Source of the DNA: Lachnospiraceae bacterium
GTDB lineage: Bacteria > Bacillota > Clostridia > Lachnospirales > Lachnospiraceae
DNA: 64,000 bases
Assembly: GCA_015058015.1 (NCBI GenBank)
Contig: SVDM01000006.1
Span: 1 to 64,000 of the forward strand
Direction: 5' to 3'
The position numbers were made by a program, and so were the translations under genes. The notes under the pieces are model-generated. The model was given only the letters and a program-made list of their open reading frames with translations, did no database searches and was not told the DNA's origin. Of the stretch, positions 1-64,000 are shown one piece after another (position 1 is the first letter of the stretch; each line of letters opens with the position of its first letter).

Positions 1-44
1 GCTATACACTTCCCACTATCTGGGCGTGTTCGGGACTTTCACCC

Positions 45-67
45 GTTAGAGCGCGCCCATGGCGCGC
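45..67. repeat. GTTAGA-plus-hairpin short repeat, copy 1
   Basis: GTTAGA is followed directly by a perfect 7-bp hairpin (GCGCGCC, loop CAT, GGCGCGC). The same design, GTTAGA then a 7-bp GC-rich hairpin, recurs at 31087-31113 with different stem bases. Covarying stems under a constant flank suggest a small dispersed repeat of the REP type. The sequence to its left (1-44) carries no gene that I can recognise. Confidence 0.35.
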
Positions 68-75
68 AAACAGAA

Positions 76-102
76 AAGAGCAGGTCGCAAGGACCTGCTC
101 TT
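76..102 (-). terminator. Intrinsic terminator of the tautomerase gene
   Basis: An 11-bp perfect inverted repeat (76-86 with 92-102) with a 5-nt loop ends 2 nt before the tautomerase stop codon. On the minus strand the stem runs into TTTTCTG, a short U-tract. Confidence 0.8.
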
Positions 103-103
103 A

Positions 104-322
104 TTATTCCGCTTTCTTGTACAAAAACTTCTCATCCGGAAGGATTTCCTTATCTACTACTTCTGCCTTCCAGTTTTCCTTTTGGATATCCTTTATGGCA
201 ACTGATACATCCGATATTCCACAGCCTAGTGTCTTTGCAACAACGTCAGCAATTTCTTCGGCGCATTTACTCTTTTGCTCTTCGCTGCGTCCCGGATAGC
301 ATTTAACTACTACATGTGGCAT
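104..322 (-). CDS. 4-oxalocrotonate tautomerase family protein
   Basis: A 72-residue protein of the size of 4-oxalocrotonate tautomerase subunits. It begins Met-Pro, and removal of Met would expose the Pro-1 that acts as general base in this superfamily. The hydrophobic strand VVVKCYPG after the start and the late acidic/hydrophobic helix fit the beta-alpha-beta fold. The substrate cannot be told from sequence; many members are of unknown physiological role. It lies 24 nt downstream of the amidohydrolase on the same strand and is followed by a strong terminator, so the two are probably co-transcribed. A ribosome site (GGAGG) stands just upstream of the ATG. Confidence 0.85.
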   Translation of the reverse strand: MPHVVVKCYPGRSEEQKSKCAEEIADVVAKTLGCGISDVSVAIKDIQKENWKAEVVDKEILPDEKFLYKKAE

Positions 323-346
323 AGATCTACCTCCTTATAATTTCTA

Positions 347-1630
347 TTACAAATTCTCTTTTACGATTCGGCGCATCTCGGCAAATACTTTTTCCTTGTC
401 AATAGTGGTAAACTCTCTGTTCTTCATTACAAACTTACCGTTAATCATAACGTCCTTAACCTCAGAACCGTTAGCAGAGTAGCTAAGAGCTGAGATAACA
501 TTATTGTTGGGGAACATGGACAATTCATTCAAATCAACAAATGCCAGGTCCGCCTTAGCCCCTTCAGCGATAACCCCAAGCTTACCTTCCATTCCAAGAG
601 CCTTTGCTCCGTTAAGGGTTGCAGTAGAAAGCACAAAATCCGAAGGTGCTGCAGTAGGACTTTTCTGCAATCCCTTATGAATCATGGTAAGAAGTCCCAT
701 CTCCCTAAACATATTCAGCGTATTGTTGCTGGCCGTACCGTCTGTTCCGAGAGCTACATTAATACCGGCTTTTCTCATATCCGTCACCGGGGCAAAACCG
801 TTACCAAGCTTTGCATTGCTAGCCGGGTTGGTTACAATGGTAGCCCCTGATTCTTTAATTATATCAAGGTCTCCGTCTCGCATCTGAACACAATGGGCAA
901 GAATAGTTTTCTCATCTAAGAATCCCACGTCACGAAGTAATTCTACCGGTGTCTTGCCGTGCTCCTTTATACAGTTCTCCACCTCTCCCACAGTTTCTGA
1001 AAGGTGGGTCTGTTTTAAGAGTCCTCGCTTTGCAGCCTCATCCGCAATCTGCTCATAGAGCTTTGGTGAAGCACTGTATATTGCATGGGGCGAAAGAACA
1101 ATACTTATCATATCGCTTCCGAACTCTTCAAGTTCAATCAGGGAATCATTAAATCGTCTGATAGACCCCTCATCCTTATATAAGTCTTCTCCCACAAGGC
1201 CTCGACCGATAAACCCTCTTATGCCGATTTCATTTGCAGCTTTAGGTGCCTGGCGCAGATACATATGCATATCTACAAAAGAAGTGGTACCGGTGCTTAT
1301 CATCTCCATATATCCAAGAAGTGATGACCAGTAAGCCGCCTCAAGAGGCATATTATCCTCCACCGGCATAACCCGTTTAAAGAGCCATTCGTCAAACTCC
1401 ACATCATCTGCATAATTACGCAGGAAAGTCATATACGCATGGGTATGCATGTTAATAAGCCCCGGCATAACCAGCTTATCCGAAGCATCAAATGTCTCAT
1501 ATTCTTTATCATCGGAGACACTTCCGATTCCCGCAATATGATCTCCATCCACAAAAAGTGTATCTTTGACTGTTTTAAAACCGTCTTTATCATGAAGTAA
1601 CAGTGTTCCGCCTACTATCTTAGTCTTCAT
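347..1630 (-). CDS. mtaD: Amidohydrolase, 5-methylthioadenosine/S-adenosylhomocysteine deaminase type
   Basis: A 427-residue cytoplasmic metal-dependent hydrolase of the ATZ/TRZ-MtaD group. Metal-site motifs appear in order: HTHAYM after the first beta segment (about residue 62), THLSE (about 205), HC (about 245) and GTDG (about 295). The family deaminates S-adenosylhomocysteine, methylthioadenosine or related adenosines, and length and motif order fit this subgroup rather than dihydroorotase or adenine deaminase. Exact substrate is inferred, so the symbol is provisional. It heads a two-gene unit with the tautomerase. A TATAAT-like -10 (near 1660 on the minus strand) is visible upstream, without a clear -35. 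Confidence 0.8.
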   Translation of the reverse strand: MKTKIVGGTLLLHDKDGFKTVKDTLFVDGDHIAGIGSVSDDKEYETFDASDKLVMPGLINMHTHAYMTFLRNYADDVEFDEWLFKRVMPVEDNMPLEAAYWSSLLGYMEMISTGTTSFVDMHMYLRQAPKAANEIGIRGFIGRGLVGEDLYKDEGSIRRFNDSLIELEEFGSDMISIVLSPHAIYSASPKLYEQIADEAAKRGLLKQTHLSETVGEVENCIKEHGKTPVELLRDVGFLDEKTILAHCVQMRDGDLDIIKESGATIVTNPASNAKLGNGFAPVTDMRKAGINVALGTDGTASNNTLNMFREMGLLTMIHKGLQKSPTAAPSDFVLSTATLNGAKALGMEGKLGVIAEGAKADLAFVDLNELSMFPNNNVISALSYSANGSEVKDVMINGKFVMKNREFTTIDKEKVFAEMRRIVKENL

Positions 1631-1771
1631 TTATTCGGTCTCCCTTCGCTTTCACTTAAAATTATACCTTATATTATCATAGAAGAAATGCCTTCGCAAA
1701 CAGCCCGTATTTGTTAATATTTGACTTAATATTGGTGTAATATATTAAACAAAATTGATAACTGATTTAAA

Positions 1772-1800
1772 TTGTCACTATTGTTTGAAAGTGATATAAT
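1772..1800 (+). promoter_or_regulatory. Sigma-A promoter of the chemoreceptor gene
   Basis: TTGTCA (1772-1777), 17-nt spacer, TATAAT (1795-1800), about 90 nt before the start codon at 1891. The match is to the housekeeping sigma factor; I saw no flagellar sigma-D signature. Confidence 0.75.
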
Positions 1801-1890
1801 AATTTCAACAATTGCTCTTATTTTTTATGCAATATAAATAGCCCGAAAGAAAGGTACAACCACGGGGACAAAGAAGGGGGACATATACTT

Positions 1891-3942
1891 ATGAAACTAT
1901 TTCGAAACATGAAAATCGGGGCCAAGATTACTCTTATAGTATCCTTGGTACTTATAATCGGTTTGGGTACCGTTATGGGGACCACAATAATTAATGTCAG
2001 GTCCACAACACAGACAGATGCCAAGAACCGTTTGGGCGAGCTATGTAACGCCAGAGCCTTATACGTTAAGGAATACTTGGATCAGCTTTGCGAATTCTTT
2101 GACGGTGCTACCAATATGCCCACATCAGTTGCTGCTCTTAAGGATACTAAGAATGCTTCCAAGGTGGAAGCTGCTCAAACCGCTCTCGAGGAATATGCCA
2201 AATCAAGAACCGATTTGGAGGGATTATTCCTGGCGGATAAGGAACTGAATATTATATGCCATACCGTTAAAAAAGCTGTAGGCTCACAGATTTCCAACGA
2301 CCCTACAGCTTGGGCAGACAGAGAAAAGGGTGTCGGTGCAGCCCCTAACAATGTATGGTTTAGAGGTGCTGTTGTAAGTACCTCCACAGGTGTAATGGTT
2401 GGTAACGTTTACGCGGGTGTATACGACGAAAACGGAAATCTTTTGGGATATGCCGGAGGCGGTAACTTCCTTCAAAGCATTACGGACAAGGTCTATGAGA
2501 TGGACTTAAACGGTTATGAAGAAGCAGAAGTATACATGATTAATGCTAATGCCGGTAACTACGTAATGTCTCCTGATGAAGAAGAAATAGGCCAACCTGT
2601 TACTTCCGACGACCAGGATATTATGGATGCCATCAAGGTAAAAGAAAAAGATGTCATGAGCTACAAAGACGACTACACCGGTAAAATGTCAATGCTGGCA
2701 TACGAGTATATGCCTGATATAGGAATGGTTCTCTATGTTTGTGATACAGAAGATGAGATTTACGCCAATGCCAACCACCTTTCATTGGTTATAACTATTC
2801 TTTGTGCTGCGGTTTTAGTTGTAAGTTTACTGGTTGTTATAATCACCACAAGAGTTATATCAAAGCAACTTCAGGATATTGCCGGAGCTATTGAAGTAGT
2901 GGGAACATTAGACCTTACAGACACAGAACGGCTGAATAAGTACACCGGAAGAAAGGATGAGATAGGAAAGATTGCAACAGCTACCGGTAATCTTACCGCT
3001 GCCGTTAAGAATGCGGTGGTTAACCTGATGCAAAAGGCGGGAGTTCTATCTGAGTCCTCCGATACCATGCAGACCAACACCAATATGACCGCTTCGTCCA
3101 TAGGCAATATCAATATGGCAGCTTCGGAACTTGCCAGGGCTGCAACCTCCACGGCTGAGAACATCACCGACATTTCCATGAAGATGAGTGATGTGGAGCA
3201 GGTTATGGATCAGAGTATCCGCAATACGGCAGCATTGTCACAAGCCAGTGAATCCATAAGATCCACTGTTAACACCGGAATGAATAATGTGGAACAGTTG
3301 AAGGATATCTCAGCCCAGTCACTGGATGCCTTTAACAAGATATTCGACGGAATCGACCATATTTCAACCAGTTCCGCCAAGATTAGCGAGGCCAGCGATA
3401 TGATTAAGTCCATAGCCGAGCAGACCAACCTGCTATCCCTTAACGCTTCAATCGAAGCAGCCCGTGCCGGCGAGGCTGGAAAAGGCTTCGCGGTTGTTGC
3501 CGACGAGATTCGTAATCTTTCGGATCAGTCTTCCGAAAGCGTTGAGACCATTAATCAGATGCTTGCGGAATTGCAACAGAATACCGACAATGCAGTTAAG
3601 CAAAGTGAACTGGTTAAAGACTATGTTAATCGTCAGCAGGCATCCGTTGAAGAAACCGCGGAAAGCTTCTCCGGTATCGCAAACCAAATCGGCAGCGTAA
3701 ATGATGCCATCGGCGGCCTTGACGAAGCTAACAAGCACCTGGCCGAAGGAGTTGCCTCCATCTCCGATTCCATCAGCAATCTCTCTGCCATATCCGAAGA
3801 GAATGCCGCTACAGCCGAAGAGCTTAATGCCACCACCGAAACCGTCAACTCCAATGTGGAAGACCTGGATGTTCAGGGTAAGGGTGTTGCATCAGCCGCT
3901 GATGAATTAAATCAGATTGTAGGTGTATTTAAGACCAACTAA
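1891..3942 (+). CDS. Methyl-accepting chemotaxis protein, Cache-type sensor
   Basis: A 683-residue transmembrane chemoreceptor. Order: cytoplasmic tail, TM1 (about 13-33), large extracytoplasmic sensing region (about 35-290) with the spacing of a double Cache domain, TM2 (about 297-320), HAMP (about 320-375), then a long helical signalling domain. The hairpin tip that binds CheA/CheW is clear: [20 protein letters not shown]. It would sense a small extracellular ligand, unknown, and set CheA activity. GGGGG lies 10 nt before the ATG and supports the start. It is monocistronic between its own promoter and a bidirectional terminator. A relative of similar plan lies at 56144-58159. Confidence 0.93.
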
Positions 3943-3958
3943 ATTCTTTAATATCTTA

Positions 3959-3989
3959 AACAAGGTGACCGTCAAATGGTCACCTTGTT
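3959..3989. terminator. Bidirectional intrinsic terminator
   Basis: Perfect 12-bp stem (3959-3970 with 3978-3989), 7-nt loop, between two convergent genes. It abuts the stop of the GTPase-nuclease fusion at 3991 and serves the chemoreceptor from the other side. Confidence 0.85.
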
Positions 3990-3990
3990 G

Positions 3991-6651
3991 TTATTCTATG
4001 GAATAATCCTCTCTTAATGTATCATTCGCCCTTTTTACTTCTTTTTCAAACTCCCTTGATGATATAAGACCGCATCCGGCTCCCCTTATTATAATCTGTT
4101 CTAATCCGTCGGATGTGGCCACGGTAATATCATAGTTGGAAGCATTCTTATGGGCAAACTTTTCTATATACTGGTCTGCAGTCTCCGCCTCCTTGGTGTA
4201 GACCACTTGTATTCCGCCTACCTCCAGCACTTCCGTCCTATGGCCCTGAATTCTATAGGCATCAAATACCAGGATAAGATTAACTCCCGTTATGCTACGG
4301 TAGTTAATAAGTATATCAATAAGCCTTCCTCTTGCACCGTCAATATTATCCTCTGACAAGGCTTTAAGCTCATCCCAGGCATAGATTATATTATACCCGT
4401 CCACCAGGAGATACTTCTCCTTGCGAACTGTTTTAACCGGCTTGGAAAGACCTGTGGGTGCTGCTGCCTTCTTGCCTTTATTACCCCGGTTTATTCCCTT
4501 ATGGGGTATAAAGTCCGGCTTCTTATTGGCACTGCCCGCACTGCGAAGAATAGCATCTACTTCTTCAACGTCAATCCACATATCTTCCACGGAAGTGTAT
4601 TCTTTATCCACATCCGCCCCTTCGAATTCCGCATATGAGATCTTCTCTGTTATAAGAGGCATATCACATCGATTCTTTACCTCATTCCAGGGCACATACA
4701 CACCGGAACCGCCCTCGCAGAACACCGATCCGCAGGGATTCCTTCTATCTCTTTCGGGATCGTATCCCCGTCTTTCTATAACCTCTTCAGGATTGTGGCA
4801 AGGCAGATAGCCCCAAAGGGACAGGGATATCTGTCCAAGGCCCTTGGTATATGCCATTATATCCTTTTGATAATCCATCATTAAGGATACCGGGGCCTTT
4901 CCACGAAGTATAGCTTCTTCCCCTTCCGTCTCCGGTGGCTCGATTACACCCCGCATTCCGTCTATATCCGTCATTGCCCGGCCCAGGTTCTCTGCCGGAA
5001 GCCGTATCTCGAATTCATAGTAAGGCTCAAGGAGTATACTTTCCGCCTCCATAAGACCTTGTCTTACTGCACGGTAGGTGGCCTGTCTGAAGTCTCCACC
5101 CTCGGTATGCTTAATATGGGCTTTTCCGGAGATTACGGTAATCTTCATATCCGTAATGGGAGACCCCGTAAGAACGCCTTTATGGGTACGCTCCTTTAGG
5201 TGGGTAAGTATGAGTCTTTGCCAGTTTTTTGATAAGATATCTTCGCTGACATTTGTCTCAAAGACCAGTCCCGAACCCGCAGGTAAGGGTTCCATAAGAA
5301 GATGCACCTCGGCATAATGCCTTAGGGGCTCGAAGTGACCTACTCCCTCTACAGTATCACCAATGGTTTCGCGGTAAAGGATTGCTCCATTTCCAAGTTC
5401 AATATCAAGGTCAAAACGGTTCTTTACCACTTCCTTTAATACTTCAACCTGAACGTCTCCCATTACCCTAAGGGATAGTTCCTCATGTTCTCTGTTCCAT
5501 ATTACATTTAAAAGAGGATCTTCTTCCTCCAACTCTTTAAAGTAGGGCATTACTTCGTTTTCGGAAATGCCCTTCGGCAGTATTATCTTATAGGTAAGAA
5601 CCGGCTCAAGGCTTGGTACCACTATTCCTTCATCTATTCCAAGGCCTTCCCCAACCCTTGTTTCCAAAAGGCCTGTTACAGCGCAGATTGTACCGGCTTT
5701 GACCTCTGATACCGCTTCAAAACCATCACCGGAATAGAGGCGAATTCCCGTTATCTTTTGCTGCCATTCTTTGACGACCGGCTCTTCTCCCTCCTCCGTT
5801 TCTTCAATCACTGTGTGACTTCCGCATATTACATCCCGGTTTTTAAGGCTGCCACCGGTAACCTTTATATGGGTAAGGCGATTACCGTTATCGTCTCTTG
5901 ATATCTTATATACTCTGGCTCCGAACTCCGAAGGATAGACTTTGACCTTGGCATAGCAACTTATTCCATCCATCAGTTCCTGTACTCCGGAAAGCTTTAG
6001 AGCCGTACCGAAGTAAACCGGAAAGAGCTTTCTCTCCGATACAAGGTTTCTAATATCATCTGCTGTGGGAATACTTCCTTCAAGGTAGGCCTCCATAAGG
6101 TCCTCTTCCGACAGGGCTATATTTTCATGGAAATCATCAGACGAAGTGTCTGTAAAATCAACGAAATTCCCCCCTAATTTGTCTGTAATGTGGGCAATAA
6201 AAGACCCCCTGATTTCTTCAGGGGTAGAACCCGTAACTACATCCGGGTAGGCTTCTCTGTCCATCTTGTTTACAAAGACAAAGGTGGGAATATTATAAGA
6301 CTCTAAGAGCTTCATTAAAGTAACAGTATGGGACTGAACTCCGTCAGCCCCGCTTATTACAAGTATTGCAGTATCAAGAACAGACAATACCCTTTCCATC
6401 TCTCCGGAAAAATCCACATGTCCCGGGGTATCAAGGAGGGTTACTTCCATATCTCCGAAGTTAAGCCTCGCTTCTTTTGAAAAGATGGTAATACCTCTTT
6501 GTCTCTCAAGATAAAAATTATCAAGGAAAGCATCTCCTTTATCCACCCTGCCTGCGTTCTTGATGCTTCCGCTAAGATATAACAGGGCCTCGGATAAAGT
6601 TGTCTTGCCCGCATCCACGTGGGCTAAGATGCCTATTGTTTGTCTGTTCAT
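3991..6651 (-). CDS. Tet(M)-like ribosomal GTPase fused to NYN (Rae1/YacP-like) nuclease domain
   Basis: An 886-residue two-part protein. Residues about 1-700 form an EF-G-like translational GTPase closest in plan to ribosomal protection proteins: G1 AHVDAGKTT, RGITIF, G3 DTPGHVDF, G4 NKMD, then the EF-G-type domains. Residues about 715-886 are a PIN-like NYN domain: LLVDGYNIIYAW opening, VFDAYR, and TSDGLEQ with the acidic residues expected at the metal site. Rae1 of Bacillus is a ribosome-associated A-site mRNA endonuclease, and the GTPase family also works at the A site, so the fusion suggests GTP-driven delivery of a nuclease to ribosomes. Tetracycline resistance is possible but not shown. 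The protein is about 240 residues longer than Tet(M). It is monocistronic with a clear terminator. Confidence 0.88.
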   Translation of the reverse strand: MNRQTIGILAHVDAGKTTLSEALLYLSGSIKNAGRVDKGDAFLDNFYLERQRGITIFSKEARLNFGDMEVTLLDTPGHVDFSGEMERVLSVLDTAILVISGADGVQSHTVTLMKLLESYNIPTFVFVNKMDREAYPDVVTGSTPEEIRGSFIAHITDKLGGNFVDFTDTSSDDFHENIALSEEDLMEAYLEGSIPTADDIRNLVSERKLFPVYFGTALKLSGVQELMDGISCYAKVKVYPSEFGARVYKISRDDNGNRLTHIKVTGGSLKNRDVICGSHTVIEETEEGEEPVVKEWQQKITGIRLYSGDGFEAVSEVKAGTICAVTGLLETRVGEGLGIDEGIVVPSLEPVLTYKIILPKGISENEVMPYFKELEEEDPLLNVIWNREHEELSLRVMGDVQVEVLKEVVKNRFDLDIELGNGAILYRETIGDTVEGVGHFEPLRHYAEVHLLMEPLPAGSGLVFETNVSEDILSKNWQRLILTHLKERTHKGVLTGSPITDMKITVISGKAHIKHTEGGDFRQATYRAVRQGLMEAESILLEPYYEFEIRLPAENLGRAMTDIDGMRGVIEPPETEGEEAILRGKAPVSLMMDYQKDIMAYTKGLGQISLSLWGYLPCHNPEEVIERRGYDPERDRRNPCGSVFCEGGSGVYVPWNEVKNRCDMPLITEKISYAEFEGADVDKEYTSVEDMWIDVEEVDAILRSAGSANKKPDFIPHKGINRGNKGKKAAAPTGLSKPVKTVRKEKYLLVDGYNIIYAWDELKALSEDNIDGARGRLIDILINYRSITGVNLILVFDAYRIQGHRTEVLEVGGIQVVYTKEAETADQYIEKFAHKNASNYDITVATSDGLEQIIIRGAGCGLISSREFEKEVKRANDTLREDYSIE

Positions 6652-6746
6652 AATCTTCTTCTCCCGAATCTAATACAACAATTCCAGTTAATTATAAATT
6701 CTGCCAAATGTATTAGCAAGGAAAATAATGAGACAGATTCAAACTG

Positions 6747-7511
6747 TTACCATCCAAGATCCATAAGCCAGTTGTTAAGCCGTCTCTCGTTATCAAGGGG
6801 TGTGTCTCCGTCATGAACCTCCGGCACATATTCCCCTTTAATGTTACCGTCTACTATGTATAACACACGCTTGCATCTGGCCGCCACTTTTGAATCATGG
6901 GTAACCATCATAACGGTTGTTCCTTCACCGTTTAGCTTAACCAGTTCGTCCATAACTTCTGTGGAAGCGGTTCTGTTGAGGGCTCCGGTAGGCTCGTCAG
7001 CAAAAAGAATCTTGGGACTGTTTACCATGCTTCTGCAGATGCAAGCACGCTGCAACTGTCCCCCGGATACTTCGTTAATATCGTTGTCTGCCACGTCAAT
7101 AATAGACAGCTTACGCATAAGCTCCTCGGCACGTTCAATCTTCTCTGCCTTGGTCTTCTTATCTGCCTTGCTTTCAATTGCCGGTAATACGATGTTATCA
7201 AGGATAGTAAGGTTCTTCATCATGTACATCTGCTGGAAGATGAAGCCCATTTTATCCAGTCTTACCTCAGCCAGTTCATTTGCAGTCATATCGGTTATAT
7301 CCTTGCCGTCAAATTTCACCTTGCCGCTGGTGGGTGTATCCATGCCTGATACGGAATAAAGCAGGGTGGACTTGCCGGAGCCGGAAGGCCCCATAATAGC
7401 CACCATATCTCCCTCTTCTACAGAGAAGTTCACATTCTTTAACACGTTATTCTGTCTTTTTTCTATAATATAGGTCTTGCAAAGATCCTTTACTTCAAGT
7501 ATTGCTGCCAT
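6747..7511 (-). CDS. ABC transporter ATP-binding protein (MacB/FtsE-type)
   Basis: A 254-residue ABC ATPase: Walker A GPSGSGKST (about residue 41), Q-loop FIFQQ, signature VSGGQLQR, Walker B ILFADEPTGAL, and switch His in VTHD. It belongs to the group that pairs with FtsX-type permeases for peptide or antibiotic export or sensing. It is the last gene of a leftward unit: response regulator, kinase, permease (10 nt upstream), ATPase. That layout is typical of BceRS-BceAB-like detoxification modules, so antimicrobial peptide resistance is a reasonable inference; the substrate is unknown. Confidence 0.92.
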   Translation of the reverse strand: MAAILEVKDLCKTYIIEKRQNNVLKNVNFSVEEGDMVAIMGPSGSGKSTLLYSVSGMDTPTSGKVKFDGKDITDMTANELAEVRLDKMGFIFQQMYMMKNLTILDNIVLPAIESKADKKTKAEKIERAEELMRKLSIIDVADNDINEVSGGQLQRACICRSMVNSPKILFADEPTGALNRTASTEVMDELVKLNGEGTTVMMVTHDSKVAARCKRVLYIVDGNIKGEYVPEVHDGDTPLDNERRLNNWLMDLGW

Positions 7512-7521
7512 AGTAGTCCTC

Positions 7522-9882
7522 CTATTCGATGTTTGTTATGCTGTTGCTCTTAATTCTATATGTATATAATCCTGTTAAAAATGATGCCGCCAGGCATATG
7601 AGAAGAATTATCCCCGGGTATACCAAAAGCAATGACACGGGATTAAAGAAGTATTCCACGCTGGTGGCTCCCATCATGCGCCATATGGGATCACACCAAA
7701 GTTTTGTTACGGGATAGGTTAGGGCAATGGCCAATACCTCTGCAATAAGAGACACCAGCATAAATCTCGCCACATGCCATTTTAATATAAAGCTTGATTT
7801 GAATCCCACCGCCTTAAGGAGGGCTATCTGATTGGTCTCATCCTGAATGAAGGATCTCTCCATAAGTATGGTTACCAGAATAACCACGATTCCCGTAATA
7901 AGAAGCAAGAGTTTTGCCACCATATTCATGGTATCTGCTACGCCCATACAGTCATTGCAAAAACCTGCTGCATCGAACACATCCTTTATATCATAGTGGT
8001 CCTTTAGCTTCCTAATTCTGTTATCTACCTCTTTCGCATCCGGATGATCATCAAAGTCAATCTGGATAGACATGAGAGTACTTGCAAAACTCATCTTAGT
8101 GGGAGCATCCTCATGAAGACGTAATACCTTTCCAAGTTGATTCATGGTCTGGAAGGATCCGGAGATGATGCACTCCATCTTTTCCTCCCCGAAATCTATA
8201 GTAACCTTGTCTCCCACCTTAACACCCAGGTCCTCTGCAATATAAGGTGTAATGGCAATCTCGTTTTTGCTCTGGGGTGCAGAACCTTCAATATATTCAT
8301 ACTCATCTGCATGAGTCCGTTTATTCTGCTGAAATAGCATGGAGGTAGTTCTTCCCCCTGCAGTAATGGGATATGTATACCACACTTCCATGCTGGCCTT
8401 ACCGGGAATGCCCATTTTCTTTAAATCAGCATCTATCGCATCCAAGGTCTTTTTTTGGTTTTCATCTCCCGTCTCTGACAAAAAGTCAATACCCATTAAC
8501 TTTGTATCTGTAATAAAGATATCCGACTTTTTACCAAAGGTTGTTATAAGTCTGTCGCTGGTCATGGTATCAGCCACTTCCACCACTCCGAAGACGAAGA
8601 TGGAGCATAAGAAGAAGGAGAAGACAATTATGATAAATCTCCTGGGTGCTGATAACACATCATTTACCGCCATAAATAAGGCATTGGGAAGATGAGATTT
8701 TCTTCTTGAGTATCTTGTCTTCTTCTTGAAACGCTCTCCCGTCTGACCGCTCCTTATGGCATCCACCGGGGTAGCCTTTTTAACCTTGCCGGTACAAAGA
8801 TAGGCAAATCCTATCATTATAAGAATTACCACCAGGGAACCCGCGATATTAAGCATTAGTCCCGAGTCATTACCCAGCACCATCTTAGTTGACACCGATG
8901 CCATAAGCATCCGTCCAAAGGGAATACCTGCTATAAAGCCCACAAATCCTCCTATTACAGCCAGCCCTAAGTATTTTATAATATACAATCTTCTAATCTT
9001 TCCATTCTTAATTCCGATGGCCTTCATAACGCCAATCTCTCTGAATTCTTCTTGTATGGAAAATGTAATAACAAACTTTAAGAGTACAAAGGACACCAGT
9101 ACCAGGCACACACTAAGGACCAGTACTATCATGGCGATAATCATCTCCATAACGTAACTAAGCTTAATTGTGGCTCGTTCTCCTTGAAAGAGAGTTCCCC
9201 TTGATTCGGAAACTTCCGCTTTTAACTCTGACGCATTATCGGTCTTGACATAGTAGATATGACCCGTATAGGGCTTCATCTCCTCTGCATCCTTAAAGGC
9301 CGCGCAATCTTCTTTTGAAATAAGAAGTCTTGTGTTACCCATCATGTCAGAACCAAGGAGTGCATCCTTCATTTCTCCTGCAATCGTGTATGTTTCATCC
9401 ACTCCGTGGCTTTTAATATTAAGGGTATCTCCCACCTTAAGATTGCTTCTTTCCAAAGTACCTGCAGACAGGTATATCTCGCCCTTGTTCACGGTTTCGA
9501 TCTCACTGTTATCCATATTAAAGTACTTGATTCCCGTCTCCTGTATAGGTTGGACAATGACCGTATTATTCTTGGCCTCCAGAGCTTTGTCCCCTGAGGT
9601 GATCTCGTCCTTGGTTAACCAGAAGCACTCTTCCCTTTTTAATGATTCAGTGTATTTTGATCCTCTTAATGCATTCTCTGCATCGTTATCTACCCCCTGG
9701 GTTATAACGACATAGTCTCCTATCCCCGCCTTATCAAAAAAATAGTCTGTTCCGTTCATAACCGTCACAATATTTGATAATCCGCTGGATACAAACATTG
9801 AAGCCAGGATAGTAAAAATAAGCAGAATTATATTCATGGTTTTTTTACGTTTTATGTCTTTCTTCAAAACATTCCTATACAT
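7522..9882 (-). CDS. FtsX-family ABC transporter permease
   Basis: A 786-residue permease with two FtsX blocks. TM1 (about 17-38) is followed by a MacB-like periplasmic-type loop, then three TM helices near 245-370; a further TM near 410-430, a second extracytoplasmic region, and three C-terminal helices near 660-780. This duplicated layout (about 8 TMs) matches MacB/LolC-like permeases rather than BceB with its single large loop. It lies 10 nt before the ATPase and 110 nt after the kinase. The kinase-permease gap (9883-9992) carries an inverted GGGTAGGGG-like stretch near 9960-9980 but no clear terminator. Confidence 0.9.
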   Translation of the reverse strand: MYRNVLKKDIKRKKTMNIILLIFTILASMFVSSGLSNIVTVMNGTDYFFDKAGIGDYVVITQGVDNDAENALRGSKYTESLKREECFWLTKDEITSGDKALEAKNNTVIVQPIQETGIKYFNMDNSEIETVNKGEIYLSAGTLERSNLKVGDTLNIKSHGVDETYTIAGEMKDALLGSDMMGNTRLLISKEDCAAFKDAEEMKPYTGHIYYVKTDNASELKAEVSESRGTLFQGERATIKLSYVMEMIIAMIVLVLSVCLVLVSFVLLKFVITFSIQEEFREIGVMKAIGIKNGKIRRLYIIKYLGLAVIGGFVGFIAGIPFGRMLMASVSTKMVLGNDSGLMLNIAGSLVVILIMIGFAYLCTGKVKKATPVDAIRSGQTGERFKKKTRYSRRKSHLPNALFMAVNDVLSAPRRFIIIVFSFFLCSIFVFGVVEVADTMTSDRLITTFGKKSDIFITDTKLMGIDFLSETGDENQKKTLDAIDADLKKMGIPGKASMEVWYTYPITAGGRTTSMLFQQNKRTHADEYEYIEGSAPQSKNEIAITPYIAEDLGVKVGDKVTIDFGEEKMECIISGSFQTMNQLGKVLRLHEDAPTKMSFASTLMSIQIDFDDHPDAKEVDNRIRKLKDHYDIKDVFDAAGFCNDCMGVADTMNMVAKLLLLITGIVVILVTILMERSFIQDETNQIALLKAVGFKSSFILKWHVARFMLVSLIAEVLAIALTYPVTKLWCDPIWRMMGATSVEYFFNPVSLLLVYPGIILLICLAASFLTGLYTYRIKSNSITNIE

Positions 9883-9992
9883 GATGTTCCTCCTAAGTAT
9901 TCTTTCTAATGCTTACTATACCCGACTAATTATTAAACAATCCTTAAACGCAAAATCGAGTAGGGCTTCCCCTACCCGAAACAAGTATTCTT

Positions 9993-11216
9993 CTATAGTT
10001 TCTTAAATACAAATGTTAAGGAAAATGTCCCTGATGATACTTTTGCATAGACCTCTCCGTCCATCTTGTGCATTAATTCCTTGCAAATGTAGAGTCCTAA
10101 GCCACTGCCCCCTACATCTTTACTGTTGCTTCCTCTGTAAAATGAATCGAAAAGGTTAGGCAATTCTTCTTCTCCAAGCACGCAGCCCGTGTTGGTAACA
10201 GTAATAAGCTTACAATCCTCTTCCTCATCAAAGGATATGGATATTTCCTTGCCGTCCCCGTATTTAATGGCATTCTCCAAGGCATTCTGCAATACCTCCA
10301 CCATCCGATCCTCATCTCCGTATAACAGGCAGTTGGGCACATCTTCTACTTCAAATTCGGTATGGAGCAGTCTTATCTTCTTTCCGTAATACTCACAGAT
10401 CTTGTCCATTACCTTGCCCAGGTAGACCTCGCCGTTATTCACCGTCAGGGTCAGGAAGTCCTTCCTTGATACGTCTGCGATTTCTGAGACATAGCGCTTA
10501 ATCTCCGCCACGTTCTTATCAATTCCCGCTAATGCCTCTTCTCTTTTTTCTTTTGTTTCATACAGGTCTGTCTCAAGGGCCTTGGTGTAAAGGTCAATGG
10601 CTGAAAGAGGAGTTTTAATATCGTGGGAAAGAGAAAGAATCAAGGTCTCCCGCTCCTTAAGGAGTTCCAGCTCCCTGATACGGTCATCCTCTAACTTTTC
10701 CCGGAGCATATCCATCCCCCACAAGAACTTGCCAAAGTACCTGCTTTTTTCTTCTTCCAATGGTTTGGTAAGATTTCCTTTGGCCAATTCCATGGGCATG
10801 TTAGAGATACCGTTAAAGGGGGTTAGAACCTTCCTGCCAAAATAAATAAGCATAGCCACGGTAATAACCAACATAAGCCCAAGACCTATATTCATTATTA
10901 TAAGAGGTCCGAAATTCTCCTCCCCCTTATACTCAAATCTGTAAAGCTTATCACCTACTGTTTCCACCACATATTCATAAGCTGATTCTTCTCCGGAAAC
11001 ATAGGGCTTTACCGATACCACATTCTTATAATCCGATAGGTCGATTGTTTCAAGACTTTCGCCCTTTTCCATCCGGCCCTTTATTCTGTATATATCAACC
11101 TTGTATTCTCCCCCGTGGGCTTCCCTTTTAGTCCCAGCCATATATAGATTGGCAAAGACTATAAAGAGGATCTCTAATACGAGAATAATTAAGGCTATTC
11201 GACGGTATTTACTCAA
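9993..11216 (-). CDS. Sensor histidine kinase, partner of the adjacent regulator
   Basis: A 407-residue membrane kinase. TM1 (about 8-25), short extracytoplasmic sensor (about 26-100), TM2 (about 104-126), linker, HisKA with phospho-acceptor His in SLSHDIKTPLSAI (about 200), and HATPase_c with N-box NALENAIKYGDG and GGSGLGLYI G2 box. The G1 box reads NTG instead of DxGxG, a variation seen in many Firmicute kinases. Its start overlaps the end of the regulator gene by 8 nt, so the two are translationally coupled. It probably reports on the ABC exporter encoded just downstream. Confidence 0.92.
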   Translation of the reverse strand: MSKYRRIALIILVLEILFIVFANLYMAGTKREAHGGEYKVDIYRIKGRMEKGESLETIDLSDYKNVVSVKPYVSGEESAYEYVVETVGDKLYRFEYKGEENFGPLIIMNIGLGLMLVITVAMLIYFGRKVLTPFNGISNMPMELAKGNLTKPLEEEKSRYFGKFLWGMDMLREKLEDDRIRELELLKERETLILSLSHDIKTPLSAIDLYTKALETDLYETKEKREEALAGIDKNVAEIKRYVSEIADVSRKDFLTLTVNNGEVYLGKVMDKICEYYGKKIRLLHTEFEVEDVPNCLLYGDEDRMVEVLQNALENAIKYGDGKEISISFDEEEDCKLITVTNTGCVLGEEELPNLFDSFYRGSNSKDVGGSGLGLYICKELMHKMDGEVYAKVSSGTFSLTFVFKKL

Positions 11217-11871
11217 AACGATATCCCACTCCCCACTCGGTAATAATGTGCTTCGGGTGTTTGGGGTCTTCCTCTATCTTCTCCCTAAGCCATTTTATAT
11301 GAACGGTCAGAGTCTGCAACTCCGATTCCGAATCACTTCCCCAGACAGTATTAAAGAGGTATTCCTTCTTTAAAGTAACACCCTTGTTCTCAATCATAAG
11401 TTTAAGAAGTTCGAACTCCTTGATGGTGGTATCAAGCTGCTTATCTCCCACGTACACTTTACTTGTTACGGTGTTAAGCTTAATATTCCCTTCCACGATC
11501 TCTTCTTGGGCGTACTTTCTTTTGAAGATACCTCGAACCTTTGCTATCAGGATGTCAATATCATAGGGCTTTTCTATATAATCATCCGCGCCAAGTCCAA
11601 GTCCCTTTAGCTTGTCATCCTTGGTGTTCTTGGCACTGGCAATCATGATATGGGCATTGGAGCTCTCCCGTATCTTAGAGCATACGGCGAATCCGTCCAT
11701 ACCCGGCAACATGATATCAAGTATAAGAAGCTTCGCTCCGTATCTTTCAAAAAGATCTACTGCCGCTTCAGCGGAAGTTACCACACTTACGGTAAAATTC
11801 TCCTTGCGAAGGAAGTCGCAAAGCAGGGCTCCTATCTCTTTATTGTCTTCTACAATTATAATATCAAGCAT
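11209..11871 (-). CDS. OmpR-family response regulator
   Basis: A 220-residue regulator: receiver domain (1-115) with the acidic pocket near IVEDN, phospho-Asp in LLILDIML, and Lys in EKPYD, then a winged-helix DNA-binding domain (about 125-220) ending in VGYRFE. It opens the four-gene kinase/exporter unit. A promoter with an overlapping inverted repeat stands directly upstream (11902-11930), consistent with autoregulation of the unit. Confidence 0.94.
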   Translation of the reverse strand: MLDIIIVEDNKEIGALLCDFLRKENFTVSVVTSAEAAVDLFERYGAKLLILDIMLPGMDGFAVCSKIRESSNAHIMIASAKNTKDDKLKGLGLGADDYIEKPYDIDILIAKVRGIFKRKYAQEEIVEGNIKLNTVTSKVYVGDKQLDTTIKEFELLKLMIENKGVTLKKEYLFNTVWGSDSESELQTLTVHIKWLREKIEEDPKHPKHIITEWGVGYRFE

Positions 11872-11901
11872 ACTAAAACCGCCTTTATTTTCTTAATTAA
11901 A

Positions 11902-11930
11902 AGGATAGCAAATATCCCCTTTTCATGCAA
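11902..11930 (-). promoter_or_regulatory. Promoter of the regulator-exporter unit with overlapping dyad
   Basis: On the minus strand TTGCAT (11925-11930), 17-nt spacer, TATCCT (11902-11907). An inverted repeat GGATA-N5-TATCC (11903-11917) covers the -10 and is flanked by A/T runs, making it a candidate binding site for the encoded response regulator. Confidence 0.5.
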
Positions 11931-11953
11931 TAAACAAGTATCCTCCCGTCAAC

Positions 11954-11982
11954 TTGACAATGCCCTACTAAGCCCCTATAAT
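11954..11982 (+). promoter_or_regulatory. Sigma-A promoter of the Mrp gene
   Basis: Consensus TTGACA (11954-11959), 17-nt spacer, consensus TATAAT (11977-11982), followed by AGGAGG before the start at 12042. Confidence 0.85.
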
Positions 11983-12041
11983 CAAAGTGCTGACTTCAAA
12001 CGAAACATGTTGACATATAGAGAATACTAGGAGGTTTTTAT

Positions 12042-12866
12042 ATGAGCGAAAATTGTACACATAACTGCAGTACATGTGGCGAGGACTGCGGTGACAGAAC
12101 AGCAGAAAGCTTACTCAAGCCCCTTCACCCCGAATCGTCTGTAAAGAAGGTTATCGGAGTTGTAAGCGGTAAGGGTGGTGTAGGTAAATCCATCGTAACA
12201 TCCATGTTGGCTGTTAACTTCAGAAGAGGCGGAGACAGAACAGCCATACTTGATGCAGATATTACAGGTCCTTCAATCCCCAAGGCTTTCGGTCTTAAGA
12301 ACAGAGCTGAAGGAACAGAATCAGGACTTCTTCCCGTTACATCTTCAACAGGAATCGATGTAATGAGCGTTAATCTTCTTCTTGACAGAGATGACCAGCC
12401 GGTTATCTGGAGAGGCCCGGTTATCGCCGGTGCCGTTCAGCAGTTCTGGACAGATGTAATCTGGAGCGACGTAGATTACATGTTTGTAGATATGCCTCCT
12501 GGAACAGGAGACGTACCCCTTACAGTATTCCAGAGCATTCCCGTTGACGGAATCATCGTGGTAACATCTCCCCAGGAGCTGGTATCAATGGTAGTTGCCA
12601 AGGCTGTTAATATGGCCGAGAAGATGAACATTCCCATTATCGGAATCGTTGAGAATATGAGCTACCTTGAGTGTCCGGACTGCGGCAAGAAGATTGAGAT
12701 CTTCGGTGAGAGCCATATTGATGATGTAGCTGCAGAGCACAAACTTACAGTACTTGACCGCATCCCCATCAATCCCAAGCTTGCAGCAGCTTGTGACCGT
12801 GGTATGATTGAGCTTGCTGAAGTTGAGGTACTTGACAATACCGTTAAGGCAATAAAAGAGTTTTAA
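12042..12866 (+). CDS. Mrp/NBP35-family P-loop ATPase, Fe-S carrier
   Basis: A 274-residue cytoplasmic ATPase of the Mrp/ApbC/NBP35 group, which carry and transfer Fe-S clusters. The deviant Walker A is GKGGVGKS (about 46), with DADITGPS and DMPPGTGD following. The N-terminus has a Cys-rich stretch (CTHNCSTCGEDC) like the extra cluster site of NBP35, and the C-terminal part has the CPDC pair expected for the bridging cluster. It stands alone between a consensus promoter and a terminator. Confidence 0.92.
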   Translation: MSENCTHNCSTCGEDCGDRTAESLLKPLHPESSVKKVIGVVSGKGGVGKSIVTSMLAVNFRRGGDRTAILDADITGPSIPKAFGLKNRAEGTESGLLPVTSSTGIDVMSVNLLLDRDDQPVIWRGPVIAGAVQQFWTDVIWSDVDYMFVDMPPGTGDVPLTVFQSIPVDGIIVVTSPQELVSMVVAKAVNMAEKMNIPIIGIVENMSYLECPDCGKKIEIFGESHIDDVAAEHKLTVLDRIPINPKLAAACDRGMIELAEVEVLDNTVKAIKEF

Positions 12867-12903
12867 TTTCAATATAATTTTTTCGTTAAAACCCAAGGAT
12901 TAT

Positions 12904-12943
12904 AACAGTGCATATTATGAAGCCAATTCATGTATGCACTGTT
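12904..12943 (+). terminator. Intrinsic terminator after the Mrp gene
   Basis: An 11-bp perfect stem (12904-12914 with 12933-12943), 18-nt loop, followed by TTTATTT. Confidence 0.7.
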
Positions 12944-12967
12944 TTATTTGGGCATCTAAAATAAAAG

Positions 12968-12996
12968 TTGAATATAACTTTGTGTTGTAGTATAAT
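12968..12996 (+). promoter_or_regulatory. Sigma-A promoter of murA
   Basis: TTGAAT (12968-12973), 17-nt spacer, TATAAT (12991-12996), about 60 nt before the murA start. Confidence 0.75.
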
Positions 12997-13055
12997 TCTA
13001 TCCGTATAATATTGATTATTAGTTTTTACTTTGTATATAGATTTTGAGGTGTGTA

Positions 13056-14348
13056 ATGGAACAGTATGTTATTAAAGGCGGCAAGCCACTTGTTGGTGAA
13101 GTCGAGATTGGTGGTGCCAAGAATGCAGCACTTGCTATTCTTGCGGCATCCCTTATGACCGAAGAGACTGTTGAGATAGATAATTTACCCAATGTAACTG
13201 ATATTAATGCCCTTTTAGAGGCAATAGAACGCATAGGCGGACATATAGAGCGTACCGGTGCTCACAGCATTAAGCTTAATTGCGCTCATATCGACAGTTT
13301 CAATATTGATTGTGAATGTATTCGTAAAATAAGAGCTTCTTACTATCTGCTGGGAGCTTTACTTGGCAGATTCAAAAAAGCGACAGTACCCCTTCCCGGA
13401 GGATGCAATATTGGGAATCGCCCCATCGACCTCCATCTGAAGGGCTTTCGTAGTTTAGGTGTCAACATTGACATCTCTCACGGTATGATTAATGCCGATT
13501 CCACAGAGCTTATAGGATCACATATTTACCTGGACAATGTATCCGTAGGTGCTACCATCAATATTATGATGGCTGCTTCTATGGCAAAAGGCAATACAGT
13601 AATTGAGAATGCTGCCAAGGAGCCCCATGTTGTTGATACAGCCAACTTCCTTAACAGTATGGGAGCCGACATCAAAGGTGCCGGAACCGATGTAATAAGA
13701 ATAAAGGGAGTTGAGAGACTTCACAAAACAGATTATTCCATCATCCCTGACCAGATAGAGGCAGGAACATTCATGTTCGCTGCGGCTGCTACCAAGGGTG
13801 ATGTTACAATTAAGAATGTTATTCCCAAGCATTTGGAATCCATATCAGCCAAGCTTATAGAGATTGGTTGCGAGGTAAGCGAATTCGATGACAGTGTCAG
13901 AGTTGTTGCAAAGAACAGACTCTCCCACACCCACGTTAAGACTCTTCCCTACCCAGGATTTCCTACGGATATGCAGCCTCAGATGGTTGTTACCATTGGA
14001 ATCTCCGAGGGAACGAGTATCGTAACGGAAAGCATATTTGAGAACCGCTTCAAATACGTAGACGAACTTACCAAGATGGGTGCCAACATAAAAGTAGAAG
14101 GCAACACAGCCATCATCGACGGTGTATCAGGCTACACAGGTGCCAGAGTTGCCGCTCCTGACCTTCGTGCAGGTGCCGCCTTGGTTATCGCAGGTCTTGC
14201 CGCTGAGGGCATCACAGTTGTAGATGACATCACCTACGTTGAACGTGGTTATGAAGAAATCGAGAACAAGCTCCGTAACCTTGGAGCCATGATTGAAAAA
14301 GTAAACTCAGAAAAAGAGATTCAGAAATTCAGATTACGTGTATCATAA
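13056..14348 (+). CDS. murA: UDP-N-acetylglucosamine 1-carboxyvinyltransferase
   Basis: A 430-residue enzyme of the first committed step of peptidoglycan synthesis: enolpyruvyl transfer from PEP to UDP-GlcNAc in the cytoplasm. [10 protein letters not shown] at the N-terminus and the active-site loop [10 protein letters not shown] (Cys, the residue targeted by fosfomycin) are intact, as is the C-terminal [12 protein letters not shown] block. The reading frame is open from a TTG at 13044, but ATG 13056 follows GAGGTG at the right distance and gives the usual N-terminus, so I chose it. Confidence 0.96.
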
Positions 14349-14356
14349 TGATATGA

Positions 14357-14385
14357 AAAGCGGGCAGAGAAACTCTGTCCGCTTT
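14357..14385. terminator. Bidirectional intrinsic terminator
   Basis: A 13-bp stem with one G-U pair (14357-14369 with 14373-14385), 3-nt loop, between murA and the convergent HD-GYP gene. Confidence 0.8.
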
Positions 14386-14397
14386 ATTATGCTCATT

Positions 14398-15585
14398 TTA
14401 TAACACGCCTGATATTTTAAGAGATGGTGTGGTGGACAAATCAAGGAAAGTATCATCAATCTTCACCACCGGTCTGGAAATCGCATTCTTATTAATCATA
14501 ATAATGGATCCCCTCTGTCCGTTGTTAAGAATAACCCATCTATTCACAAATGACCCCGAAATCTTTTCTAAGAATAAGAACAGATACTTAGGATCAAACT
14601 TCTTAATACCGTCTTTTTCAAAGTCTTCAAGAACCTCGAAGGGGCACTTGGGATTACGATACTTACGCTGACTGGTCATGGCATCATATACATCCACCAT
14701 TGCTACAATCTTGGAAAACTCATCTATATCTTTGCCTGTAAGCTTATTGGGATATCCGCTTCCGTCACATCTCTCATGATGATTAAGAATTACCTTCTTA
14801 ATTCTGGGATCGATGTCCTTATCCTTCATAAAGTTATATCCGAATACCGCATGTCCTCTGCAAACCTCAAGTTCCTTGTCAGTCAACTTGCCGGTCTTGT
14901 TAAGCAATGTCTCCGGTACAAAAAGCTTACCGATATCATGAAAAAGGCCTGCCAAAGTAAGAACATTAATATCTTCCTGACTCATCTTAAGCCAGTTACC
15001 CATGGAGTTACACATAAGAGCAACATTCTGAGAATGAATAAAAGTGGCATCATCAGAATTCCTCATGTGATTTAACATATCAAGAACACCGAGGGGAGTG
15101 GAATCATCCGGTACAAGCGCCTTAATCTGATCTAAGTATTCCTCAGCGTTAATCTCTTCCTCTTCTCTGATAATCTTGTTGAACTTGACTTTATTAATCT
15201 CGGAATTAAGTATGTAATTAACCTGATATTCCTGAAAAGCCCTTGTATTAACCGTTGAAGGAGCGCTCTTCATAATCTCAGATGTTACTTCTCCATTGAT
15301 ATCATGGGGCTTATTCACCATACTAAGAATTGCCTCAGAGAAAATCTTCCGTCCGTTTTTTACGGGTATAGTTGTAGAGATGGTTGGATCTATTCTCCAA
15401 TCATCTTCCCATTTTTCATTATCCTCAACAATAGTAACACTGGGAATCTTGTAGAACTCCAGATGCGCTATATCAAGGGCGGTAATCTTAGTTCCCGCCT
15501 TAATAATAAGCTGCTTTAGGGGTGTATAGACATCCACCGCAACGAGAAGCCCCTCTTTTAATTCAGAAGTCTTAACTTGCTTCAT
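14398..15585 (-). CDS. HD-GYP domain protein, probable cyclic-di-GMP phosphodiesterase
   Basis: A 395-residue cytoplasmic protein. The HD-GYP domain lies around residues 170-330: HSQNVALMC, HDIGKLFVPETLLNK, and NHHERCDGSGYPN, which includes the GYP signature. Metal ligands appear complete, so hydrolysis of cyclic-di-GMP (or a related cyclic dinucleotide) is likely. The N-terminal region begins with a strand pattern resembling the DUF3391-like N-terminal part of other HD-GYP proteins. A C-terminal segment after about 340 is of unknown role. It ends a leftward block and is 84 nt from the pseudouridine synthase. Confidence 0.9.
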   Translation of the reverse strand: MKQVKTSELKEGLLVAVDVYTPLKQLIIKAGTKITALDIAHLEFYKIPSVTIVEDNEKWEDDWRIDPTISTTIPVKNGRKIFSEAILSMVNKPHDINGEVTSEIMKSAPSTVNTRAFQEYQVNYILNSEINKVKFNKIIREEEEINAEEYLDQIKALVPDDSTPLGVLDMLNHMRNSDDATFIHSQNVALMCNSMGNWLKMSQEDINVLTLAGLFHDIGKLFVPETLLNKTGKLTDKELEVCRGHAVFGYNFMKDKDIDPRIKKVILNHHERCDGSGYPNKLTGKDIDEFSKIVAMVDVYDAMTSQRKYRNPKCPFEVLEDFEKDGIKKFDPKYLFLFLEKISGSFVNRWVILNNGQRGSIIMINKNAISRPVVKIDDTFLDLSTTPSLKISGVL

Positions 15586-15669
15586 ACTCTTTCTCCCTCA
15601 TACATAAATCTCACGATTTAAAAATAAAAAACCCTCTTAACATAAGTGTAATAATTCTCAATATAACTG

Positions 15670-16374
15670 TCAACATTCATCAAAAGAAATATGGAAATTA
15701 TCAAATATTTTGTTCCAAGGCCTTATACAGATGTCAAGGTTCTCCCCCGAATATGGGTGAAAAAAGTCAAGCTCGCATGACACAAGCGCCGGATACTTAT
15801 AAAGTTCTCCCCCGAATAAACTTTTTGCATTGTACTTCTTATCACCTACTATAGGATATCCCGCATTGGAAAGCTGGATGCGAATCTGATGAAAACGTCC
15901 CGTTATAAGATGAATCTTTAAAAGGGAAAGTGTCCTTTTCTCCAAACAAATCTCCTCCAGCTTTTCGTATTCCAAAACAGCCTTTTTGGCACCCAAATCA
16001 CTCTCAAGGCATACCCTGGCGCTACCTGACTTACCATCCTTAACCAGGTAATTAATAAGGGTCTCTGCTTCACCGGGTTTACCCTCTACTACCGCCATGT
16101 AGTACTTAGAGGATTCCTCCGACTGCATAATCTTTGACAATCGACCGGCCGTATCCGAATCCTTGGCAAAGAGAACCAAACCCTCCACCGGCTGGTCTAA
16201 TCTGTTAATTATGCCAACATAAGGATTCTTTCCCTTGCCCTTCTTATACAAGTAGTTGCAAACCTCACTTTCTAAGTCTGTGGCAGTCAGGCTTCTTGTC
16301 TGAACTGCCATACCGGCCGGCTTGTGGCAAATTATCATATATTCATCTTCGTATGCAATGGAAAGGGAATTCAT
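15670..16374 (-). CDS. RluA-family RNA pseudouridine synthase
   Basis: A 234-residue enzyme that isomerises uridine to pseudouridine in rRNA or tRNA. The catalytic motif reads NRLDQPVEGLVLFAKD (about residue 57-72) with the essential Asp, one residue different from the usual HRLDxxTSG form. GRFHQIRIQLS and the closing strand pattern are typical. It has no S4 domain, so it is the short RluC/RluA-like type; the target site is not predictable. It starts 10 nt after the M23 gene. Confidence 0.9.
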   Translation of the reverse strand: MNSLSIAYEDEYMIICHKPAGMAVQTRSLTATDLESEVCNYLYKKGKGKNPYVGIINRLDQPVEGLVLFAKDSDTAGRLSKIMQSEESSKYYMAVVEGKPGEAETLINYLVKDGKSGSARVCLESDLGAKKAVLEYEKLEEICLEKRTLSLLKIHLITGRFHQIRIQLSNAGYPIVGDKKYNAKSLFGGELYKYPALVSCELDFFHPYSGENLDICIRPWNKIFDNFHISFDEC

Positions 16375-16384
16375 ATAATTACTC

Positions 16385-17680
16385 CTACTGCAGGTATTTC
16401 AAAGGATTAACCTGGGTTCCTCCGATAAGAATCTCAAAGTGAACATGGGGTCCGGTACTGTTACCGGTACTGCCACTGTATGCTATTACCTCGCCCTGTT
16501 TTACCTGCTGCCCCACATGGCATGCAAGCTTACTGTTGTGGGCATATCTGGTCTGGCGCCCGTCCGGGTGGTTAATATATACCACATATCCGTAACTGCC
16601 GGAGTAATCCGCTCTTACCACAGTTCCTCCGCAGGAAGCAAACACGGGAGTACCCGTACCACATGCCCAGTCAACTCCCTTATGCATCTTACCCCATCTC
16701 ATGGCAAAACCGGAGGAAAATCTTCCTCCCCTTATGGGCTTAATATATGTAGGGGGCTCCTGGGTTCCCTTCTCTACCACATCGGGAACAGACTCCTCCA
16801 AAATCACTGACGCAATAAGAGACTTAGTGCTCTCTCTTCCGTTACGGCTTACAGTTGATGTAGTTGCAACTCTTCTGCCAATGGTTCCTTCTGACAAAGT
16901 CACAGACTGAGTAGTATACCAGGAATCATTAAGCTTATATTCAGTATCCGCCTTATACTCTTCTTCTGATGTTGATACCACATTGGAGAGAATGGAAAGG
17001 TCGGGTTCCGGTACACTTACTACCAGTTCGTCTCCTACGTGAAGTATCTCGCCTTCATCTTCAAAATTGTTTAATTCCAGTAGTCTGTCCAACTTCATGT
17101 CCAGTTTTTCAGCTACTACTCCAAGACAGTCTCCCGCCACAACGGTATATACCTGATTCTTTTCTTTATCTTTGGTGATATCACTTAAGACGCTCTCCCA
17201 ATCCTTTAATTTGTCCTCAGCTACCACTCTCTTTTTTATAGTTATCTCTTTCTCAAAGGCCATGCCCACAAGTCCTGACGGAATACCCTTTGAGGGATAG
17301 AATCCGGTTCCCACACCTTCGCCATACATGGATACGTATTTTATCATGTTGGCCGAGCCGTCATTCTTTACGATAATCGGACTTGTTGAGCCCTTTTTCT
17401 TTAATTCCTCTTCGTCAATATCTACTCGAAACAGACCATCTGTATCATATTTGGCGATGGCTCCTTTTAAAATGTTTTCCACATCTTCCAAAGAGGAAAG
17501 ATATGTCTTGTAATTACCGGTGACAAATTCTATGGCCTCTGTCTTACCTTCTCTTTTTAAATCCTGAGCCCGAAGAGCTTCGCCGCTTCCACCGAAGAAC
17601 AGACACGCCCCCACAATAAGGACCAGGGCAAATGCCCCCGCAGCCGGCTTCTTCCAACTCTTTTTCCCCGCATTATTCAT
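16385..17680 (-). CDS. Envelope protein with LysM, G5 and M23 peptidase domains
   Basis: A 431-residue exported protein. A hydrophobic segment (about 13-30) acts as signal anchor. About 190-235 is a LysM repeat (peptidoglycan binding); about 245-300 fits a G5 domain; about 330-431 is an M23 zinc endopeptidase with HKGVDW, HNSKL and HVHFEI. The zinc-ligand pattern HxxxD...HxH looks intact, so it should cleave peptide cross-bridges in peptidoglycan. The architecture resembles DipM/SpoIIQ-like cell-wall hydrolases of Clostridia. It lies 21 nt after aroK and 10 nt before the pseudouridine synthase. Confidence 0.92.
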   Translation of the reverse strand: MNNAGKKSWKKPAAGAFALVLIVGACLFFGGSGEALRAQDLKREGKTEAIEFVTGNYKTYLSSLEDVENILKGAIAKYDTDGLFRVDIDEEELKKKGSTSPIIVKNDGSANMIKYVSMYGEGVGTGFYPSKGIPSGLVGMAFEKEITIKKRVVAEDKLKDWESVLSDITKDKEKNQVYTVVAGDCLGVVAEKLDMKLDRLLELNNFEDEGEILHVGDELVVSVPEPDLSILSNVVSTSEEEYKADTEYKLNDSWYTTQSVTLSEGTIGRRVATTSTVSRNGRESTKSLIASVILEESVPDVVEKGTQEPPTYIKPIRGGRFSSGFAMRWGKMHKGVDWACGTGTPVFASCGGTVVRADYSGSYGYVVYINHPDGRQTRYAHNSKLACHVGQQVKQGEVIAYSGSTGNSTGPHVHFEILIGGTQVNPLKYLQ

Positions 17681-17701
17681 TCTGTTGCTTATTCCTTCTG
17701 A

Positions 17702-18217
17702 TTAAACCCGCTTGTTATACTTGTTAACTTCCTCAATTATCTTAAGGACAGTTTGCTCAATATTCATTCCTTTTTCGTCAATTATAATATCAGCGTACTT
17801 CTCATAAAGAGGTGCCCTCTCGTAATAAAGGTCCCTTAAGGTCTGTCCCTCTTTAAGAACAACTCCACGCTCCTTAATATTACGAAGTCTTCTGCTGATA
17901 CTTTGATAAGAAAGCTTTAAATAAACTATGATGCCTATCTTTGATAGATGCTCCATAGCCTCCTTACCGTATATTACGCTTCCTCCTGTGGAGATTACCG
18001 AGTTCTCCACGAAAAGGCCGGCATTAATCTTATTCTCAACATCAAGAAAGCCCTGTACTCCCTCTTCTTTAATAATGGTACTTAAGAGGCGGCCTTCTTT
18101 CTCCTGAATTACCAGGTCAACATCTACGAACTTTTGGCCCATGACCTTGGCAAGGATTACACCGGATGTACTCTTTCCTACTCCGGGCATTCCGATAAGA
18201 ACAATATTCTTCTTCAT
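17702..18217 (-). CDS. aroK: Shikimate kinase
   Basis: A 171-residue P-loop kinase that phosphorylates shikimate in chorismate synthesis. Walker A is GMPGVGKST (about 9-17), the shikimate-binding DVD is FVDVD (about 31-35), and the GG of STGGS follows at about 78. The RxR-type lid and RAPLYEKYAD are present. Length is standard. It is the first gene after the terminator at 18237-18266 and sits upstream of the M23 gene, without other aro genes nearby. Confidence 0.93.
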   Translation of the reverse strand: MKKNIVLIGMPGVGKSTSGVILAKVMGQKFVDVDLVIQEKEGRLLSTIIKEEGVQGFLDVENKINAGLFVENSVISTGGSVIYGKEAMEHLSKIGIIVYLKLSYQSISRRLRNIKERGVVLKEGQTLRDLYYERAPLYEKYADIIIDEKGMNIEQTVLKIIEEVNKYNKRV

Positions 18218-18236
18218 ATATAACTCCTAAAAGAGT

Positions 18237-18266
18237 AAAAGCGAGTAACAGCTGTTGCCCGCTTTT
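18237..18266 (-). terminator. Intrinsic terminator of the S1 gene
   Basis: AAAAGCG (18237-18243) pairs with CGCTTTT (18260-18266), and the inner arms pair with one mismatch and a small loop. It lies 10 nt beyond the S1-protein stop and separates that gene from aroK. Confidence 0.7.
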
Positions 18267-18276
18267 ATTATCTTTA

Positions 18277-18927
18277 TTAATCTAATTTGATATTCTTGAA
18301 TAAATCTCCAAGAGTGGTTGTTGCAGCTTCAGCCTTGGGAAGCTTGAATACTTCTTCTTTCTCCTCCGGAGCCTCTTCCAAAGCCTTCATGCTAAGGCTT
18401 AACTTGCCGTCTTTAATGGCAATGGCTTTAACTTTAACTTCGTCTCCCACCTTAAGCACATCTGACGGAGCCTTTACTCTCTTGGTGCTGATCTGGGATA
18501 CATGAACCAGTCCTGTGATTCCATCGCCTACATTTACAAAAGCGCCGTAATCTGTTAAGGACTCTACCTTACCGTCAAATACTGTGCCCACTTTAATGGA
18601 TGCAATCTTATCCTTCTTGGCTGCTCTGGATTCCTGAAGCAGGACTTCCTTGGCAGAAAGGACAAGACGGTTGTTAGCCTCATCTGCCTCTACAACCTGA
18701 ACTTTAATATCTTTTAAAAGATAATCATTCAAATCCTCAACATATTTCAAAGCCACAAGAGAAGCGGGAATGAATCCTCTTACTCCCTCAATATTGGAGA
18801 CAAGTCCTCCGTTAACAACTCCGTCAACGGTTACATCAAGAACTGTCTTGTTCTCCATATACTCCTTAAGCTTTTCCCACTTGGGTTCCATCATTTCAGC
18901 CTGATTCTCATTGTTCTGCGTTTCCAC
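18277..18927 (-). CDS. Protein with two S1 RNA-binding domains
   Basis: A 216-residue RNA-binding protein with an S1 domain at about 25-98 (IEGVRGFIPAS) and a second at about 112-187 (TDYGAFVNVGDGITGLVHVSQIS). It is a short relative of ribosomal protein S1 and may act in translation initiation or mRNA handling. S1 of Proteobacteria has six such domains; short forms are normal in Firmicutes. It sits 30 nt after the coiled-coil gene, in the relQ unit. Confidence 0.85.
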   Translation of the reverse strand: METQNNENQAEMMEPKWEKLKEYMENKTVLDVTVDGVVNGGLVSNIEGVRGFIPASLVALKYVEDLNDYLLKDIKVQVVEADEANNRLVLSAKEVLLQESRAAKKDKIASIKVGTVFDGKVESLTDYGAFVNVGDGITGLVHVSQISTKRVKAPSDVLKVGDEVKVKAIAIKDGKLSLSMKALEEAPEEKEEVFKLPKAEAATTTLGDLFKNIKLD

Positions 18928-18957
18928 AATATACCTCCTAAAAATTCTTGCATCGTC

Positions 18958-19644
18958 CTATACGATACCCAATATTTTAAGCACAATAAGTGCAAGATTA
19001 CCCATTGATACAAGCATGGTAATAACCACGCATGCAGTAGTTCCCGTAATGGAAACCTTCTTACTTTCAATAACATCCAACTTGTCTTCTATCTCTTCAA
19101 GAATGGTCTGGATGTTACGATAACATTTGACGCTTTCGTTATGAACATTATCAGAGATGGTATTAATAATCTCATCACTGTTGCCGGTTCCCGAACCGGA
19201 GACCTTCCCTAATACATCGTCAAATCTTGTATCTATCTTGTCTGACAGTTGGGAGATTCTCTCGGCCAAATCTTCTGTCATCTCCTGAATCTGTCTGTTG
19301 TTATCCTTAATGCTCTCGTTAATGATATCCATGGTTTCTGTATCTTTTTTCTCCATTGCTGTTTCTAATTCCTTTACCTGATTCTCTTTCACATCGATTA
19401 GATTGTTAAGAAGAGCCACCTGATGCTTAAGCTCTGCAACCTGAGCCTTAAGCTCCTCTTTCTCTCTTCCCATCTCTCTGATGTCGGCATATCCCGGGTC
19501 AACATAAGCTTCCCGTTCCGGCCTGTGGTCTTCCGAAGAGTAATATCTTCGTTCGTCGTCGTAGGACCTTCTCCGACCGCGACGGTCGCTTCGATCCTTA
19601 TTGGAATCAAACATTCTAGAGATGTTATTAAACATACTTCCCAT
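18958..19644 (-). CDS. Unknown coiled-coil protein with C-terminal membrane anchor
   Basis: I do not recognise a family. The 228-residue protein has a basic, Arg/Asp/Tyr-rich first 60 residues of low complexity, a long charged coiled-coil region (about 60-150), and one C-terminal hydrophobic segment (about 203-228) with no charge after it, which looks like a tail anchor. The frame opens at GTG 19647, but ATG 19644 has GGAGGAG at 5 nt and is preferred. It is sandwiched between relQ and the S1 gene, hinting at a translation or stress link, which is inference only. Confidence 0.7.
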   Translation of the reverse strand: MGSMFNNISRMFDSNKDRSDRRGRRRSYDDERRYYSSEDHRPEREAYVDPGYADIREMGREKEELKAQVAELKHQVALLNNLIDVKENQVKELETAMEKKDTETMDIINESIKDNNRQIQEMTEDLAERISQLSDKIDTRFDDVLGKVSGSGTGNSDEIINTISDNVHNESVKCYRNIQTILEEIEDKLDVIESKKVSITGTTACVVITMLVSMGNLALIVLKILGIV

Positions 19645-19682
19645 CACTTCTCCTCCAAATCTTTTATCCTTCCCTCAAAGGA

Positions 19683-20333
19683 TTATTTGTCACTGTATTT
19701 CTTGATTGCCTCATTGAGTGACAGCATCTTAACGTCAAGATTGGATACAATCTTGGCGCACTCTCTAAGCTCCTGACTGAAGTAATCCGGCGCATTGCCT
19801 TCGAACTTATAATAGATCTTATGCTCAAGGCTTGCCCAGAAGTCCATAGCTATGGTTCTTATCTGAATCTCCACCTTAGTATCAAATACGCTGTCTGACA
19901 GGAATATGGGTACCGATACCAACATATGATAACTCTTGTAGCCGCTTTCCTTAGGATTCTCAATATAGTCCTTAATCGAGATAACCTTTAAGTCACTCTG
20001 TCGGGAAAGGATATCAGCCAGCCTGTAAATATCAGAGGTGAAGGAACAGATTACCCTTATTCCGGCTATATCATTCACATATTCCACCATGTTCTGAATG
20101 CTGGTCTCGTATCCGTAGCGCTTAAGCTTCTTAACGATACTCTCAGGCGATTTGATTCTTGATTTAATGTGTTCTATAGGATTATATTGATGAACATGTT
20201 GAAATTCATCATTCAATATCTCTAATTTGGTATTAACCTCTTTCAATGCGGAATTGTATAAGAACATTACCGTCTTCCATCCGTCCGCATCGTCGTATAA
20301 CTTAATTGGCGTTCCCACAATCTTCTCCCCCAT
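19683..20333 (-). CDS. Small alarmone synthetase (RelQ-type (p)ppGpp synthetase)
   Basis: A 216-residue RelA_SpoT domain protein without HD, TGS or ACT domains, the size of RelQ/SAS1. It transfers pyrophosphate from ATP to GDP or GTP. Recognisable elements: RIKSPESIVKKL (substrate loop), DIAGIRVIC, SGYKSYH, EIQIRT and WASLEHKIYYK. ATG 20333 has a poor ribosome site; a GTG at 20318 is preceded by GGGGGAG at 6 nt and may be the true start (211 residues). It is the first gene of a leftward unit with the coiled-coil and S1 genes. Confidence 0.9.
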   Translation of the reverse strand: MGEKIVGTPIKLYDDADGWKTVMFLYNSALKEVNTKLEILNDEFQHVHQYNPIEHIKSRIKSPESIVKKLKRYGYETSIQNMVEYVNDIAGIRVICSFTSDIYRLADILSRQSDLKVISIKDYIENPKESGYKSYHMLVSVPIFLSDSVFDTKVEIQIRTIAMDFWASLEHKIYYKFEGNAPDYFSQELRECAKIVSNLDVKMLSLNEAIKKYSDK

Positions 20334-20415
20334 CCATTGAAGAATTTGTCGATTTACCTCACTGAATTATTATATCATACTAACTTCAACTTATCACCAT
20401 ATTTTTTACATAACA

Positions 20416-20446
20416 AAACCCCCGTTTCGCAAGGAATCGGGGGTTT
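20416..20446 (-). terminator. Intrinsic terminator of the EIIC-like gene
   Basis: Nine-bp stem AAACCCCCG (20416-20424) with CGGGGGTTT (20438-20446), followed on the minus strand by TTTTG. It stands 12 nt after the transporter stop. Confidence 0.75.
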
Positions 20447-20458
20447 GACATTTGCAAT

Positions 20459-21535
20459 TTACAAGTCAAGTTTCAAATCGTTCTCCTTAATCCAGCCTTT
20501 CTTCCTGAAAGGTATGGCAATAAGCCATGTAAGAACCGCCGGAAGAACAAAACAGATAAGAAGCATAGCAATCCAGTCTAATGGAGTAATGGCAGCCTTG
20601 GTGCCTTCTGCCACATCCTTAACCCAGCCGGTATATACACCAATTTGTCCCACGAATCCGCAGGTTCCCATTCCGGATGCCACTGCAGCACCGTTCATCT
20701 TAAAGTTAAAAAGGCAAGTTGCAATGGGTCCTGTAATTGCAGAAGCAATTGTGGGGGGAAGCCAGATTCTCGGATTCTTTACGATATTACCCATCTGAAG
20801 CATGGATGTTCCTATACCCTGGGCAAGTAAACCGCCCCATTTATTCTCTCTGAAGCTCATTACCGCAAATCCCACCATCTGGGCGCAGCATCCTGCAACG
20901 GCAGCACCTCCCGCAAGTCCTGTAAGACTAAGAGCCGCGCATATAGCCGCACTGCTGATGGGAAGGGTAAGTGCCACACCTACAATAACCGATACTATGA
21001 TTCCCATGAAGAAGGGCTGTAGTTCTGTAGCCCACATAATTGCAGTTCCTACTGCGCTGGCTGCCTGACCAATGGCGGGAGCACATCCCATTGACACCAG
21101 TACACCCACGCAAATAGTTACTGCCGGTGTAACAATAATATCGATCTTTGTTTCTTTGGAAACAATCTTTCCGAGTTCAGCTGCAATAATAGTTACAACA
21201 AGTACTGCCAAGGGGCCGCCGGCGCCACCTAAAGTGTTGGCCGCTCCGCCTACTGCAAGCAAAGAAAAAAGCACCAATGGGGGACATTTTAAGGCGTATC
21301 CTATTGATACTGCCATGGCAGGTCCTGTCGCAGCCTTGGCATATGTACCAATCTGAACGAGAACCTCAATGCCCAACTGTTCTCCCAGTGTGCTTATTAT
21401 TGTTCCGATAAGAAGAGATGCAAATAGTCCCTGAGCCATAGCGCCCAGTGCATCGATTCCGTATCTCTTTGCGGAGAATTCCACATCTTTTCTCTTAAGA
21501 AAAGCTTTGATTCCGCCTTCGTTTGTGTTACCCAT
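20459..21535 (-). CDS. PTS EIIC-type membrane transporter, no EIIA/EIIB partner
   Basis: A 358-residue polytopic membrane protein with about 9-10 hydrophobic helices, matching the PTS_EIIC_2 type by its Gly/Ala-rich repeats, for example AATGPAMAVSIGYALKCPPL. EIIA and EIIB genes are absent next to it, so it may work as a non-phosphotransferase permease. It stands head-to-tail with niaR, and a double operator-like repeat sits over its transcription start (21575-21599). A nicotinate or vitamin-like cargo is therefore an inference, with sugar transport as the alternative. AGGAGG at good spacing supports the ATG. Confidence 0.8.
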   Translation of the reverse strand: MGNTNEGGIKAFLKRKDVEFSAKRYGIDALGAMAQGLFASLLIGTIISTLGEQLGIEVLVQIGTYAKAATGPAMAVSIGYALKCPPLVLFSLLAVGGAANTLGGAGGPLAVLVVTIIAAELGKIVSKETKIDIIVTPAVTICVGVLVSMGCAPAIGQAASAVGTAIMWATELQPFFMGIIVSVIVGVALTLPISSAAICAALSLTGLAGGAAVAGCCAQMVGFAVMSFRENKWGGLLAQGIGTSMLQMGNIVKNPRIWLPPTIASAITGPIATCLFNFKMNGAAVASGMGTCGFVGQIGVYTGWVKDVAEGTKAAITPLDWIAMLLICFVLPAVLTWLIAIPFRKKGWIKENDLKLDL

Positions 21536-21574
21536 AGTTTCCTCCTAATGTTCGAATTTACAAAGGTTGGTGGC

Positions 21575-21599
21575 TGTCTTGTCACCTGTCTTGACATGT
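21575..21599 (-). promoter_or_regulatory. Candidate NiaR operator: repeated TGTCTTG(T/A)CA
   Basis: TGTCTTGTCA (21575-21584) and TGTCTTGACA (21587-21596) are near-identical 10-mers. The second lies in a dyad ACCTGTC-TT-GACATGT (21584-21599). They sit directly downstream of the -10 of the EIIC-like gene, the position of a repressor site, with the niaR gene next door. That NiaR binds here is inferred. Confidence 0.55.
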
Positions 21600-21628
21600 A
21601 TTCTATCACAGCAAACCCTTACGGGCAA
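21600..21628 (-). promoter_or_regulatory. Promoter of the EIIC-like gene
   Basis: On the minus strand TTGCCC (21623-21628), 17-nt spacer, TAGAAT (21600-21605), immediately followed by the repeated operator-like element. Confidence 0.6.
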
Positions 21629-21656
21629 CAATTATTTAATTTTTCACAGTCTTTTT

Positions 21657-22172
21657 CTAAATCAGGTATCCTCTCTTCTTTAGGGCATTCTCAATTACAT
21701 CTAACACCTCTTCCGAGGCCGCTGTAATGGTATGGTAATGAACTCCGTCAGTAAGGCCCATAAGAGGGGTTGTTCTATTGCTCTTTATCTTCTCTATAAA
21801 ATCCGCCACGTCCTGGCGATTGTTAATCAATAAATCTACCATAATCTGGCCGTAGATGGGATGATCCACAAAGACATCCAATACTCTTCCGCCAAAATCC
21901 ACTATATTGGTAAGTTCATCTTCCATCTGGGAATTGTCATGTTTAACATGAACAACCCGTCTTACTCCGGTATCTTTATCCTGGGGGGTATAAAGGATAT
22001 ATCCCTTGTTGGTAGCCATGATATTCTTGTTTATCGCCCTAATAAGCGCGATGTCCTGAACAATAACCTGCCTGCTTACCCCAAACTCTTTAGCCAGAGC
22101 ACTGCCGCTAATGGGTTCCGTAGTATCCTTTAATATGGTCAGTATTTTTTCTCTTCTGCTCTCTCCGCTCAT
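21657..22172 (-). CDS. niaR: NiaR-type niacin-responsive transcription repressor
   Basis: A 171-residue regulator. Residues about 1-60 form a HTH_11 winged helix (GSALAKEFGVSRQVIVQDIALIR); about 75-171 is the 3H domain, with its His residues in HVKHD, DHPIYG and VHYHT that bind metal and nicotinate. Family members repress niacin uptake and salvage genes when nicotinate is plentiful. No NAD synthesis gene is close; the adjacent target candidate is the EIIC-like transporter. Its own promoter (22219-22247) lacks an obvious copy of the repeat. Confidence 0.88.
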   Translation of the reverse strand: MSGESRREKILTILKDTTEPISGSALAKEFGVSRQVIVQDIALIRAINKNIMATNKGYILYTPQDKDTGVRRVVHVKHDNSQMEDELTNIVDFGGRVLDVFVDHPIYGQIMVDLLINNRQDVADFIEKIKSNRTTPLMGLTDGVHYHTITAASEEVLDVIENALKKRGYLI

Positions 22173-22218
22173 AATTCACCGCCAAAGTTAAAACTTGTTT
22201 CCTTCCCTTCGATACGTT

Positions 22219-22247
22219 ATTATATTTTTTTGTTCTATATTGGTCAA
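22219..22247 (-). promoter_or_regulatory. Sigma-A promoter of niaR
   Basis: On the minus strand TTGACC (22242-22247), 17-nt spacer, TATAAT (22219-22224). It is back-to-back with the pgi promoter. Confidence 0.7.
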
Positions 22248-22267
22248 GAGCAAAAGTGTCTGAATAT

Positions 22268-22296
22268 TTGACACTATTCATTAAAAAGTGTATAAT
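22268..22296 (+). promoter_or_regulatory. Sigma-A promoter of pgi with hairpin leader
   Basis: Consensus TTGACA (22268-22273), 17-nt spacer, consensus TATAAT (22291-22296). The leader then carries a 7-bp hairpin, GCAGGCA (22333-22339) with TGCCTGC (22358-22364), ending 15 nt before the start codon. Confidence 0.85.
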
Positions 22297-22379
22297 TTTT
22301 TTGTTTCAAGTTGACTTATAATCGGTGTTGCCGCAGGCACGACATCGATGTGCACCATGCCTGCAGTCGGGTATTAAGA

Positions 22380-23726
22380 ATGAGTAGAATTAAAATTGAT
22401 GCTTCAAAGCTTAATTTGTTTATAAGAGAGGATGAGATAACATCCATGACAAAGATTGCCGAAGCCGCCAAATCCGAGCTTCTGGGCAAGGAAGGAGCCG
22501 GTTCCGATTTCCTGGGATGGATAGATCTCCCCGTAAACTACGATAAAGAAGAATTTGCGAGAATTAAGAAAGCGGCGGATAAGATTAAGGCTGATTCCGA
22601 TGTTCTTGTAGTAATAGGAATAGGAGGTTCTTATCTGGGGGCAAGGGCCGCCATCGAGTTCCTTCGCCATCCCTTCTATAACAGCATAAGCAAAGAGATT
22701 CGCAAAACTCCTGAAATCTACTATGCAGGAAACAATATAAGCAGCTCTTACTTACAGGGCATAATCGATGCTATAGGCGACAGGGATTTTTCAGTAAATG
22801 TCATCTCCAAGTCGGGTACCACCACTGAGCCTGCCATCGCCTTTAGAATCTTCAAGAAAATGCTTGAAGAAAAATACGGTGTGGCAAAAGCTTCAAAAAG
22901 GATATATGCAACCACTGACAAAGCAAAGGGAGCCTTAAAGAGCTTATCCGATGCCTCCGGTTATGAGACCTTCGTGGTACCGGATGATATCGGCGGAAGG
23001 TACTCTGTTCTTACTGCAGTAGGCCTTCTTCCCATAGCCGTAAGCGGTGCGGATATAGGTAAGCTTATGGAGGGTGCAGCGGTTGCAAGAGAGATTGCCA
23101 TTCATAATTCTTACAATGACAATCCTTCATTGCAGTATGCTGTCCTTAGAAATATACTTCTTCGTAAGGGTAAAAATGTGGAGATTATGGCCAACTACGA
23201 ACCCGCGGTTCATTATATCGCCGAGTGGTGGAAGCAGCTTTACGGCGAAAGCGAGGGCAAGGATCAAAAGGGAATCTTCCCGGCATCCTTAGACCTTACC
23301 ACAGACTTACACTCCATGGGACAGTTCGTACAAGACGGTGCAAGAATCATGTTCGAAACCGTTGTAAACATTGAAGATGCAGGCTGCGAAATCAAGATTG
23401 AGCCTGATGAGAAGGACCTTGACGGATTAAACTATCTTGCCGGCAAGACCCTTGACTTTGTAAATAAGAATGCCATGAACGGTACTATCCTAGCCCACAC
23501 TGACGGCAATGTACCAAACATTCGCATAGACGTAGCCGGCAAAGACGAGGAATCCTTAGGAGAGCTCTTCTACTTCCTGGAATTTGCCTGCGGCATAAGC
23601 GGTTATATCTTAGGAGTTAATCCCTTTAACCAGCCGGGAGTTGAAAGCTATAAGAAGAATATGTTTGCACTTCTTGGCAAGAAGGGTTACGAGAAGGAAA
23701 GAGAAGAATTGCTCAAACGATTGTAA
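22380..23726 (+). CDS. pgi: Glucose-6-phosphate isomerase
   Basis: A 448-residue glycolytic enzyme interconverting glucose-6-phosphate and fructose-6-phosphate. Recognised by [17 protein letters not shown], the [13 protein letters not shown] sugar-phosphate motif, the [14 protein letters not shown] block (signature 1) and [21 protein letters not shown] near the C-terminus. Length is that of the short Firmicute form. The frame is open from a TTG at 22311, but ATG 22380 gives the usual N-terminus ([11 protein letters not shown]). Its ribosome site is weak (TCGGG) and lies beside a leader hairpin. Confidence 0.96.
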
Positions 23727-23740
23727 GGCGTTTTCTCATA

Positions 23741-23782
23741 AAAAAGAGAAGGAATCCTTATTTTTGGATTCCTTCTCTTTTT
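23741..23782. terminator. Strong bidirectional intrinsic terminator
   Basis: Perfect 17-bp stem (23741-23757 with 23766-23782), 8-nt loop, with A-run and T-run at the ends, between convergent pgi and the URO-D gene. Confidence 0.9.
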
Positions 23783-23803
23783 CGTTGGTTTTAAGAATTA
23801 TGC

Positions 23804-24886
23804 TTAAACAGCAAGTCTTGAGGCTTTGTATAAGCCTTCGCGATATGCATCTGTCAAATGGTCTGCGCCGTACATATAGCTGTAAGTTGATGGTTTCTTG
23901 GGGCTGAAGTTCTTCTTTACGAAGGCTTCTGCAGCCGCACGCTGTCCCTCCGGTGTATCGGGAAGGGGTGACTTGTCAATAACAGCTATCATAATCTGAT
24001 CTCCGTATTTCTCATAAAGCATCTCGGTGTCGTTCATTGCCATGGGTGTCCATGCCTGCCAACCTGCCTTGATAAAGTTGGGAACCTGCTGCTCTAAGGA
24101 ACCGCAGCTGTGAAGCTCTGCCACATATCCTTTTTCTTTAATGTGATCTGTAAGTCTTCTCATGTAAGGAACAATCATCTCTTCTCCTGTTGCCTCAGAG
24201 AAGAAAGGTGCTCTCTGTGAACCCCAGTCATCATGAACAGTAAAGCCGATGATACCGTCACCGTAAGCTTCAATACATCTGTCAACAATCTTGATATAAA
24301 GGTCTGTTGTTCTGTCAAACAGATCCTTAACTGCATCCTGCTGATCCTCATCAATAAGGGCAACAACTGCATTTTCAAATTCCATAAAGGAAACCAGTCT
24401 TTCATACCATGCACCGTTAAGAAGCCAACAGAAGTTAGCATTTCCGTTATGCAAATAGTCGTAGTTTGCACGACCGCTGGCATCCCAATCCCAGGAATCA
24501 ATATCCGGCCATACAAGCTTTTCGTACCATTCATTGGCATCATCTAAGAAAGGCTTACCGGGACGAACCATGGAACCGCCTACTACCGGTACATACTCCC
24601 ACTCAATTCCGAACATATCCTTTCCACCGTACTGTTCCGGGGGAATCATCTCTGCCTCAAATACAAATCCCCTGGCGATGTGATCGGGAATTACCTTAGG
24701 GCAGAAGAATCCAACGTCGGTTCCTGCTGACATCCACTGCGCATTATGGTTAAATGCCTGTTTCATGGCATCCATAGGCTTAATGGGAAATGAGTAAACA
24801 GGGATTCCTGGGCCACCGGGATTGGCGAAATTCGGTAACTCAAAAGCCACGTTTAATTCCTTTTCATCAAAAGCTAATTTAGACAT
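23804..24886 (-). CDS. Uroporphyrinogen decarboxylase family protein (MtaA/CmuA-like)
   Basis: A 360-residue URO-D superfamily protein. The fold pattern and LHSCGSLEQQVP (the H-x-C type zinc-ligand motif of the methyltransferase branch, about residue 265) favour a corrinoid-type methyltransferase over haem synthesis. No corrinoid protein or other methyltransferase component lies nearby, so the substrate is unknown. It is monocistronic, with AGGAGGG before the ATG, and convergent with pgi. Confidence 0.8.
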   Translation of the reverse strand: MSKLAFDEKELNVAFELPNFANPGGPGIPVYSFPIKPMDAMKQAFNHNAQWMSAGTDVGFFCPKVIPDHIARGFVFEAEMIPPEQYGGKDMFGIEWEYVPVVGGSMVRPGKPFLDDANEWYEKLVWPDIDSWDWDASGRANYDYLHNGNANFCWLLNGAWYERLVSFMEFENAVVALIDEDQQDAVKDLFDRTTDLYIKIVDRCIEAYGDGIIGFTVHDDWGSQRAPFFSEATGEEMIVPYMRRLTDHIKEKGYVAELHSCGSLEQQVPNFIKAGWQAWTPMAMNDTEMLYEKYGDQIMIAVIDKSPLPDTPEGQRAAAEAFVKKNFSPKKPSTYSYMYGADHLTDAYREGLYKASRLAV

Positions 24887-25048
24887 AAAAATACCCTCCT
24901 ATAAGAATTACTCCGTTTGCAATACCATTACTGTATTACTTACCTTATACCGTAATTCTACCTTGAGGGTATCCATAATTCATTGCTTATGCCGCACAAA
25001 ATATCTCTATCCCCCATGGAGGATTTTAGTGCACGGATGTATAAAGCC

Positions 25049-25456
25049 TTATTTAAAAAGGGCTACAAGCTTCTCTATTTCTTCGTCGGTGATATCGTGA
25101 ACCTTCCAGCCCACCTTTGCATCGTCATCCTTGTATCTGGGGATGAGGTGAATGTGGAAGTGGAATACGGTCTGTCCCGCAGCCTCGTTATTGTTCTGGA
25201 CTATATTGAATCCGTCACAGCCAAGGACCTCCGTCATCCGGGTAGCCATCTTCTTGGCTAAGGTAAATGCCTTAGAGAGGGTTGCCTCATCTATCTCATA
25301 TATATTGGCAACATGATTCTTAGGAAGAATAAGGGCATGGCCCTTTGTTGCCGGTCCTCTGTCGAATATTACTCTGAAATCATCATCTTCATATATGGTT
25401 CCGGAAGGGATATCACCCTTCGCTATCCTACAAAATATGCAATCGTCCTTTGTCAT
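25049..25456 (-). CDS. HIT family nucleotide hydrolase/transferase
   Basis: A 135-residue protein with CIFCRIAKGDIPS at the start (Cys pair that can bind zinc) and the histidine triad HFHIHLIP near 100. Members hydrolyse adenosine nucleotide derivatives such as AMP-linked compounds; the physiological substrate is not known. It lies 22 nt after the flavoprotein gene and is likely in the same transcript. Confidence 0.93.
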   Translation of the reverse strand: MTKDDCIFCRIAKGDIPSGTIYEDDDFRVIFDRGPATKGHALILPKNHVANIYEIDEATLSKAFTLAKKMATRMTEVLGCDGFNIVQNNNEAAGQTVFHFHIHLIPRYKDDDAKVGWKVHDITDEEIEKLVALFK

Positions 25457-25478
25457 ATCTGTTCCTTCTTTCTGTTAT

Positions 25479-26471
25479 TTAGAATACAAACAATTTATCA
25501 AGGGTCTTTAGAATACGGAAGTTACCCTTTGCCGTCATAACGCCACCCATAAAGGCTCCCTGGAAAGTCTGGTTACCGGAGATAATCTTATCAAAGGCGG
25601 TGACATTAAGCTTGCTTATTACATCAATATCTTCTTCGGCAGGACCGAAATAGCATTCCATATCATTCTCATTAACCTTAACTATCAGGTTCTTATTCTT
25701 ATCATCGATGATAAACATATAAGCTGCCACAAAATCAGGAACCGGATGGAAGGATTTACGTAGCGCATTAAGAAACTTAGTGTCATCATCCGCAACTTCC
25801 TGTCCCAATTTACTCTTAAACATAAGAGCAAGTTCCTCGATATCCTCCTTCTGCTTCTTGATAAAACTGTCATCGGAAGCATAGTTGGATAGCTGCTCAC
25901 TCTCCTGGGGAGTAAGGTCTATTCTGTTAGACTTTAATACGCTTTGTCTTACTGCCTGGTTACTTCCCGGCATACACTTAATCTTCTGGGAGATGGAACG
26001 ATAAAGGTTTTCTGCCTTCTTCTCTATGATGGCAGTGTATTCCTTGTTAATCTCAAAGGATACCAAATCCTCAACATATCCGCAGACACCTTCACAGGGA
26101 AGACCGCCTAAAAGGTCCCATGCCGCTTCCAAGGTAAGCTTTCCTTCCCTCTCACCGTAGGTAGTTGACATAACCACCGGCTGCATGTACATAGTAGAAA
26201 TCTTCTCTTTGTCTGCATACTGCCAGCAAGCATCCAAGAACTGGAACATATAGCCTCCCACTCCGTACCATTCAACGGTGGAAGCAAGAATGATACCGTC
26301 TGCCTCCTTCAAGGTCTGGGTAAGGGTTGCAATGGCATTCTTCTGCTCATACAGGTTGTATCTTGTTACCTCAACCCGTAATTCCTCGAGAACCTCCTGC
26401 ATCTTATTGATAACATAAATAGTCGGATCGTCAATTACTCCACGTCCGCCATAATAGATATTAACTTTCAT
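25479..26471 (-). CDS. Flavodoxin-like NADPH-dependent FMN reductase fused to SCP2-like domain
   Basis: A 330-residue two-domain protein. About residues 1-170 are flavodoxin-like (IILASTVEWYGVGGYMFQFLDACW) as in NADPH-dependent FMN reductases. About residues 240-330 resemble the SCP2 sterol-carrier fold, ending in FKIISGNQTFQGAFMGG-type sequence with KGNFRILKTLDKLF. A linker with acidic stretches joins them. The flavin site suggests redox activity and the SCP2 part suggests binding of a hydrophobic ligand; both are inference. The start follows GGAGG. Confidence 0.75.
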   Translation of the reverse strand: MKVNIYYGGRGVIDDPTIYVINKMQEVLEELRVEVTRYNLYEQKNAIATLTQTLKEADGIILASTVEWYGVGGYMFQFLDACWQYADKEKISTMYMQPVVMSTTYGEREGKLTLEAAWDLLGGLPCEGVCGYVEDLVSFEINKEYTAIIEKKAENLYRSISQKIKCMPGSNQAVRQSVLKSNRIDLTPQESEQLSNYASDDSFIKKQKEDIEELALMFKSKLGQEVADDDTKFLNALRKSFHPVPDFVAAYMFIIDDKNKNLIVKVNENDMECYFGPAEEDIDVISKLNVTAFDKIISGNQTFQGAFMGGVMTAKGNFRILKTLDKLFVF

Positions 26472-26585
26472 GTTTCCTCCAAAATTAGAATTACTAATCC
26501 GTGATTTTCGTCATTAAAATCATTGTATAATATCATCAAAAATTATACAATATCATATCAGAAAAGAGTAAAAGGAGTAATACGC

Positions 26586-26852
26586 ATGTTTCGCTTATGG
26601 GCTAAGACATTTAAAGATACCAGAATGATAAGGGATATGGTGGTGGATGATGATGGAACAGACACCAGAACCCACAAGGTATTCGCCGCCATTGAAAGAA
26701 TCTGCAATGACTTCGACTTAAGCAAGCCTGTATGGCTTGATAAAAATATCAATGAATTTAAACGTTTCTCCAAGACCAGATTTTATCAGGACAATTTCAT
26801 CGACAGTATTGATTTTGATTACTTGGAGATTCACGTAATTGATGAGGATTAG
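26586..26852 (+). CDS. Small conserved-looking protein of unknown function
   Basis: I do not recognise this 88-residue protein. It is rich in charged residues, has no signal or membrane segment, and ends in DFDYLEIHVIDED. The open frame extends further upstream (to 26523), but AAGGAG at 8 nt before ATG 26586 fixes the start. It is monocistronic, divergent from the flavoprotein gene, and followed by a clear terminator. Confidence 0.7.
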   Translation: MFRLWAKTFKDTRMIRDMVVDDDGTDTRTHKVFAAIERICNDFDLSKPVWLDKNINEFKRFSKTRFYQDNFIDSIDFDYLEIHVIDED

Positions 26853-26860
26853 AAAATAAG

Positions 26861-26882
26861 CGAGAGTGCATCGGCACTCTCG
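26861..26882. terminator. Bidirectional intrinsic terminator
   Basis: Nine-bp perfect stem CGAGAGTGC (26861-26869) with GCACTCTCG (26874-26882), 4-nt loop, between the small gene and the convergent murG. Confidence 0.75.
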
Positions 26883-26894
26883 TTATCTATTTAC

Positions 26895-27959
26895 CTATTT
26901 TTCTGTTTCTTCAATGAGTCGCAGTATCTTGTTAACCGCGTCAAGCTGACTTGCACCGGACATATTCTTAATATATCTGTCCTTGTTGGATAAGACATAT
27001 TCTATAGTCTCTAAGAGGTTAAGGTTAGTCAGATTCTCTTCTTCAAGTACAAAGCTAAATCCTTGACTCTCAAAGGATGACGCATTAAGTATCTGGTCTC
27101 CCCTGCTGGCCTTGGCCGAAAGAGGTATTAAGATGTTCGGCTTGTTAAGAGCCAAAAGCTCGCATATGGAGTTGGCTCCCGCTCTTGATATTACTATATC
27201 CGCCATAGCCATAATATCCGGCAGTTCCTCATCAATATACTCAAACTGCTTGTACCCTTCGTATTTGCCTGCGTTCTTATCCAGCTTTCCCTTTCCGCAT
27301 AAGTGAACCACCTGATACCTCTTTAGAAGTTCCGGTAATACTCCTCTTATGGTGTTGTTAATTGCCGCAGCTCCCATGCTTCCGCCAATAACCATTATTA
27401 CAGGCTTATCTTCATTAAAGCCACAGAAGGAAAGGCCCGCCTGTCTGCTGCCCTTAAAGAGTTCTTCTCTTATAGGTGAGCCTGTAAGAACCGCCTTGGC
27501 TGCCGGGAGATATTCTAAGGTCTCAGGGAAGTTACAGCATATCTTGTCTGCGGTCTTAAAGGATACCTTGTTGGCGAGACCGGGAGTAATATCCGATTCG
27601 TGGATAATCACGGGGATATGCTCCTTCTGCGCCGCCTTAACCACCGGCACCGATACAAATCCTCCTTTAGAGAAGATAATATTGGGGCGGAGCTCCCTAA
27701 GAATATTGCGTGCTTCCGCGCCTCCCTTTATTACTCTGAAGGGGTCTGTAAAATTCTTTAAGTCAAAATATCTTCGAAACTTACCGGTCTGTATGGGATA
27801 ATAGGGAATACCCGCTCCCTCAATAAGCTTGCGCTCAATTCCTTCTATGGAACCTATGTAATAAATCTCATAGCCCAATTCTTTTAACTTGGGGATTAGG
27901 GCAAGGTTGGGTGTTACATGACCTGCCGTTCCTCCGCCTGTCAAAACTATACGTTTCAT
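26895..27959 (-). CDS. murG: UDP-GlcNAc:undecaprenyl-PP-MurNAc-pentapeptide GlcNAc transferase
   Basis: A 354-residue peripheral membrane glycosyltransferase that converts lipid I to lipid II. N-terminal GGGTAGHVTPN is the classic donor-side glycine loop; VIGGSMGAAAIN and HESDITPGLAN follow, then SRAGANSICELLALNKPNILIPLS in the C-terminal domain. The open frame extends 21 codons upstream (to 28022), but GGAGG 8 nt before ATG 27959 decides the start. It is the last gene of the unit with the two unknown genes, and stands apart from any dcw cluster. Confidence 0.96.
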   Translation of the reverse strand: MKRIVLTGGGTAGHVTPNLALIPKLKELGYEIYYIGSIEGIERKLIEGAGIPYYPIQTGKFRRYFDLKNFTDPFRVIKGGAEARNILRELRPNIIFSKGGFVSVPVVKAAQKEHIPVIIHESDITPGLANKVSFKTADKICCNFPETLEYLPAAKAVLTGSPIREELFKGSRQAGLSFCGFNEDKPVIMVIGGSMGAAAINNTIRGVLPELLKRYQVVHLCGKGKLDKNAGKYEGYKQFEYIDEELPDIMAMADIVISRAGANSICELLALNKPNILIPLSAKASRGDQILNASSFESQGFSFVLEEENLTNLNLLETIEYVLSNKDRYIKNMSGASQLDAVNKILRLIEETEK

Positions 27960-28009
27960 TAAAGTTGCCTCCAAAACTCGTTGCTCTAATGAAATTATAG
28001 CAGAAGATT

Positions 28010-29152
28010 CTATATTTTGCACATGCTTTCTACTGTTTGCTTTAATATGGATTCGTATCTGTAATAGGTAAGATTTGCGTTGAGCTCGGCGGTTTTTGCT
28101 GCTGCCTTCTGCTCGAATTCCTCATCCTTTTTCATAAGATCGAAATACACCACGTAAGTAGACTCCGTCATAAGGATATCCTCTATTGTCTTATCCGAGA
28201 GACACTCTGCTACGATTTCTTTGTAGGCATCTAAGTTTCTCGGGTCTAAGATACGCTTTATTCTGTTTAAGGCATCTAATCCTCTGGGGTTAAGAAGCCA
28301 CAGTTTAGTGAATTCATCACTTATCATGTCCTCAAAAGTCCAGTCGAACTGTTCTTTAATCATTTTTATAAAGGCACGAATATTGCTGCGACAGGCAATC
28401 ATTGAGCTAAGGCCCTCCTGGGCGCTTGTATCCGATGCCCATTCTCTAAGCTTGTATTTACCCTTGGCATAGAAAAGTATGTTAGAGCCTAAAAGAGCTG
28501 CTAAAAAAATCCTTGTTACACCCTTTTGAACTCCTGCGGGAATACGCTGTTTTGCCAGTTCCAGTTCATAGATAAGTTCCTCTTCGCCATTTGCCTTCTT
28601 ATAAATCTCCACGAATTGACTGATGGGATAGGTAACTGCCTCATATAAGGGATCCATGGCCTCTAGAATAGTCTCGTAGATATCTAAGGAATCCTCTGAA
28701 ACTATCTTCCACAGAAGGCGTTCCTTCTCCATAATAAGCTGGGCTTCCACCATATCGCTTGTACGATTTGCCACGTCAAAAAGCTTCTCATAGGCAGCCT
28801 CACCACGTTTTCTGTAACCCGCTTTCTTTACTTCATCGTAAGCCGGACGGTATTGCTCTAAAAAGTCTTTAACGGAGATGACGTCTGCCTCTGTCTCGGC
28901 ACTGTTTTGCTTACTCGCTCCTCCCATGGCTTCCATAGCAGCTTTTCCCATAAGATTTGCAGACTCCACCTGCATCTCGCTTCCGTAGAAGGATTGCATA
29001 AATGCCGCGAAATCCGTCTGCTTATCGCAATAATCGTAGAATCTCTTCTTAAAATCTTCTATCTGAGCGGAAAGCTCTGGACTTAAGTTTGGATATGCAT
29101 CAAAGGCGGATACGGTAGGGGTATAAAGAGAGTTTAATATCATATCATTCAT
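28010..29152 (-). CDS. Unknown protein, gene 2 of an overlapping pair
   Basis: I do not recognise this 380-residue protein. It is predicted to be largely helical, acidic, and without a signal peptide; one moderately hydrophobic stretch occurs near 210-230 (IFLAALLGSNILFYA). No catalytic motif is obvious. Its start overlaps the end of the preceding gene by 4 nt (ATGA), which points to translational coupling and a shared role. murG lies 50 nt downstream on the same strand. Confidence 0.65.
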   Translation of the reverse strand: MNDMILNSLYTPTVSAFDAYPNLSPELSAQIEDFKKRFYDYCDKQTDFAAFMQSFYGSEMQVESANLMGKAAMEAMGGASKQNSAETEADVISVKDFLEQYRPAYDEVKKAGYRKRGEAAYEKLFDVANRTSDMVEAQLIMEKERLLWKIVSEDSLDIYETILEAMDPLYEAVTYPISQFVEIYKKANGEEELIYELELAKQRIPAGVQKGVTRIFLAALLGSNILFYAKGKYKLREWASDTSAQEGLSSMIACRSNIRAFIKMIKEQFDWTFEDMISDEFTKLWLLNPRGLDALNRIKRILDPRNLDAYKEIVAECLSDKTIEDILMTESTYVVYFDLMKKDEEFEQKAAAKTAELNANLTYYRYESILKQTVESMCKI

Positions 29153-29949
29153 GGCATTTCCTCCTCTCGCAAGTCAAATTCATATTTTCCCGTCTTATCC
29201 TTGGGAGGAATTGCTATGCATGCAGAGTAACGCACTCTTGCCATCTCCCCTTTTCCAACCTCCATAACCTGCGCTTTCTTGGCTGAAAGAACAGACCAAA
29301 GTCTGTTAAACTCCTCCTTAAACTCTGCTTCTTCCGCCGATCTGTCAGGGGCAACATTAACCAGTTTGGGGGCTTCCTCCACAAATTTTTTAAAGCCCAT
29401 ATCATTGGCGGGAACCAGATTTCTGAAAGCTTCCTTTGCCGCCAGATTGCCGAAGGGTTCTCCGTAATTATTCATATCAGTAAAGGCCTTTATCAGGTTA
29501 TCCTGATGTCGTTTTATCTCGCTCTTGTCAAAACCGCAGCACAAAAGCTCTATATATGCGGTATATGCTTTGTTGAAGGCGTCAATCAGGTTATTAATCT
29601 TAAGCTCCACCCCGGCCACCTTCTTCTCATAACCCATCTCATAGGCCTTCATCCAGTCCTGTTCAATCTCTTTGTACTTCTCGTCGTAGATTTGTTCCAA
29701 TTCCGGCAGTTTGTTTGCCCTTGCAGCATCTCTGTAAGCCGCCATTTTATCAAGCATAAGAGCCTGGGCGGGAGCCGTATAATACTTGGAATTCTTAATA
29801 CGCTTCATGCTCTCGTCTACCGTTGCACAATCTGCAATTAAATCTCTCGTCTCTGCATAAACCCTGGCCTGATTGGGTGTTCTGCCTGTAGCGGCAAAGC
29901 GTTTTGCCATTAGGTCGTAGAGCTCTACGCATGCATTTATAGTTGCCAT
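29149..29949 (-). CDS. Unknown protein, gene 1 of an overlapping pair
   Basis: I do not recognise this 266-residue protein. It is soluble, charged and helix-rich, with no signal or membrane segment; several segments (about 15-110) have alternating charge suggestive of helical hairpins. The frame runs upstream to 29964, but GGAGGAGG precedes ATG 29949 (MATINACVEL), which is the better start. It overlaps gene 2 by 4 nt. A -10-like TATAAT lies near 30000 on the minus strand without a good -35. Confidence 0.65.
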   Translation of the reverse strand: MATINACVELYDLMAKRFAATGRTPNQARVYAETRDLIADCATVDESMKRIKNSKYYTAPAQALMLDKMAAYRDAARANKLPELEQIYDEKYKEIEQDWMKAYEMGYEKKVAGVELKINNLIDAFNKAYTAYIELLCCGFDKSEIKRHQDNLIKAFTDMNNYGEPFGNLAAKEAFRNLVPANDMGFKKFVEEAPKLVNVAPDRSAEEAEFKEEFNRLWSVLSAKKAQVMEVGKGEMARVRYSACIAIPPKDKTGKYEFDLREEEMP

Positions 29950-30041
29950 ATATGCCTCCTCCATAAAAGTGTAATAACTGTCTTAGGAATAATTATAGAT
30001 TATTTTTTTGCAGGATTGTGACATCCGAATGGAGTATTTTG

Positions 30042-30071
30042 TTGTTCACACTCCCCTCAATGTGTTAAAAT
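30042..30071 (+). promoter_or_regulatory. Possible sigma-A promoter of fba
   Basis: TTGTTC (30042-30047), 18-nt spacer, TAAAAT (30066-30071), about 58 nt before the start codon. Confidence 0.45.
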
Positions 30072-30128
30072 GGACATGGTGGCGAGCATGTCACAAACAA
30101 ATATATATAGCAGAAAGGAAAGGGTATT

Positions 30129-31076
30129 ATGTCACTTGTAACAACGACTAAGATGTTTAAGAAAGCCTACGAAGGCGGGTATGCAATAGGTGCCTTCAAT
30201 GTTAACAACATGGAAATCATCCAGGGTATAACTGAAGCAGCCGGAGAACTTAATGCTCCCCTTATTCTTCAGGTATCAGCAGGTGCAAGGAAATATGCCA
30301 ACCATCATTACCTTGTTAAGCTTGTGGAAGCAGCTTTGGAAGTAAACGACCTTCCCATCGCCCTTCACTTAGACCACGGTGCAGACTTCGACATCTGCAA
30401 GTCCTGTATCGACGGCGGATTCACCTCCGTAATGATTGACGGTTCCAAGTATCCTTTTGAGGAGAATATAGAGCTTACCAAGAGAGTAGTAGAGTACGCT
30501 CATGACAAGGGAGTAGTTGTAGAAGCAGAGCTTGGTAAATTAGCAGGTATCGAAGATGACGTAAAGGTTAGCGAAGAAGACTCTTCCTATACACAGCCTG
30601 ATGAGGTTGAAGAGTTTGTATCAAGAACCGGTGTTGACTCCCTTGCTATTGCAATCGGAACCAGCCACGGTGCTTATAAGTTTAAACCGGGTACAAAGCC
30701 CCAGCTTCGTTTTGATATACTTCATGAGATTGAAAAGAGAATTCCTAACTTCCCCATCGTTCTACACGGTGCATCGTCAGTTCCTCAGGAATTCGTTAAG
30801 ATTATTAACTCTAACGGCGGTGCCTTAAAGGACGCCATCGGTGTTCCGGAAGACCAGCTTCGTGAAGCTGCTCGTTCCGCAGTATGTAAGATTAACATCG
30901 ATTCAGACCTTCGTCTGGGCATGACTGCAGGTATCAGAGAAGTTATGGCAGGTGATCCTTCCATCTTTGACCCAAGAGATTATCTTAAAGTGGGACGTGC
31001 CAACGTAAAAACCGTTGTTGCCCACAAGATTCAGGATGTGCTGGGATGTGCAGGCAAGGCTGACGAGTGCAGATAG
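30129..31076 (+). CDS. fba: Class II fructose-1,6-bisphosphate aldolase
   Basis: A 315-residue zinc aldolase that splits fructose-1,6-bisphosphate into two triose phosphates. Zinc-site and catalytic motifs: LHLDHGADF (about residue 80), VVEAELGKLAG (about 135), SHGAYK (about 180) and VLHGASSVP (about 210). The family signature and length fit the KbaY/FbaA class II type; specificity for tagatose-bisphosphate cannot be excluded. GAAAGG is followed by the ATG. It is monocistronic. Confidence 0.93.
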   Translation: MSLVTTTKMFKKAYEGGYAIGAFNVNNMEIIQGITEAAGELNAPLILQVSAGARKYANHHYLVKLVEAALEVNDLPIALHLDHGADFDICKSCIDGGFTSVMIDGSKYPFEENIELTKRVVEYAHDKGVVVEAELGKLAGIEDDVKVSEEDSSYTQPDEVEEFVSRTGVDSLAIAIGTSHGAYKFKPGTKPQLRFDILHEIEKRIPNFPIVLHGASSVPQEFVKIINSNGGALKDAIGVPEDQLREAARSAVCKINIDSDLRLGMTAGIREVMAGDPSIFDPRDYLKVGRANVKTVVAHKIQDVLGCAGKADECR

Positions 31077-31086
31077 TATGCATTAA

Positions 31087-31113
31087 GTTAGAAACGTGCG
31101 CCGCTAGGCGCAC
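31087..31113. repeat. GTTAGA-plus-hairpin short repeat, copy 2
   Basis: GTTAGA (31087-31092) then AAC and a perfect 7-bp hairpin GTGCGCC / GGCGCAC (31096-31102 with 31107-31113), loop GCTA. Same design as 45-67, with different stem bases. Confidence 0.35.
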
Positions 31114-31121
31114 ATAACATA

Positions 31122-31154
31122 AACCCCTCCTTACCATTTCGGTAAGGAGGGGTT
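31122..31154. terminator. Bidirectional intrinsic terminator
   Basis: Perfect 14-bp stem (31122-31135 with 31141-31154), 5-nt loop, between fba and the convergent racemase. Confidence 0.85.
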
Positions 31155-31159
31155 ATCTT

Positions 31160-31849
31160 TTATTCCAAGGCATATTTTGCCGCGCTTTCAGCATGAATAA
31201 TAGTTGTATCAAATATGGGAAGGGAAGAATCCTTTGCTCCTATAAGACTTCCGATTTCCGTGCATCCAAGTATTACTCCTTCTGCCCCTCTATCCTTTAG
31301 CTTATCTATAATCTTGGAGTATGCATTCCTTGATTCGTCTTTTATGATTCCCCGGCATAGTTCTTTAAATATTATATCGTTTACGGTATTGATATCTTCT
31401 CCCTCAGGAATCAATACCTCGAAGCCTAAATTATTTAATCTGCTTCTGTAGAAATCCCCTGTCATGGTATACTTGGTTCCAAGAAGGGCAACCTTCTTAA
31501 TCTCTGCTTCCTTAAGGGCCTTCCCCGTTGCATCCGCAATATGAATTACGGGTACGGATACTTTTTCGCTAATATTCGGATACAGTTTATGCATGGTGTT
31601 GGTGCAGATAAGGATAACCTCTGCTCCTGCTGCCTCAAGCTTTTCGGCTACATCTGACAGTATTACCTCAATTCTATCCCATTCTCCCTTTGTCATATAA
31701 TCCTCAAGCTCTGAAAACTCTACGCTGTAGAGAATAATTCTGGCATTGTGAAGTCCTCCAAGCGCCCTTCCCATATATTCATTAATTATCTTGTAGTAAG
31801 GAATGGTGCTCTCCCAACTCATACCACCGATTAATCCTATAGTTTTCAT
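31160..31849 (-). CDS. Aspartate/glutamate racemase family protein
   Basis: A 229-residue cytoplasmic protein. GGMSWESTIPYY at the start and the two catalytic Cys in ICTNTMHK (about residue 83) and LGCTEI (about 193) are as expected for the aspartate racemase branch. The substrate (Asp, Glu or another) is not certain. The frame opens at TTG 31855, but ATG 31849 with GGGG at a suitable distance is preferred. Confidence 0.9.
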   Translation of the reverse strand: MKTIGLIGGMSWESTIPYYKIINEYMGRALGGLHNARIILYSVEFSELEDYMTKGEWDRIEVILSDVAEKLEAAGAEVILICTNTMHKLYPNISEKVSVPVIHIADATGKALKEAEIKKVALLGTKYTMTGDFYRSRLNNLGFEVLIPEGEDINTVNDIIFKELCRGIIKDESRNAYSKIIDKLKDRGAEGVILGCTEIGSLIGAKDSSLPIFDTTIIHAESAAKYALE

Positions 31850-31976
31850 ATCCAATCAACCCCTTTTCTTTTTCAAAATTATCTCCGTAAATAGCAATCA
31901 TGTCAATTCGGAATACTTTATACGCGGCGATAAAGACTACTTATCGCCAAGGGATATGATAGAATTTGCATAAAAA

Positions 31977-32003
31977 GAGCAGGCCACCAAGATAAGCCTG
32001 CTC
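31977..32003 (-). terminator. Intrinsic terminator, minus strand
   Basis: GAGCAGGC (31977-31984) pairs with GCCTGCTC (31996-32003), 11-nt loop; on the minus strand it runs into TTTTTATG. The gene it would end is not the racemase, which starts to its left, so a minus-strand transcript from the right is implied (see 32027-32152). Confidence 0.7.
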
Positions 32004-32026
32004 CTTATTTTAAAAAACACCTTCTA

Positions 32027-32152
32027 TTATTCAGATCCGTAAAATATAACATAAATGCAAAACTGCAACAAAAGCAGCCCTGCAATAAGAACTATCCACA
32101 ACAAGTTACAATCTCCTATATTAATTTCAGCCGCCGAAGCCTTATGTTTCAC
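32027..32152 (-). CDS. Possible 41-residue single-span membrane peptide
   Basis: On the minus strand a GTG opens an ORF of 41 codons plus stop. The middle reads as one hydrophobic helix (about residues 16-37, NLLWIVLIAGLLLLQFCIY) and the stop is 23 nt before a good terminator on the same strand. No clear ribosome site precedes the GTG, so the start is tentative. The terminator's orientation is the main support. The overlapping plus-strand frame (32055-32411) looks like an artefact. Confidence 0.4.
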   Translation of the reverse strand: MKHKASAAEINIGDCNLLWIVLIAGLLLLQFCIYVIFYGSE

Positions 32153-32383
32153 ATTTGAATTGGGTTTTGGCAGTGGACTATTTTTCCTATTAGGTGAGAC
32201 AAATTCAGCGACGGCTGTATTAATACTTTTTTATATCGGGGTTATTTTAATAAAAAATTTTTTTCGGCACAATATTTCTGTGCCAAACGGAAAAAAACTG
32301 GGACAAAAGGACGGTTTATTCTTTACGACATCTTTAAAATATAGTATTCTAATGTATGATTTTAAGGCTTTTGGAGTAGGACA

Positions 32384-33163
32384 GTGGACAGTAATCGTAC
32401 ATTTAATATAGCAATTGTAGATGATGACAAAAGTGAGATAGACTTACTTTCATCAATTATAAATGAATACGCCAGCCTGGCCGGAATTGACCTGGTTCTT
32501 CATCCTTTCGGCAGCGGCGAAGAGTTTCTTTCGGTATATCGTCCTTACAGATATACCGCTATCTTTATGGACATTTATATGGATGGTATGGACGGAATCG
32601 ATTGCGCAAGAGAGGTTCTTGCAAAAGACCGGGGCGCCATAGTTATCTTCCTTACTTCAAGCGACGGACGTATGCCGGATGCCTTCTCCATTCATGCCTA
32701 TGACTATATACCCAAACCCGCCGCCAAAGGGAGGGTCTTTAAGGTTTTGGATGATGTCATGATGCGTCAGACCGCCATAAGTTCTGCCCCCGCTTTGACA
32801 TTTTCCTGTGATAAGAAAGATATTACTCTTCCCTTTCCTGAGATTGTCTGCGTCAGAACAGGTAAGCACAATTACCTGGAAATAACTGATTCCAAAGGGG
32901 ATACCTATCTTACAAGAGCAACCTTCTCGGAGGTAGCCGACTCTCTTTCCAAAGACAGCAGGTTTTTGCTTGTTCTTCGGGGGGTACTGGTTAATATGGA
33001 CTATATTAAGGAAATGGCCGGGGAAATATGCCACCTTACAAGCGGCATGACTCTTCCCATAAGCGTTAAGAATGCCAAGAATCTTGCCTCCACGTGGCAC
33101 AATTATGTTCTTGACGGCATTCGTGCCGAAAGAAAGATAAGGAGAACAAGAAATGAATCTTAA
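32384..33163 (+). CDS. LytTR-family response regulator
   Basis: A 259-residue regulator: receiver (about 1-125) with phospho-Asp in IFMDIYMD (about residue 59), then a LytTR DNA-binding domain (about 145-250). It starts at GTG; GGAGTAGGA precedes it at the right distance. It overlaps the next gene by 11 nt, so the two form a cognate pair. Domain class resembles AgrA-like regulators of peptide-quorum or metabolic switching; no agrBD-like genes are near. Confidence 0.92.
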   Translation: MDSNRTFNIAIVDDDKSEIDLLSSIINEYASLAGIDLVLHPFGSGEEFLSVYRPYRYTAIFMDIYMDGMDGIDCAREVLAKDRGAIVIFLTSSDGRMPDAFSIHAYDYIPKPAAKGRVFKVLDDVMMRQTAISSAPALTFSCDKKDITLPFPEIVCVRTGKHNYLEITDSKGDTYLTRATFSEVADSLSKDSRFLLVLRGVLVNMDYIKEMAGEICHLTSGMTLPISVKNAKNLASTWHNYVLDGIRAERKIRRTRNES

Positions 33164-34475
33164 TGGCGTATTGATATCGGTTCTTTCATGGTTTGCCATA
33201 CTGCCGGCAGCCATACTTTGTATTGCTCCCATGCGTAATAAGCTTAAGAAAGGACTGAAAGTCACCCTTGTACGGCTGCTTTCTCTTCTTTTGGTATTAA
33301 TTCCCGTGGCAGTAATACTGGAGTCTACTATTCTACCCGGATATAATTCCTTGCTGCCTTTGGTGGCTCTTATTACTTTTGTTGTATATCACAAAAGTCT
33401 GACTGTGCCCTTATGCAAAAGCTTATCCGTTTACTTAGTGGTCTTTACTTATATGAGTTTTATGTCCAATTTTGCCAACGGATTCGATGCTACTATACAT
33501 CCCAATTCTTTTCTTGATAATTTTTCCCTGGAAGGAGCTATATTCCAGGCAATAGTCACCACACTGTTTTCTATTGCGGCCTACTATCCCCTTCGCCGAT
33601 TCGGAGGCTTTCTGGTGGACCGGTTTGATATAGACAGAATCTGGTATCTGACCCTTCCGGTTATGAGCATATTCCTTGCCTATAATCTGATTATCGCGCC
33701 AAAAAAATACGAAACCATCCACGTAAACGATGCTTTCTTATTCTACTGGTTGTCCCTGATTTTACTTCTGGTACTTCTAACTTTATATTGCATTGCATTC
33801 TACTTCATCATCCTTGATATGATGAGCGCATCGGAGGCCAGGGAGCGCAATCGCATCCTTGAGATGCAGGAAAGCGCCTATCTTTCACAGCAGCGTTACC
33901 TGAATGAATCCGCCAAGGTACGCCATGACTTTAAGCATGTAATAGGTACTTTAAACACCCTGATTGTGGGAGAAGACTATGAGTCTGCCAAAGAATACAT
34001 AAAAAATTATCTGGCATCTTTGCCGGCCAATGAAACCATCATGTTTTGCCATAATTCTCCCGTCAATGCCCTATTAAACTATTACTACCATATGGCCAAA
34101 GACGCTGACATAGACACGGCATGGGAGATATCCCTTCCCGAGGATACGGGAATATCGGATCTTGATTTGTGTAATATCCTAGGTAATATCATTGAGAATG
34201 CCATCTTAGCCTGCAAGACTATTCCCACCGAAGAGCGTTTTATCGATCTGACCCTTCGCTTCGAGGAAGAAGGAACCATCTATATAGTTACAACCAATTC
34301 ATTTGACGGAAAAGTTCTTATGGATAAGGGTGAATACCGATCCACCAAGGCACAGGGAGCAGGTATCGGTCTTCGCTCCATAAAAGAGACCGCGGCAAAA
34401 TACGGCGGATCCGTGAGATTTAGCCATACCGAAGATGAATTCAATACAGACGTTATTCTCCCCAAAAGCATTTGA
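33153..34475 (+). CDS. Sensor histidine kinase with GHKL ATPase domain
   Basis: A 440-residue membrane kinase. Six or so hydrophobic helices fill about 1-220, followed by the SPOB-like/AgrC-type dimerisation helix with RHDFKHVIGTL (His) and a GHKL ATPase ending in GAGIGLRSIKETAAKYGG. NIIENAIL is the N-box. Topology is like AgrC/CitA-class receptors. It partners the LytTR regulator with an 11-nt overlap. The signal is unknown. Confidence 0.92.
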   Translation: MNLNGVLISVLSWFAILPAAILCIAPMRNKLKKGLKVTLVRLLSLLLVLIPVAVILESTILPGYNSLLPLVALITFVVYHKSLTVPLCKSLSVYLVVFTYMSFMSNFANGFDATIHPNSFLDNFSLEGAIFQAIVTTLFSIAAYYPLRRFGGFLVDRFDIDRIWYLTLPVMSIFLAYNLIIAPKKYETIHVNDAFLFYWLSLILLLVLLTLYCIAFYFIILDMMSASEARERNRILEMQESAYLSQQRYLNESAKVRHDFKHVIGTLNTLIVGEDYESAKEYIKNYLASLPANETIMFCHNSPVNALLNYYYHMAKDADIDTAWEISLPEDTGISDLDLCNILGNIIENAILACKTIPTEERFIDLTLRFEEEGTIYIVTTNSFDGKVLMDKGEYRSTKAQGAGIGLRSIKETAAKYGGSVRFSHTEDEFNTDVILPKSI

Positions 34476-34501
34476 TTTTCAAATTATTTTTTAAAAATGG
34501 G

Positions 34502-34530
34502 TTGACACGGAAAAAATCCTGTGCTTTAAT
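34502..34530 (+). promoter_or_regulatory. Sigma-A promoter of the trpXYZ T-box transcript
   Basis: TTGACA (34502-34507), 17-nt spacer, TTTAAT (34525-34530), just before the T-box leader. Confidence 0.8.
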
Positions 34531-34540
34531 GAGTTAAACC

Positions 34541-34800
34541 GTTGATGAAGAGTAAGTAGATTCTATCAATCGTCTCACAGAGAGTCGCAGGTGGTGTGAT
34601 TGCGGCAGATGACATAGTTTTGAATGGGCTTCTGAGGGCGAACAGAAACGGGTAACCGGAGTATGTGAGACGGAGCAGACACTTCGTTATCAAAGTCAGC
34701 ATATGGTTGTATGCATGAGAGGGCGCATAAGCGTCAAGCCGGGTGGCACCGCAGGAAGATTATTCATCCTGTCCCAGCAAATTGTTGGGACAGGATTTTT
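34541..34800 (+). promoter_or_regulatory. T-box riboswitch, tryptophan (UGG) specifier
   Basis: The leader has the T-box hallmarks in order: a stem I with AGAGTAAGTAG on its 5' side; a specifier loop in GAATGGGCTTC with codon UGG at 34625-34627; the T-box sequence GGGTGGCACCGC (34741-34752); then a competing terminator ATCCTGTCCCA/TGGGACAGGAT (34766-34776 with 34786-34796) and a T-run. Uncharged tRNA-Trp should pair with UGG and with the T-box, favouring antitermination. This fits the tryptophan-transporter-type genes downstream. Confidence 0.9.
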
Positions 34801-34850
34801 TATTTGTCCTCCCAACCAACCATGTAAACATATTTTAGGAGGAAAAAAAC

Positions 34851-35903
34851 ATGAAAAAGAAACTTTTAGCATTATTACTTGCAGCAGCAACAGTGCTCTC
34901 ATTCGGAGCATGCGGTAACTCAGGAAGTGGAGCATCATCCGCAGCTTCAGGTGCTTCTTCAAAGAAGACCTTCAAAATCGGTATCTGTAACTATGTAGAC
35001 GATGCATCACTTAATCAGATCTGTGAGAACATCCAGACTCAATTGAAGAAAATCGGTGATGAGAAGGGTGTTACATTTGATGTTAAACTTGAGAACTGTA
35101 ACGCAGACGCCAACGTACTTGCTCAGATCGTATCCAACTTCAAGGCTGATAAGGTAGACCTTATGATTGGTGTTGCTACTCCTGTTGCCATGGAGATGCA
35201 GTCAGCAACTGAAGAAACCGACATCCCCGTAGTATTTGCAGCAGTATCAGATCCTATTTCAACCAAGCTTGTTGCTTCCATGGAAAAGCCGGGTAAGAAT
35301 GTTACAGGAACATCTGATGCTCTTGATACCGCCAATATCTTTAAGCTTATGACAACTGTTAATAAAGATGTGAAGAAGGTAGGTCTTCTCTATGATGCAG
35401 GACAGGATGCATCCACACAGGCAATCAAAGATGCCAAGAAATATCTTGATGACAACAAGATTGCTTACGTTGAGAAGACAGGAACCAATGCAGACGAAGT
35501 AAAACTTGCAGCGCAGGCTTTGGTAAGCGAGAAGGTTGACGCAGTATTCACACCAACCGACAACACCATCATGGCTGCAGAGCTTTCCATCTATGAGATA
35601 TTTAAAGATGCTAAGATTCCTCACTACACCGGAGCAGACTCATTCGCACTTAACGGAGCTTTCCTCGGATACGGTGTTGACTATGCTAACCTTGGTGTTG
35701 AAACAGCCAACATGGTTGGAGACATCCTTATCAATGGCAAGAAACCTGCTGACTTTGCAGTTAAAACCTTCGATAACGGAACAGCTACAATCAACACTGA
35801 GATTTGCCAGGCATTAGGCCTTGATTTCGCTAAACTTTCCGAGCAGTTAAAGCCTTTATGCACAAAGGTTCAGGAAATCAAGACAGCTAAGAGCTTTAGC
35901 TAA
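34851..35903 (+). CDS. trpX: ABC transporter substrate-binding lipoprotein, TrpX-type
   Basis: A 350-residue lipoprotein. The signal peptide ends with the lipobox LSFGAC near residue 23, then a Ser/Ala-rich linker and an ABC_sub_bind-type fold (about 40-340) with LIGVATPVAME and ADSFALNGAFLGYGVDYANLG. This is the TrpX class of periplasmic-type binding proteins. The UGG T-box supports tryptophan as cargo; without that the ligand would be unclear. AGGAGG precedes the ATG. Confidence 0.85.
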   Translation: MKKKLLALLLAAATVLSFGACGNSGSGASSAASGASSKKTFKIGICNYVDDASLNQICENIQTQLKKIGDEKGVTFDVKLENCNADANVLAQIVSNFKADKVDLMIGVATPVAMEMQSATEETDIPVVFAAVSDPISTKLVASMEKPGKNVTGTSDALDTANIFKLMTTVNKDVKKVGLLYDAGQDASTQAIKDAKKYLDDNKIAYVEKTGTNADEVKLAAQALVSEKVDAVFTPTDNTIMAAELSIYEIFKDAKIPHYTGADSFALNGAFLGYGVDYANLGVETANMVGDILINGKKPADFAVKTFDNGTATINTEICQALGLDFAKLSEQLKPLCTKVQEIKTAKSFS

Positions 35904-35931
35904 TTACACATATTTAGGACGGTAGATTTAA

Positions 35932-36879
35932 ATGGAATTATCTTCATACATCATGTTAGGTCAGACAGCCCTTGAACTGGGCCTCATTGGAGGTATTACA
36001 GTTCTCGCTCTGTTCCTTAGTTATTCAATGTTAAATGTATGTGATCTATCAACAGACGGTTGCTTCACTCTTGGAGCAACCGTTGGTGCCGTTGTGGCAC
36101 TGAGCGGTCACCCCTTATTATCTATTCCCGTTGCCATGTGCGCAGGACTTATATCCGGTTTTGTAACGGCCTTTTTGCAAACCAAGATGGGTATCAACAG
36201 TTTGCTGGCCGGTATCATTGTTAATACGGGTCTTTACTCTGTAAATATTGCTATTATGGGTAACTCATCCCTCCTTAACATGAATACCACCGACACTGTA
36301 TTTACCATGTTAAAAGACGCTTTAAAGGGAACCCCCTTTGCAAGCTGGAACAAGACAATTATTGCAGCCGTGGCAGTAATTATTGTTATAGTAATATTGG
36401 CATTGTTCTTAAGAACACGCCTTGGTCTTGCTATTCGTGCAACCGGCGATAACCCGGATATGGTACGTTCTTCTTCCGTTAATCCGGTATTTACAACCAT
36501 CGTGGGACTATGTATATCCAATGCCTTTACAGCTCTTTCAGGCTGTCTTTTGGCCCAGTCCCAGAAGTCCGTTAATATTGATATCGGAAGCGGAATGGTA
36601 ACAGTAGCCTTGGCTTCTCTTCTTATCGGTAATGCTTTTATGGGTAAGGGAAGAATCGCAAAAAGAGCAATTGGTGTGGTTCTTGGTTCTATCATTTTCA
36701 GACTGGTATATACCATTGCCCTCAGACTTAACATGCCGGCATTTATGCTTAAGGCGGTATCTTCTATTATAGTAATTATTGCTATAGCAGGTCCCTACCT
36801 TAAGAGCCGCTACCCAATGTATGCAAGAAGACTGGCCCATAAACGGACCCTGCGAAAAGGAGGTAATGACAATGCTTAA
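35932..36879 (+). CDS. trpY: ABC transporter permease, TrpY-type
   Basis: A 315-residue membrane protein with about 8-9 helices of the branched-chain-amino-acid permease type (for example FLRTRLGLAIRATGDNPDMVRSSSVN, a typical cytoplasmic coupling loop). It lies 28 nt after trpX and overlaps the ATPase gene by 8 nt, giving a complete importer. Cargo is inferred from the T-box. Confidence 0.85.
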   Translation: MELSSYIMLGQTALELGLIGGITVLALFLSYSMLNVCDLSTDGCFTLGATVGAVVALSGHPLLSIPVAMCAGLISGFVTAFLQTKMGINSLLAGIIVNTGLYSVNIAIMGNSSLLNMNTTDTVFTMLKDALKGTPFASWNKTIIAAVAVIIVIVILALFLRTRLGLAIRATGDNPDMVRSSSVNPVFTTIVGLCISNAFTALSGCLLAQSQKSVNIDIGSGMVTVALASLLIGNAFMGKGRIAKRAIGVVLGSIIFRLVYTIALRLNMPAFMLKAVSSIIVIIAIAGPYLKSRYPMYARRLAHKRTLRKGGNDNA

Positions 36880-37657
36880 GATTTCTCATATCTCCAAGAC
36901 ATTTAACCCCGGAACTAACAGCGAAAAGCTGGCTATAGATGATCTTTCTCTAGAGGTAGCAAAAGGTGATTTCATTACAATAATAGGCGCTAATGGAGCC
37001 GGTAAGTCTACTCTGTTTAATGCCATCTTAGGTTCCTTCATTACTGACTCGGGAACCATAACCCTTGATGGAAGGGATGTAACCCTTGAGTCACAGCATG
37101 TAAGAGCCAGAGAAATAGGTGTATTATTTCAGGATCCCATGAGGGGAAGCGCCCCGGGGATGACTATCGGCGAGAACCTTGCCCTTGCGGCAGGTCATGG
37201 CGGATGGCTCTCCCACGTAACAAAGGCTGAGCGTGAAGGCTTTAAAGAAAGACTCTCAGTTCTTGGAATGGGCCTTGAAGACCGTATGAATCAGCCCGTC
37301 GGACTGCTATCCGGTGGTCAGCGTCAGGCTCTTACCCTTCTTATGGCTACATTTAACCCACCTAAGCTGCTGCTTCTTGATGAGCATACGGCAGCCCTTG
37401 ACCCCGCTACAGCCGACAAGGTCCTTGAGCTTACTGACAGTATTGTTAAGGAGAATAATCTCACCTGTCTTATGGTTACACATAATATGCGTCAGGCCCT
37501 TGATATGGGTAATCGAACCATTATGATGAATGGCGGCAAGATTATATATGATGTATCGGGAGAAGAAAGAAGTGCTTTGACGGTTCAAGACCTGCTGCTT
37601 AAGTTTAAGCAGGTATCCGGTGAGACACTGGACAATGACCGAATGCTGTTATCATAA
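36872..37657 (+). CDS. trpZ: ABC transporter ATP-binding protein, TrpZ-type
   Basis: A 261-residue ATPase: Walker A GANGAGKST, LSGGQRQAL signature, Walker B LLLLDEHTAAL, switch His in VTHNM. The Walker B region has DEHTAAL where DEPT is usual, as seen in this importer group. ATG 36872 has GGAGG at 8 nt; an ATG 6 nt earlier is too close to the ribosome site. It closes the trpXYZ unit, followed by a terminator. Confidence 0.9.
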   Translation: MLKISHISKTFNPGTNSEKLAIDDLSLEVAKGDFITIIGANGAGKSTLFNAILGSFITDSGTITLDGRDVTLESQHVRAREIGVLFQDPMRGSAPGMTIGENLALAAGHGGWLSHVTKAEREGFKERLSVLGMGLEDRMNQPVGLLSGGQRQALTLLMATFNPPKLLLLDEHTAALDPATADKVLELTDSIVKENNLTCLMVTHNMRQALDMGNRTIMMNGGKIIYDVSGEERSALTVQDLLLKFKQVSGETLDNDRMLLS

Positions 37658-37675
37658 TTTGATTTATTGTGTATT

Positions 37676-37700
37676 AAAGGCCTGCTTAACGCAGGTCTTT
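37676..37700 (+). terminator. Intrinsic terminator after trpZ
   Basis: Ten-bp stem with one G-U pair (37676-37685 with 37691-37700), 5-nt loop, then a T-run. Confidence 0.8.
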
Positions 37701-37766
37701 TTTAGTGGATTTTTTCTCGAAAATAGTGTATCATAAGTACCGATTGTAATCTAAGGAGGAAACCAA

Positions 37767-39047
37767 ATGTTTTGTGCAAAATGCGGCGCAGAGAACATGG
37801 CAGATGCCAAGTTCTGCGAAAAATGCGGGGAACCCTTGATGGCGGTTCCTAATGCGGAAGGTGTTATTTCTAAGTCTGCTTCGGGGAGCGGCGTAACAAG
37901 TGGTCAGTCTTTTGTTAATACATTAAAGTCTGTCCCCTTAAAGATTTGGATTGGGGGAGGCGTAGCTCTTGTAGCAATTATTGTTGCAATAGTAGTCCTG
38001 CTTATTAATGCTACTACTGTGGATTTTAGTAAGTATGTAGTTGTGGAAACATCAGGATATAACGGATACGGAAAAGCTACTGTTAAAATCGACTGGGAAA
38101 CTCTCGAAAGAGAACACGGTAAGGATTTATCCTTTACTCCCGAGGCTCAATATGCTATTTCTTCAGACAACCCGGTTGTAGTAGCAAAGAGATATGTCAA
38201 GGTAAAAGCAGAGCGTACATCCGAGCTTTCAAACGGAGATGTAATTAATTATGAGTTTGACGTTAGAGATGACTTCTACAAATTTATCGGCGGAAGAGTC
38301 AAATTCTCAGCTGGTACATATACTGTTAACAACTTACAGCAGGCAGAAACAATTGACGTATTTAAAGATTTAAATGTTGAATTCACCGGAACATCTCCTA
38401 ACGGAAGAGCAAAATACACCTATAACGGAAGTGAATCCATTAGCTTTAGGATTGATAAAAGAACCGGCCTTAAGAACGGCGATACTATCACTGTTACTCT
38501 TTCAATCTCAAATCCGGAATCATTTGCCAAAAAATACGGCAAGTTGCCGGCAGAGACCAGCAAGACTTACACAGTATCCGGGCTTGCCGAAGGCATGACA
38601 AGCTTTTCCGGTGTATCGGAAACAGCTCTTGCCAAGTTTAAGAAAGAGGCTGAGGATAAGATAGCTTCACAGGTTGCAGGTCGTTCTAATTACTCTGTAG
38701 CAAACCTAGAATATGTAGGATATTATTTCCTCACAAAAAAGGAGAATTCAAGCGCAAACAATAATCAACTATTTATTGTTTATTCAGGAGACTTATCTCA
38801 TAGTGAAGGCAAATTTACCACCACAAAGGTTTTCTTCCCGGTTCAGTTCACCAACGTTTTAAAGGGTGACGGGGATGAATACAAGTATAACAGCAATCTC
38901 TACATTAAAGGTAATACCAGATTAGAAAGCTCATACAGCACCAACGGCTTTAAAGAAGGTGCAGAAATGTACAAGTCAATTATTACCGAGAACAGAGACA
39001 ACTATACATACGAGATGTCCGAAGGATTAAAGCAGTTTGGTGAGTAA
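37767..39047 (+). CDS. Zinc-ribbon membrane protein with extracytoplasmic domains
   Basis: A 426-residue protein. The first 25 residues are a zinc ribbon with two CxxC pairs (CAKCG and CEKCG). A Ser/Gly linker leads to one TM (about 55-80); the rest (about 85-426) is extracytoplasmic and contains segments with short Gly-Asn-Gly patterns (SGYNGYGKA, GTSPNGRAKYTYNGS) like tandem beta-rich modules. No function is known to me. A regulatory or envelope-sensing role is conceivable, but unsupported. AAGGAGG precedes the ATG. Confidence 0.75.
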   Translation: MFCAKCGAENMADAKFCEKCGEPLMAVPNAEGVISKSASGSGVTSGQSFVNTLKSVPLKIWIGGGVALVAIIVAIVVLLINATTVDFSKYVVVETSGYNGYGKATVKIDWETLEREHGKDLSFTPEAQYAISSDNPVVVAKRYVKVKAERTSELSNGDVINYEFDVRDDFYKFIGGRVKFSAGTYTVNNLQQAETIDVFKDLNVEFTGTSPNGRAKYTYNGSESISFRIDKRTGLKNGDTITVTLSISNPESFAKKYGKLPAETSKTYTVSGLAEGMTSFSGVSETALAKFKKEAEDKIASQVAGRSNYSVANLEYVGYYFLTKKENSSANNNQLFIVYSGDLSHSEGKFTTTKVFFPVQFTNVLKGDGDEYKYNSNLYIKGNTRLESSYSTNGFKEGAEMYKSIITENRDNYTYEMSEGLKQFGE

Positions 39048-39069
39048 TTCTTTGAACTAAATATATAAG

Positions 39070-39097
39070 AAAAAGCATGTCAATCGGCATGCTTTTT
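39070..39097 (+). terminator. Intrinsic terminator
   Basis: AAAAAGCATG (39070-39079) pairs with CATGCTTTTT (39088-39097), 8-nt loop, extended T-run. Confidence 0.85.
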
Positions 39098-39125
39098 TTG
39101 TTGCCAATTCAGCTCCTTGAATTGA

Positions 39126-39153
39126 TTGAATATTCCGACTAATATGATATAAT
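39126..39153 (+). promoter_or_regulatory. Sigma-A promoter of the GAF-ABC genes
   Basis: TTGAAT (39126-39131), 16-nt spacer, TATAAT (39148-39153), about 58 nt before the start. Confidence 0.65.
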
Positions 39154-39210
39154 TATTCTAAGATTTCGATAAAAAATTCTAAATGCATTTCTAATTTGGG
39201 GGAGAACAAA

Positions 39211-40431
39211 ATGGATAAAGAATCATTAAAGTACTACAAAACTATAGGAATGGTGCAGCAGGCCATAACCAAAGTATCCACCTTAGATGAGGCCTTAAAG
39301 GCCGGATTGCAGGTTATCTTAGAAAGCTCTGCCGCAGATTATGCCATCATGTGGTATAAGGACAACACGGCAAAATCACTGCTCCACCCCTACTACTGGA
39401 TATGTCCTTTGGACTTGTCTTCTATAAGCTATGCTCCGGGTATGGGGGCTACCGGAAGAGCATTTGCCGAGCAATCCCCTGTAACAATCATCAATTTTCA
39501 AACCGCGCCGGACCCGGTTACGGCTAATAATCTTGAGGGAATTAACGTTTCCTCTGTTTGTTGTGTTCCCTTCTCCAATGACACAATGCAGATAGGTTGT
39601 ATAGAGTTTATAAAAACAGTAGAAAGCGGCTACTTCACCGAAGAAGATGCGGATATGTGTCAACTCTTAACGGTAATGACAGAGTTAGCCATTAATGAAT
39701 CCGGTCTTCCCCCTGCAGAATGGAAAGACAAAAAAGCCATTCTATCTGTAAGGGATATAAAGAAGGAATTTGTAAACGGCGAGATAATTACCAAGGTATT
39801 AAAGGGCGTTAACTTTGACGTATTCGAGGGAGAATTTTTAGCCCTCTTAGGGGAATCCGGATGCGGAAAATCAACGGTCCTTAACATAATAGGCGGTATG
39901 GACAAGGCCACCAGCGGACATTTTTCCTACATGGGAAGGGATATGTCAGATGCCGACACAGATGAACTTACCCGGTACAGAAGGGAAAATATCGGTTTTG
40001 TCTTCCAAAGCTATAACCTAATGCCAAACTTAAACGCTAAGCAAAACTTAGAGCTTATCGCTGAGCTGGTGGATAATCCCATGGATCCCCTTGACGCTTT
40101 AGACTTAGTTCACATGAGAGACAAGAAGGACAACTATCCCTCTCAGCTTTCAGGTGGACAGCAGCAGCGTATTTCCATAGCAAGAGCCCTTATTAAAAAA
40201 CCTCGACTTATTCTTGCAGACGAGCCAACGGCGGCTTTGGATTATGCCACCAGTATAGAAGTATTACAGGCATTTGAGCAGGTTGTAGCCCAGGGAACAA
40301 CCCTTATTATGGTTACCCATAACGAAGAGATTACCCGAATGGCCAACAGAGTTCTCCGTTTCCGTAACGGTAAGCTCTATGAAGTAACTGTCAATCATAA
40401 CCCGGCACCGGCAACAGATCTTATATGGTAG
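39211..40431 (+). CDS. ABC ATPase with N-terminal GAF domain
   Basis: A 406-residue fusion. About residues 1-165 form a GAF-type sensor fold (YAPGMGATGRAFAEQSP and a strand-rich core with two cysteines in VSSVCCVPF); about 175-406 are an ABC ATPase: Walker A GESGCGKST, signature LSGGQQQR, Walker B LILADEPTAAL, VTHNEE. The ATPase belongs to the MacB/LolD class. GAF domains bind small ligands such as cyclic nucleotides or haem, so the exporter may be ligand-gated. The frame opens at TTG 39196, but ATG 39211 after GGGGGAG is preferred. The large permease gene follows at 9 nt. Confidence 0.85.
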   Translation: MDKESLKYYKTIGMVQQAITKVSTLDEALKAGLQVILESSAADYAIMWYKDNTAKSLLHPYYWICPLDLSSISYAPGMGATGRAFAEQSPVTIINFQTAPDPVTANNLEGINVSSVCCVPFSNDTMQIGCIEFIKTVESGYFTEEDADMCQLLTVMTELAINESGLPPAEWKDKKAILSVRDIKKEFVNGEIITKVLKGVNFDVFEGEFLALLGESGCGKSTVLNIIGGMDKATSGHFSYMGRDMSDADTDELTRYRRENIGFVFQSYNLMPNLNAKQNLELIAELVDNPMDPLDALDLVHMRDKKDNYPSQLSGGQQQRISIARALIKKPRLILADEPTAALDYATSIEVLQAFEQVVAQGTTLIMVTHNEEITRMANRVLRFRNGKLYEVTVNHNPAPATDLIW

Positions 40432-40440
40432 GTAAGTGAT

Positions 40441-43400
40441 ATGAAAAAGACACAATTCATTGATTTGATTACCACAATTAAAAATACCCTGGTTTCCTTC
40501 TGTTCCATCACAATGTTTGTAGCTTTGGGCGTTTCAATCTTTCTTGGCATGGGATGGTCTGCCACCTCCTTGTCAAAGTCTGTTAAAAATGCTCAAGATC
40601 AAAATAATTTCAGGGACTTAGAGATTATTACCCCCTACGGATTTACCGATTCCGAACTGGACAAAATTCGAAAAGTAGAGGGAGTGAAAACCGTAGAAGG
40701 AACCTACACGTACTACGGATACTTCAGCCTGGGGGGCACAAAATACCAGGCAAAACTCTGTACTATCCCTAAGAAACTCAACACCCTCTTCTACGTGGAG
40801 GGTTCAATGCCCACCCTGGCAAATGAAGTGGTTGTGGAAAGAAGCTGGGCCGAACTCTATGGCCTGAAAGTAGGAGATTCCATTACCTTCTTACATGATG
40901 CCACCTCAGAGCCTCATGCCCTGTCCATTCTCCTTGAGAATGAGGATAAAATCGGGGATGTTCAGGCAATGATTAATCTATTCAATGAGGAAGAGCCCAA
41001 GGCTTGCGGTATGCAGGCATTAAACTATGATACATTCAGAGTTGCCGCCCTGGCTGAATCCCCTGATTATATCAGTAACTTTGCCGAGACATATGGAACT
41101 TCTGCAACCCTTAACACACCCATTAACTGTATAATGTTCCTTCCGGAAGAAGCTTTTGATGCCAGGTCATTTGCAGGATATAATGATATTCACGTAAAGA
41201 GTACTTATCTGGACGGATTGTACTCAGATAGCAAATTCAGAGATCAAAACGAAGAGTTTAAAGACCGGGTTGATGTGGTGGTTAAAGAGTTAAGCTCCGC
41301 CAAAAATGCCCGGATAGTAAATATTGCCACCAATTTAAAGACCAAGCTTGAAGAGGCACCTACCCTGGTAAAAGAATACAGGGAGCAGATTATATCAGGA
41401 CAGAGAGAAATAAGTATCTACGAGCGTCTCGTTAACGAAGGAAAGAAAAGAATAGGCGATGCTTCTACCCTTCTTAATCAGGCCCGTAATGAATTGGAAT
41501 CAAGAATTGCCCAGTACAGGGAATTATACGAACGATTTAAAGCTGCCCTTCCTACCGTTGAGGAAATGAAGGAGAAGCTTGATAAAGCCGGGGATATTAT
41601 TGAAAAGGGTGTGGAAGTCCTCAAATCTTATAAGGATCATCCCGAAAAGCTGGAAGAAACAAAAAACTTTCTGAATATGCTTTTTATGATGGCCCAGATG
41701 TATCATTCGGATGATGCGGAAACCATAGAAGTAATTCAGGAATATGTTAATTCCTTTATAGATCAATGGCAAGCCGCCATCAGCGATATTGACTATGAGG
41801 CATTAGCTGCCCGTATTCCGGAATTCAAAGAGAAGCTATTTGAAGTTCTTTCGCAAAAAGACCGGGTTATTTCCGCCGGAGAAAAATTTGTTCAGGACGC
41901 CCGCAACAAAGTGGCCACTTATATCCGTCAGCTTACAAACGGCCAGAGTGACCTTGATTCGGGTCAACAACAGATTAATACCGGTAAAGAAAAGATTGCC
42001 GAATACGAAGAACAGGTTACCAATGCAGAGTTGATGCTTGAAGGACCCATTGTTCAGCAGTTTAGGGTTGCAGTATCAGATCTTAAGGATTACTCTTCCG
42101 CTATCCTTACAATAGCCAACAATCCCACTAATGCGGCAACCTTGACCATTACTGAGATTCTAAGCAGAACCAAGCTCTCCCTTGCATCCCTCTTCTTTAT
42201 AGTGGGAATACTGGTATGCTATTCAGCTTTATCAAGAATAGTATATTCACATATGAAACTCCTTGGAACCAAGAAAGCTCTTGGTCTGAGCAAAGGTGAG
42301 ATAACAAGGTCCTACCTTTACTACGGTGCTTCCACCGCAATTGTGGGCAGTATCTTAGGCGGTATTCTGGGTTACTTTGCAATTCAGCCCACTATTATGA
42401 TGGCCCTTAGAAGGAACTATGTCTTTAAACAGGATATTTTTCATATAGATTTCTTGGAATTCCTTATAATCTTCCTTGTTGAGCTGGTTATTATTCTGCT
42501 CTCCACCTACGTTGCCTGCAGAAGAATCTTAAGAGAGCAGCCTGTTACCCTTCTTGCAGGCCCCACTCCCTCAGACGGCAGGGCAAGGTTCTATGAGAAG
42601 TCAAAACTTTGGAAAAGACTATCCCTCTTCTCTAAGACCATGTTTAACAACTTCTTTACGGACAAACGAAGGGTTATAGGTACTTTAATAGGAATTACGG
42701 GATGTACCGCCATGTTGGTATGCGGTATGGTTATTAATCTAAACTCCATAAAGTCATCGGATATAATGTTTAACGAGTTGAATCCCTTCGATACCCTTAT
42801 TATGTTTGATGGTAAACAGGAAGGTGCAAAAGACAAGATTCAGAAGGTCTTAGAAGAAAACAATATTGAGTCCTCATCCTTTGCTTCCTACTGCATCAGG
42901 ATGGTTCTCCCGGATGATAGGGTAAACATTTGCTACGTTTACGCCAGCGATGATGAGAATTTCCCCAAATTCTTTAAGCTTAAAACGGATAAGGGAAACT
43001 TAAAGGAAATCACAGATGGTGCCCGTTTGGTAAACGGATTCGGACAAAGCTACAACATCGATTCCGGCGACAAAATAGAGTTTATTGATAATACGGGACA
43101 GCATTTCTTTATTCCATACATAGGGGAATTTGAATCATACCTGCCAAGGATTATTGCAGTGACATCTGCAGAAACGTATACAAGGTATTCAAAGACAGAC
43201 TACTACCCCACTTCCTTTACGGTAGACTTAAGGGGTAAGGATAAAGAAGCTTTGCTTTCGCAGCTTAAAGATATTCCGGGCTTTATAACCCTTTATGACT
43301 ATGTTTCCATCAACAAGGCAGGCTTTAACTCTGTAAGCTCCTGTACCATCATCGTAGCCCTTTTGGCTATTATTCTGGCAACAATTATGGCCTTCCTGGT

Positions 43401-43737
43401 TCTTCTTAACCTCTTTGCAATGCATGTGGAGGAAAAGAAGAGGGAGCTGATTATTCTTATGATAAACGGCTATTCTTTGAAATACGCCAAGAAATACGTA
43501 TATAAGGACACCATATTCCTGACTGTTATAGGTATAATCCTAGGCTCCGTCCTGGGACAACTGGCAGGTGATATGAATATTCAGGTATTCTCCTATCTGC
43601 CGGCCCATTTCTACAGCGGACTCAACTGGTTATCCATTCTCTTCGGAGTAGTTATGGCGGCACTTCTGGCCTTCATTAATTCTAAGATAGCCTTAAGACG
43701 CATAAATAAGTTTAATCTTACAGACATTAATAAGTGA
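40441..43737 (+). CDS. Large FtsX-type ABC permease with coiled-coil insert
   Basis: A 1098-residue permease. TM1 (about 14-35), extracytoplasmic domain, long coiled-coil region (about 270-540) with many Glu/Lys/Gln heptad-like stretches, three TMs near 580-700, a short loop with REQPVTLLAGPTPSD, another TM near 750-770, second extracytoplasmic part, and three C-terminal TMs. This is the two-FtsX plan enlarged by coiled coils. Partner ATPase lies 9 nt upstream. Cargo unknown. Confidence 0.88.
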   Translation: MKKTQFIDLITTIKNTLVSFCSITMFVALGVSIFLGMGWSATSLSKSVKNAQDQNNFRDLEIITPYGFTDSELDKIRKVEGVKTVEGTYTYYGYFSLGGTKYQAKLCTIPKKLNTLFYVEGSMPTLANEVVVERSWAELYGLKVGDSITFLHDATSEPHALSILLENEDKIGDVQAMINLFNEEEPKACGMQALNYDTFRVAALAESPDYISNFAETYGTSATLNTPINCIMFLPEEAFDARSFAGYNDIHVKSTYLDGLYSDSKFRDQNEEFKDRVDVVVKELSSAKNARIVNIATNLKTKLEEAPTLVKEYREQIISGQREISIYERLVNEGKKRIGDASTLLNQARNELESRIAQYRELYERFKAALPTVEEMKEKLDKAGDIIEKGVEVLKSYKDHPEKLEETKNFLNMLFMMAQMYHSDDAETIEVIQEYVNSFIDQWQAAISDIDYEALAARIPEFKEKLFEVLSQKDRVISAGEKFVQDARNKVATYIRQLTNGQSDLDSGQQQINTGKEKIAEYEEQVTNAELMLEGPIVQQFRVAVSDLKDYSSAILTIANNPTNAATLTITEILSRTKLSLASLFFIVGILVCYSALSRIVYSHMKLLGTKKALGLSKGEITRSYLYYGASTAIVGSILGGILGYFAIQPTIMMALRRNYVFKQDIFHIDFLEFLIIFLVELVIILLSTYVACRRILREQPVTLLAGPTPSDGRARFYEKSKLWKRLSLFSKTMFNNFFTDKRRVIGTLIGITGCTAMLVCGMVINLNSIKSSDIMFNELNPFDTLIMFDGKQEGAKDKIQKVLEENNIESSSFASYCIRMVLPDDRVNICYVYASDDENFPKFFKLKTDKGNLKEITDGARLVNGFGQSYNIDSGDKIEFIDNTGQHFFIPYIGEFESYLPRIIAVTSAETYTRYSKTDYYPTSFTVDLRGKDKEALLSQLKDIPGFITLYDYVSINKAGFNSVSSCTIIVALLAIILATIMAFLVLLNLFAMHVEEKKRELIILMINGYSLKYAKKYVYKDTIFLTVIGIILGSVLGQLAGDMNIQVFSYLPAHFYSGLNWLSILFGVVMAALLAFINSKIALRRINKFNLTDINK

Positions 43738-43745
43738 ACCATAGT

Positions 43746-45005
43746 CTAATCGACACTAATAAGCATCTTAGCCAATACATAATTGCTGACATTCACACCC
43801 CGTGGTGTCAGCCGCCATCTTCCGGCTTCATACTCCTCAAGGAGACCCTTCATGTCCTCATCTCTAAAAATGTGACCGTATGTTTCTTCAAAGGCGCAGT
43901 CAAAGGCTTTATCAAACTCTGCGACACTAATTCCCTGCATCATGCGAAGTCCCAGAAACATAAACTCTTCCATCTGCGCCTTCTTATCCAAATCAGTGGT
44001 CTCTTCATAAAGGTTCTTGTAATGCATATACTCTTCCTTAGTAAAAAGCCCAAGGTAATCATCCAAACCGGTAATATTCCTGTACCTTTTATTATTCCAA
44101 AGGGAAGCAGCTCCTATGCCGAATCCTAAGTAGTTGCCCCGCTTCCAGTATCTGATATTGTGTCTGCACTCATATCCCGGCAGGGCATAGTTGGATATTT
44201 CATATCTTTCGTATCCGCGACCTGCCAAAAAATCTCCCGTCAATTCATACATGGCATTCTCAGTTTCTTCGTCCGGTAGAAATGCAGGTGTCTCTCCCTT
44301 GGCTCTGGCCTCATCATCCTCGTGATACTTTTCATAAAAGGGAGTGCCCTCTTCTATGATAAGACCATAGGCCGAGATATGGTTTGGCTTTAACTCGGTC
44401 ACTTTTTTTAAGGTCTGCTCCCAGCTATCCAACTTCTGTCCCGGCAAAGAGGATATAAGGTCGACACTTATATTGCCAAATCCGGCTTCTCTAAGATAGC
44501 GATAATTTCCCTCGAATTCTTCGAAGGTATGTATCCTTCCAAGAGCCTGAAGTTCAGTGTTATCAGCGGATTGAAGCCCTATACTGAGGCGATTTATGCC
44601 AGCATCCCGCCATCCGGATACTTTCTCATCACGATACGAAATATCCTGTTTGTTGACAGAATAGTCCGGTCCTGCTCCAAGAGTTCCCGGGTTTACTTCC
44701 ATGGATACTTCCGCATCGTCTTCCACATAGAATTCCCGTCTTAGGGCCTTCATAATACGCTCTATTTCGCCCACAGGCAAAATAGACGGGGTTCCCCCGC
44801 CTATATATACGCTATCCACAGATATATCCGAGTCGCCTCCAAAGTCGAGTTCCTGGAATACCATGGCCTTGTATTTAATTTCCTCAATCAGTTCCTCCAC
44901 ATAGGCTTTCTTAATATCATCCGTTGCAGGCATTGACAAAAAGTCGCAGTAATTACACTTTCGTACGCAAAAAGGTATGTGGATATATAAACCGACTTTG
45001 TTCAT
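43746..45005 (-). CDS. hemW: HemW-like radical SAM protein
   Basis: A 419-residue radical SAM protein. CVRKCNYCDF near the N-terminus gives the Cx3Cx2C cluster, followed by YIGGGTPS and the SAM-binding GLQSADNTELQALGRIHTFE region. It belongs to the HemN/HemW group. HemW is a haem chaperone rather than coproporphyrinogen dehydrogenase; proximity to lepA (28 nt) as in many Firmicutes supports HemW. It is convergent with the large permease gene. Confidence 0.92.
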   Translation of the reverse strand: MNKVGLYIHIPFCVRKCNYCDFLSMPATDDIKKAYVEELIEEIKYKAMVFQELDFGGDSDISVDSVYIGGGTPSILPVGEIERIMKALRREFYVEDDAEVSMEVNPGTLGAGPDYSVNKQDISYRDEKVSGWRDAGINRLSIGLQSADNTELQALGRIHTFEEFEGNYRYLREAGFGNISVDLISSLPGQKLDSWEQTLKKVTELKPNHISAYGLIIEEGTPFYEKYHEDDEARAKGETPAFLPDEETENAMYELTGDFLAGRGYERYEISNYALPGYECRHNIRYWKRGNYLGFGIGAASLWNNKRYRNITGLDDYLGLFTKEEYMHYKNLYEETTDLDKKAQMEEFMFLGLRMMQGISVAEFDKAFDCAFEETYGHIFRDEDMKGLLEEYEAGRWRLTPRGVNVSNYVLAKMLISVD

Positions 45006-45033
45006 TCACAATCAATCCTTATTATATAGCCTT

Positions 45034-46848
45034 TTATTGGTCATCAAGTTTAAGAACACTCATGAAGGCCTTCTGGGGAATCTCAACGTTACCAATCTGG
45101 CGCATACGCTTCTTACCTTCCTTCTGTTTCTCAAGAAGTTTACGCTTACGGGTGATATCACCGCCGTAGCACTTGGCAAGTACGTCTTTTCTCATGGCCT
45201 TAACAGTTTCTCTTGCAATAACCTTGCTTCCGATGGCTGCCTGAATAGGTATCTCAAAGAGATGTCTGGGTATCTCTTCTTTCAGCTTCTCGCACATCTT
45301 CCTTCCACGTTCATAAGCCGTATCCTTATGCACGATAAATGACAGCGCATCCACCTCTTCCTTGTTAATAAGGATATCCAGCTTAACAAGGTCCGATCTG
45401 ACATAGCCCTTCATTTCGTAGTCAAAGGAAGCATAGCCTCTTGAACGGGACTTTAAGGCATCAAAAAAGTCATATATTATCTCGTTAAGAGGAAGCTCGT
45501 ATTTTATAAGAGCTCTGGTCTCCTCCATATATTCCATGCTGACGTAGATTCCGCGGCGTTCCTGACACAGGTCCATAATGGAGCCGATAAACTCCGATGT
45601 AACCATAATCTCGGCATTAACCATGGGCTCTTCCATATAGTCTATGGTGGCCGGGTCCGGAAGATTGGAGGGGTTGGTAAGCTCTATTACCTCACCGTCA
45701 GTCTTGTGAACCTTATATATAACACCGGGTGCTGTCGTTACAAGGTCTAAATTGTACTCTCTTTCAAGTCTCTCCTGGATAATCTCCAAGTGGAGAAGTC
45801 CTAAGAAGCCGCATCTAAAGCCGAATCCGAGGGCAATAGATGTCTCCGGCTCAAACTGCAGTGAAGCATCATTTAACTGAAGCTTTTCCAAAGCATCCCT
45901 AAGGTCCGGATACTTAGCTCCGTCCGCCGGATACATACCGCAGTAAACCATGGGATTAACCTTCTTATATCCCGGCAATGCCTCTGCGCAGGGGCGATTA
46001 GCCTCCGTAATAGTATCTCCCACTCTGGTGTCCTTAACGTTCTTAAGGCTGGCCGTTATATAACCAACCATTCCCGCGCTAAGCTCATCGCAGGGAATAA
46101 ACTGTCCTGCCCCGAAGATTCCAACTTCCACAACCTCAGCTGTGGCACCGGTGGCCATCATCTTAATGGCTGTTCCCACCTTTACGGTACCCTCTTTGAT
46201 ACGACAGAATACTATAACTCCCTTATAAGAATCATATAAGGAGTCAAATATCAGGGCTTTTAAGGGTGCCGACGGATCCCCTGTAGGTGCAGGGATTCGC
46301 TCTACTATCTGCTCAAGCACCGCTTCGATATTAATACCGTTTTTAGCTGAAATTAGCGGGGCATCCTGAGCCTCTATTCCTATAACATCTTCTATCTCGT
46401 CAATAACCCTCTGGGGCTCTGCGCTTGGCAGGTCTATCTTGTTGATAACCGGCAGGATGTCTAAGTCATGGTCTAAGGCCAAATAAACATTGGCCAGAGT
46501 CTGGGCTTCAATACCCTGGGCCGCATCCACCACCAACACTGCACCGTCGCAGGCTGCAAGGCTTCTTGACACCTCATAATTAAAGTCTACATGACCCGGA
46601 GTATCAATAAGATTGAAGATGTATTCCTCTCCATCCTTAGCCTTATAAATAATACGAACAGCCTGCGCCTTAATGGTTATTCCACGCTCGCGCTCTAAGT
46701 CCATATTATCAAGCACCTGGGCCTGCATCTCACGACTGGTAAGAAGGCCTGTCATCTCGATAATTCGGTCAGCCAAAGTGGACTTACCGTGGTCAATATG
46801 GGCTATTATACAAAAGTTTCTGATTTTGCTTTGATCTATATTTGACAT
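45034..46848 (-). CDS. lepA: Elongation factor 4 (LepA)
   Basis: A 604-residue translation GTPase that acts on the ribosome. G-motifs: [21 protein letters not shown]. The C-terminal end [24 protein letters not shown] is diagnostic for LepA. GAGGAAG precedes the ATG. hemW follows 28 nt downstream. Confidence 0.97.
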
Positions 46849-46942
46849 TAAATCTTCCTCATTGCTTATTCTATGTAAATGAATACACTTACTTCCATGA
46901 TTTTATCATAGGAAGGCATTATCCACAACAACACAATAAAAA

Positions 46943-46969
46943 AGCACCCGGATGACGGTTCCGAGTGCT
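46943..46969 (-). terminator. Intrinsic terminator of rpsT
   Basis: Nine-bp stem with one G-U pair (46943-46951 with 46961-46969), followed on the minus strand by TTTTTTATT. Confidence 0.85.
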
Positions 46970-46988
46970 CATACTGCTTAAATAACGA

Positions 46989-47252
46989 TTAGCCGATTGA
47001 ATTAACGGCTTTGGTAAGACGAGCTACCTTTCTAGAAGCGTTGTTCTTGTGGTATACGCCTTTTGACTGTGCCTTATCAATAGTAGATATTGCACTAAGT
47101 AAAGCTGCATTAGCTGCTTCTTTATCTTTAGCTACAACAGCTGCCTCGACCTTCTTAATTGCTGTCTTAACAGAAGATCTGATTGCCTTATTTCTTGCTG
47201 CTCTAGTCTGATTAACTAAAATTCTCTTCTTAGCTGATTTAATGTTTGCCAT
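46989..47252 (-). CDS. rpsT: 30S ribosomal protein S20
   Basis: An 87-residue basic protein beginning MANIKSAKKR, the standard S20 N-terminus, which binds 16S rRNA early in 30S assembly. The frame is open upstream to 47315, but ATG 47252 follows GGAGG at about 8 nt and gives the family length. Its leader of about 110 nt contains no element I recognise. Confidence 0.96.
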   Translation of the reverse strand: MANIKSAKKRILVNQTRAARNKAIRSSVKTAIKKVEAAVVAKDKEAANAALLSAISTIDKAQSKGVYHKNNASRKVARLTKAVNSIG

Positions 47253-47362
47253 CTTTACACCTCCATCATGTTTAGTCTGATTTACGATATAATGTTTACA
47301 CCGCAAGCCAGACACATGTCCATGAGACGCTTCGCACCTTTTAGGACAGGCTTGATGTAAAC

Positions 47363-47401
47363 GTACTAATCTATATTAGTACAGGAATCCCATTCTGTCA
47401 A
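47363..47401 (-). promoter_or_regulatory. Promoter of rpsT with perfect palindrome over the -10
   Basis: On the minus strand TTGACA (47396-47401), 17-nt spacer, TAATAT (47373-47378). A perfect 8-bp inverted repeat GTACTAAT-N4-ATTAGTAC spans 47363-47382 and covers the -10. Confidence 0.7.
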
Positions 47402-47426
47402 TACCTAACCCCAAAAGAAGCCAAAA

Positions 47427-47449
47427 AAGAGGCCAAATTTTGGCCTCTT
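47427..47449 (-). terminator. Intrinsic terminator of the flavodoxin gene
   Basis: AAGAGGCC (47427-47434) pairs with GGCCTCTT (47442-47449) around an A/T loop, with a run of T on the minus strand. Confidence 0.75.
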
Positions 47450-47498
47450 CTTATGGAAACTACATGTATATGTATGAGCAGGAAAATCCCGATGTCAG

Positions 47499-47924
47499 CT
47501 AAACTGCTATTGCCTGGCCCAGGCTCTTGCATTTGCCTAAGGCCTCATCATCCGGAGTATTATTTGCAATTACACTTTCAGTAAGGAGGTTCAGTCCCGC
47601 ATCACGACATCTGTCTTCCCAATCTCTCATCCACTGACCGTCTCCCCAGTCATAGGAACCGAAAAGAGCTATACCTTTACCGGACAGAGATTCTTTTACA
47701 TCGTTAAACATAGGCTCGAAAATGGTATCTTCCAATTCCTCGTCACCCATTGCAGGGCATCCGAAGGCTATGGTATCAAAACCCTCTGCCTCGCCGGAAC
47801 TGAAATTAGCCGCTTCAATAAGAGACACTTCTGCTCCCTTGTCCTTGGCTCCGGATTCTACGGCTTTTGCCATCTCCTCTGTATTGCCTGTTCCACTCCA
47901 ATATACTATTGCTACTTTATTCAT
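47499..47924 (-). CDS. Flavodoxin
   Basis: A 141-residue flavodoxin that carries electrons between redox enzymes in place of ferredoxin. The FMN phosphate loop is YWSGTGNTEE near the N-terminus; the aromatic loop near SYDWGDGQW follows. It lies 32 nt after DUF3793 on the same strand. Being linked to a metal-type operator site, it may be induced in iron limitation. Confidence 0.93.
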   Translation of the reverse strand: MNKVAIVYWSGTGNTEEMAKAVESGAKDKGAEVSLIEAANFSSGEAEGFDTIAFGCPAMGDEELEDTIFEPMFNDVKESLSGKGIALFGSYDWGDGQWMRDWEDRCRDAGLNLLTESVIANNTPDDEALGKCKSLGQAIAV

Positions 47925-47956
47925 TAATATACCTTCCTTTCAAATTAAACGTTATT

Positions 47957-48529
47957 TTAAAATATTACAGCAGGCGTATCAGTTACCACTGCCAGTTCTG
48001 TTAACGGACTGCCCTTCTTATAGAGAAGCTTATACTTTTCCGTACACCTCTTGTATTTCCTGAAGGTTTCCTCAGCCCCTTCCTTGTTGGAATATGCCTT
48101 CCAACAACCGGTACATTTCACTCCCTTCCTGGAACTGTCCATAAAGGACTGCACGTCTGAAGGGGGATACCCCAAAAACAATCCCACTTCGTGTGGAAAT
48201 TCTTCATCTGCCGCCATATGCCGCATAAGTTCCGCAAGAGCGTTCACGGTGCTTTTACAGCTGTATCCTTTTTTCTTTAGTATTCTAAGGGCCTCCGGAT
48301 CCTGCAGGTCCTTTTCTAAAAAGGATGGGCGGTAAATGTAGAGTAATACCGAATCGGCCCTGCGCTTAACCGGTACAACGCGAAGCCCCTTTTCCCGCAA
48401 TACGCGGTTTAAACTGCGAATCTCTTCGTTTATGTCCGCTCCCTTTTTAACCTTTACCGGAAAAAGATTGCCCGTCTTAATTCCGGCAAGGGTTGGGGAG
48501 CAATGGGCTATAACGAATTGTTCTGACAT
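47957..48529 (-). CDS. DUF3793 family protein
   Basis: A 190-residue protein matching the DUF3793 family by its opening (EQFVIAHCSPTLAGIKTGNLF), the FPHEVGLFLGYPPSDVQ block and the Cys-containing CTGCW near 142. DUF3793 genes are often near flavodoxins and ferrous-iron genes in Clostridia, as far as I recall; the function is unknown. Two palindromic sites and a promoter lie directly upstream, so iron-type regulation is the main inference. Confidence 0.85.
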   Translation of the reverse strand: MSEQFVIAHCSPTLAGIKTGNLFPVKVKKGADINEEIRSLNRVLREKGLRVVPVKRRADSVLLYIYRPSFLEKDLQDPEALRILKKKGYSCKSTVNALAELMRHMAADEEFPHEVGLFLGYPPSDVQSFMDSSRKGVKCTGCWKAYSNKEGAEETFRKYKRCTEKYKLLYKKGSPLTELAVVTDTPAVIF

Positions 48530-48587
48530 TCTCTTTTAACTTCTCCTTTGAATTGTTATTTATTATAAGAGATTGGCGCCTCACACA

Positions 48588-48603
48588 GTTAGCTATTGCT
48601 AAC
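48588..48603 (-). promoter_or_regulatory. Metalloregulator-type palindrome, site 1
   Basis: GTTAGC-tatt-GCTAAC, a perfect 6-bp inverted repeat with a 4-nt spacer, downstream of the DUF3793 promoter. The core TTAGC...GCTAA resembles DtxR/IdeR boxes. Confidence 0.55.
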
Positions 48604-48653
48604 CATGTCCTCAAATATATGGCCACTTAACATCAAGCGGCCTTAATTGCTGT

Positions 48654-48673
48654 TAGTTAGCCATCGCTAACTA
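48654..48673 (-). promoter_or_regulatory. Metalloregulator-type palindrome, site 2
   Basis: TAGTTAGC-catc-GCTAACTA, a perfect 8-bp inverted repeat with a 4-nt spacer, 5 nt from the -10 of the DUF3793 promoter. The position implies repression. Confidence 0.65.
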
Positions 48674-48678
48674 CATAT

Positions 48679-48706
48679 ATAATATCATATTGTTTTCCGG
48701 TGTCAA
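48679..48706 (-). promoter_or_regulatory. Sigma-A promoter of the DUF3793-flavodoxin genes
   Basis: On the minus strand TTGACA (48701-48706), 16-nt spacer, TATTAT (48679-48684). Site 2 follows immediately downstream. Confidence 0.7.
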
Positions 48707-48715
48707 GTGATATTT

Positions 48716-49588
48716 TTACTTTTTCTTCGGAATATATGCATGGGTTCTGATGTAGCCAAGAATCTCCGTCAGACCGGCCTTATTAGGATGGAGACCGTCA
48801 TTCATCATGTATTCCGCCTTGGCATTGCCATCATCACCTACTATGGCTGAAAAAGTGTCTATGTAATGGGTTCCCGTATTCTCAGCAATCTTTAATATCC
48901 AGCTGTTAGCCTTGGTAATGCTGGCATTGGTTATGCTGCCCCAATGCTTGTAGGCTTTGGTTATGGGGTATATTGATGAGCAGAGAATATTGGTGTCCGG
49001 GCTTACCCTTTGGATCTTGGTAATAAGGTCTGTATATTCCTTGGTAAAGGACTCCTCATTCATAAAGGAGATGCCATTGATGCCCATGGCAATAACTATA
49101 TATTCAGGCTTATGCGCCTTTACCACATCAACTATAAGCTTCTCCTTCTTATCAAAGGGATCTAATATCTTATAGGTGCTTTGATATGCAAGAGTCTGGG
49201 TTCCCTCCGGCCCCGTCCAAATCTGCTTGGTGTCCTTGCCTCCTCCCAAGAGGCCGTTTGGCCCCATCCAGTAGGTGGGGGAATCACAGATAAAATACAG
49301 CTTGTCGCGGTACTCCGTACCCGCATCCTCGGTTATCCCAAGAAGAGCCGGGGATTCATAGTTGACCGGTGTTAAATTCTTGTTATTTGTATAGACATAT
49401 TCTTTGCTTCTGTCAATCTCAGGCTTTGGTTCCTCAGAAGAAGTAGGTGTTATTGCCTCGGTGGATTCCTCCGAAGTCTTCTCCCCTGATGCCCTCTTTC
49501 TTCCGCCGCCTACAGCCAGCATAATACAAGCAATAACCAGCAGTATAGCTGATAATGTCAGAATTGTTGATAGCACTCTCCGTTTCAC
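48716..49588 (-). CDS. SGNH-like hydrolase with N-terminal membrane anchor
   Basis: A 290-residue exported or anchored protein: one TM (about 8-28), a Ser/Thr/Glu-rich linker (about 30-60), then an SGNH-type hydrolase core. The usual GDS block reads CDS (YFICDSPT), block III reads GINGI rather than GxND, and block V is DGLHPNKAG with the expected Asp and His. The Ser-Asp-His set seems present, but the first motif is altered. Substrates of the family include acetyl esters on sugars; here unknown. It lies 25 nt after the thioesterase. Confidence 0.7.
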   Translation of the reverse strand: MKRRVLSTILTLSAILLVIACIMLAVGGGRKRASGEKTSEESTEAITPTSSEEPKPEIDRSKEYVYTNNKNLTPVNYESPALLGITEDAGTEYRDKLYFICDSPTYWMGPNGLLGGGKDTKQIWTGPEGTQTLAYQSTYKILDPFDKKEKLIVDVVKAHKPEYIVIAMGINGISFMNEESFTKEYTDLITKIQRVSPDTNILCSSIYPITKAYKHWGSITNASITKANSWILKIAENTGTHYIDTFSAIVGDDGNAKAEYMMNDGLHPNKAGLTEILGYIRTHAYIPKKK

Positions 49589-49613
49589 TCTATTACCCCT
49601 TTATACCCTCATT

Positions 49614-50294
49614 TTAATGCCGGCAAAGCTGGCTTTTTATAAACTCCGCCACCTTGGCAGGCTGCTTCCTGTAGAAGAAGTGATGCCCGTGGAAAGTCTC
49701 GTAATTCACGTCCTCTGTGAAATAATTGCTCCAGTTTGATACTCCACTTTTGGTAACAAAATCGTCATCTGCCGTCATGATACTTGCAGGAATATGCAAA
49801 GGCCCCTTATCCTCGTATCTGTACTTGGCAGCAAACATCATACCCGACTTAATCTCCTCAATATTCTTCATAATTGGAGTTGGGTCAGTGATATCATTCA
49901 TCTCCATAATGTGCTTCATTACAAGTTCATCTGTAATAGGCTCCCTATAGGGGGAGATAAATTCCGCCGCCGGCTTTACCGCCGCAAGAAAAAGTCTTTC
50001 AGGCATGGGAAAGCCATCCTTTTGCAGCACGTGGCAGGCCTCATAGGATATCAGTCCGCCGCAGCTATATCCCCACACAGCATAAGGATTCCCATCATAC
50101 TGCTCCTTCAAGAAGTTCGCAAAATCATCTATCTCATCCTTGAATTCCGTGTTGGGGGGTATATCTGCATTGACCCCTTTTCCCTTGCCGTCCCAGGCAA
50201 TAAGGTCAACATCTCCTTTTAGAAGTTCTTTCATATGTTTAAATGAGTATGAACTGCCCCCCGCAAAGGGAACAACGTAAAGCTTTTTAATCAT
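49614..50294 (-). CDS. Type II thioesterase / alpha-beta hydrolase
   Basis: A 226-residue alpha/beta hydrolase of the GrsT/RifR thioesterase group. FAGGSSYSF at the start, GYSCGG nucleophile elbow (Ser, about residue 75), TADDDF Asp and GHHFF His complete the triad. Family members release stalled or misprimed acyl groups from NRPS/PKS carrier proteins. No NRPS or PKS gene is nearby, so the partner is unknown. The frame extends to 50348, but GGAGG precedes ATG 50294. It precedes the SGNH-like gene on the same strand. Confidence 0.85.
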   Translation of the reverse strand: MIKKLYVVPFAGGSSYSFKHMKELLKGDVDLIAWDGKGKGVNADIPPNTEFKDEIDDFANFLKEQYDGNPYAVWGYSCGGLISYEACHVLQKDGFPMPERLFLAAVKPAAEFISPYREPITDELVMKHIMEMNDITDPTPIMKNIEEIKSGMMFAAKYRYEDKGPLHIPASIMTADDDFVTKSGVSNWSNYFTEDVNYETFHGHHFFYRKQPAKVAEFIKSQLCRH

Positions 50295-50358
50295 TGTATT
50301 ACCTCCGACATTTTTAATTATAAATAAATGATGGGGATTTGAAAACATTTTTGTTTCG

Positions 50359-50387
50359 TTGACTGCGGGATAGTTGTATCGTATATT
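50359..50387 (+). promoter_or_regulatory. Sigma-A promoter of holA
   Basis: TTGACT (50359-50364), 17-nt spacer, TATATT (50382-50387), followed by a small leader hairpin near 50400-50416. Confidence 0.65.
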
Positions 50388-50435
50388 ATTAAGTAAGTCA
50401 CGGGAACTATCCCTGTGGCTTTATGGAGAAAAACT

Positions 50436-51419
50436 ATGAAGGAATTAAAACAGGATTTAAAAAACAGTGATTTTAAAAGCATATATCTACTATACGGCGA
50501 TGACTCTTATCTCAAGCGTTTCTATAAGAACCAGCTTCGAAACAAGGTAATTCGTCCTGATGACAGTATGAACTACGCCCACTTTGACGGCAATCAGATA
50601 GACATCGGAGAGTTAATCAGCATCAGTGATACCATGCCCTTTTTGGCTGAGCATCGCCTTATTCTGGTGGAGAACTCCGGTTTTTTCAAAAGTCCCAAGG
50701 ACCAACTGATTTCCTATGTGGAGAATATCCCTGATACCACCGTAATGGTCTTTGTTGAAGATGAGGTGGATAAGCGAGGCAGAATGTTTAAAGCAGTGGC
50801 AGCCAAAGGCCGGACAGTATCCGTGGAATCCCCCGGAGGCAAGGAGCTTCAGGCCTGGGTAGGCAAATACCTGGCAAGATTCCATACCGGCATGACCACC
50901 GATGCATACAATCTCCTTATTTCCAGGGTCGGCACTGACTTAGAAACCCTTGATAAGGAGTTATCCAAGCTGGTGGACTACACCTACGGTAAGGACATAA
51001 TAAAACCTGAAGATGTTTCCGCAATCTGCACCGTACAGACTGAGAACAAAATATTCGATATGATTGAATATATCGTTAAGAAGGATTCCAAGAAGGCTTT
51101 GGATTTGTATTATGACCTGCTGGCTTTAAAGGAGCCTCCTATGAGAATTCTCTTTCTTATAGCCATGCAGTTTGACAGACTGTTTAAAGCAAAGTCTATG
51201 AGAGAAGCCGGTTATCCCGCGAGCAACATTTCCGCCAAGATGAAACTGGCTGACTGGATCGTAGATAAGTCTCTGAATCTGGCTAGCAGGTACAGCATAG
51301 ATGATCTTCAAAATGCCCTGGCCAAATGCGCCGAGGCCGAAACAGACGTTAAGACAGGTAAGATGAACGACAAGTTAAGTGTAGAACTTCTTATCTGTGA
51401 TTTATCCCAAAAAGCATAA
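50436..51419 (+). CDS. holA: DNA polymerase III subunit delta
   Basis: A 327-residue clamp-loader subunit: YLLYGDDSYLKRFY at the N-terminus, the AAA+ fold without a working Walker A, and the C-terminal collar helices. Delta opens the beta clamp for loading on DNA. The frame opens at GTG 50415, but ATG 50436 after GGAG is preferred. It has its own promoter and a bidirectional terminator. Confidence 0.93.
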   Translation: MKELKQDLKNSDFKSIYLLYGDDSYLKRFYKNQLRNKVIRPDDSMNYAHFDGNQIDIGELISISDTMPFLAEHRLILVENSGFFKSPKDQLISYVENIPDTTVMVFVEDEVDKRGRMFKAVAAKGRTVSVESPGGKELQAWVGKYLARFHTGMTTDAYNLLISRVGTDLETLDKELSKLVDYTYGKDIIKPEDVSAICTVQTENKIFDMIEYIVKKDSKKALDLYYDLLALKEPPMRILFLIAMQFDRLFKAKSMREAGYPASNISAKMKLADWIVDKSLNLASRYSIDDLQNALAKCAEAETDVKTGKMNDKLSVELLICDLSQKA

Positions 51420-51420
51420 A

Positions 51421-51444
51421 ACAGGGTGCCTCTTGGCACCCTGT
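51421..51444. terminator. Bidirectional intrinsic terminator
   Basis: Ten-bp perfect stem (51421-51430 with 51435-51444), 4-nt loop, between holA and the convergent XRE gene. Confidence 0.85.
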
Positions 51445-51455
51445 ACTTGTATATA

Positions 51456-52463
51456 TTAACGATTTCTTCTTCCTGCAGATACACTGTTTACAATAGCTTT
51501 GATTGCTGCAAAAACCACTCCTGCTATTGGCCAGATAAGCCATGAGATTCCCCATGCTTTAAGAAGGAAGCTTACTGCAAGGTATGCTGCTACAACAAGA
51601 AGCCAATATGCTGCTATCCAGCCTTCATCTCTGTTGTACTCATCCTTCTTGGCAGGTGTATAGTCTCCGTCCTGTAAGAGAATCTTGTATGAAGAATATA
51701 CTCCGCATACTGAAACAAAGAGATATACTGCAACGGCAACTATTAAAAGAAGAAGACCTACAAGACAAAGGATAGCAACCTCTCCTGCATTCATAATGCT
51801 GGCCATAACAAGGGGTACCGGACAGCAAACACAAAGAAGTACTCCTACGGTGATGGCAGAAATGTTCTTTGCTTCAGCTGCTGCCATCTTTTCCTTAACC
51901 ATACCGTCAACACCATAAGCAGTTTCAAACTGCTCTTTTTCAAGGAACTCATACTTCTCAACCTTCATACCGTAACGAATAAATAAGCTGATAGCGATTC
52001 CAACCTGAGCGAAAATAAACAGTAAACCAACTGCTACAGCCGCCTCTGAAGCTATAATATTGATAGTGCTTAATCCAAGTAAAACCATCATAACAAGAGG
52101 ACAGGTAATGCAAAGAGCTACTCCAAATCCAATCTTGGGAAGACATCTTTTGCGGGTTTCAATATAATCTATAGCTTCTTCCATGGTAACAACATGCTTG
52201 GGTGTATACTCCGGAGTCTCTGCATATGTATGTTCAAAATTTACATTAGTTGTATCTTCCGGTTCCAACTCGTCCTTTAATAAGTAATCGGTAGTTACAC
52301 CGAAGATTTCAGCCATCTTTATAATACGTGTAAGATCCGGTACGCTTTGTGCACCTTCCCATTTGGAAACTGACTGTCTTGATACGTCCAACATCTCAGC
52401 CAGTTCTTCCTGGGACCAACCATTCTTTTTTCTTTCATTAATAATTTTGTCTGCTAATATCAT
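51456..52463 (-). CDS. XRE-type regulator with multi-span membrane domain
   Basis: A 335-residue protein: HTH of the XRE/Cro family (about 1-60, WSQEELAEMLDVSRQSVSKWE), an acidic linker, then about six hydrophobic helices (about 115-330). A DNA-binding head on a membrane part suggests a membrane-tethered regulator. The target and signal are unknown. The frame runs to 52511; ATG 52463 follows AAAGGAAAG and is preferred. Confidence 0.85.
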   Translation of the reverse strand: MILADKIINERKKNGWSQEELAEMLDVSRQSVSKWEGAQSVPDLTRIIKMAEIFGVTTDYLLKDELEPEDTTNVNFEHTYAETPEYTPKHVVTMEEAIDYIETRKRCLPKIGFGVALCITCPLVMMVLLGLSTINIIASEAAVAVGLLFIFAQVGIAISLFIRYGMKVEKYEFLEKEQFETAYGVDGMVKEKMAAAEAKNISAITVGVLLCVCCPVPLVMASIMNAGEVAILCLVGLLLLIVAVAVYLFVSVCGVYSSYKILLQDGDYTPAKKDEYNRDEGWIAAYWLLVVAAYLAVSFLLKAWGISWLIWPIAGVVFAAIKAIVNSVSAGRRNR

Positions 52464-52837
52464 TTTGTTCTTTCCTTTCATTTCAAACAGATTACAAATT
52501 TTTAAATCCACATGTCGATTTGTTGATATAACAATACAAAAAATGCCGGTTGCGGGCTATAAAGTATGCTTTGAAATTTGTAAACCTGCGGTTGCAAGTC
52601 CCGAAAATACTGGGTTTGCGCGTCGAAATTCTTATACCATTATAGTGTAAATAATTAAACCGTACAACACTTAATGCATACTTTTCACTTCTAATTATTC
52701 GAAATGAAAAGCTTTTTTTACATAAAAGTCTTTATTGAATTATTTGAAAATTTAGCAAATTTTTTGTCGACATCAGACAGATTGCGTTATATAATTAAGT
52801 ATACGTTTCAATTGATTTCGAAGAAAGGGAGGCGCCC
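52464..52837. other. 374-bp intergenic gap between divergent genes
   Basis: The gap holds the promoter of the 52838 gene (52767-52795) at its right end and an A/T-rich stretch (52690-52780). I see no tRNA, repeat or riboswitch in it and no ORF with a convincing ribosome site. Confidence 0.6.
52767..52795 (+). promoter_or_regulatory. Sigma-A promoter of the orphan gene at 52838
   Basis: TCGACA (52767-52772), 17-nt spacer, TATAAT (52790-52795), 43 nt before the start codon. Confidence 0.65.
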
Positions 52838-53563
52838 ATGAGCAACGTTATCCGTAAAAGCACGATAGAAAAATATCTCGAAAAAGGCGGCAATGTCTCT
52901 TATCTTATCGGCAGAGAAGAACAGCTGGAACTAAAACACATGATTGTAGCCAGTCAGACCAACTGGGTTAAGATTACCGCTTTTCCCGAGAAAGTCTTCA
53001 AAGCTTTTGAGAATAAGATGAAAGAGGACTGCGACGTATTGGAGATGAGACTTATCAATCGTCCCAACTCAGGTCCATATGTTGCTTTTGAGCATCACAA
53101 TGATAGATATACGGTTATTATAGATTCCAAGAAATCCGCAAAAGGTGTGACTCATTACAGAAGGTGTATGGCTCTTGTGGCTTATTTTGCAGGCATTAAG
53201 GGCGGTATCATCACTCCGACTTACAAGGATAACATGGTATACTTTACTGAAGAAGATTGGATTCTTATATCAATTGCCACCAGATACTGTCTTATGCCAA
53301 CCAAGCTTATTAAGAAGGTCTTTCTTCTTACCAAGATGTATGCGGATGAAGGTGCCCTTGATAAGTCCAAGCCCTTTGATGAAGCTCTTATTGAGAATAT
53401 TGCCTTTCAAACCAAGCTTCCTGACTGGGCAATTCGCTTAAGACTCAATGAGATGTCATTCTCGGAGCCGGCTTTTATTAAGTATTTTCCGAAAAAATCC
53501 ATTGATGAAATGTTAGATCTCTACCGCCTATACGGTGGATACACAGACAAAGTTGTGGATTAA
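52838..53563 (+). CDS. Unknown soluble protein
   Basis: I do not recognise this 241-residue protein. It has no signal peptide or long membrane segment and is mildly basic, with a helical C-terminal third (about 160-241). AGGGAGG before the ATG and a consensus-like promoter show that it is expressed. It is monocistronic. Confidence 0.7.
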   Translation: MSNVIRKSTIEKYLEKGGNVSYLIGREEQLELKHMIVASQTNWVKITAFPEKVFKAFENKMKEDCDVLEMRLINRPNSGPYVAFEHHNDRYTVIIDSKKSAKGVTHYRRCMALVAYFAGIKGGIITPTYKDNMVYFTEEDWILISIATRYCLMPTKLIKKVFLLTKMYADEGALDKSKPFDEALIENIAFQTKLPDWAIRLRLNEMSFSEPAFIKYFPKKSIDEMLDLYRLYGGYTDKVVD

Positions 53564-53578
53564 AGATGATTAAAAAAA

Positions 53579-53606
53579 TGCGTCACTCCCTATGGGAATG
53601 GCGCAT
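53579..53606. terminator. Bidirectional intrinsic terminator
   Basis: ATGCG (53579-53583) pairs with CGCAT (53602-53606), with further inner pairing (CTCCC/GGGA) and mismatches, between the orphan gene and the convergent channel gene. Confidence 0.6.
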
Positions 53607-53619
53607 ATTCTTTATTATT

Positions 53620-54603
53620 CTAGGTCACCTTAAGTTCATCCCCCAGGATTAAAGTGTCTCCCGGAAGCAACACTGTATCATCCTCCGGAACAATCTCATT
53701 ACTGCCCCGCATCAAGGATATAATAACTGTCTGAGGAGGAAGAACTATATCTCTTACTTCCTTGTTATGCCAGGGGTGATCAGGCTCTATAACACAGGAT
53801 ATAACGCTTAGGCTCTTTTCCCTCGCCTTGGCGCTTTCCCGTCCTGCTCTTGTATAGCGTTCCACAAATCCTGCAGAAATAATACCTGTTGGAATAGCCA
53901 CCATTCCAACCCCCAGAAACGATATTACTATAGCCATAATGCGTCCCCCAACGGTTATGGGATAAATATCGCCGTAACCTATGGTAAGAAGGGTAGATGC
54001 CGACCACCAGATGCCGGAGAAGGCATTCTTAAAGACCTCCGGCTGAGCCTCGTGCTCCATGGAATACATAAACAAAGATGATGCAATCATCAGTATAAGC
54101 ACCATCACAACCGATGATAAAATCTGCTTTCTCTTGTCTCTTAAGACATCTATTATTACATTAAATGCATCATACCTGGAATTAACCCGGAAAAGTCCAA
54201 ATATCCTAAATACCCTAAACACTCTGAAGGCTACAGTTCCCACCGGCAGGAAAAAGGGCAGGTAATATGGAAAAAATGTAAGGAAATCCACTATACCCGT
54301 AAGGGAGAATACAAAGGTAAGTATTGCCCTGCCTCGGGATTTGCCGGGATAAAGAAATTCTGCTGTCCATATTCGAAGGATGTATTCTACAGTAAAAATT
54401 GCTACGCACACCAACTCTACTGCATCTATAATCTCTTTGTATGCCCCAAGTTCTTCGTAAGTAGACATAATAGCTGCTGCCAGGCTGGCAAATATTACTA
54501 TGGCTATCAGAATATCAAAGAGTCTGCTGGGGACATCTCCTACATTTCCAATCTGTATAATATCAAAGATTCTCTTTTTGGTTGATTGTCTGTTAGTTGG
54601 CAT
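53620..54603 (-). CDS. Voltage-gated-type potassium channel with TrkA-C domain
   Basis: A 327-residue channel subunit: six-helix plan (about 30-240), an S4-like voltage sensor with regularly spaced Arg (FRVFRVFRIFGLFRV), pore helix and selectivity filter TIGYGD, then a cytoplasmic C-terminal regulatory domain (about 262-327) with the look of TrkA_C/RCK_C. Probably a K+-selective channel; the RCK-type domain may respond to a nucleotide or ion. It is monocistronic. Confidence 0.92.
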   Translation of the reverse strand: MPTNRQSTKKRIFDIIQIGNVGDVPSRLFDILIAIVIFASLAAAIMSTYEELGAYKEIIDAVELVCVAIFTVEYILRIWTAEFLYPGKSRGRAILTFVFSLTGIVDFLTFFPYYLPFFLPVGTVAFRVFRVFRIFGLFRVNSRYDAFNVIIDVLRDKRKQILSSVVMVLILMIASSLFMYSMEHEAQPEVFKNAFSGIWWSASTLLTIGYGDIYPITVGGRIMAIVISFLGVGMVAIPTGIISAGFVERYTRAGRESAKAREKSLSVISCVIEPDHPWHNKEVRDIVLPPQTVIISLMRGSNEIVPEDDTVLLPGDTLILGDELKVT

Positions 54604-54698
54604 AATCTATACCTTCCGGCTTTAGTTTTGTTTGCCTTTTAATAGTAATGTTTTTATCTCCTACGGTCAAGAATTGCCACCTCCTACCACTCTTATTC

Positions 54699-54727
54699 TT
54701 TACATGCCTTTACAATCATGCTATCAT
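54699..54727 (+). promoter_or_regulatory. Sigma-A promoter of the purine permease gene
   Basis: TTTACA (54699-54704), 17-nt spacer, TATCAT (54722-54727), about 47 nt before the start. The leader is too short to hold a purine riboswitch. Confidence 0.6.
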
Positions 54728-54774
54728 CAACAAAGCGTGACAAAACTTGTAAAGAATGCTTGGGAGATATTAAT

Positions 54775-56079
54775 ATGGAGAAATTATTTAAACTATCTGA
54801 GCGAGGCACCAGTGTCCGCACAGAACTCAGGGCAGGAATAACGACCTTTTTTGCCATGGGATATATAATCTTTGTTAATCCGGCCGTTCTGTCAACTTGC
54901 GGAATGAGCTCTTCGGGTGTAATGATTGCCACCTGCCTTAGTGCTGCAGTGGGAACCATAATCTGCGCCCTCTACAGCAACCAGCCCTTTGCCATGGCTT
55001 CGGGAATGGGGCTTAATACTTTTTTTGCCTTTACCCTTTGCTCGGCTGACCTTCAGGGATATAAATGGCAGCAAGCCTTAGCCATAGTATTTATTGTTGG
55101 TGTACTGTTTCTTATTATTACCGTAACGCCATTAAAGGATAAGATTGTGGATTCTATTCCCCACAACCTGCAATATGCTATCTCAACGGGAATCGGTCTT
55201 TTTATTGCCTTTATAGGATTGCTTAATTCAGGGCTTATTAACCTTAGTTCCGGCTTTCCCGCATTAGGTAATCTAAAAGAGCCCCATGTTCTTTTAGCCT
55301 TATTCGGACTTATTATTACTATAGTATTTGTGTTGATAAAACTACGGGCTCCCCTTCTTATGGGTATGATTGTAATGATTATTATCAGCCTTATTACCGG
55401 CCTTGAAACCATGCCTGAAAAAATAGTAAGCCTCCCCCATGATCTTGGAGACGTATTCCTAAAGCTGGACTTTAACGGCCTTATTACAGGAGACGGATTA
55501 GGGGGAATACTTGCCCTGGTAGCCTTACTGTTTTCTTCCACCATGGTGGATATGTTTGATACCATAGGCTTCTTAATCGGCGCCGGAGCACAGATGGACA
55601 GCGAAACAGCCCTGCCGGAGGGTTCCGGAAGAGTTCTTATATCAGATGCCCTGGGAACCATTATCGGCGCCCTGATGGGAACATCTAACGTTACCACATA
55701 TTCGGAATCAGCTGCAGGTATTGCCGCCGGTGGAAGGACCGGGCTTAGCGCCATAGTAACAGCCATCGGTTTCCTTCTGGCAGTATTCTTTTCACCTCTG
55801 GCAGCATTATTTACCCAGACAGTGGCAGCGCCATCCCTTGTTATTGTGGGAATGTATATGGTAATGAGTATTAATAAGATTGACTTTAGCCACAAAGAAG
55901 AATTGATACCCGTCTTCCTTACGGTCATCATGATGCCCTTTGCATACTCAATTACTACAGGAATCGGATTCGGATTTATCTCATGGACAATCTGTAAGAT
56001 ATTTGCCGGCAAGATTAAAGAGCTAAATCCCATGACTGTAATAATGTCAGTGGTATTTGTAATATATTTTTGTATGTAG
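54775..56079 (+). CDS. NCS2-family guanine/hypoxanthine permease
   Basis: A 434-residue permease with about 12-14 helices, of the AzgA/PbuG-like NCS2 type. GMGLNTFFAFT and the DMFDTIGFLIGAGAQM block (family residues for purine binding and proton coupling) are seen, then TSNVTTYSESAAGIAAGGRTG. Substrate guanine/hypoxanthine/adenine is the family's usual one. The open frame extends to 54718; ATG 54775 after GGGAG is preferred. Confidence 0.9.
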   Translation: MEKLFKLSERGTSVRTELRAGITTFFAMGYIIFVNPAVLSTCGMSSSGVMIATCLSAAVGTIICALYSNQPFAMASGMGLNTFFAFTLCSADLQGYKWQQALAIVFIVGVLFLIITVTPLKDKIVDSIPHNLQYAISTGIGLFIAFIGLLNSGLINLSSGFPALGNLKEPHVLLALFGLIITIVFVLIKLRAPLLMGMIVMIIISLITGLETMPEKIVSLPHDLGDVFLKLDFNGLITGDGLGGILALVALLFSSTMVDMFDTIGFLIGAGAQMDSETALPEGSGRVLISDALGTIIGALMGTSNVTTYSESAAGIAAGGRTGLSAIVTAIGFLLAVFFSPLAALFTQTVAAPSLVIVGMYMVMSINKIDFSHKEELIPVFLTVIMMPFAYSITTGIGFGFISWTICKIFAGKIKELNPMTVIMSVVFVIYFCM

Positions 56080-56100
56080 AAACACTTACAGACATAAAGT

Positions 56101-56128
56101 ATGGCCCCCGGCATATACCGGAGGCCAT
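56101..56128. terminator. Bidirectional intrinsic terminator
   Basis: ATGGCC-CCGG (56101-56111) pairs with CCGG-GGCCAT (56118-56128) with one mismatch, loop CATATA, T-run on the plus side. Confidence 0.8.
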
Positions 56129-56143
56129 TTTTCTTGCTTTAAT

Positions 56144-58159
56144 TTATTTAAAGAATGAGATTTCTTTATTGAGCTGATCGGCAACAACCTTCAGGGAATC
56201 TGCGGAAGAAGCAAGGGTTGTAACCGTTGCTGACAATTCTTCCATAGAAGCACCTGTCTCCTGTGATGATGCTGCATTTTGTTCACTGATAGCTGAAAGT
56301 GAGCACATAGCGTCTGATACCACGTTCTTTGCGGATACACAAGTTCCGGCATCCTGCTCGATACTCTTTACGCCATCGGCCGTTGATGATATATCCGAAA
56401 GCATTGTGTTGATTGCTTCAACAGTTGTAACAATAACTTCCTGCTGTTCTTCGTTCTCACGTTTAACCTCAGAAGCCATTGAAACCGTAGCCTGCGACTC
56501 ATTGAGAAGAACATCCATCTCAACTCTGATATCGTCTGCCATCTGTCTTGAGTCTTCTGCCAGTTTACCGATTTCTTCGGCAACAACTGAGAATCCACGT
56601 CCTGCCTCTCCTGCTCTTGCCGCCTCGATGGAAGCATTAAGGGATAGAAGATTGGTCTGGGTTGCGATTGAGGAGATTCCTTCAACCTTCTCATTAATTA
56701 CTTCAACCGCTCTACCTGTAGCACGAATCTTTTCAGTAATATCCATGATGGAGTCATTCATGCTCTGACTGGACTCCTGAAGTTTTGCAAGGGATTCAAC
56801 TGAATCGTTGCTTGCTTTCTTCATACGGTCTGTAAGGCTTGCCAAATCATCTGTACTGCTTTGTACACTGCCGGTAGCCACATCAATCTCTCCTACGCTT
56901 AAGGTTACGCTCTGAATCTCGTCAGCCTGCTGAGTTGCGCCGTTTGCAATATCCATAACTGCATTGGATACATCTTCTGCAGTAAGGGAAATCTGGTTAG
57001 CAGTCTCAGCCAAATCCTCTGATGAGTTATTAACGGATACTGAGGACTCCTTAATGCTTTGTACAATAGACGAAAGCTTATCAATAACGGTATTGGTATT
57101 ATTGATAATATCTCCGAATTCATCTTTTCTGTTAGTGTATTTATCAATGGGATGGAATTCACCCTCTGAGAGCTTGGTAACTGATTCATTAACAGCTTTA
57201 AGAGGACGAGTGAATGAGTTGGCCATTGATAAAGCTATAATAATACAAACAATAAGCATTACAACACCAAGGATAATTACAAAAATAACTGTTCTCATGG
57301 TGCTTTCCATAACTACGTCGTAATCAGCAACGGCAACAACAGTCCATCCTGTGGACTCTTCCTTCTGATAAGACATAATATATCTCTTACCGTTCATGGC
57401 TCCCATGGTAGTACCGCTTCCGCCGCTTTGTGCCAGCTTGTAGGCTTCAAGCATACTGTAATCCTCGAGATTATTAACATCTATATCGTATTCTGAATGA
57501 CCGATTAATGTTCCCTTTGCATCCAGGATAAATGCCTGCTCTTTTTTATTCTTATCAACAGCACTTTCCAGGAAATCATGCAGGAAAGTAAGCTGATAAC
57601 TTCTCTGTAATGTTGCTATTACTTTACCACTTGAATCTTTTACAGGAACAATTGGGAATATAGTAGCAGTTCCCGTTGTCTTGGAGGCAAATACCTCCGA
57701 AACAAGGGTTTCACCCTTCCAAGCCGCCTGGTAGTAACTACGATCGCTTATATTCTGAAGTTCACCGGATGAACGAACAATCTGTACCCCTTCCGGTCCT
57801 GTAAGAACTATGGAGTTATCTCCCTGCAAGGTGCTCTCAATATACTTTAACCAGTTGACCATGTCATCATTGTTTCTGGAACTTTCGTCCTGAACATAAC
57901 GGATTACGTATGGACTGGCCGCTGCAGTTTTTAGCGCCTCTAACTGCTGATTAATTACATCCATATAAGACTGGGTAACAACCTTGGCTTTTTGAATATT
58001 GGTTGCTTCCGCATCTTCACGGGCCTTGCCCACTGATGTAATTGCACTTATTATCAGCGAAATCCCCAGAGGAACGATACATATAAGAATCATAACCGTA
58101 ATAAGTTTAGCCTTTACGCCGGAAAGACCCTTACTATTTTGTGTACTTTTCTTGCTCAT
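56144..58159 (-). CDS. Methyl-accepting chemotaxis protein, Cache-type sensor
   Basis: A 671-residue chemoreceptor with TM1 (about 15-40), double-Cache-like sensor (about 42-285), TM2 (about 290-312), HAMP (about 313-370) and a helical signalling domain whose tip reads [20 protein letters not shown]. Its sensor differs strongly from that of the receptor at 1891, so it probably senses another ligand. AAGGAG precedes the ATG. It is monocistronic. Confidence 0.93.
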
Positions 58160-58464
58160 ACAAAGTCTCCTTTTTGCTCATATAGTATTAATAATATACA
58201 AATAACTATCATTGTGATTTTAGCATATTTACTGAACAAAATAAATACTAATTTGGAATAATTTGATAATTTCACTCAAATTTTATATTTAAGCGTCAAT
58301 TTCGCACAATAACATACCAAATATGCTTTTGTTCTTCATCTTGTGGCGAAAATAAAGGGATTCAACAATATACTGTATTATTTAATAAAAAAAATAGCAG
58401 ATTTTGAGTTTTGGTATTAAGTATGTTCCACTTCATGACGATAATAATGATAACAAAAGAAAAA
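58160..58464. other. Left part of a 717-bp gene-free gap
   Basis: This A/T-rich stretch holds the ribosome site and leader of the chemoreceptor gene (minus strand) and, further right, the presumed promoter zone of the RNA that follows. I could not settle one promoter there: candidate -10 boxes are AT-rich and several. I see no ORF with a ribosome site. Confidence 0.6.
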
Positions 58465-58735
58465 AAGCTACGGAAGGCGTGTTTTTCAATGGATTGGCAT
58501 TGAAGGACGCGCCTAAATCAATGCCATTTTTGGTGGATGCGGGGTAACCCGTTCACATATAGGAGCCCTTTTGGGCATCTTCAGAATAGGTGATTTGTAT
58601 AATGGGAAGTCGGCGCTACAAGTAGGATACTTGGGGCGACCGACACTCCCTCAAATCTGCCGAACCATAGTAAACAATTACGAAAAGAATGATAATACAC
58701 CTATACCCTCGGACAGAAGTTTTCGAGGGTATTTC
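58465..58735 (+). ncRNA. Structured noncoding RNA candidate, possible raiA-type
   Basis: A compact array of helices lies in gene-free DNA. Stem A 58475-58482 with 58507-58514 (8 bp, one G-U) plus inner CAATG/CATTG; hairpin CGGG-gtaa-CCCG (58540-58551); hairpin GCCC-tttt-GGGC (58565-58576); a long arm stacking four helices, GATTTG/CAAATC (58592/58652), GGGA/TCCC (58604/58647), GTCGG/CCGAC (58609/58640), CAAGTA/TACTTG (58619/58628). It ends in a terminator-like stem 58703-58711 with 58724-58732 and TTCCC. No codon-like reading frame fits. Size and region resemble raiA RNAs of Clostridia, but I cannot verify that; 6S, SRP and RNase P hallmarks are absent. Confidence 0.6.
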
Positions 58736-58876
58736 CCGTGTGTTAAATAGACGAATTTTAAGCCCGATTAGGTAGTAATTGTTTATTTTTTACATGATTT
58801 GTAGTATAATATTTGCGCAAAGAAGATAGAACCCATCGGACTAAATATATAGAGTCATTTATGGAGGCGATGTGTA

Positions 58877-60034
58877 ATGAGCAACAACAATTCACTATTC
58901 GGTAATACACCGGGCATCTCCGGAATGGTAGGCGACTATAACTCAATCAAAAACGGTAGTTACGGCAAATTGATGAAGTCCTACTACAAGAAAGAGAATA
59001 CTTCCGCTTCAAAATCATCTAACAGAGCCAACAAAGACAATGTAATAGATAAAATGATTAAGGAGCGTAAGAATCCTACTCTCTCAAAGGAAGTAACCCA
59101 GGCAAACAGCAAGTTGTCTGATTCCACCAGAACCCTTATGTCTTCTCTTAGTGCCCTCCAGAGCAAGGACACATACAAGGATAAGGCTTCTGTTACCAAG
59201 GCCTTGAAGGAATACGTATCTTCATACAATGATGCTGTAGAATCATCCAAAAAGACCAGCCTCACCAATATCTCCAAGAATATTGCAGGAATTATGGATG
59301 CCACCAGGGAGAACGCCGACGCATTGAAAGATCTTGGTATCAGTATGAACAGTGACGGTACCCTGACTTTAAGCGAAGAAGCGCTTGCAACTGCTGACAC
59401 AGGCAAAATTCAGGAACTCTTCGACGGAGAAGCTGCCATGAGTTATGGCTCAAAAGCAGCCAGCAGACTCAACCGTGCCTCAGGCTACATCAATGAGGCC
59501 AATGCGGATACGGCTGCCGAGGATGCTTCCAAGGAAGTAGCTGCAACCAATTCCAGAAGTCTTATGGACACATTAAAGAGCGTCAAATCAGATGAACTCT
59601 TTGCCACCACCAAAGACGCGGAAGGCAATGAGCGATATGATACAGAAAAGATTATGTCGGCTACGGAAGATATGATAAAGTATTATAATGCGACATTAGG
59701 CGCTGCAAGGAATACAGGGACTGTAGGTGTAACCGGAAATCTTTCTTCCATGGTTCAAAAGACCGCAAAAAGTGCAGGCGAATTAAGCGAACTGGGAATA
59801 ACAGTTGGTAGCGATGGCAGATTAAGTCTTAACGAGGATACCTTTAGATCCGCTGATATGTCTAAGGCTAAAGAAACCCTTGGCAAATATGCAACTACTA
59901 TAGAATCCGATGCCAGACTTCTTAACTACTACTCACAAAACAGTAGCGAAGCAACTACCGGATATTCTGCAGACGGGGGCTATAATCTTAACACCGCCGA
60001 TGTGGTAGCACAGTTATATGACAGCATGCAATAG
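58877..60034 (+). CDS. FliD-C-like protein with duplicated unit
   Basis: A 385-residue protein, Ser/Ala/Lys-rich and helical. Two similar blocks, about 75-190 and about 240-355, each end with an LGI-type motif followed by a short strand and D/E residues (LGISMNSDGTLTLSEEAL and LGITVGSDGRLSLNEDTF), which is the C-terminal signature of flagellar cap protein FliD. N-terminal FliD regions are not evident, so it is not a normal cap. Flagellar assembly or a cap-like accessory role is inferred. GGAGG precedes the ATG. A TATAAT (58805-58810) stands upstream, without a firm -35. Confidence 0.75.
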   Translation: MSNNNSLFGNTPGISGMVGDYNSIKNGSYGKLMKSYYKKENTSASKSSNRANKDNVIDKMIKERKNPTLSKEVTQANSKLSDSTRTLMSSLSALQSKDTYKDKASVTKALKEYVSSYNDAVESSKKTSLTNISKNIAGIMDATRENADALKDLGISMNSDGTLTLSEEALATADTGKIQELFDGEAAMSYGSKAASRLNRASGYINEANADTAAEDASKEVAATNSRSLMDTLKSVKSDELFATTKDAEGNERYDTEKIMSATEDMIKYYNATLGAARNTGTVGVTGNLSSMVQKTAKSAGELSELGITVGSDGRLSLNEDTFRSADMSKAKETLGKYATTIESDARLLNYYSQNSSEATTGYSADGGYNLNTADVVAQLYDSMQ

Positions 60035-60049
60035 AATAAGTTTATGATA

Positions 60050-60075
60050 ACCCCGGAAGGATAACCTTCCGGGGT
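60050..60075. terminator. Bidirectional intrinsic terminator
   Basis: Perfect 11-bp stem ACCCCGGAAGG (60050-60060) with CCTTCCGGGGT (60065-60075), 4-nt loop, between convergent genes. Confidence 0.85.
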
Positions 60076-60079
60076 CTTA

Positions 60080-62287
60080 TTATGTATATGTGCTAATTCT
60101 TATGTCGTTATATAAGCCGACTGTTACAGCGCCACCCTTTGAAGTGGAATAAATCCTACATCCTGTCTTTCTTAACCGGTCAATAGTTTCCTTGTGGGGA
60201 TGACCATAAGAATTATGCAAGGCACAGGATATCACCGACACCTCCGGTTTAATACGCTTCAGTAATTCTATGGGGGTGGAATTGCGAGAACCATGATGTG
60301 CAACTTTTAAAACATCTACATCTTCAAGCAATTCGGATTCCAAAAGCTGCTCTTCCCCCTCGCCTTCAACATCCCCGGTAAACAATAGCTTTCTTCCTTT
60401 TTCACTCATTTCCGTAACCAGGGACGCTTCATTGTCTGATAACTTTGAGTCCCCCCTTGGGGCCAGTATTTTAAAGACAGTATCCCCTTCAGAAAAACAG
60501 GTTCCGGTTTCAGCATAAGTGATTTGAGCGTTTTTGTCTGAATTTTCCCTCATGTCGGAAATCTTTTTCTGTATTTCGACCATCTTTTCATCTTTTGCTT
60601 GTACTTTTGCAATCGTGATGTCTTTTACGATAATTCGTGACGCCATTATTTCATCCAAAGCATTAATATGGTCAGCGTCAGGGTGGGTCAGTATCATCCT
60701 ATCAATCTGTTTTATCCCGGAATACTTAAGAAAGGGAATAATTCTTTTCTCTCCCACTCCCGATACGTTTCCCGAGCCTACATCAATCATTACCACGGCG
60801 CCATTTGCACATTGTATTACAATGGAATCTCCCTGTCCCACATCCAGAAAGGTTACAGTGGTTACACCAGTGGGTTTTATCAGTAATATAGACAAAATTG
60901 CCAACAGTGTCATTAGATAAAATCCTGCAATTACAGGTTTCTTTCTCGTGAAAATCAAATCTTTCCTTAATACGGAGAGGTGTATCGCCCCTATAAGGCC
61001 TGTATAGTAGAGGATTACAAATACGATACAGGGTTTCCCTACAATTATCTCCGATCCGGGAAGATTCGCTAAAGCTTCCGTAATACCATTAACTATAATT
61101 AACAATACTTTCGAAATCCAAAATACACCGTCAAACCCCAGGGTAAGTCCTACTATTCCACCCAACGCCGATGCCGTAACAAGAAGCGGCACGATAGGAA
61201 TCACCAGAAGATTGGCTATTACGGAATAGGTAGGAATCTCATAATAAAAGATGGCTAGAATCGGTAGAATAAACAGCCACAATACAAAGCCCGATAGAAC
61301 CCTGCCATATATTTTATTCTCCATTTCCGGAACAAGGGGTATAACCCCCACTACACCCAGCGTCGTCCCGAAGGAGAGTATAAATGTGGGATTAAAGAGC
61401 ATGGCATTTTCACCCAGAAGAATCAGTATCGCAGCGGCAGAAAGCGATGTAAGACCGTCGGAACACCTGCCCAAGACTTCTCCTCCCATTAAAATAATGA
61501 ACATAATAAAGGCGCGAATAGCAGATACGCTCAAACCCGACATCACCACATATCCCAAAACCACCATGGTTGATATAACCGCCCCTTCAGTTCTGGTTAG
61601 AAGGAGTTTTCTAAGGAGTTTAAATAACCCCAGCCCTATCATTGTTATATGCAGACCTGATACCGTAATAATGTGAATTATGCCTGCATTCCTGTATATG
61701 TCCTTTCTCTCATGTGTCAGCTCTGTTTTGTCCCCCAAAAGCATGGCTTTTACAAGGGCTTTCTCGTCGGGGCTTAATAAAGAACGGTCTATTACTTCAG
61801 ATATTCCTCCTCTTAAACTATAAATTGCGGATAGTATTCCGCCCTTCCCCTCGTTATTTACTTTCTCTACGCTTCCTTCCACTTGAAAGGAAAAACCCAG
61901 ACTCTTATAATACTTTCTTTCATCGAACTGTCCCGGATTAGTTGCAGCGGGAAATTCAGCCACTTCTCCCGTGGCATAAACAAAAGCCCCCATATTAATT
62001 TGCTCATTTCCTTTGGAATAAAACAGAATACTACCTGCAAGGTAATGGTTTGAATCCATTAGAATATACGAATTGTCTAAAGTAAGAATTGTCTTTCCCT
62101 TAAGGGATTTTGACTTTGATACGGTACCCACCAGACTAACAAGGCACCCGGGTTGTATCTTTTTTTCAATGGGATAGGTCTTATAAAGGCCTACCGTAAC
62201 GCTTTTTATCAGCAAAAAGCCTATCAGGCATATAGCCATAAGGCAAATGGGACGTGCCCGAAGCCGCCCCACAATCTTTTCAATCAA
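60080..62287 (-). CDS. comEC: ComEC/Rec2 DNA-uptake channel protein
   Basis: A 735-residue membrane protein: N-terminal TMs, a DUF4131-like extracytoplasmic part, the Competence-domain helices (about 200-480), and a C-terminal metallo-beta-lactamase-like domain with THPDADH (about 537) and AHHGSRNS (about 670). ComEC forms the DNA translocation pore in naturally competent bacteria. The gene follows the GerMN gene by 16 nt. No comEA was seen in the window. Confidence 0.93.
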   Translation of the reverse strand: MIEKIVGRLRARPICLMAICLIGFLLIKSVTVGLYKTYPIEKKIQPGCLVSLVGTVSKSKSLKGKTILTLDNSYILMDSNHYLAGSILFYSKGNEQINMGAFVYATGEVAEFPAATNPGQFDERKYYKSLGFSFQVEGSVEKVNNEGKGGILSAIYSLRGGISEVIDRSLLSPDEKALVKAMLLGDKTELTHERKDIYRNAGIIHIITVSGLHITMIGLGLFKLLRKLLLTRTEGAVISTMVVLGYVVMSGLSVSAIRAFIMFIILMGGEVLGRCSDGLTSLSAAAILILLGENAMLFNPTFILSFGTTLGVVGVIPLVPEMENKIYGRVLSGFVLWLFILPILAIFYYEIPTYSVIANLLVIPIVPLLVTASALGGIVGLTLGFDGVFWISKVLLIIVNGITEALANLPGSEIIVGKPCIVFVILYYTGLIGAIHLSVLRKDLIFTRKKPVIAGFYLMTLLAILSILLIKPTGVTTVTFLDVGQGDSIVIQCANGAVVMIDVGSGNVSGVGEKRIIPFLKYSGIKQIDRMILTHPDADHINALDEIMASRIIVKDITIAKVQAKDEKMVEIQKKISDMRENSDKNAQITYAETGTCFSEGDTVFKILAPRGDSKLSDNEASLVTEMSEKGRKLLFTGDVEGEGEEQLLESELLEDVDVLKVAHHGSRNSTPIELLKRIKPEVSVISCALHNSYGHPHKETIDRLRKTGCRIYSTSKGGAVTVGLYNDIRISTYT

Positions 62288-62303
62288 TCAATAATCTCCC
62301 CTT

Positions 62304-63221
62304 TTATATCTCAAGATTACGCATAAAAGGCTGATTAAGTGGAATCTGCTCCATATATTTAACATCCGAATTGGAATCAATTGATATCTGTACTTTACTT
62401 ACCGATGGAAGTTCCGACAAAGTATTGACGATAGAATATATGGTCACTTGAGGATCTACCATTGGAGCTCCCCGCAAAAAGCCAGCGTCGAAATTAACAT
62501 AACATATGCCTTCCTTAACAGTAATGCCAAGAAGCTTGGTGCCATTGGCCACCACCGGCAGTTTATCCGAATCCTTCGGTCCCGCTAAGAGCTGTTCTAT
62601 AACAACTCTTTCAGGAGAAACTGCAGTTTTATAATGAAGGCTCCTATCCTCCGTCTCTAACTTGTCACCTGCTATAGAGGCAAAATACAGCTTAACTTTA
62701 GCTTCCTTGGTAACAGACAAAGTATCCGGGGAGATGTCCGCAAAAGATTCCGCTTTCATCCCTCCCATAGCCACGTTGTTGGCATCGGTTAAAGGCTTGT
62801 CTTCTACCGTAAAAAATACTGTTTCAACCTCATTAAGCTGCACCAGAGTCTTTACTATAGCAGCTCTAATTGTAATCTCCTCATATTGACCCAGCTTTAA
62901 GTATCCCTGTTTAAAATCAAGAGTAACCGTTGTTCCTTCTATCTTGTAATCCTTTAATTCTACTCCTCCGCTAATGGGGGGCACACAGGACTTGGCACCG
63001 GACACCGATGATTGCAGGTTATTAATAAGTTCATCCACCTTGGCGTTGGCATCATCCGCTCCGCTTTTTAGATTATAGGGCACAGGAACAACCGAGATAT
63101 CATCAGACCCCACATAGTATACAAAAAAGTCTGCATTTTTCTCGGTGCCGCCACAGGCCGTAAGCCCTACGCAAAGGGCAAAACAAAGCATTAAATTAAA
63201 TACAAATTTTAATTTCTTCAT
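62304..63221 (-). CDS. GerMN-domain lipoprotein
   Basis: A 305-residue lipoprotein. Signal peptide with lipobox LTAC near residue 23, then two GerMN-type domains (about 55-155 and 175-290), each with the strand-helix plan and the LNEVETVFFTV and LSELPSVSKVQISID segments. Such proteins act in the envelope; the GerM prototype is a spore/sporulation factor. The frame opens at 63245; ATG 63221 is preferred because it gives a proper signal peptide. The kinase gene precedes it. Confidence 0.85.
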   Translation of the reverse strand: MKKLKFVFNLMLCFALCVGLTACGGTEKNADFFVYYVGSDDISVVPVPYNLKSGADDANAKVDELINNLQSSVSGAKSCVPPISGGVELKDYKIEGTTVTLDFKQGYLKLGQYEEITIRAAIVKTLVQLNEVETVFFTVEDKPLTDANNVAMGGMKAESFADISPDTLSVTKEAKVKLYFASIAGDKLETEDRSLHYKTAVSPERVVIEQLLAGPKDSDKLPVVANGTKLLGITVKEGICYVNFDAGFLRGAPMVDPQVTIYSIVNTLSELPSVSKVQISIDSNSDVKYMEQIPLNQPFMRNLEI

Positions 63222-63245
63222 ATTGATACCTGTCCATTCCAGCAT

Positions 63246-64000
63246 TTAGAATACATAGGTCAGAGGAATACGAACCGTAAACGTCGTGCCTTCTCCTTCT
63301 TTGGAATATACCTTAATGGAACCTCTGTGTTTTAAGATGGCAGATCTGGTAATGGCAAGTCCAAGACCCGTTCCTCCGATTTCTCTGGAATGAGACTTGT
63401 CCACGCGGTAGAATCTCTCATAGATATTCTCCAGGCTTTCCTCCGGGATACCGATTCCGGAATCTGCTACCTTGACATAGAAGAACTTGTGGTCAGCATT
63501 TAAGGATACATGAACCCAGCCGTTCTCCACATTATATTTAACAGCATTCTCAATCAGGTTGGAAAATGCCAGAGTCAGTTTCACTTCATCCACTTCCGCC
63601 GTAACCGGTCTGAAACTTTCAAATACCAGTTCTATATTGTTTTTTGCGGCAATGGGACGAATCCTCTTTAGAATAAGCTCTATTACCTCATTAATGGTAA
63701 CCGGAGCGATGTTTACATCTGATGAAGATTTGTCCATCTTTACAAGAGCCAAAAGGTCGTTAATTATCTTGTTCTCACGTTCAATCTCATCCGCTATATC
63801 CAGCATAAACTCCTTGTAAAGTTCCACCGGAACATCTTCCTGTACCAAAAGAGAATCTGCCAAAACCTTCATGGAAGTAATGGGGGTCTTAAGCTCGTGA
63901 GACACATTGGATACGAATTCCTGTCTGGAATTGTCCAGAGTCTGCATCTTGCCTACCATGGTATTAACAGCGTCGGATAATTGCTGCATCTCCTTGTAAC
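63246..64000 (-). CDS. Sensor histidine kinase, C-terminal part (cut by the window edge)
   Basis: The 3' part of a histidine kinase running past position 64000, so its start is not seen. The visible portion has the end of a HAMP/linker-like helix, HisKA with SHELKTPITSM (phospho-acceptor His), and HATPase_c with NLIENAVKYN, DSGIGIP and GGTGLGLAI. It is complete at the C-terminus and abuts the GerMN gene by 24 nt, suggesting one transcript with GerMN and comEC. The partner regulator would lie upstream, outside the window. Confidence 0.93.
   Translation of the reverse strand, partial: YKEMQQLSDAVNTMVGKMQTLDNSRQEFVSNVSHELKTPITSMKVLADSLLVQEDVPVELYKEFMLDIADEIERENKIINDLLALVKMDKSSSDVNIAPVTINEVIELILKRIRPIAAKNNIELVFESFRPVTAEVDEVKLTLAFSNLIENAVKYNVENGWVHVSLNADHKFFYVKVADSGIGIPEESLENIYERFYRVDKSHSREIGGTGLGLAITRSAILKHRGSIKVYSKEGEGTTFTVRIPLTYVF

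Follow-up and report, generated by a model that had tools for sequence, protein, structure and literature searches.

A probable sigma28-transcribed, CsrA-binding leader RNA family of motility-associated genes in Lachnospiraceae

The analyzed window, a 64,000-nt stretch of contig SVDM01000006.1 from a Lachnospiraceae bacterium, contains a 717-bp gap without genes (58160–58876) that is flanked by a chemoreceptor and a FliD-like gene. The left neighbor is a dCache chemoreceptor encoded on the minus strand (56144–58159). The right neighbor, on the plus strand (58877–60034), encodes a 385-aa protein with a weak match to FliD, whose homologues match FliD_C; its Shine-Dalgarno (SD) sequence is AUGGAGG, and its ortholog in genome G001 is 63% identical. 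No ORFs of at least 60 aa were found on the plus strand inside the gap. Beside the motility genes, the minus strand encodes an ordinary ComEC-like competence protein (60080–62287) and an equally ordinary GerMN-domain lipoprotein-like protein (62304–63245). A first-pass annotation had placed a structured RNA of about 270 nt between motility-type genes in this gap, and both the neighbors and the presence of structure were borne out.

The plus strand of 58465–58735 folded with a minimum free energy (MFE) of -103.3 kcal/mol versus -69.3 ± 4.8 kcal/mol for 200 dinucleotide shuffles (z = -7.05; 0/200 as good), and the fold of the minus strand was weaker (z = -5.2). The MFE structure comprised a 17-bp 5' hairpin (58475–58514), a branched arm with the closing helix 58529–58538/58655–58664 and several stacked helices within it, and a separate 11-bp hairpin at 58703–58732, which agrees with the hairpins and stacked arm described in the first-pass annotation. 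When folded alone, the 5' hairpin gave a z of -5.8, the isolated 5' domain (69-nt fold) -6.2, and the extension pieces 58514–58680 and 58514–58735 gave -3.8 and -4.6, respectively. The Rfam scan of the whole window at the gathering level returned no match, and the tRNA/tmRNA scan found none, in line with the earlier statement that the standard housekeeping RNAs do not match. BLAST against phages and plasmids gave no match either.

A BLAST search against 60 relatives yielded a single short match, to the 5' hairpin, and the same search against 397 Lachnospiraceae genomes yielded a cluster of short matches at query positions 23–68. By eye, the clustered matches followed the pattern GCUAYGGANGGCGU-UUUUUCAAUGGAWUG-...-ACGCC-UUUUUU, with GCCGATAT upstream. 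The matches at query positions 1–37 and 217–270 were A-rich or low-complexity noise, and the isolated matches L075, L079, and L100 were judged to be due to chance. The covariance model R1 matched 66 of the 397 genomes at E ≤ 0.05 and 39 at E ≤ 1e-3, matches from R1 and R2 being biased toward the model. The window copy, which is in the R1 training set, scored 65.7 bits at 58461–58514 on the plus strand. Matches scoring above 29 bits numbered 53; of these, 48 were retained and five were set aside as unlike members (L152 may belong), so that the invariance of GGA in the family is partly built in. Several R1/R2 matches (L165, L171, L172, L174, L209–L213, and L215) were judged to be ordinary terminators; they lacked the paired motifs or the sigma28 site.

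A second model, of 44 sequences, was run on 196 genomes of the order and gave clear members in Lachnospiraceae; in other families, L204 (f4) and L206 (f2) were plausible members, and most other outside matches resembled ordinary terminators. The carriers named by an independent pattern scan were Lachnospiraceae and one uncultured Clostridiales MAG, some of them from the rumen. Altogether, the covariance models recovered roughly 60 Lachnospiraceae homologues, with a few more from other families of the same order. In G218, nine R1 matches (L104, L155–L158, L161, and L163 among them) preceded different genes, mostly for unannotated motility-type proteins. In the synteny check, the region preceding the orthologous gene did not contain the element in either G001 or G030.

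The covariation test among related Clostridia that the first-pass annotation had proposed gave a strong result for the 5' domain (58461–58514). In the alignment of 44 sequences to R1, which was fitted to the structure and is hence biased toward it, 95.3% of cells were paired and double changes occurred in 12 of 16 pairs; double-changed cells numbered 118 versus 31 in shuffles, and all slid controls collapsed. The lower-stem positions showed four to six pair types, which is hard to obtain from fitting alone. The 10-sequence seed agreed with this result (94% of cells paired, six pairs with double changes), and the stem equivalent to the 17-bp hairpin of the window covaried in the 44 homologues. 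Conservation starts near 58461, slightly earlier than the previously proposed start at 58465, and only 58461–58514, the first ~55 nt, is the conserved element as judged from the sequence comparisons. The first-pass annotation had taken ~270 nt as one RNA; it had also overlooked the sigma28 promoter and the paired A-N-GGA motifs described below, the features that hint at function. The covarying domain is almost certainly a real conserved RNA family.

Upstream of the element, a sigma28-type promoter was read in the sequence at 58418–58444 on the plus strand, with a -35 TAAG (58418–58421), N16, and a -10 ACGATAA (58438–58444); the transcript would be expected to start near 58450. The sigma28 consensus of Butyrivibrio fibrisolvens is TAAA-N16-17-MCGATAa (PMC3720852), and the TAAG-N16-ACGATAA of the window fits this consensus. 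The window promoter likewise conforms to the sigma28 regulon pattern TAAA-N15-17-(M/C)CGATA just upstream of the element, and its position is of the type seen in the homologues. Within 60 nt upstream, 75% of the 48 copies had at least 7/8 of the sigma28 -10 GCCGATAT versus 6.8% of shuffles, and 8/8 matches were found in 40% of copies versus 0.5% of shuffles. This -10, which lies outside the covariance model, was mostly located 1–19 nt upstream of the model start. A FliA/WhiG sigma factor is encoded in the window's genome. As a separate observation, a conserved box, ACCGTCTNTTCGTGACATNG, occurred ~30–70 nt upstream of several sigma28 -10s (L065, L104, L195, and L200); it is possibly a transcription-factor site.

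The element carries two A-N-GGA motifs. In the window, site 1 (ACGGA, 58470–58474, plus strand) lies 5' of the stem and is unpaired in the 69-nt fold but predicted to be paired when the full 293-nt transcript is folded. Site 2 (AUGGA, 58489–58493, plus strand) lies within the 17-bp hairpin, its GGA 19 nt after that of site 1, and in an alternative fold it can form an ANGGAN hexaloop with UCA/UGG as the closing pairs. In the homologues, site 1 read GCUANGGA and site 2 UUCAANGGAWUGA; all four bases occurred at N in both sites, and the A was kept in 39/40 (site 1) and 38/40 (site 2) of the non-training copies. The GGA-GGA distance was 17–21 nt in all homologues, which falls within the 10–63 nt (optimum about 18) used here to define a dual CsrA site. 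The site 2 hexaloop can be closed by UCA/UGA, and its closing pairs switched together (A-U to G-C, C-G, or U-G; C-G to G-C or U-A), with compensatory closures CGG/CCG in L164 and L170, UC/GA in L166 and L104, and UCU/GGA in L206. The hexaloop was closed in 54 of 59 sequences versus a maximum of 50 in 2000 permutations, kinship among sequences being ignored. CsrA/RsmE makes its contacts with an ANGGAN hexaloop at the A and GGA and spans sites that are 10–63 nt apart (PMC7652899), and the Campylobacter jejuni flaA leader has ANGGA hexaloops with 21-nt spacing (PMC4894983). Both the ANGGAN hairpin loop and the spacing of the present element follow these rules; as a pair, the motifs resemble a site at which the flagellar regulator CsrA docks, and the element is very probably a CsrA ligand.

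Site 2 takes part in two different structures. In the long stem its A, N, and first G are paired, whereas the short hexaloop hairpin UUCA-ANGGAW-UGAA leaves these three bases free. The N of site 2 covaried with its long-stem partner (columns 41/65; columns 40–42 pair with 64–66), and since the hexaloop closures covary as well, two folds, each constrained and mutually exclusive at the tip, are indicated. A U-tract 3' of the stem was present in 42/48 homologues and absent from the window copy. An SD-led ORF followed in 55/61 copies, at a distance of no more than 120 nt in 51/61 and no more than 40 nt in 30/61; in most copies the element was located after a sigma28 promoter and before the ribosome-binding site of a gene. 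The downstream products were mostly unannotated, with some matches to LytTR regulators (genes after L132/L136-type copies, L164, and L170), to FliD_C (L218) and, weakly, to DUF6033 (L143). The CsrA hexaloop and the terminator-like stem as predicted alternative folds in most copies suggest CsrA-controlled attenuation.

Another structured RNA, apparently uncatalogued, was observed at some of these loci. It consists of CCGCUCGGACCUUUC..GGAGAGCGG, followed by GCAGCY..UGACUGACAGA..RGCUGC, directly 5' of the SD GAAAGGAG. It is located between the element and the start codon in L161, L186, L203, L217, L162, L127, L148, L141, L166, L146, and L134, and at a separate site further downstream in L132. In 12 sequences, 96.6% of cells were paired, with 27 double-changed cells versus 8.8 in shuffles, and the scanned loci had no Rfam match. 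In many copies, though not in all, its loop CCUUUC could base-pair with the GAAAGG of the SD. This second RNA looks like a riboswitch or a protein-binding leader.

Genes for csrA were found in 38 of the 39 carrier genomes (E ≤ 1e-3) versus 210/397 genomes overall (Fisher 1e-10); the sole carrier without csrA was G269, whose match resembles an ordinary terminator. Flagellin was encoded in 213/397 genomes, nearly the same set as csrA, and the co-occurrence therefore reflects an association with motility rather than with CsrA itself. The window's genome has a fliW-csrA cluster.

In the window copy, the promoter, site 1, the stem, and site 2 are intact, and the next start codon lies ~360 nt past the hairpin. 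Its extension (58515–58702, plus strand) is predicted, on folding energy z only, to contain the branched arm 58529–58664 with a hairpin at 58609–58644 that displays GGA in its loop (58625–58627). In the MFE fold, the 3' hairpin (58703–58732, plus strand) with the weak U-tail UAUUUCCC is a possible transcript end; the consensus scan did not call it a terminator. A tblastn search with the downstream proteins of the homologues gave chance matches only, and a broken coding gene in the extension was rejected. At 58802–58810 on the plus strand, TAGTATAAT, missed by the promoter consensus scan, is a possible separate housekeeping promoter; a similar GTAGTATAATAT lies upstream of the G001 ortholog, itself without the element, and the downstream FliD-like gene may have its own promoter. 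At that G001 locus (L061, ~1950–2010), reading by eye revealed a hag-like dual CsrA-type leader with an AGAAC-ACGGAU-GUUCU hairpin, in which the GGA precedes that of an ACGGAGG SD by 21 nt; the corresponding SD in the window is that given above. The window's genome also has a second, typical copy of the element, with GCCGATAA, AAGGA, and ACGGA, 20 nt upstream of a 265-aa ORF. Because the U-tract of the window copy is gone and an extension has been added, this copy is more likely to act as a long CsrA-binding leader or a CsrA decoy, and the window RNA is best read as such a derived member of the family.

Judged from these sequence features, the members of the family are probably leader RNAs of Lachnospiraceae motility-associated genes, transcribed through sigma28 and bound by CsrA. 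A single CsrA dimer would connect site 1 on the 5' side of the stem with site 2 at the hairpin tip. The stem and U-tract resemble an intrinsic terminator in most copies, and since the two sites flank the 5' arm of this stem, a bridging dimer on the nascent RNA would compete with it, holding the short hexaloop fold and hampering the long terminator stem. In this way, the level at which late motility genes are expressed could be set by the free CsrA that FliW and flagellin leave over. That antitermination is the main mode is a tentative proposal, which we put somewhat below even odds; the switch and its direction are likewise proposals. Still more tentative is the broader scheme of a multi-copy Lachnospirales RNA switch in which CsrA binding and the intrinsic terminator would be exclusive and free CsrA would antiterminate, or gate, the whole sigma28 regulon during elongation.

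The alternatives to a new conserved RNA were weighed against these results. The first-pass annotation had named raiA as a possible match, and this large structured RNA of Firmicutes would fit in size and phylum. However, the window element had no covariance-model match to raiA at the gathering level or in the permissive scan run on the gap with E values up to 10, which gave nothing real (best RsaD, E 0.66), and 14 homologous loci likewise had no gathering-level match and no related family in lax scans; that the element is raiA or another catalogued RNA is therefore practically ruled out. A chance fold of functionless G+C-rich hairpins would agree with the failure to find relatives of 58515–58735 in the 397 family genomes, and the fold of that part is supported by energy alone. 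For 58461–58514 such a fold was excluded by the z of about -7 for the whole stretch and the covariation in 44 sequences, and as an account of the locus it is extremely improbable.

The remaining alternatives concern function. The element might be a leader that binds some other ligand or protein, or simply an attenuator, with GGA serving otherwise, e.g., in a ribosome or anti-SD contact. The csrA association, inseparable from motility, leaves room for this, but the free N at both A-N-GGA sites, the 17–21 nt spacing, and the covarying ANGGAN hexaloop fit the CsrA/RsmE rules, and we regard it as quite unlikely. A stand-alone sRNA decoy, i.e., a short terminated sigma28 transcript (~60 nt; ~290 nt in the window) titrating CsrA in trans as a minimal CsrB/RsmZ-like RNA, is a less remote but still unlikely reading. 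It would draw on a promoter, a dual high-affinity-type site, and a U-tract within ~70 nt, on up to nine copies per genome, on the separation of the window copy from the next gene, and on the known titration of CsrA by a target leader, that of flaA (PMC4894983). An independent sRNA, however, would have no need of the short distance to an SD-led ORF seen in 51/61 copies, and GGA shows no enrichment in the extension of the window copy. The multi-GGA sponge of the CsrB/RsmZ type was rejected for the window RNA, in which GGA is at chance level (8 versus 7.1 expected). The CsrA-binding leader remains the preferred reading of the family.

To our knowledge, the CsrA regulon is largely unknown outside Gammaproteobacteria. 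The best-described motility target of CsrA in Firmicutes is the flagellin leader. A recognizable element with a sigma28 promoter would allow CsrA-controlled genes to be read from sequence in a dominant gut and rumen bacterial family and would name dozens of uncharacterized motility-linked proteins. It would also offer a test of CsrA acting on intrinsic termination.

Comparison with known systems demonstrated both likenesses and differences. The CsrB/CsrC and RsmX/Y/Z sponges also present GGA in hairpin loops; they carry many sites in long free-standing RNAs, whereas here one dual site lies upstream of a gene and no Rfam match was found. In the Legionella pneumophila gap operon, an A(N)GGA is hidden when the hairpin-terminator forms and becomes accessible in the fold bound by CsrA (PMC5338858). 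The role of CsrA through alternative folds in this anti-terminator is comparable; however, it lies within a coding sequence and acts on Rho-dependent termination, unlike the repeated leader with intrinsic-terminator features described here. The leaders of Bacillus subtilis hag and C. jejuni flaA, which belong to the CsrA-FliW flagellin checkpoint, share the dual CsrA-type sites in the leaders of motility genes. In these leaders the second site covers the SD and translation is blocked, although this is not so in all CsrA leaders. Here, a second site overlapping the SD was not found in the homologues. The SD comes after both sites, which border the 5' arm of the terminator-like stem, and the element is for this reason not filed as a hag/flaA-type leader but as one only working like it. 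A further difference is that one element recurs in front of many different genes. Such a repeated family is absent from Rfam 15 and was not found in a literature search of incomplete coverage. CsrA leaders of flagellin genes are already known; what is new is the repeated family with its built-in sigma28 promoter and terminator-like alternative fold.
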